IMG/VR virus record: IMGVR_UViG_3300047481_000206
Location: 1-20,272 of that record
Reading direction: 5' to 3' (one strand)
DNA: 20,272 nucleotides
Origin: a virus
The notes beneath the pieces were generated by a model that was not told the origin of the DNA, did not search any database, and worked only from the letters and a program-made list of their open reading frames with translations. Shown in pieces: positions 1-20,272 of the stretch (positions are counted from its first letter, which is position 1; every line of letters starts with the position of its first letter). Position numbers and translations under genes: made by a program.

Positions 1-93
1 ATGAAGAACATCGTAACATCCATTTGTCCAAATATAAGAACTTGCAGTTGGAAGTGGCGACCAGTCTCCACTCTCTCCGTAATAATCAATCAT
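1..93 (-). CDS. Cytidylyltransferase-like nucleotidyltransferase, N-terminal fragment
   Basis: This is the first 31 codons of a gene that runs off the left edge. The ATG at 93-91 lies inside the end of the upstream glycosyltransferase gene (8-base overlap), as is usual for this operon. Near the end of the fragment it reads IWTNGCYDVLH, which matches the entry motif of the nucleotidyltransferase alpha/beta phosphodiesterase superfamily (NG-x-F/Y-D-x-x-H, normally continuing xGH). That motif is shared by HldE/RfaE C-terminal ADP-heptose synthases, glycerol-3-phosphate cytidylyltransferases and related sugar-activating enzymes. Following four glycosyltransferase-like genes, an activated-sugar or activated-polyol synthase is the natural inference. 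The substrate cannot be told from 31 residues, and the second HxGH histidine lies outside the window. Confidence 0.62.
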   Translation of the reverse strand, partial: MIDYYGESGDWSPLPTASSYIWTNGCYDVLH

Positions 94-772
94 TGGTATT
101 CTCGTTTCTATAGTCTACAGTTTTCCACGAATTCTTTAGACTAAATGAAGTATTCATGGTTCTGATATTGTGAAACACTCCACGCTTTACATTAAGAGAT
201 TGTGCCAAATGAACAAATGAACTGTCTATACAATGTACTTCTTCAGCACTCTCGGCTAACTCACACCAATCCAACATGCAATCAGTTATGGGTTGGACAA
301 AAACTTTTCTATGATCTGATTGTATTTTTAAATCGTACTCACAGTTTGAGCCTTTGTTATGAATAAGAACAAATTTTTCGTCTATGCCTATTCCCAACTT
401 TTGTCTAATAGCATACTCTCTGTTTTCATCTCTAACAATTTTAAATTTTGACCATCTGTACTCAAATGGCATCCCATTTGTATCGTAGAAAGAAACATCC
501 CAATCGTCTCGGACTCTAGAAAATCCAACCTGTAGAATGCCGTCACACAAAGGTATTTGAGGAAGCATTGGAACATCTTGATCGGTTTTTACAAGACAAG
601 GAACTACTTCTGCTCTATCCCAATACATTCTTGCTACGGTGTTATAGTTATGAACTTTTGTAGGCAAGAACAATCTAGATGGCTTCAAATCATCCAAGAC
701 ATGACGAACAAGACCATTAGAAACTATATGATCTCCAAGACCAAGATGGTGATACACCATTATTGCTTTCAT
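86..772 (-). CDS. GT-B / heptosyltransferase-like (GT9-like) glycosyltransferase
   Basis: A 228-residue protein with features of the ADP-heptose:LPS heptosyltransferase (GT9) superfamily. The N-terminus has a nucleotide-sugar-type glycine turn (HHLGLGDHIVSNGLVRHV, residues 8-25). The C-terminal half has CIDSSFVHLAQSL, which resembles the donor-binding D-S/T-x-x-x-H-x-A signature of GT9 enzymes. It is shorter than cellular heptosyltransferases (about 320-350), so it is a compact or divergent version. The ATG overlaps the upstream TGA in an ATGA arrangement. It looks clearly more AT-rich than the upstream glycosyltransferase gene, which suggests a separate origin. It probably transfers a sugar to a phage or host glycan; donor and acceptor are unknown. 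The superfamily assignment is fairly safe, the substrate is not. Confidence 0.6.
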   Translation of the reverse strand: MKAIMVYHHLGLGDHIVSNGLVRHVLDDLKPSRLFLPTKVHNYNTVARMYWDRAEVVPCLVKTDQDVPMLPQIPLCDGILQVGFSRVRDDWDVSFYDTNGMPFEYRWSKFKIVRDENREYAIRQKLGIGIDEKFVLIHNKGSNCEYDLKIQSDHRKVFVQPITDCMLDWCELAESAEEVHCIDSSFVHLAQSLNVKRGVFHNIRTMNTSFSLKNSWKTVDYRNENTND

Positions 773-1464
773 AGTCCAGTTCTCACTACTGCATCAACAT
801 CACTCTGACTGTTGTACTTATCGTGTTCATCAAAGCACTGCCCAACGAACCACACCCCGCCGTTGCTGTCCCCACGGGTGGCACCCGCAGGAAAAGGAGT
901 TTTCTGAAAGAACGGATCATGGACACACACGGTGAGTTGTCCATCTCGCACTTTGTCCCACACCCACTCCCACAGAAACGATTGGTCCTGTCCCTTGTCG
1001 CTAGTAGGCTGAAACTCCTCCATATCGGTGGCGATACCCTTGAGTTTTCCACCCTTGACACCCCACATACCGCCAAGCATGGGTGCGCCGTGGTACGGAT
1101 GATCACGCATGACATGGAGATCGGCTCCACTGGCAAGCCACTCCTCCACAGCCAAGCGTTCCCGTTCAGACAGACGAGAATCTGTATCACGGCTCATCAT
1201 GTACTCTACACCCTCTTCATCAGCAGGCAGGAAGCGGTGGAACATTCCACGGCTGTCGGAGAGATTGTACTCTCCCTCAACCATTCGCACAACCACATTC
1301 TGTCTATTCTGCAATTCTTTAATAATGTCTTGTGGAACTGATTGGAAGCAGTAAAATACGCAAGTCCAATCAGGAAACAGCCGTGCTGCAAGGTCGGCGT
1401 TCTTGACTGCACCAACAGTATAGGTGGGCTTGTCGCCCCACAAACTGAACGCTATAACCTTCAC
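769..1464 (-). CDS. GT-A-like glycosyltransferase with DTDSR motif
   Basis: A 231-residue protein that looks like a family of phage/bacterial GT-A-fold transferases. MMSRDTDSRLSERE (residues 89-102) contains the DxD metal/nucleotide-sugar site (D93-T-D95), and a following conserved block reads HVMRDHPYHGAPMLGGMWGVK (118-138, with GGMWG typical of the family). The start is GTG at 1464, forming GTGA with the preceding gene's stop, with AGGA about 6 bases upstream as a ribosome site. There is no signal peptide or membrane segment, so it is cytoplasmic. Its place in a string of four glycosyltransferase-like genes points to stepwise building of one glycan. The acceptor is unknown. Confidence 0.6.
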   Translation of the reverse strand: MKVIAFSLWGDKPTYTVGAVKNADLAARLFPDWTCVFYCFQSVPQDIIKELQNRQNVVVRMVEGEYNLSDSRGMFHRFLPADEEGVEYMMSRDTDSRLSERERLAVEEWLASGADLHVMRDHPYHGAPMLGGMWGVKGGKLKGIATDMEEFQPTSDKGQDQSFLWEWVWDKVRDGQLTVCVHDPFFQKTPFPAGATRGDSNGGVWFVGQCFDEHDKYNSQSDVDAVVRTGL

Positions 1465-2099
1465 TGCTGATCCTGTGGAACCAGTGAAGCAGTTGTCTTT
1501 GAGTTGTAAATATAACCGTGCAAGGCATCAGAGATGTGATGCTCCGTTTGAATCTTGGGATACACCCGCATGAGCCAGTCAATGTCTTCCGTGGACTGAC
1601 CGTTTGCGCCGTACACAGGATTAAACACCTCGGTAACCGCAATCTCTCGCCGCCACACGCACATATGGTAGGGTGGACGCTTAATGTCGCCAAGGAATCC
1701 GTCTTCGTCCCGCCACAACTGACCGTGGGGGTTTCCGATACCAAATTCCACATCCATTGGTTCACCGTCAATGCTGCACCACTGATTGAATGTAATGCAG
1801 TCCACATCGTGTTCGTCAATAGCCTTCAAGATCGCGCTCATGTACTCCTTACTCACTGCATCGTCATCGTCCAAGAATGCAATGTACTTGCCACGCGCCA
1901 TGCGGAGCAGATCATTGCGCTTTTCCGCAATGCTCTTGGAGCGGTTGTCAAGTAGAACAAGAATCTCTACTGCTTTGCCTTGTCCTGTAGCATCAACCTG
2001 TTCTTGAAGATGCTTTACAGCAGCCTGCATGGATTCGATGCGCTCGGGAATAGACAACATCAACACACTAAACTTAATTTCACTTGCTGGTACTGGCAT
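1461..2099 (-). CDS. Family 2-like glycosyltransferase (GT-A)
   Basis: A 212-residue GT2-type protein. The N-terminal beta strand FSVLMLSIPER (10-20) is the usual GT2 opening. KYIAFLDDDDAVS (71-83) holds the DxD-type acidic cluster (D77-D80). STEDIDWLMRV (169-179) matches the ED-x-D/E-W catalytic-base region. The start is ATG at 2099, inside the end of the upstream gene, because GGAG lies about 10 bases upstream and the GT2 fold begins at once. An earlier in-frame start at 2246 would add 49 residues that are only the shadow of the neighbour. No transmembrane segments. Acceptor and sugar are unknown. Confidence 0.75.
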   Translation of the reverse strand: MPVPASEIKFSVLMLSIPERIESMQAAVKHLQEQVDATGQGKAVEILVLLDNRSKSIAEKRNDLLRMARGKYIAFLDDDDAVSKEYMSAILKAIDEHDVDCITFNQWCSIDGEPMDVEFGIGNPHGQLWRDEDGFLGDIKRPPYHMCVWRREIAVTEVFNPVYGANGQSTEDIDWLMRVYPKIQTEHHISDALHGYIYNSKTTASLVPQDQQ

Positions 2100-2784
2100 A
2101 GAACATAGTCTCCATATCAAATTTGTTTGCGGCACGTCGCTTGAATGTTTCACCGTCCACTCCGTACATTTCCGCGTTCTCGTTCCGAGCGTGGAGTTCG
2201 TCCCACGGTTCTCCACTCCACTGGTGCTGAATAATACAGATGTCACATCGGCGTAGTTTTCCTAGTGCTGCACACACCTGTGACTGCTCATTGTCGCAAT
2301 ACAGTGACTTGTACTCGGGATTGTAGATGTACCCAAACTGCTTGTACAGGGGGAAACCCATGACCGTTAGGGTCATTAGGGGGTCTTCCTTTGGACGCAG
2401 CCCGTCCCAAAACTTGATTGCGCCATCGTAGTCGGGGAACGCTTGCTCGTAGCACTTGGCAATCACTTCATCGTAACCCATCTGCACGGGCACCATGTCA
2501 TCCGATGCAAGCATTAATACATCGCCGTCCACGCCCTCTAGATTGGCATTGCAAGCCTCTATCTTGCTCTTGGATTGTCCGTAAAAATAATCAATCTGTG
2601 CATTTTTTGCCCGTGTATCAATCCACTGCCGCATCTCTGAATTGTTCATGGTGGGGTCGTCTTCATCCATTGTCAGAATGAAACGAACATCATGCCGTCC
2701 GCTCAAAAAAGTAAGATAGCGAGAAAAAATTGCTTTGAACTTTTCGGGACGATTACGAGTAGGGAACTTGATCACTAGTTTCAT
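2080..2784 (-). CDS. Glycosyltransferase-like protein (GT-A fold)
   Basis: A 234-residue protein at the head of the glycan cassette. It opens with LVIKFPTRNRPEKF (3-16), the beta1-loop pattern seen in GT2-like proteins, and carries DEDD at 40-43 and VLMLASDDMVP (89-99), whose SDD sits where the DxD motif is expected. A strong AAGGAG lies 6 bases before the ATG, and only 15 bases separate it from regA, so it is probably co-transcribed with the replication genes. It overlaps the next gene by 20 bases. It could be an inactive or sugar-specific variant; the fold call is by pattern only. Confidence 0.6.
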   Translation of the reverse strand: MKLVIKFPTRNRPEKFKAIFSRYLTFLSGRHDVRFILTMDEDDPTMNNSEMRQWIDTRAKNAQIDYFYGQSKSKIEACNANLEGVDGDVLMLASDDMVPVQMGYDEVIAKCYEQAFPDYDGAIKFWDGLRPKEDPLMTLTVMGFPLYKQFGYIYNPEYKSLYCDNEQSQVCAALGKLRRCDICIIQHQWSGEPWDELHARNENAEMYGVDGETFKRRAANKFDMETMFYASTSK

Positions 2785-2799
2785 TACGAATCTCCTTTT

Positions 2800-3237
2800 T
2801 CACTCTTCAGGCTTCATAGTTTTCTTTGACCGTCCTATATGGTATTTAGTACACAGTTCCCATTCGTTCTTCTCTTTGAACGACAGAATCTTTATTTTGT
2901 TTACATGAACCTTGTCGGCAATTTTTGCTTTATTCACAATTTTCAACAGTCCCCATTCTTCCAGTAAACACGCGATGGTGTTTCGCCGTCCAATGTCTTC
3001 GGAATCAATAGAGGTGGGCAGGTCATCCAATGCAAACATCTCCTTGAAGTGGACAATATAGTACTTGCCGCGCTTATGAAGAATATGGCACGATTGCCAC
3101 AATTTCTTTTCTGTTCTGGAAGACACTCCAATACGAGTAAGCGTTTCACGTACTTTCAAGAAATCATCAGGCTTTTGCAAGGTAACCTCTAGTAGATCGC
3201 TTACATCAAGGTCTAGGTAGCGTTCGTTTTGTTCCAT
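2800..3237 (-). CDS. regA: RegA-like translational repressor
   Basis: This is the T4 RegA family, an mRNA-binding protein that represses translation of early phage messages at their start regions. Residues 15-27 (LLEVTLQKPDDFL) align with the T4 start MIEITLKKPEDFL, followed by KVRETLTRIG, QSCHILHKRGKYYIVHFKEMF and EEWGLLKIV, all near-identical to T4. It has 145 residues against 122 in T4; the difference is a 14-residue acidic N-terminal extension plus a short basic C-terminal tail. The ATG at 3237 has TGGAG about 10 bases upstream, which supports the longer start. It follows 62 as in T4 (45-44-62-regA). The 50-base gap before it holds an inverted repeat around its ribosome site. Confidence 0.93.
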   Translation of the reverse strand: MEQNERYLDLDVSDLLEVTLQKPDDFLKVRETLTRIGVSSRTEKKLWQSCHILHKRGKYYIVHFKEMFALDDLPTSIDSEDIGRRNTIACLLEEWGLLKIVNKAKIADKVHVNKIKILSFKEKNEWELCTKYHIGRSKKTMKPEE

Positions 3238-3276
3238 GTTCTGTTCACTCCAGTTAATTCTGAACCGATACAGAAC
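3238..3276 (-). promoter_or_regulatory. Inverted repeat around the regA ribosome-binding site
   Basis: In the 50-base gap between 62 and regA, GTTCTGT (minus strand, 3276-3270) is matched by ACAGAAC (3244-3238) directly before the regA ATG. A shorter inner TTCA/TGAA pair is also possible. The TGGAG ribosome site would sit in the loop. Such a hairpin could modulate regA translation; T4 regA is known to be autoregulated, but through single-stranded RNA binding. A TTCTAAATAG sequence just upstream (about 3275-3284) loosely resembles a T4-type late promoter box. Both readings are tentative. Confidence 0.3.
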
Positions 3277-3287
3277 TATTTAGAAAT

Positions 3288-3677
3288 CTACTTCTTTCCG
3301 CCCTTGCTGGTTGCTGCCACTATCTCCGAAATTTGCTCTTCTGTTAGCACTGTGAGGGATTCCCGTGCCTTTCGGGACGAAAAGCCGTAATACTCCACAA
3401 GAGCAGCCACTCGTTCGTCCTCCTCCCGCTTTAGCCACTTGGAGAACCGCTTGCGGGGACGCACCGCACCCCGCAGGAAGTCAAAGTGCATTTTTGCGTC
3501 CAAGTGGGGGCGGGTGTTCATCTCGTTTGCGGCAAACAGGGTATCAGGGAAATACGACAAGCAGCGGGTCACCACGAACGGTGGATACGACTGCTTGGTG
3601 TACGCCTCGCTCTCGTCCAAGAGCGGTTCCTTGTTTACATTGATTGCATTTAAATAATCAGACAGTGCGTAGGTCAT
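3288..3677 (-). CDS. 62: Clamp loader small subunit gp62
   Basis: A 129-residue protein of the T4 gp62 type, which with gp44 forms the ATP-driven loader of the gp45 sliding clamp. The recognisable stretch is YPPFVVTRCLSYFPDTLFAANEMN (31-54), then HLDAKMHFDFLRGAVRPRKRFSKWLK (58-83), a block I know from gp62 of marine T4-like phages. It is shorter than T4 gp62 (187), as is common outside enteric phages. The ATG overlaps the methyltransferase stop (ATGA). In T4 it directly follows 44; here a methyltransferase gene intervenes. It ends in a basic GGKK. Confidence 0.88.
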   Translation of the reverse strand: MTYALSDYLNAINVNKEPLLDESEAYTKQSYPPFVVTRCLSYFPDTLFAANEMNTRPHLDAKMHFDFLRGAVRPRKRFSKWLKREEDERVAALVEYYGFSSRKARESLTVLTEEQISEIVAATSKGGKK

Positions 3678-4714
3678 GCGTGTTCCTCAAGAAGTTTATC
3701 AAGGGTTTGAGGAACGGCTTCCTTGATCCGTGCTTCTGCAATCTGTACGTACTCGGGATTGAGTTCACAGCCGATGAAGTCCCTGCCGTTCTTCAGGGAA
3801 ACCACCGCTGTGGTTCCGCTACCAGTAAACGGATCAAGCACCGTGCCACCCACGGGACAGCCCGCAAGCACACATGGCGTGATGAGGTCTTCGGGGTAAA
3901 CCGCAAAGTGTGCGCCCTTGTAGCCCCGTGTGGTCACAGTCCACAATGACCGCTTGTTGCGCTTGCCGTCTTCAGAGTATCCAGTTTTTCCATTTCTACC
4001 AAGAGCAAGACCTGCATACCCGTGATCGGTGTTTACACCATCTTTGATTTGCTTCCCAAGAGTTCCCACACCTGTTCGGTCTATCAATTTTTGCTTTCTT
4101 TCTGCTCGTCCAACCGAAGACTCCGCAAGTGGCTCCTTGACCGCTTCGTGATCGTAGTAGTAGTGGGGCTTCTTGGACAGCAGGAAGATGTATTCGTGTG
4201 CCTTCGTGCAGCGATCTTCCACGCTTTCGGGCATGGGATTAGGCTTGTTCCAGATGATGTCCTGACGCAGATACCACCCGTCCGCTTGCAGAGCGAATGC
4301 GACACGCCACGGAATGCCGATCAAGTCCTTGACTTTGATGTTGTATGCACCGCCACGGAAAGCCTTGCGATCCTCGTATCGGTCATGGTTCTTGGTGTGC
4401 AGATGCTTCTTGCCCTTGTTGTGGTCTTTCTCCAGCCAAGAGTTGATGTAGCAGCCATTGCTTGCATACGAATCTCCCAAGTTTAGCCACAGTGTACCGT
4501 CATCACGGAGAATCCGCTTGACTTCACGGAAAACCTCAACCATCTTCTCAACGAAGTCTTCGGGTGACTGCTCACGACCGATCTCATCGGTTCCACCGTT
4601 ATAGTTACGGAGTCCGAAATACGGAGGAGATGTGATACAGGTGTGAACGCAGCCGTCTGGAAGAGTCTTCATGCCTTCAATGCAGTCGCCTGTAATGATA
4701 CGATGTGTGTTCAC
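3674..4714 (-). CDS. Site-specific DNA methyltransferase (amino-MTase, beta-type order)
   Basis: A 346-residue DNA amino-methyltransferase (N6-adenine or N4-cytosine). The catalytic motif TSPPYFGLRNY (28-38) precedes the S-adenosylmethionine site DPFTGSGTT (294-302), the beta-class order. GCELNPEYVQIAEARI follows as the expected helix/acidic loop. The TSPPY-x-GLR-x-Y form occurs in many stand-alone phage methylases; specificity cannot be read. The start is GTG at 4714, because GTGA there overlaps the TGA of gene 44; an upstream GTG at 4750 lies deep inside 44. It sits between 44 and 62, which are adjacent in T4, and is joined at both ends by overlapping codons, so it is an inserted but fully integrated operon member. 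No cognate endonuclease is in the window, so it probably protects phage DNA from host restriction or marks it. Confidence 0.9.
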   Translation of the reverse strand: MNTHRIITGDCIEGMKTLPDGCVHTCITSPPYFGLRNYNGGTDEIGREQSPEDFVEKMVEVFREVKRILRDDGTLWLNLGDSYASNGCYINSWLEKDHNKGKKHLHTKNHDRYEDRKAFRGGAYNIKVKDLIGIPWRVAFALQADGWYLRQDIIWNKPNPMPESVEDRCTKAHEYIFLLSKKPHYYYDHEAVKEPLAESSVGRAERKQKLIDRTGVGTLGKQIKDGVNTDHGYAGLALGRNGKTGYSEDGKRNKRSLWTVTTRGYKGAHFAVYPEDLITPCVLAGCPVGGTVLDPFTGSGTTAVVSLKNGRDFIGCELNPEYVQIAEARIKEAVPQTLDKLLEEHA

Positions 4715-5664
4715 TTGAACTTCACTTCCATCATTAATTGAACAAGACACGCCGTGAGATTGATCTCGTGGTCGGCTGCAAACGCTGCCTTGTACTGGTA
4801 GTCGCCAAGCACAAGAATTGCTTGAGGAATGGAGCCAGGCTCAGCAGTCTCGTACAGACTGTCGTAAATGGCACGGAAGATACGGGTCTGATCGTTGTCA
4901 AGGTTCTCCACCACCCACTTGCGAACCCCACCAAAGTCCTTGCTCTTCATGTGCTTGAGCAGTTCCTTTACCGCCACATCACCCACAGAGTGGAGGATGC
5001 CCACATCAATCTTGCCACTTGCCCCGTACCGCTGCAACTCGTTCAGTGTGCGGCGAAAATCAGGGAAGTGCTTCATAATGAGTTGGGCAACCACCTTCTC
5101 ATCGTATTCCACCCCTTCAGTCTCAAGAATTTCCCCTGCTCGCTTCAGGAACTGCACCGCAAGCGCAGGCTTCTCCTTGCTCGGGATTCTGAAGTCAATA
5201 CAGGTGCATCGGGAGTGCAGCGGCTCAATCACTCGGTTTTTAAAGTTGCAGGTCAGGACGAAACGGCAGTTGTCCGCAAACTCCTCAATGAAACCGCGAA
5301 GGGCTGGTTGAGTGGACTGCGCGTTCGAATAGTCGAACTCGTCCAAGATCACCACCTTCTTTACCCCATTGGTGAGAGACACGGTGGAAGCAAAACTGCG
5401 AATCTTTGTCCGAAGAGTATCAATATTCCCGTCCTCGGAGCAATTGATGACAATGGTGTCGCAACCAAGATCATTACACAGTGCCTTTGCCACGGAGGTC
5501 TTGCCACAACCTGGTCCTCCCGACAACAGGAGGTTTTGTGGTTCTCCCCGTTCAACCATCCGCATGAAACTCTCATGCGTTTCCGCTGGCAAAATGCAGT
5601 CTTCCACGGTCTGTGGCCGCCACTTCTCAACCCAAAGACCCTTCACGGTTTCAATTGTACTCAA
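4711..5664 (-). CDS. 44: Clamp loader ATPase gp44
   Basis: The AAA+ subunit of the replication clamp loader. Residues (from the 5664 start) include VEKWRP (12-17), Walker A GGPGCGKT (49-56), Walker B VVILDEFD (104-111) and the arginine-finger SRC motif LHSRC (149-153), all diagnostic of the RFC/gp44 family. There is no ATG near the N-terminus. TTG at 5664 is preferred, with GAGG seven bases upstream and a start-to-WRP distance equal to T4. A TTG at 5670 overlapping the clamp's TGA (TTGA) would add two residues. It is 317 residues against 319 in T4. It lies directly after clamp gene 45, as in T4. Confidence 0.95.
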   Translation of the reverse strand: MSTIETVKGLWVEKWRPQTVEDCILPAETHESFMRMVERGEPQNLLLSGGPGCGKTSVAKALCNDLGCDTIVINCSEDGNIDTLRTKIRSFASTVSLTNGVKKVVILDEFDYSNAQSTQPALRGFIEEFADNCRFVLTCNFKNRVIEPLHSRCTCIDFRIPSKEKPALAVQFLKRAGEILETEGVEYDEKVVAQLIMKHFPDFRRTLNELQRYGASGKIDVGILHSVGDVAVKELLKHMKSKDFGGVRKWVVENLDNDQTRIFRAIYDSLYETAEPGSIPQAILVLGDYQYKAAFAADHEINLTACLVQLMMEVKFK

Positions 5665-5666
5665 AT

Positions 5667-6374
5667 TCAAGCCTCGTAAGTAGAGTCAGCGTTCAGAGCA
5701 ATCCAATAAGTGAGCGGTTCATTCTTGTTGGAGAAGGACGACACCACTTTTTCTGAAATAGCAACAGTGTAGTCGCCAGGCAGAATCTTCAGGTTCTCCA
5801 CATCGAAAATGAATTCAAAAGTTGCACCTGTGGTGTTGTCTCCCACCACAAGCGAGTAGAAGTTAGAGGTAACATCTCCCCGATCTATAGCAGCAAGTTC
5901 AATGTGTTTGCCGTCAGCAGATGAACGAACACATAGGTGTCCCACCTGAAGCACGGACGCTGCCTTGATGATATCAGCAAAATCTTTTGCTGTGAGATCA
6001 AACTGTACCACAGCAGACGGCATAGAAATCTTTTTGCTTGTAGAAGTCACCAACTTTGGATCACAGTAGTAGTAGCGAACACTAGACTTCCCACTCTTCA
6101 CGGTGATGTAATTATCTTCAAACACAAACTCTGGATCCTTGAACAAACTCACCGTGCCAAGAAACTTGTTTAAATCCCAAATAGCAAATGTCTTGCTAAA
6201 AGTCTCGTTTACTTTTGCCTCGGCAAGAATATTTTTCGTGGACGACAGTGTGTTTAAGGTATTACCGTGGTTCACAATAATACCAGAGTTAATACAAGCA
6301 AAGTTCTTGAGAATCTCAAGGGTTCGCTTGGAAATGGTGATGGAATTAGTTTTCATTGTTTTTGTACTCGTCAT
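5667..6374 (-). CDS. 45: DNA polymerase sliding clamp gp45
   Basis: A 235-residue trimeric-clamp protein that tethers the polymerase to DNA and in T4 also activates late transcription through gp55 and gp33. The N-terminal TLEILKNFACINSGIIVNHGN aligns with T4 TTALLKNFATINSGI, the middle has IWDLNKFLGTVSLF (T4 IYDLNGFLGILSLV), and the C-terminus reads IALNADSTYEA (T4 VALEADSTHDF). The ATG at 6374 is chosen because AAAGGA lies 8 bases upstream. An internal ATG at 6356 would start nearer the T4 N-terminus but has only a weak ribosome site. It overlaps the small basic gene upstream by 29 bases. Confidence 0.95.
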   Translation of the reverse strand: MTSTKTMKTNSITISKRTLEILKNFACINSGIIVNHGNTLNTLSSTKNILAEAKVNETFSKTFAIWDLNKFLGTVSLFKDPEFVFEDNYITVKSGKSSVRYYYCDPKLVTSTSKKISMPSAVVQFDLTAKDFADIIKAASVLQVGHLCVRSSADGKHIELAAIDRGDVTSNFYSLVVGDNTTGATFEFIFDVENLKILPGDYTVAISEKVVSSFSNKNEPLTYWIALNADSTYEA

Positions 6375-6534
6375 ATTCAAAATCCTTTCCTGAATTTAGA
6401 TCATTTGTAATATCATTCAACTGCTGTTTTTCATGGTGTCTTCGCGCACTTTTATGTTTGCGATCCACCGTTTTTTGTGCCTTTCGTGCACTACGATCCC
6501 GTTCGTATTTAAACCAGTCATTACTTCTACCCAT
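6346..6534 (-). CDS. Small basic protein of unknown function
   Basis: A 62-residue protein. The first 38 residues are strongly basic (KYERDRSARKAQKTVDRKHK, then SARRHHEKQQ), followed by an acidic end (DFEYDEYKNNEN). Its ATG directly follows the RNase H stop codon (TAA-ATG) and its 3' end overlaps the clamp gene, so it is translationally nested between rnh and 45. I do not recognise the family. Its charge suggests nucleic-acid or acidic-protein binding, and its position suggests a replisome accessory role, but both are inference. The tight packing on either side is the main argument that it is real. Confidence 0.65.
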   Translation of the reverse strand: MGRSNDWFKYERDRSARKAQKTVDRKHKSARRHHEKQQLNDITNDLNSGKDFEYDEYKNNEN

Positions 6535-7383
6535 TTAAAAATCTCCAATATCTCCTATTAGGTTACGCAATCCTTTCTCTATCATGTAGTCCAAAATCTT
6601 GGCGCGAGTGGGGGTTACTGTTTTATTCCACTCATATTCAATTTTTTCTTCCCATTCCGTAGGAATGTGGAGCAAGTCGATGAGGGTTTTGTTTCGATTC
6701 CAATTCGCAGCGTACTTGCTCGGAATGTTGCCTGTGTCTGCATGGAAATCTAGTATCTCGTCCATTCGTTTCTTGGTGACAGGTTTCTGCCGCTTGGATT
6801 TGTTTATTAGTGAATCATCATCAGACAGTATATTAGGAACACCATCCGATGAGTCTCCTCTAACAATGTGTTCAAACAAATACGTCTTTGGATTTTCCAC
6901 GGTTATGAACTTTTTTAACATGGGGGAATACTGACTCACATTGGGAAATATATGCAACTGTCCAAAGTCCTTGTCGCCGCTAAGAATAAGTATCTTCTCG
7001 GTGGGAGAGTATCGCTTTGCCAGAAAAGATATGATGTCATCTGCTTCACACCCCTGCACAATCATGTTTCTGTACGGAAAATTTTCCGCAACTTCTTCGC
7101 GTATATTATTTATGATACCATAGAACCGATCCCACTGCTCGGGGTTTTCTTTGCGATCCGCCCTGCGCTTTGCTTTATACAGCGGAAAAAAGTCTCGCCT
7201 CCATGACGCTCCACCGTCTTGGCAAATCACAAGTTCGCCGTACTCACGGAAAAACTTTTTACGATACATTCTGTATGTATTTAGAACCATGTGCCGAATA
7301 AGGTGTTCATCAATTGTTCCGATATCCCGCGTCTGTGCAAAAATAGACGACATTAAAACTTGTGTGTTGTCTACGAGAATCAT
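6535..7383 (-). CDS. rnh: RNase H / 5'-3' exonuclease (FEN family)
   Basis: A 282-residue protein of the T4 RNase H type, a flap-endonuclease-family nuclease that removes lagging-strand RNA primers. Metal-site acidic residues occur in the expected order: VDN (D5), CQDG (D56), GCEADDIIS (E113, D115, D116), LSGDKDFGQL (D137, D139) and VRGDSSDGVPN (D177, D180). It is slightly shorter than T4 RNase H (305). The start ATG shares a base with the upstream TAA (TAATG), indicating coupling. The short N-terminus before D5 is normal for homologues. Confidence 0.92.
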   Translation of the reverse strand: MILVDNTQVLMSSIFAQTRDIGTIDEHLIRHMVLNTYRMYRKKFFREYGELVICQDGGASWRRDFFPLYKAKRRADRKENPEQWDRFYGIINNIREEVAENFPYRNMIVQGCEADDIISFLAKRYSPTEKILILSGDKDFGQLHIFPNVSQYSPMLKKFITVENPKTYLFEHIVRGDSSDGVPNILSDDDSLINKSKRQKPVTKKRMDEILDFHADTGNIPSKYAANWNRNKTLIDLLHIPTEWEEKIEYEWNKTVTPTRAKILDYMIEKGLRNLIGDIGDF

Positions 7384-8516
7384 TATTGTACCTGTAGAAG
7401 CAGGCAGTGTTTGTTTACCCGCCCTGTTGGAATCACTGATTTTGTCTTTATGTTGTTAAGGTAACGCACTGCAACAGCAAATGTTTTGCGGCAGTCATTA
7501 GTATTTTTCACAAACTCTTCGGATTTACGAACAGTCTTTTCAAAAGACTTGGACGAGTCAAAACCAATCACAGTAGACCCCTTAACAAGGAGTCCTGTTT
7601 TGGGTTCAGCCGCCACAAACACTGTAGCCTTGTTGTTCTTTGTGTTAAACATCAAGAATCCTTGTGTACCAAGAATATCACTTGGCTTCACAGAGTCAAC
7701 CCCAAAGACATTACTTTTTTCCATGAATTTTAGATTTTTGATCTGTGTCTGTACGCTCTTGGGTTTGCATTTTCGGGGCTTGCGTGAAGCATTCAGCACA
7801 CCAAGGCGGTCATTCAAATTACAAATGGCTTCATCAAAATATTCTATAAGGCACTTCATGCTCTTGGGCTTCAAGTACGAATAGCCCTCCACCAAGTCTT
7901 TGTCAGTCTTATCGTGTGCTGCCTTCAGGTCGCTGTAGGATTTTTGTAGGCGGTGTATTGCCATTGTAGCCATAGGTTTATTAAGGTCAGCACCCCTGAT
8001 CCAATCCATAATAGGATTGGGCTTCTTTTTTGTCCCAACCACGCTTTCAGATGCAAAATCAAGCACAGGCTCAAGAGTGGTCAGCATCTCGTTTGCCTTT
8101 GCTTCAATGCGATCCTGAACGGTAATTCGCTCCTTTGGTTCGGTGGGAACGCGCCGCCTTGCTTCATTAAGCAGTTCGTTCACATTCTTGCAGATAAACT
8201 CCTTCTGCTTTTCCGTCATGGGAAACCCGCGACTAGCACAACGGCAATACGCCGAAATCATCTTGAGTGAATTTTTGGATGCGTAAGACACCGCTTTTGC
8301 GTCTTCTTCCCGCCCCTCATCGGTTAGCCACTCTGCAATCCACTTTTTTGCAGCAGACGAAGTGAAATTCTGTCGATACCAGTAGACTGCCTTTTCCAAG
8401 AGTATATCCATATCTGCGTTTTGTGGAATAGCTGTAAATTCAGGTTCATTACCACCAGAAAGAATGCTGCGGGCGCGATCATTGGACAGTTTTCGATTCA
8501 TGGTTAAGGTTGGCAT
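7383..8516 (-). CDS. Conserved hypothetical protein between gp46 and RNase H
   Basis: A 377-residue cytoplasmic protein that I cannot assign. It is rich in Lys and Ala and looks helical in its first 300 residues (YRQNFTSSAAKKWIAEWL, KQKEFICKNVNELLNEARRR). The C-terminal 120 residues look more beta-rich (KATVFVAAEPKTGLLVKGSTVIGFD, then TGRVNKHCLLLQVQ). The ATG at 8516 lies 13 bases inside the end of 46; MNRKL at 8501 is an alternative start 2 bases after the 46 stop. The end overlaps the RNase H ATG by one base. Its fixed position among recombination and replication genes suggests a DNA-transaction role. No catalytic motif, zinc site or Walker motif is visible. Confidence 0.8.
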   Translation of the reverse strand: MPTLTMNRKLSNDRARSILSGGNEPEFTAIPQNADMDILLEKAVYWYRQNFTSSAAKKWIAEWLTDEGREEDAKAVSYASKNSLKMISAYCRCASRGFPMTEKQKEFICKNVNELLNEARRRVPTEPKERITVQDRIEAKANEMLTTLEPVLDFASESVVGTKKKPNPIMDWIRGADLNKPMATMAIHRLQKSYSDLKAAHDKTDKDLVEGYSYLKPKSMKCLIEYFDEAICNLNDRLGVLNASRKPRKCKPKSVQTQIKNLKFMEKSNVFGVDSVKPSDILGTQGFLMFNTKNNKATVFVAAEPKTGLLVKGSTVIGFDSSKSFEKTVRKSEEFVKNTNDCRKTFAVAVRYLNNIKTKSVIPTGRVNKHCLLLQVQ

Positions 8517-10222
8517 AGTTTGCTAAAGTTATTGACCTTCTTGTAGGTCAGAATGTTCTGAAACTTGTCTAGTAGTTGATCGGACTTGTGAGAGATAACG
8601 AAAATATTGTTGGAGTTTCCCATGCTCTGAAGAATCTTGATTACCTCTTCTGTGCCAACAGCATCAAGAGAAGAGTCAAATACTTCATCAAGAATAAGCA
8701 GGTTTGTGTTTGCACTGTTCTTCATCCTAGCAATATCTCGCCACGCCAGCAAGAGGGACAGGTCAATTCTTAATTTTTCACCCTCACTAAAATTATCGTA
8801 AGAGAACTCGTCACGGTGGCGGCTCTTGATTATTTCATTAAAGTCTTCGTTCAGTGTGAACTGTGCGAAAAAATCCATAGAAATCAAATACTTGTTGATA
8901 ATCTTGTTAAGGGCAGGAATGTATTTACGAATTATTTTTCGCTTTATTCCGCTGTCCTTCAGCAGCATTGTAGCAATTTCCATTGTGTGAAGATCCTCAA
9001 CGAATTCTTTTCGTTGTGTCTCTGCATTTGCTTCTTCTGTCTGCAACTGATTCATGCTCTGTCGTTCAGTCTGTACTGAATTCTTTTCTTCAGTAGTCTT
9101 ACTACACAAATCCTGCAATTGCTTCATGTACTTCTTGGAAGACGCAATAGCAGAGTCCGTCTTGTGTGACTCCTGCTTTTTGCCTTCGATTACAGACAGC
9201 ACCTCTGTGGACTTGTCCATTTTAATCCGTGCGTCATCAAGCATGGTCTGCATCTTCTGAAGGGCAGTGACCAGTTCTGTTTCACGTGCTTCTTTCTTGT
9301 TTATCATATTCTCACGAAACTCAGTTGGCAGTCCGTGCTTGCATACAGGACACTCTTCGTTCTGCTCGTAGAAAGACTTCTCGTCTTGCACCTTTTTCAC
9401 ACCACTTTGCATCTGCTTACGAAGTGCGCTCATCTGAGATATAGAGTCCCGCTGTTTGTCCACTGATGCCACACTTTCAGCAAGTTCAGCAATCTCTGTA
9501 TGTAGAGCAGCCTTCCGCTCAAGCAGTGCGGTGAGTGCAGTCTGCTCTTCGTCAAGAGACTTTTTGTACGACTCCAACTGGTTTTCAGACTTCTCTTCAA
9601 TCTTGGCGATCATGTCCATTTTATGCTTGATCTTTAGTTTGAGAGTGGACAACTCCGACTCTATTTCGCGGAGTTCTTCCTTCGTGGAAGAAATGCGGTT
9701 TTTTAGTGCCTCATTCATTTTTGAGAACACATCAATGTCCAACAGGTTCTCCACGATGTTGCGGCGATCCGCAGCTGGAAGTCGCATGAACGGCACATAA
9801 TTCGTGGAGCCAAGAATAACCACCTGACAGAATGTTTTGTAGTTCATCTTCAGAATCTGCCCATCAAGCACCACTTGGTAGTCTTTCACGTTCGCTGTCT
9901 GTGGAATTTCTGTTCCGTCCTTCTGAATAGAGAACACCTTCGGAGACAGCCCACGAATCACCTTGTATTTGCTGCTGTTGGAAGTGAACTCAATCTCCAC
10001 CACACAGTCTTTGCCGTTGATGGAATTAACAATCTGTGGCAGATTAATGTTACGAAAAGGCTTGCCGTACAGCACAAATGTGAGGGCATCCAACATAGTA
10101 GTCTTTCCCGCACCGTTTTCACCACAGATAAGGGTGGTGGAGTGCTTGTCTAATTGCACTTCAGTAAAGTAGTTGCCTGTGCTGAGTAGGTTCTTCCAGC
10201 GAATCTTATTGAATATAATCAT
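8504..10222 (-). CDS. 46: Recombination nuclease ATPase subunit gp46 (SbcC/Rad50-like)
   Basis: A 572-residue SMC-like ATPase that with gp47 makes the Mre11/Rad50-type nuclease used for end resection in recombination-dependent replication. Walker A is GENGAGKT (34-41). Coiled-coil arms flank the zinc hook CPVC (291-294). The ABC signature is NFSEGEKLR (477-485), Walker B is LLILDEVFD (508-516), and the H-loop is VISHK (542-546). The length matches T4 gp46 (560), so the gene looks intact. The ATG and its upstream region lie in the left copy of a 32-bp direct repeat; without the intervening cargo gene, the 47 stop would overlap this start as ATGA. Confidence 0.96.
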   Translation of the reverse strand: MIIFNKIRWKNLLSTGNYFTEVQLDKHSTTLICGENGAGKTTMLDALTFVLYGKPFRNINLPQIVNSINGKDCVVEIEFTSNSSKYKVIRGLSPKVFSIQKDGTEIPQTANVKDYQVVLDGQILKMNYKTFCQVVILGSTNYVPFMRLPAADRRNIVENLLDIDVFSKMNEALKNRISSTKEELREIESELSTLKLKIKHKMDMIAKIEEKSENQLESYKKSLDEEQTALTALLERKAALHTEIAELAESVASVDKQRDSISQMSALRKQMQSGVKKVQDEKSFYEQNEECPVCKHGLPTEFRENMINKKEARETELVTALQKMQTMLDDARIKMDKSTEVLSVIEGKKQESHKTDSAIASSKKYMKQLQDLCSKTTEEKNSVQTERQSMNQLQTEEANAETQRKEFVEDLHTMEIATMLLKDSGIKRKIIRKYIPALNKIINKYLISMDFFAQFTLNEDFNEIIKSRHRDEFSYDNFSEGEKLRIDLSLLLAWRDIARMKNSANTNLLILDEVFDSSLDAVGTEEVIKILQSMGNSNNIFVISHKSDQLLDKFQNILTYKKVNNFSKLCQP

Positions 10223-10283
10223 GACTTTGCGCTATCGTTTGCAATGCACTATCATTTCGTTCATAAAAACCGTAATTATTCAT
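10206..10283 (-). CDS. Possible 25-codon coupling mini-ORF upstream of gene 46
   Basis: An ATG overlapping the stop of the PLP-fold gene (ATGA) opens a reading frame of 25 codons. It crosses the direct-repeat copy and stops about 15 bases past the start of gene 46. There is no recognisable protein and no clear ribosome site. It could carry terminating ribosomes across the roughly 57-base gap to the 46 start and restore coupling lost when the cargo gene was inserted. It may equally be chance. Confidence 0.22.
   Translation of the reverse strand: MNNYGFYERNDSALQTIAQSHDYIQ
10217..10248. repeat. 32-bp direct repeat, left copy (before gene 46)
   Basis: This 32-bp block is 31/32 identical to 11039-11070, differing at one base (A here, C there on the plus strand). 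On the minus strand it encodes a relic of the gp47 C-terminus (CIANDSAKS, then TGA) and runs into the ATGATT start of gene 46. The two copies bracket the PLP-fold gene. Confidence 0.9.
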
Positions 10284-11044
10284 GCTCCTACATTCCAAAA
10301 AAGAACTGTTTTATTTCCACGATTCTTCATTACAAATTCCCATGCTTTTGCATCATATGTTGGTGCAGATGGAAATGGTGGCAAAACTTTGGCTGATTTA
10401 TTGAAAGGTATATCGCAATTATACACCTTTGCTTTACCATAATTTCCTTTATGCCCAACAGATACCACATTAAACTGTGCTTCTGGCCATGCAAGTTGAA
10501 GTCCGCGTGTCAGTGTACCACTAGAACCAACAGACCAAACCTCATCTGGAATCATACCAATATTATATCGTGCAACTTTAACAATACAAGCTAGAACATC
10601 AACATGATCACCCCCGATAGGAATCAGAACTCGATTTGTTGGATTTTCCTTTACATAATCTTTGGCTCGTTTTTCTGTCACACTCAACATTCCATTTGGA
10701 ACCCACCGCATATCAGCACCAGAATTAATTGCTTCTTGCTGGTACGGATGAAGTTTACTCATATCTCGTTGAGCCATGAATATTACTGCTTTTTTTCCGT
10801 GTCTCGCCGCTGCTTTAGCAAAACTAATTTGTGCATATCCAGTCGCAGGAGAACTTCCATATACGAATTCTTTATATGGCCATGTCTTGATCATATTATC
10901 TATGAACCGCATCTTTGAACCCCCGCCAAGAAGATCATCTCGAACTACAAAAATACCATCTTCTACGGTAATAATCGGGTTGGGATTTGGATCTTCCCAA
11001 TCCTGAACCATTTTTAGATAATCTTCTGCTGTTATCAGAATCAT
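10280..11044 (-). CDS. PLP-dependent-enzyme-like protein (fold type II), cargo gene between 47 and 46
   Basis: A 254-residue protein resembling the tryptophan-synthase-beta / ACC-deaminase / D-cysteine-desulfhydrase superfamily. LLGGGSKMRFIDNMI (38-52) matches the segment carrying the PLP-binding lysine (candidate K44). VYGSSPATGYAQISFAKAAARHGKKAVIFM (61-90) matches the cofactor-ring loop plus helix and strand. VWSVGSSGTLTRGLQLA (169-185) matches the glycine-rich phosphate-binding loop. It is shorter than ACC deaminases (about 330). The ATG at 11044 overlaps the 47 stop (ATGA); an in-frame ATG at 11071 lies inside 47. Sampled 60-base rows are 33-43% GC against about 45-52% in rows of 46 and 47. 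With the flanking repeats, this says it is an acquired gene. The reaction is unknown; amino-acid metabolism and DNA-base hypermodification are possibilities. Confidence 0.68.
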   Translation of the reverse strand: MILITAEDYLKMVQDWEDPNPNPIITVEDGIFVVRDDLLGGGSKMRFIDNMIKTWPYKEFVYGSSPATGYAQISFAKAAARHGKKAVIFMAQRDMSKLHPYQQEAINSGADMRWVPNGMLSVTEKRAKDYVKENPTNRVLIPIGGDHVDVLACIVKVARYNIGMIPDEVWSVGSSGTLTRGLQLAWPEAQFNVVSVGHKGNYGKAKVYNCDIPFNKSAKVLPPFPSAPTYDAKAWEFVMKNRGNKTVLFWNVGA

Positions 11045-11070
11045 GACTTTGCGCTCTCGTTTGCAATGCA
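11039..11070. repeat. 32-bp direct repeat, right copy (end of gene 47)
   Basis: This is the original copy. On the minus strand it encodes the last residues of gp47 (CIANESAKS), its TGA, and the overlapping ATGATT that starts the PLP-fold gene. It is 31/32 identical to 10217-10248. The shared first two codons (Met-Ile) of the cargo gene and gene 46 fall inside the repeat. Confidence 0.9.
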
Positions 11071-11439
11071 TTCCTTGTACAGGTCGCGCACAAGATTCTT
11101 TAGGCGACTTGGATCAGACAGGTTTTGTAGTGCTTCAATCTCTTTGTTAATGATAGAGATGGTGTCCTCACCCAAGTCAACGGGGTCGCTGTCCCCGGTT
11201 TGATCAAGTTGCAGGTCTTCAATGATCGTGACTCCATAAGGAGCCGTAGAGTAGATGGAGTCCACAAACTTTTCAAACAGGTACGGTTTTGTCTTCTGCT
11301 CCACAATGATGCGGACAAACTTGCCCCTAGTTCGCTCTTCATCCACCTTGATGTGCGTGGATTCGCTTGCTACTGTATCATCGTAGCGGATCTGTGTGAA
11401 TATGGTATGGGGATTTTTCACAAACTCCTTTCTTGTCAC
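11041..11439 (-). CDS. 47: Gp47 C-terminal part, out of frame with the N-terminal part
   Basis: The frame runs 132 codons from a GTG at 11439 and overlaps the end of the N-terminal ORF. From KEFVKNPHTIFTQIRYDD onward it reads like the continuation of gp47/SbcD: the post-nuclease KNP-x-x-x-F segment followed by an acidic capping domain (IIEDLQLDQTGDSDPVDLGEDT). Joined to residue 214 of the N-terminal ORF, it gives 342 residues, close to T4 gp47 (339). The GTG has no ribosome site, so independent translation is doubtful. The clean end and ATGA junction with the next gene suggest it is still translated, or was until recently. Confidence 0.8.
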   Translation of the reverse strand: MTRKEFVKNPHTIFTQIRYDDTVASESTHIKVDEERTRGKFVRIIVEQKTKPYLFEKFVDSIYSTAPYGVTIIEDLQLDQTGDSDPVDLGEDTISIINKEIEALQNLSDPSRLKNLVRDLYKECIANESAKS

Positions 11440-12070
11440 CGTAGTCGTTCATGGTTATCTGATACGGGCATCCCAAGTAGTGGATGTTCTCTCTGGAGTG
11501 CCGCGTGTGAAAGTGTCCTGTGTAAACAGCGGAAAACCGCTTGAACAGGTCGGAACTCATGCCCCCATCAAACGGTGTGTTCCGCAGCACTTGGTAGCCA
11601 TTCAATTCAAGGTGACCACACAGGATATCTGCGGGAGTCTCCGAGATGAACTTCAAGGATTCCGCCTCGTTATCTTTGTTGATCCACGGCAGCATCGCAA
11701 TAGGCAAACCGTCAAACTCAACGGTGGTGGGAGTTTCGTACACCACAAACTTGTCGGAGAACAGTTCTTGCAGCGAGTTCACCTCGCTCTTGTTCTTAAA
11801 GAAGATATCGTGGTTGCCAAGAATGCAGTGCATGGTCGTACCGCTTTCTTCAAGCCGCTTGATGAAACCGTTGCGGACGGCGTTCAGCGTCAGGAAGTTC
11901 ACAAACTTACGGCGATCCAAGAAGTCACCCATGTGAATAATTGTGGTGATGTCTTCTGCCGCAAGACGTGGAAAAAACACGCGGTCAAAGAATCGCATGA
12001 AGTGTTCCATGAATACGGGTGAATCATTACGCGCACCAAAGTGCGTGTCTGTCACAATGGCGATTTTCAC
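11378..12070 (-). CDS. 47: Recombination nuclease subunit gp47, N-terminal part (SbcD/Mre11-like), frameshifted
   Basis: The metallophosphoesterase domain of gp47, nuclease partner of gp46. Metal ligands are DTH (D8, H10), MGDFLDRRK (D49), LGNHD (N86, H87), CGHLELNG (H153) and TGHFHTRH (H186, H188), so the catalytic set is complete. The true sequence ends near K214 (DYGDKK). After that the frame reads an unrelated 16-residue tail (GVCEKSPYHIHTDPLR) to a stop at 11378, while the next reading frame continues the family sequence. The start is GTG at 12070 overlapping the 55 stop (GTGA). As written, the gene is split. Confidence 0.9.
   Translation of the reverse strand: MKIAIVTDTHFGARNDSPVFMEHFMRFFDRVFFPRLAAEDITTIIHMGDFLDRRKFVNFLTLNAVRNGFIKRLEESGTTMHCILGNHDIFFKNKSEVNSLQELFSDKFVVYETPTTVEFDGLPIAMLPWINKDNEAESLKFISETPADILCGHLELNGYQVLRNTPFDGGMSSDLFKRFSAVYTGHFHTRHSRENIHYLGCPYQITMNDYGDKKGVCEKSPYHIHTDPLR
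11425..11434 (-). other. 47: +1 frameshift point inside gene 47
   Basis: On the minus strand the frame reads GAC AAG AAA GGA GTT. Skipping one base after AAA gives GAG TTT GTG, the start of the conserved KEFVKNP continuation. AAA-G allows a tRNA-Lys +1 slip to AAG, so programmed shifting is conceivable. A one-base insertion, by mutation or sequencing/assembly error, explains it equally well. Confidence 0.8.
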
Positions 12071-12684
12071 TTACTTTTGTCTTTCTTTACAAGCTTTGCC
12101 TTCGGCTTGGAAGTCTTTTTTGTTTTAGACTTTGAGGTTTTGACTGACTTGGGCTTTGACTCATCGGTGTCTTTATTTTCTGTCTTTTTCTCAAAGGATT
12201 TGATGTCGTTCTCCGTTAGGAAGGTGGGCAGAGTCTCAAAATTGCTTCCAATGTTTAGGTAGTTTTCTCGGAACCATTTTTTCATTTGAGAGTCCTCTTC
12301 ACTCATCTCAATCTGTTTAAGTTTTATATACGCCTGCTTTTTTTCTTTCTGTATACGACGAAGAAAAGCGTAGTAGATTATTTGAGTGAAATAAGAAAAC
12401 GGATTTTTAGATTTTAATGGATTGAAATTGTATGCGTACAGCAGACAGTTCTCGATGCCGTCCGAGATCATTTCGTCCCTGTACGGGTAGTTAATAAAAT
12501 TTGGTTTACGGGACAGGTTCTCTGCAATTTTCATGAAGCACTCACCAATGTATTCCGTGACAGGAGGGTGTGGTGTCCCACACTTGTCTGCTGCATCAAC
12601 CAAAATTTTCCAATCCCGCATTACATCAAAAAACTTCTGATTATCAATATAGTGATCACTCTTCTTGTTTTTTTTCTTTGTCAT
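12067..12684 (-). CDS. 55: Late-transcription sigma factor gp55
   Basis: A 205-residue T4 gp55 homologue, the minimal sigma factor that directs host RNA polymerase to late promoters. The core matches T4: DWKILVD (24-30), IAENLSRKPNFINYPYRDEMISDGIENCL (53-81), NFNPLKSKNPFSYFTQIIYYAFLRRIQKEKK (87-117). The T4 protein is 185 residues and ends in a hydrophobic-acidic tip that binds the gp45 clamp. Here a similar LPTFLTEND lies at 152-160, followed by a 45-residue Lys/Ser/Thr-rich tail. ATG at 12684 is preceded by GAAAGAAA and a strong sigma70-type promoter. The end overlaps gene 47 (GTGA). Confidence 0.93.
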   Translation of the reverse strand: MTKKKNKKSDHYIDNQKFFDVMRDWKILVDAADKCGTPHPPVTEYIGECFMKIAENLSRKPNFINYPYRDEMISDGIENCLLYAYNFNPLKSKNPFSYFTQIIYYAFLRRIQKEKKQAYIKLKQIEMSEEDSQMKKWFRENYLNIGSNFETLPTFLTENDIKSFEKKTENKDTDESKPKSVKTSKSKTKKTSKPKAKLVKKDKSK

Positions 12685-12705
12685 AGTATTTTTCTTTCAT
12701 CATGT

Positions 12706-12733
12706 ATTATACCACCAACCAGTTAATTGTCAA
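12706..12733 (-). promoter_or_regulatory. Consensus sigma70-type promoter for gene 55
   Basis: On the minus strand TTGACA (12733-12728) and TATAAT (12711-12706) are separated by 16 bases; both hexamers are perfect. TG lies one base before the -10 (TGG-TATAAT, extended -10). A start near 12699 leaves a leader of about 15 bases before the gene 55 ATG. The -35 overlaps the stop codon of the Sm-like gene. A promoter read by unmodified host polymerase fits early or middle expression of 55, 47, 46 and the replication genes beyond. Confidence 0.85.
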
Positions 12734-13596
12734 TCATTTCCTTCTTTTTTTGGTGGATCTTCGTCTGATAAGTAGTCTTTTATGTACGGCGACCAATCAT
12801 CAAAACTTTTGCCGTAATCGGGATTCTTTTTACGATCTTCTGTTGGTTCTTTCCATTTTTCTTTTGGAATCTTTTTTTGTTTATTGTTTTTTTTCTTTTT
12901 GGGCGTGTGGGGAGCGTCAATATCCATCATGTCTTCAATAAATTCTGTATTGATAAAGTCTTTCATACAGTCTTTTAGATATTCAAACACTCCGCTTTCA
13001 ATCCAACTGTTCATTACTTCTTTAGATATCAAAATAGAAAACACTATACCCTCAGTAGTTTTTGGTATTGGTATTTTTGGTGGCATAAACGGAGGAAACC
13101 CTAACCCCATAGATTCACAAGGTTGCTTGTCTCCTGTCAAGCCATCTGCTGCTAATTGCTTTAGCATTTCTTGCTTTAGCATTTCTTCTAGTTTTTCATC
13201 CATTTCCTGTGACATTTTTTGCATTTCTGCTTCATTTATCTGAAACGGAAAAGACTCCGAAACATTAGGAATAATAGAAGATTTACCAGAATTTTTATCG
13301 TCTATTTCAGTTTGTCTGTTGTACAGAATAATCATGTCAGGATCAGGAGGCAACTCCACCACAATAAAATTAAGTGGAATGCTAACTTCAATGTCAGAAG
13401 AAGCATCAAGCCAGTCAGAGAAGAACACTACATGACGCTTTGAACCACTATACGAATCGGTTTGAATATTATTCATGATTCGCATTGGACGAAAAAGTTT
13501 AATCTTGCCCCTAGACTTGCCTGCTGCCTTTGCAATAATTTCTTCTCCGCTACGGAGTTTAAACACTTTGATGTTGGAAATTTTAGATTTTCTCAT
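12730..13596 (-). CDS. Sm-like (LSm) domain protein with long charged C-terminal tail
   Basis: A 288-residue protein. Residues about 8-97 fit an Sm-like beta-barrel of the kind known from a structurally characterised marine metagenome protein of putative cyanophage origin: IKVFKLRSGEEIIAKAAG (9-26, Sm1-like strands), KIKLFRPMRIM, then VVFFSDWLDASSDIEVSIPLNFIVVELPPDPDMIILYNRQ (56-95). After it come a Met/Glu-rich helix (EAEMQKMSQEMDEKLEEMLKQ), a Pro/Gly linker, a second short domain (GIVFSILISKEVMNSWIESG) and a Lys-rich end. Sm proteins bind RNA as rings, so an RNA role is inferred, not shown. The ATG overlaps the UvsW stop (ATGA). The gene is AT-rich like 55. Confidence 0.7.
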   Translation of the reverse strand: MRKSKISNIKVFKLRSGEEIIAKAAGKSRGKIKLFRPMRIMNNIQTDSYSGSKRHVVFFSDWLDASSDIEVSIPLNFIVVELPPDPDMIILYNRQTEIDDKNSGKSSIIPNVSESFPFQINEAEMQKMSQEMDEKLEEMLKQEMLKQLAADGLTGDKQPCESMGLGFPPFMPPKIPIPKTTEGIVFSILISKEVMNSWIESGVFEYLKDCMKDFINTEFIEDMMDIDAPHTPKKKKNNKQKKIPKEKWKEPTEDRKKNPDYGKSFDDWSPYIKDYLSDEDPPKKEGND

Positions 13597-15095
13597 GTGT
13601 CTTCTCCTAATTGTATCTTGATTAGTTTGTGATTAAATCCTTCCGATTCGTATAGTTTTATACGCTCGTTCATGTGTCGGAGAGTATGATTTTTCCAACT
13701 TTTCCATGAAAGATCGTCTCCGATATCGTAAAGCCGTGCCACCGTTTTATCTTTTGATACACGCAATTGCCGACCAATGCTTTGTAAAACACGAATACGA
13801 GATTTTGACGGTGAAGCAAATACAATGTTATGGAGACGACGAATAGACACACCAGTACTGAATGTTCCGTATGATGCAACAATAATGGCATTAGATTCTG
13901 ATTCGACAATTTTACGAATCTCCTCTCTGTCTGCTGCCTCTGTACCACCATGCACAAAAAATACTTTGCGGTCAGAAGAAACAAAAGTCTTCACAAGAGT
14001 ATTTAGGATTTTCCCGTGATCCTGCACGAACTGAAACAGCACAAGCGAGTTTCCTTTTAGTCGTTCACACATTTTTGCAATAAACGTGTTTCTCCTTTTA
14101 GACGAGATAATCCACTTTATTTCGTCTTGATATTTTGCGCGTTTAATTGCCTCTCGGTCAAGATCAGGATACGACAGAAGCAAACAGTCAATTTTCAAGT
14201 CACTAAGTATCTGTTTTTCCATTAATGCTTTAGTTTTCGTAACCTCATATGTCTTGCCAAAAAGGCCTTCAAGCACAAGTTTGTGTGTGTTTGTACCGTC
14301 CAGTGTTCCAGTGGTTCCGATTCGATACGGACATGTTTTTAATTTGGTGAGAATAGCAGTAAGAGACTTGGACTTGAACAGGTGTGCTTCGTCGCCAATA
14401 ACTGCATGAAACTGCTGAAACCACTTTTCGCTTTGCTTGTAGATGCTCTGCCATGTAGATATCACTACACGTTTGTCTGTATTTTTTTCTTGTCCTGACA
14501 TGATTTTGTGGCAATTAACATCTGCATCCCATCTGTTTTCAGACGAATAGTCGGCAAAATCCGACAGCATTTGCTCTACAAGAGACACGGTGGGCACAAT
14601 AATAAGAATCTTTTTATTCTTTGGAATCTTATCAAGGTAATAGCGAATAAGGCTGTATATAATTAAACTCTTGCCGCTGCCTGTGGGTGACAGCAGCAAA
14701 CACCGCTCCTGTGTGAGCGCGTGATGCACGGCGTTTACTTGGTGATCGTGTGGGTTTGCGCGTTTGCCGCCCACGGTAACCTGTAAGAAATCCTGCATGA
14801 ATTTTCTTACAGAGTCAAGGGGGACAGATATTTCGTTCTTTGCGGGGAGAGCAACAGTGTAGTGTCGCTCGTCCGCAAACTTTTTAATGTAGTCAGTGAG
14901 TCCTGCGTAAATCTGTTGGGTGTGGATGTTATACAGTTTAATTTCACCGTTCCACAACCGTGAACGATATGCAGGCATAAACTTGTAACCAGGAACCTTG
15001 AATGTAAAGTAGTCTGATAGTTCGTGTGCAACCCCACGGTCGCAATGCACACGAACATACACAGAATCTACTGCACTCACATCAAGGTCAAACAT
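13593..15095 (-). CDS. uvsW: UvsW-like RNA/DNA helicase
   Basis: A 500-residue superfamily 2 helicase of the T4 UvsW type, which unwinds R-loops and branched DNA and shuts off origin replication in favour of recombination-dependent replication. The UvsW-specific N-terminal domain holds KVPGYKFMPAYRSRLWNGEIKLYN (33-56). Helicase motifs follow: Walker A SPTGSGKS (136-143), DEAH (235-238), TTGTLDG (261-267), motif V ASYGTFSTGVSIRRLHN (about 407-423) and motif VI QSIGRQLR (438-445). The ATG immediately follows the dCMP deaminase stop (TGA-ATG). It is close to full length for the family. Confidence 0.95.
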   Translation of the reverse strand: MFDLDVSAVDSVYVRVHCDRGVAHELSDYFTFKVPGYKFMPAYRSRLWNGEIKLYNIHTQQIYAGLTDYIKKFADERHYTVALPAKNEISVPLDSVRKFMQDFLQVTVGGKRANPHDHQVNAVHHALTQERCLLLSPTGSGKSLIIYSLIRYYLDKIPKNKKILIIVPTVSLVEQMLSDFADYSSENRWDADVNCHKIMSGQEKNTDKRVVISTWQSIYKQSEKWFQQFHAVIGDEAHLFKSKSLTAILTKLKTCPYRIGTTGTLDGTNTHKLVLEGLFGKTYEVTKTKALMEKQILSDLKIDCLLLSYPDLDREAIKRAKYQDEIKWIISSKRRNTFIAKMCERLKGNSLVLFQFVQDHGKILNTLVKTFVSSDRKVFFVHGGTEAADREEIRKIVESESNAIIVASYGTFSTGVSIRRLHNIVFASPSKSRIRVLQSIGRQLRVSKDKTVARLYDIGDDLSWKSWKNHTLRHMNERIKLYESEGFNHKLIKIQLGEDT

Positions 15096-15635
15096 TCAGA
15101 GTAGATCCTCATTTGTAATCTTCGATCCATTAAACTGTATACTATATTTAGAATCGAGATTGCCCCTCCATCCAACAACTTGTATGTCCGCATCGCTCAT
15201 CATTTCAATTCCTGCGAGAATGGAGTCTGTCCAACGCTCGTCCGTAGCTTCCACAAGGCGAGAAAGGGTAACCACTCGCTTGATGCCGAAATCAATAATA
15301 CAGCGTGAACACTCTGCACATGCGGCCCATGTGCAGTACATCGTCAAGCCTTGAAGCGGCAATCCATTTTTCAATCCCTTGAATAGTACCGTTCGTTCTG
15401 CGTGTTCGGTGCAGTAGTTTTTGTTTTCACCAGTACGAGGATATCCTACCGCTTGCAGTTGTGGAAGCACATGGTTCCATCCTGAAAGAACAGTTCCTCT
15501 GTTTGGAATCACAAGCACCGCACCCACTTGTGTGCGCGGATCAGTGCTGTGTCGTGCTACGGCGAAAGCGTCTTGTAGATACATTCGATCAACCCACCAA
15601 TTCTCCACATCCTTTTCTAAAAACTCACTGCCCAT
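15096..15635 (-). CDS. cd: Deoxycytidylate (dCMP) deaminase
   Basis: A 179-residue zinc-dependent deaminase converting dCMP to dUMP, which feeds thymidylate synthesis. Zinc and catalytic residues are TEHAERT (H78, A79, E80) and WAACAECSRC (C106, C109); the usual Pro before the first Cys of PC-x-x-C is Ala here. STDPRTQVGAVLV is the family's N-terminal block. ATG at 15635 is preferred because GGAG lies about 11 bases upstream; a TTG at 15656 would add 7 residues and deepen the overlap with uvsY. It is similar in size to T4 Cd (193). It lies between uvsY and uvsW. Confidence 0.92.
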   Translation of the reverse strand: MGSEFLEKDVENWWVDRMYLQDAFAVARHSTDPRTQVGAVLVIPNRGTVLSGWNHVLPQLQAVGYPRTGENKNYCTEHAERTVLFKGLKNGLPLQGLTMYCTWAACAECSRCIIDFGIKRVVTLSRLVEATDERWTDSILAGIEMMSDADIQVVGWRGNLDSKYSIQFNGSKITNEDLL

Positions 15636-16059
15636 TGGTGAATTTTCTCCACTCAATAGCGTTTCGTATCTTCCAGTGTCGGGTATTCAACTCTTTTACC
15701 ACTTCTTCCAACAGAGCAACTTTTTCTTTTTGGTATTGCGTCTTCTGCTGTAACTTGATAAGGTCTTGATCGGAGTTTAAGTACAGATCAATGTCGTGAC
15801 GCAGAATCTTTAGTGCAAACGGTTGCCACCCACGAGAATCCAATTCTTCTTGCGACATTTTACCTGTGTAGTACTCCCACTTTACACGGAGTAGAACGCT
15901 GTAGTCTGCCTCGGTCTTGCGCTGCACAAGCCGCTCATCCATGAGAAAGTTCAAGTACTTACTGTGTAGTTGAGGAATTTTTAAAGACTCCAGGTCCAGA
16001 GCAGCCTGGTCTAAATTCATGTCTTTTTGTATTTCTGTACGAATTTCATCTAGTGTCAT
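15625..16059 (-). CDS. uvsY: Recombination mediator UvsY
   Basis: A 144-residue UvsY homologue, which loads the UvsX recombinase onto gp32-coated single-stranded DNA. T4-like blocks include LKIPQLHSKYLNFLMDE, RVKWEYYTGKMSQEEL, PFALKILRHDIDLYLNSDQDLIKLQQKTQYQKEKV and RHWKIRNAIEWRKFTNG at the C-terminus. T4 UvsY is 137 residues. ATG at 16059 is chosen because the family match starts there, GGAAA lies 7 bases upstream, and the promoter at 16079-16106 would put the transcript start just ahead of it. The in-frame start at 16098 would lie inside the promoter. Confidence 0.94.
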   Translation of the reverse strand: MTLDEIRTEIQKDMNLDQAALDLESLKIPQLHSKYLNFLMDERLVQRKTEADYSVLLRVKWEYYTGKMSQEELDSRGWQPFALKILRHDIDLYLNSDQDLIKLQQKTQYQKEKVALLEEVVKELNTRHWKIRNAIEWRKFTNGQ

Positions 16060-16078
16060 ATAAATTTCCGTGCTGCGT

Positions 16079-16106
16079 ATTGTACACCAACAGCACACAG
16101 AGTCAA
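16079..16106 (-). promoter_or_regulatory. Sigma70-type promoter for uvsY
   Basis: On the minus strand TTGACT (16106-16101) and TACAAT (16084-16079) are 16 bases apart, each one base from consensus. Predicted start near 16072, leaving a leader of about 12 bases before the uvsY ATG. Spacing and architecture match the gene 55 promoter, and both have TTGGTG close before the -10. It sits in the 54-base gap after the tail-tube gene and would start the early recombination/replication transcript. Confidence 0.75.
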
Positions 16107-16113
16107 GAGGTAT

Positions 16114-16641
16114 TCACAATACTTCTATATTGTAATTTCTGTACGCAAAAGTTGCCGTGCATTGAAACGGCTCGGGATCCATCAAAGTGGTGGTAAAGTC
16201 AATCGACCCAAGAGTACGGGGGTACAGTCCATCAAAGGTTACATTGATTTTTGGATTTTTCGTGCTGTTAAGAATTATAAGATTAGCGGTGGTTAGGTGG
16301 GTATTCGTAGCAGCAAATTCTCCGTACCCTTCCACTTGGGTGGTGGAGCGCATCCAATTGAATATTTCAAGCCAATTACGCATTCGCTCGTCCACCAAGA
16401 ATGTAATACTCAATTCATCAAAATCTAGTTTGGTGGGTTGCTTTACCGCCATAAACGGTGTGGGCATCAGCACTTCTCCCATCGTCACTGTGGGCACGGA
16501 TGCACTTTGACAGAAGTATGTGACATTAGGCAAACGCTGAATGTAGAAACGAAAATATGTCGGCAGCAGAGGGTTAATGCTGTCTGGATACCGATCTTTA
16601 ATGTCGTCAGGAAATACTGTAAAGTCGTATGGGATTGCCAT
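16114..16641 (-). CDS. Tail-tube-fold protein (T4 gp19/gp54-like)
   Basis: A 175-residue structural protein resembling the T4 tail tube (gp19) and tube-cap (gp54) family. LPTYFRFYIQRLPNVTYFCQSASVPTVTMGEVLMPTPF (28-65 or so) matches the N-terminal strand plus 'P-x-x-x' loop. KLDFDELSITFLVDERMRNWLEIFNWM resembles the gp54 'VISFRMD...W' segment. FDGLYPRTLGSIDFTTTLMDPEPFQCTATFAYRNY resembles the gp19 'KGLWPTNVGELQLDW...F-x-V-T-x-A' end. The ATG at 16641 is used because the upstream in-frame TTG lies in the gene 23 terminator; no clear ribosome site is seen. Tube, cap or another tail completion role cannot be separated by eye. Confidence 0.68.
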   Translation of the reverse strand: MAIPYDFTVFPDDIKDRYPDSINPLLPTYFRFYIQRLPNVTYFCQSASVPTVTMGEVLMPTPFMAVKQPTKLDFDELSITFLVDERMRNWLEIFNWMRSTTQVEGYGEFAATNTHLTTANLIILNSTKNPKINVTFDGLYPRTLGSIDFTTTLMDPEPFQCTATFAYRNYNIEVL

Positions 16642-16652
16642 AACAGTATGTA

Positions 16653-16685
16653 GGAAAAGAAAAGGGGAGGGCAAAAGCCCTCCCC
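16653..16685 (-). terminator. Rho-independent terminator after gene 23
   Basis: On the minus strand GGGGAGGGC (16685-16677), loop TTTT, and GCCCTCCCC (16672-16664) make a perfect 9-bp GC-rich stem, followed by TTTTCTTTTCC (16663-16653). It begins 25 bases after the gene 23 stop. It should cap the capsid transcript and insulate it from the tail and replication genes. Confidence 0.93.
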
Positions 16686-16710
16686 CATTCAGTTAGTGTT
16701 GTTACTACTA

Positions 16711-18153
16711 TTACGAAGCCACGCCGTGGAGGTTGTCCACGCGGAAGATGCGATAATAGAGGTTGCTGCGCTGCTTCAGCAAACCAGCGCCAACTGTCGT
16801 TCCCTCCGCGAATGGGTTCGCAACCATGCCGTAGCGGGTCTTGAACGCCATCTTGGGCTGGAAGGTAGCAGTATCAACTGCACGCATCATCTGTAGTGGG
16901 ACATAGGGGCAGTAGAACATACCCGCGTCATACGGACTGGTTCCCTTGTATCCAACGCAAACGAAGTTTGCTGATGTTGATGTGGTGTCAATGTAGGGGT
17001 CAATGTAGACCTTTAGCTTGCCGTTGAGCGTACCTGCGAAGGTATTGCCCGTGTCGTCAACATCAAGGCTGACATTGAGGGCGGGTGAGATGTTCAGGAA
17101 TCCACCCATTGCGAGGGCTGAAGCAACATCTGCGGAGCAGATGATGAAGTTGCCCTTGCCACGGCGGGTGTCCTTGGCGATCTTGTTGCACTCACGCTCA
17201 ATCTGGAACATTAGACCACGGAACTTCTCCGCGCTCCAACGACCGTCCGAGTCCTGAATGAGATCGTAGATGCCGCCTGCGGCAGAGCTCGCACTCAATC
17301 CGCCAGCAACAGTCTTGTAGTACAGATCGCTCTGCTGTGCACCGAGTTTCGCGCAACGATACACATTGCGAACAACCTCGCGGTTGAGTTCGGCAAGAAT
17401 CTCGGTGCTGAGAATGTTGGCGAGTTCTGTTTCAGCATCCAAGCCGTGAACAGCCTTGAGATCTTGAGCCAATTCAATCGAGTAGGACGCCGCAAGTGCG
17501 CGGGTGTTTGCAGCAACTGCGACACGCTCAATGCTGAAGCCCATCTCGTTTGGAATAAGGCTCTCACCTGTGTTGGTGTTGATTCCAACGCCCTGAGTAA
17601 GGCCAGTAGCAGTCTCGGCATTGAGACCAGGCAGACCAAGGAACGGATCAGTGAAACCAAAGTTTCCACCGAGTCCACCTGTGGTGCCGCGAGCAGCACC
17701 ACCAGTTTGACCGGAGAAACCAGCAGCAGCAGTAGCACCCGAGAAAGCAACATCAGGCTCGTTGAAGAAGGCTTCTGCACCCTGATTGGTGTTGCCGTAT
17801 GTGCCACCGTACTTGCTACGCATTGCGAAGATCAAACCTGTCGGAGCCGACATAGCCTGAACGCCGCAGATGTCGTAAGCCATCAGGTTGGGCATGGCGC
17901 GGCGAACCAACTGGATAAGAATTGGATCGTAGCCCTTGATGTTGCCTTCGCCACCCATAACTGGGGACATTCCGCCGCCAACAGTATTATTGGTTTCAAT
18001 GAGTGTTTGCTCGCGGATAGCCTTCTCCTGGTTCTCCAGAAGAGTTGCAATGGTGGCACGCTTATGGGTATCCGTGATCGGAGCCATATCCTTGTGGTCA
18101 AGAACGGGCTTCCACTTACGGAGTGCCTGCTCTGTTAGAAACTTGTCTTCCAT
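16711..18153 (-). CDS. 23: Major capsid protein gp23
   Basis: The 480-residue T4-type major head protein (T4: 521), HK97 fold. The N-terminal prosegment starts EQALRKWKPVLDHKDMAPI, followed by a family block around GYDPILIQLVRRAMPNLMAYDICGVQAMSAPTGLIFAMRSKY. The Gly/Ala-rich stretch (about 134-170) is normal for the insertion region. A likely maturation cut by the gp21 protease is after LIE (51-53), which fits the [L/I]-x-E rule; T4 is cut after residue 65. AAGGAG lies 8 bases before the ATG. It is followed by a strong terminator and preceded by scaffold 22, as in T4. Confidence 0.97.
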   Translation of the reverse strand: MEDKFLTEQALRKWKPVLDHKDMAPITDTHKRATIATLLENQEKAIREQTLIETNNTVGGGMSPVMGGEGNIKGYDPILIQLVRRAMPNLMAYDICGVQAMSAPTGLIFAMRSKYGGTYGNTNQGAEAFFNEPDVAFSGATAAAGFSGQTGGAARGTTGGLGGNFGFTDPFLGLPGLNAETATGLTQGVGINTNTGESLIPNEMGFSIERVAVAANTRALAASYSIELAQDLKAVHGLDAETELANILSTEILAELNREVVRNVYRCAKLGAQQSDLYYKTVAGGLSASSAAGGIYDLIQDSDGRWSAEKFRGLMFQIERECNKIAKDTRRGKGNFIICSADVASALAMGGFLNISPALNVSLDVDDTGNTFAGTLNGKLKVYIDPYIDTTSTSANFVCVGYKGTSPYDAGMFYCPYVPLQMMRAVDTATFQPKMAFKTRYGMVANPFAEGTTVGAGLLKQRSNLYYRIFRVDNLHGVAS

Positions 18154-18178
18154 GTTAGTATCTCCTTAAACTTTTTAA

Positions 18179-18193
18179 ACAGTCTGTGACTGT
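18179..18193 (-). other. Short perfect hairpin between genes 22 and 23
   Basis: ACAGTC-aca-GACTGT (6-bp stem, 3-base loop) lies 3 bases after the 22 stop, followed on the minus strand by TTTAAAAAG and then the gene 23 ribosome site. It could slow polymerase, mark an RNA-processing point, or protect the gene 23 message. It is too short and its T-tract too broken for a firm terminator call. Confidence 0.4.
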
Positions 18194-18196
18194 GAA

Positions 18197-19384
18197 TTAC
18201 TCTCGTGACTTGCTCATCGAACGCGCAAATGCTTCGACAAGCGGGGAAGCCTCGGAAGCGTCCTCGTAGGATTCCTCTAGGGACTCCTCCGTGGCTTCTC
18301 CCTCGGTGACGGTGCTGCCGATGGTTTCGATGTTCTCTCGGAGAACACCGACCTTCTCGGCAAACTGCTCTACGGTATCAAACTCAAGGTCTTCGGCAAG
18401 ACGGCGAAGTTTCTCGCTGTCGGTGTCGGTAAGACCTTCTGAAATCTCGCGGAGTACGATCTCGCACTGTAGTTGCTCGACCTCTTCGACAAGTTCCATG
18501 TTCTTCTCAACCTGAGACTGTAGTTCACCGTCAAGGGCTTCAGCCTGCTCAACTGTAGACTCAAACAGATCCAGTTTCTCCTCGGGAACCTCAATGTACG
18601 ACTCGGCAAAGAGTCCACGGAGGTTGGAGATGAAGTTTTCGGTGATCTCGGTGCGGAGTCCCTGCTCAACTGCAAGGCGGTTCTCCTGCATCCACTCTTC
18701 AACCACATAGTTCAGGTAGTCATCAATGCGCTCAACGAGTTCTTCGGTGACAGCAACGGTGTGCTGCTCAAGCAGCGACTCGTACTTGGCTTGAACTTCT
18801 TCTTCAATCTGACGGGTGCGCTCGTTGAGGTGAGCCTCAAAGAGTGTAGCAGCAGAAGCCTTGAATTCTTCAGAGAGTTCTTGACCATTGAAAAGAACAG
18901 CAATGTCTTCCTTCACGGTGGGTTTGATCTCTGGAATCTTGGTTTCAGCCTTTGCAGCTGATGGTTTGGGCTTAATGGTTGCCTTGTTCTTGCCGCTGTT
19001 GTCGCCAGTTGGCTCGGCAATCTTTGCACCCTTCTTGTTCACATCATGGGTGATCTGCGTGCTAGCGTAGTCGGAGGCGGCTTCTTCCACCTTTTCCTTC
19101 TTCTTTCCGAACTTACTCTTAAGGAAGGCAGGCATCTTCTTCTTGCCCTCTTCTTCGTCTTCTTCTTCGTCCTCTTCTTCTTCGTCGTCTTCTCCACACT
19201 TTGCTTCTTCAAGTTCTTCCTCTACGATTTCTTCGTCGTCTCCGTAGATTTCCTCTTCTGAAACGGCATCCCCATCGGAGATATCTTCACCTTCAGGAGT
19301 GTCATGATCTTCGGCGTTCTCCGCAAGAAAGCCTTCGCCCAAAATTACCTTCTTGATGACATCTTCGATCTTTTCGTTAGCCAT
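18197..19384 (-). CDS. 22: Prohead core scaffold protein gp22
   Basis: A 395-residue, strongly acidic, helical scaffold protein around which the prohead shell assembles; it is later degraded by gp21. The N-terminal 80 residues are acidic, with an almost pure Asp/Glu run (65-79), then a basic patch (KKKMPAFLKSKFGKKKEK, 81-98). The C-terminal half (from LFNGQELSEEF, about 165) is the conserved T4-like part, rich in coiled coil (HLNERTRQIEEEVQAKYESLLEQ). Possible gp21 cut sites ([L/I]-x-E) occur throughout. It is longer than T4 gp22 (269), the extra length lying mostly in the charged N-terminal region. AAGGAG lies about 10 bases before the ATG. Confidence 0.93.
   Translation of the reverse strand: MANEKIEDVIKKVILGEGFLAENAEDHDTPEGEDISDGDAVSEEEIYGDDEEIVEEELEEAKCGEDDEEEEDEEEDEEEGKKKMPAFLKSKFGKKKEKVEEAASDYASTQITHDVNKKGAKIAEPTGDNSGKNKATIKPKPSAAKAETKIPEIKPTVKEDIAVLFNGQELSEEFKASAATLFEAHLNERTRQIEEEVQAKYESLLEQHTVAVTEELVERIDDYLNYVVEEWMQENRLAVEQGLRTEITENFISNLRGLFAESYIEVPEEKLDLFESTVEQAEALDGELQSQVEKNMELVEEVEQLQCEIVLREISEGLTDTDSEKLRRLAEDLEFDTVEQFAEKVGVLRENIETIGSTVTEGEATEESLEESYEDASEASPLVEAFARSMSKSRE
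19148..19192 (-). repeat. 22: Low-complexity Asp/Glu codon run in gene 22
   Basis: About fifteen consecutive GAA/GAG/GAC/GAT codons form an imperfect trinucleotide repeat encoding the acidic run (residues 65-79). Such tracts can change length by slippage. It is coding sequence, not a separate element. Confidence 0.7.
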
Positions 19385-19420
19385 GGCTGTGAATCTCCTT
19401 CTAAAGAATATATAGAATCG

Positions 19421-20062
19421 TCAAAGTTTTGATATGAAGTCTTTGAACAGCCGCATGGCTTGTTCTTCCAAATTATGTGATGAGGTCTTTTTAATAATCT
19501 GCTTATAGTTCTCCACCTCCACAGGCTTGAGAACTCCACCGTCCCAAATCCATTCTCGTCCTTCCATGATACCGTTTACAAACGCATTGGGGGCAGACGG
19601 GTCAGCAACCACATCCACCGCAGCCAGCATAAAGTCTTCCTGTACCACATTCACCCCGTCCTGCTCCTTTAGACTACCCATGCCACGGGACGAAACACCC
19701 AGTTTCACGCCCTCGTCAATCAGATTGCGGACAATCTTGCCGTATGGAGTGTCAAGAATCTTGGCTTTGCCGTATACGTCTTTATTTTCAAGGCGCAAGT
19801 CCTTGATAAGATGGGACACGCGCTCCAGGTTCACGGTTGGGCCTTCGGGGTGACCCAGTTCGCCCATTGCGCGGTTGGTCTTCACATATTCTTTCTGATA
19901 CCGATCCAGTTCCTTCTCCATGACGGCAATGGGGTACACGCGACCGTTGCGATTCTTCGCTTCAGCCTGCATGAACACGCCTTCAATGAAGTAGTGCTTC
20001 TGACCGTCTTTGGTTTCGGTCAGGATGTTGATGTCCTGTACTGTTTCGGTGATGAGTTTCAT
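19421..20062 (-). CDS. 21: Prohead core protease gp21
   Basis: A 213-residue serine protease of the T4 gp21 type (T4: 212) that cuts scaffold and capsid proteins during head maturation. Family blocks are FMQAEAKNRNGRVYPIAVME (30-49), GELGHPEGPTVNLERVSHLI (68-87; H71 candidate catalytic His) and GVKLGVSSRGMGS (118-130; S124 or S125 candidate nucleophile), with D154 in VVADPSAPNAF as a possible third member. The His-to-Ser and Ser-to-Asp spacings agree with those I recall for T4. The ATG overlaps the upstream gene's TGA (ATGA). It is followed by scaffold 22 after a 36-base gap with a strong ribosome site. Confidence 0.96.
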   Translation of the reverse strand: MKLITETVQDINILTETKDGQKHYFIEGVFMQAEAKNRNGRVYPIAVMEKELDRYQKEYVKTNRAMGELGHPEGPTVNLERVSHLIKDLRLENKDVYGKAKILDTPYGKIVRNLIDEGVKLGVSSRGMGSLKEQDGVNVVQEDFMLAAVDVVADPSAPNAFVNGIMEGREWIWDGGVLKPVEVENYKQIIKKTSSHNLEEQAMRLFKDFISKL

Positions 20063-20272
20063 GGGGTTTTCTTCGACTTTCGTGTTTCAAACCACTTCTT
20101 CAACGCCTTGTCTTTCTTTTTGGCAGCAGCCCGAGCCTGTTCACTCTTAGAGCCAGTCATCTTCTCCATGTCGGGTGGCGGCACTTCAAGTGCTTTTGGG
20201 TATACTTCATCCAACTGCTCTGTGGCTTCGTTGAACACGCCGTTCGCAACAGCAAACCGCGCCTCGTCAAGA
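20059..20272 (-). CDS. C-terminal end of a small head-region protein (gene 67/68 position)
   Basis: The last 70 codons of a gene entering from the right edge, ending in ATGA overlap with 21. The readable part is LDEARFAVANGVFNEATEQLDEVYP, then a Pro-rich turn (EVPPPDMEKM) and a basic Ala/Lys-rich helix (ARAAAKKKDKALKKWFETRKSKK). In T4 the genes between portal 20 and protease 21 are the prohead core proteins 67 and 68; this gene occupies that slot and may be an equivalent, but I see no firm similarity. The basic end could pair with the very acidic gp22. Confidence 0.6.
   Translation of the reverse strand, partial: LDEARFAVANGVFNEATEQLDEVYPKALEVPPPDMEKMTGSKSEQARAAAKKKDKALKKWFETRKSKKTP

Follow-up and report, generated by a model that had tools for sequence, protein, structure and literature searches.

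Probable lateral capture of a PALP-like gene between genes 47 and 46 of a T4-like phage, with duplication of the gene junction

How does an operon of overlapping essential genes accept a new gene? A review of T4-related genomes saw little to indicate how accessory DNA comes to lie between core genes (PMC2993671), and in a cyanomyovirus the insertion mechanism was said to remain unclear (PMC4503421). The question is raised by a complete virus record of 20,272 bases (IMGVR_UViG_3300047481_000206, here called the window), in which a gene for a PALP-like protein stands between genes 47 and 46 and is flanked by two copies of a short direct repeat (Table 1). A first-pass annotation, made from the letters of the window alone, had read this arrangement as a recent insertion that copied the junction. 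Our literature searches on gene-end duplication or illegitimate insertion in phages found no relevant report.

Table 1. Features of the 47/46 region of the window
Feature	Position	Strand	Evidence
Gene 47, SbcD-like nuclease subunit, upstream neighbour	11041..12070	-	phrog_100, E 7.9e-79 (N part), 3.4e-14 (C part)
Gene 46, SbcC-like subunit, downstream neighbour, intact	8504..10222	-	phrog_77, E 7e-162
Cargo CDS, PALP-like protein, 254 aa	10280..11044	-	phrog_7093, E 3.9e-39; Pfam PALP below cut-off
Junction copy 1: gene 47 end, stop, ATGATT now serving PALP	11039..11072	-	single copy in L018 empty site
Junction copy 2: immediately upstream of gene 46 start, start included	10217..10250	-	ancestral AGTGC as in L018
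Imported segment, continuous DNA homology of 84.8% to donor contigs L002-L005	10251..11046	-	blastn
Left seam: TCATGATT, 8 nt common to recipient 47/46 junction and donor PALP start	11039..11046	-	
Remnant: 33 nt from the start of the gene after PALP in the donor (methyltransferase, MNNYGFYERND)	10251..10283	-	donor comparison
25-codon remnant ORF, starts on PALP stop (ATGA), ends inside gene 46	10206..10283	-	ORF reading

The repeat had been described as 32 bp long. The segments 10217-10248 and 11039-11070 are indeed 31/32 identical, in direct orientation and with a spacing of 822 bp, and comparison with relatives extended the duplicated unit to 34 bp, of which 32 positions are identical. In a repeat scan at a minimum of 22 bp and 85% identity, this was the window's only repeat outside low-complexity sequence. 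When 945 kb of related loci were shuffled with a Markov model, no repeat of that class arose.

We fetched 80 IMG/VR loci with gp46 and aligned the 47-46 region of relatives, the check that the first-pass annotation had proposed. Every sampled locus of the recipient clade that covers the junction (gp46 62-93% identical) has genes 47 and 46 directly adjoining, usually by ATGA, and none of these loci has PALP there. The closest junction-spanning relative is L018, whose gp46 is 93% identical in protein and 87.7% in DNA. Its empty 47/46 junction carries the repeat unit once, AGTGCATTGCAAACGAGAGCGCAAAGTCATGATT. When the cargo and one copy (822 bp) were removed from the window in silico, the remainder aligned without gaps to the L018 empty site over 300 of 300 columns at 89.3% identity, and also without gaps to the empty 47/46 site of L024. 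The expectation that this removal would rebuild a normal junction was therefore borne out, and the direct abutment in relatives supports insertion. PALP was found in one of 22 longer recipient-clade records, L068 (gp46 67%); that protein is 55-57% identical to the window's, is located elsewhere and adjoins a methyltransferase gene.

The donor type could be recognized from 16 contigs encoding a PALP 84-89% identical to that of the window. PALP follows gene 46 in 16/16 of them, and donor-type gp46 is only 44-46% identical to window gp46 in the 13 contigs where the whole protein could be compared. Where seen, the gene after PALP is methyltransferase-like (527 aa in L004) and starts on the PALP stop. 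In the tree, the window PALP is nested inside the donor clade, with node support of 98/96 for its grouping with L004, L005 and L007. The claim that the cargo is more AT-rich than its neighbours also held, since its GC3 is 0.235, against 0.53 for gp46 and gp47 and 0.20-0.30 for the donors. Judged from the contrast of 89% and 45% identity, the tree and GC3, the cargo is demonstrably foreign to the recipient. Together with the abutting genes and the single repeat unit of the empty sites, this agrees with the reading of a recent insertion that copied the junction. The nearest donors found are about 85% identical in DNA, and intermediate hosts of PALP are therefore possible. The dN/dS of the window PALP against the donors is 0.07-0.09, and R204K is the only change at residues invariant in 12 relatives. 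For these reasons the window PALP looks functional, though much of that history belongs to the donors.

An AF2 model of the cargo protein (pLDDT 85.5) matched fold-type-II PLP enzymes in Foldseek (E 8e-9, TM 0.6-0.7), and the protein is predicted to have the fold of these enzymes, the tryptophan synthase beta superfamily. K44, in a GGGSK motif, is invariant across 13 sequences and is the candidate PLP-binding lysine. Orf44 of Yuavirus PAE1 belongs to the same PHROG, phrog_7093 (E 4.7e-153), as the window protein. In M6-like phages a PLP enzyme is part of a thymidine hypermodification cassette (PMC9476957), and PAE1 Orf44, by its neighbours and genus, is probably the M6-type enzyme. The window protein is only 27% identical to PAE1 Orf44 and differs further in its company, since PALP is paired elsewhere with a DNA methyltransferase whereas the window copy is without this partner in its contig. 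PALP adjoins a methyltransferase gene in the donors and in L101 (from the record of L068), as well as in Microcystis phage Mae-JY30, where the upstream gene was recognized by its PHROG match. The PALP match of Erythrobacter phage R6L lies inside a long ORF annotated as DNA modification methylase. The pairing recurs in either order (L101, L098, L099, L004) and may be a fusion in R6L. PALP and the DNA methyltransferase are thus a candidate uncharacterised DNA-modification pair. No donor-type methyltransferase partner was found in the 20-kb window or in the contigs of 11 close relatives. Given its kinship with PAE1 Orf44 in phrog_7093 and the methyltransferase pairing, PALP likely acts in DNA base modification.

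Comparison with donors and empty sites fixed both seams of the insertion. The imported segment consists of PALP and the first 33 nt of the donor methyltransferase gene, and nothing further. At the left seam, TCATGATT is the start of both PALP and 46; this 8-nt match is partly forced, because both genes start with ATGATT and overlap a stop. On the right, donor sequence is lost after the first 33 nt of the methyltransferase gene (ATGAATAATTACGGTTTTTATGAACGAAATGAT). Recipient sequence begins again at AGTGCATTGC, and the two have 0-1 nt in common, without clear microhomology. Donor homology ends sharply, at seams untied to any recognition site. An exact search of IMG/VR, in which near copies of the window may be missing, found the right seam in no other contig, and this contig is the only one known to carry the insertion. 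The two junction copies have one difference each. The copy at 47 carries GAG→GAA, which is synonymous, and the copy before 46, which retains the ancestral AG-TGC of L018, carries GAG→GAT. Each copy has thus changed once since the duplication.

We consider it probable that the gene was captured laterally from a distant T4-like phage by illegitimate recombination or template switching, with duplication of the junction. Capture with junction duplication is well supported by the comparisons above; the mechanism, acting in mixed infection or in break repair, is what we infer from its products. The recipient was a T4-like phage, and the donor was of a distantly related T4-like type with the gene order 47-46-PALP-methyltransferase. 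Strand joining or DNA synthesis would have switched from recipient to donor at TCATGATT, where the starts of 46 and PALP are identical. It would then have followed the donor across PALP and into the first 33 nt of the gene behind it, before returning to the recipient at a point 34 bp upstream of the exit. The product has the last part of 47 and the region around the 46 start in duplicate, so that neither gene is truncated by the insertion itself. A return downstream of the exit point would have deleted the 46 start, which may be why the duplication survives. Selection for products in which the downstream gene retains its translation start region could account for a duplication of tens of bp. 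Template switching and the end joining of two broken genomes would give indistinguishable products.

The first-pass annotation had further proposed that both PALP and 46 keep a start overlapping a 47-type stop. The PALP start does overlap the 47 stop, as the 46 start formerly did. For 46 the proposal failed. In copy 2 a TGA TAG directly upstream closes the 47 frame, with no ATG, GTG or TTG between, and the copy-2 stop is therefore not read from a start in that frame. The remnant ORF reads across instead, crossing the 46 start and terminating 14 nt past the 46 start codon. It is thus the start region itself that survives upstream of 46, and translation of 46 is possibly coupled through the remnant ORF. 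Separately, gene 47 of the window is missing 35 bp near 11427 (window 11378-11439) relative to L018, L019, L024 and L031. This deletion causes a frameshift and splits the gene into ORFs of 230 and 132 aa, the second having a GTG that could serve as a restart; it is either a real mutation or a contig error.

The arrangement had also been offered as a general way for T4-like phages to load accessory genes, with a search for gene-end duplications at other junctions as the check. We compared 249 loci and catalogued 63 distinct insertion differences, with polarity established for a minority. The flank-duplication measure was mostly between -15 and +10 across this catalogue. As a control, insertions were simulated with a 4-nt duplication only; 0/149 scored 28 or more, and the maximum was 24. 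Well-supported high values were found for the window (34), L070 (41, by BLAST), L226 (49, with diverged copies) and L172 (30). Besides the window, junction duplications of 29-65 bp around different cargo were thus found three times in the catalogue, and once more by the repeat scan. L070 shares the anatomy of the window, including a next-gene remnant: the order is gp44 tail, MT-A70 gene, a gp62 start of about 22 nt, second gp44 tail and resident methyltransferase, and the 29-bp gp44-tail repeat is 27/29 identical. The duplication found by the scan, in L033/L179, is 65 bp long (61/65). The joint AAGGAGTTGAAAGATGTCAAAG, at which gp62 gives an AAG or AAGGA match, is common to L172, L334 and L179 and present also in contigs L333 and L335, whose only matches were to methyltransferases and none to a T4-like core gene. 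In L226 (6163-6945) a GIY-YIG gene separates 55 from 47 and is flanked on either side by a diverged copy of the gp47 start; the reading frame at the gp47 start of this locus appears shifted. High overlap values of L171, L139 and L161 were set aside, their flanking matches being weak or short (70-77% identity) and probably due to related neighbouring genes. That of L017 was set aside as low-complexity; at 2478-2693 this locus has a small inserted ORF ahead of gp55, together with what looks like a copy of the gp55 start (MAKKK), an uncertain case.

Gene-end duplications thus occur at other junctions, in L070, L172 (with L334), L033/L179 and L226. In addition, 25 of the 34 insertions with a typeable empty site fall at 4-nt ATGA/GTGA overlaps, compared with 30% of 2,859 background junctions; with simple ORF calling and few hotspots, among which gp44/gp62 recurs often, this enrichment is suggestive only. 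Most catalogued insertions are without a long duplication, and junction duplication is therefore one of several routes. Support for the wider rule is partial: recurrent scars and the overlap enrichment speak for it, and the insertions without a long duplication against it. Tentatively, overlapping ATGA junctions may be preferred loading docks in this phage group, where start-codon microhomology seeds capture and the survivors are products with a copy of about 30-50 bp from the recipient's stop/start region; junction duplication would then be a recurring signature of accessory genes captured into essential operons.

The gp44/gp62 junction is itself a hotspot for methyltransferase insertion between clamp-loader genes (L033/L179, L070, L172, L334, L049, and the window at 3674-4750). 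Different methyltransferases there have their 5' leader and 3' end in common, which suggests that the middle was swapped. In L057 (8090/9689) and L061 (11374/13298), direct repeats of 25-31 bp join gp44 to downstream glycosyltransferase-like genes; these short repeats may reflect chance or gene conversion.

Several other explanations of the scar were weighed. A free-standing homing endonuclease might have cut at or near 47/46, the PALP segment then being used in an illegitimate repair of the break. Such repair is documented in T4, and the GIY-YIG gene of L226 stands at the neighbouring 55/47 junction with a gp47-start duplication. We nevertheless regard this as unlikely, because there is no endonuclease gene in or beside the imported segment (the insert matches only phrog_7093), and the recipient site is uninterrupted in every relative seen. 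An assembly chimera of donor-type and recipient-type phages in one metagenome would explain a single contig whose gene 47 also has a frameshifting 35-bp deletion. It is very improbable nonetheless: such an error would have had to make two separate seams that go back to the same site, with different changes in the two repeat copies and a PALP whose DNA is 15% away from every known donor. Like scars also occur in contigs from other samples, and L172 and L334 repeat the same seam.

Direct repeats of about 34 bp around a cargo resemble those of att-flanked elements, and they could be att-like sites at which a recombinase acted on a circular cargo. But 11046-10251 holds only PALP and 33 nt, with no recombinase gene, and the repeat is the recipient's own coding sequence and absent from the donor contigs. 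The ends of the cargo are unlike, one lying at a start codon and the other inside the next gene, and the repeats at other cargos are unrelated in sequence. Site-specific integration is accordingly given hardly any weight. Movement as a cassette, transposon-like or of the PeSL type, would have a precedent in the promoter-stem-loop cassettes recorded as mobile in T4-type phages (as cited in PMC4503421). The window shows no terminator-like hairpin, no excess of promoter-like sites and no significant fold at either seam, and the cargo ends are without terminal inverted repeats; the probability left to such movement is close to negligible.

Lateral capture with junction duplication has partial parallels in known systems. 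Illegitimate double-strand-break repair in T4 yields microhomology junctions (PMC2988022), and there too phage recombination joins non-homologous DNA at short matches. That work concerned an intron and an endonuclease cut in crosses, whereas in the window a metabolic-type gene was captured in nature, and a 34-bp junction duplication and a piece of the following donor gene came with it. Ectopic insertion through invading foreign 3' ends has been proposed for T4-related genomes (PMC2993671), likewise for additions at core-gene junctions without mobile-element signatures. It was put forward there with 'few clues', while here the seams are resolved to the base and both donor-type and empty-site relatives are at hand. 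Mobile ORFs of fungal mitochondria duplicate gene ends in Allomyces atp6 and in Glomus atp6, atp9, cox2 and nad3 (PMC3630166). In these as in the window, the insert brings or creates a second copy of the upstream gene end and the host gene is complete. The fungal endonuclease ORF supplies a foreign C-terminus, whereas the window has a copy of the recipient's own end, a cargo other than an endonuclease, and a duplication that reaches across an overlapping stop and start.

With these data, the vague idea of illegitimate recombination followed by selection becomes a signature that is open to testing and to counting in phage genomes at large. They suggest a route by which an operon of overlapping essential genes accepts new genes.
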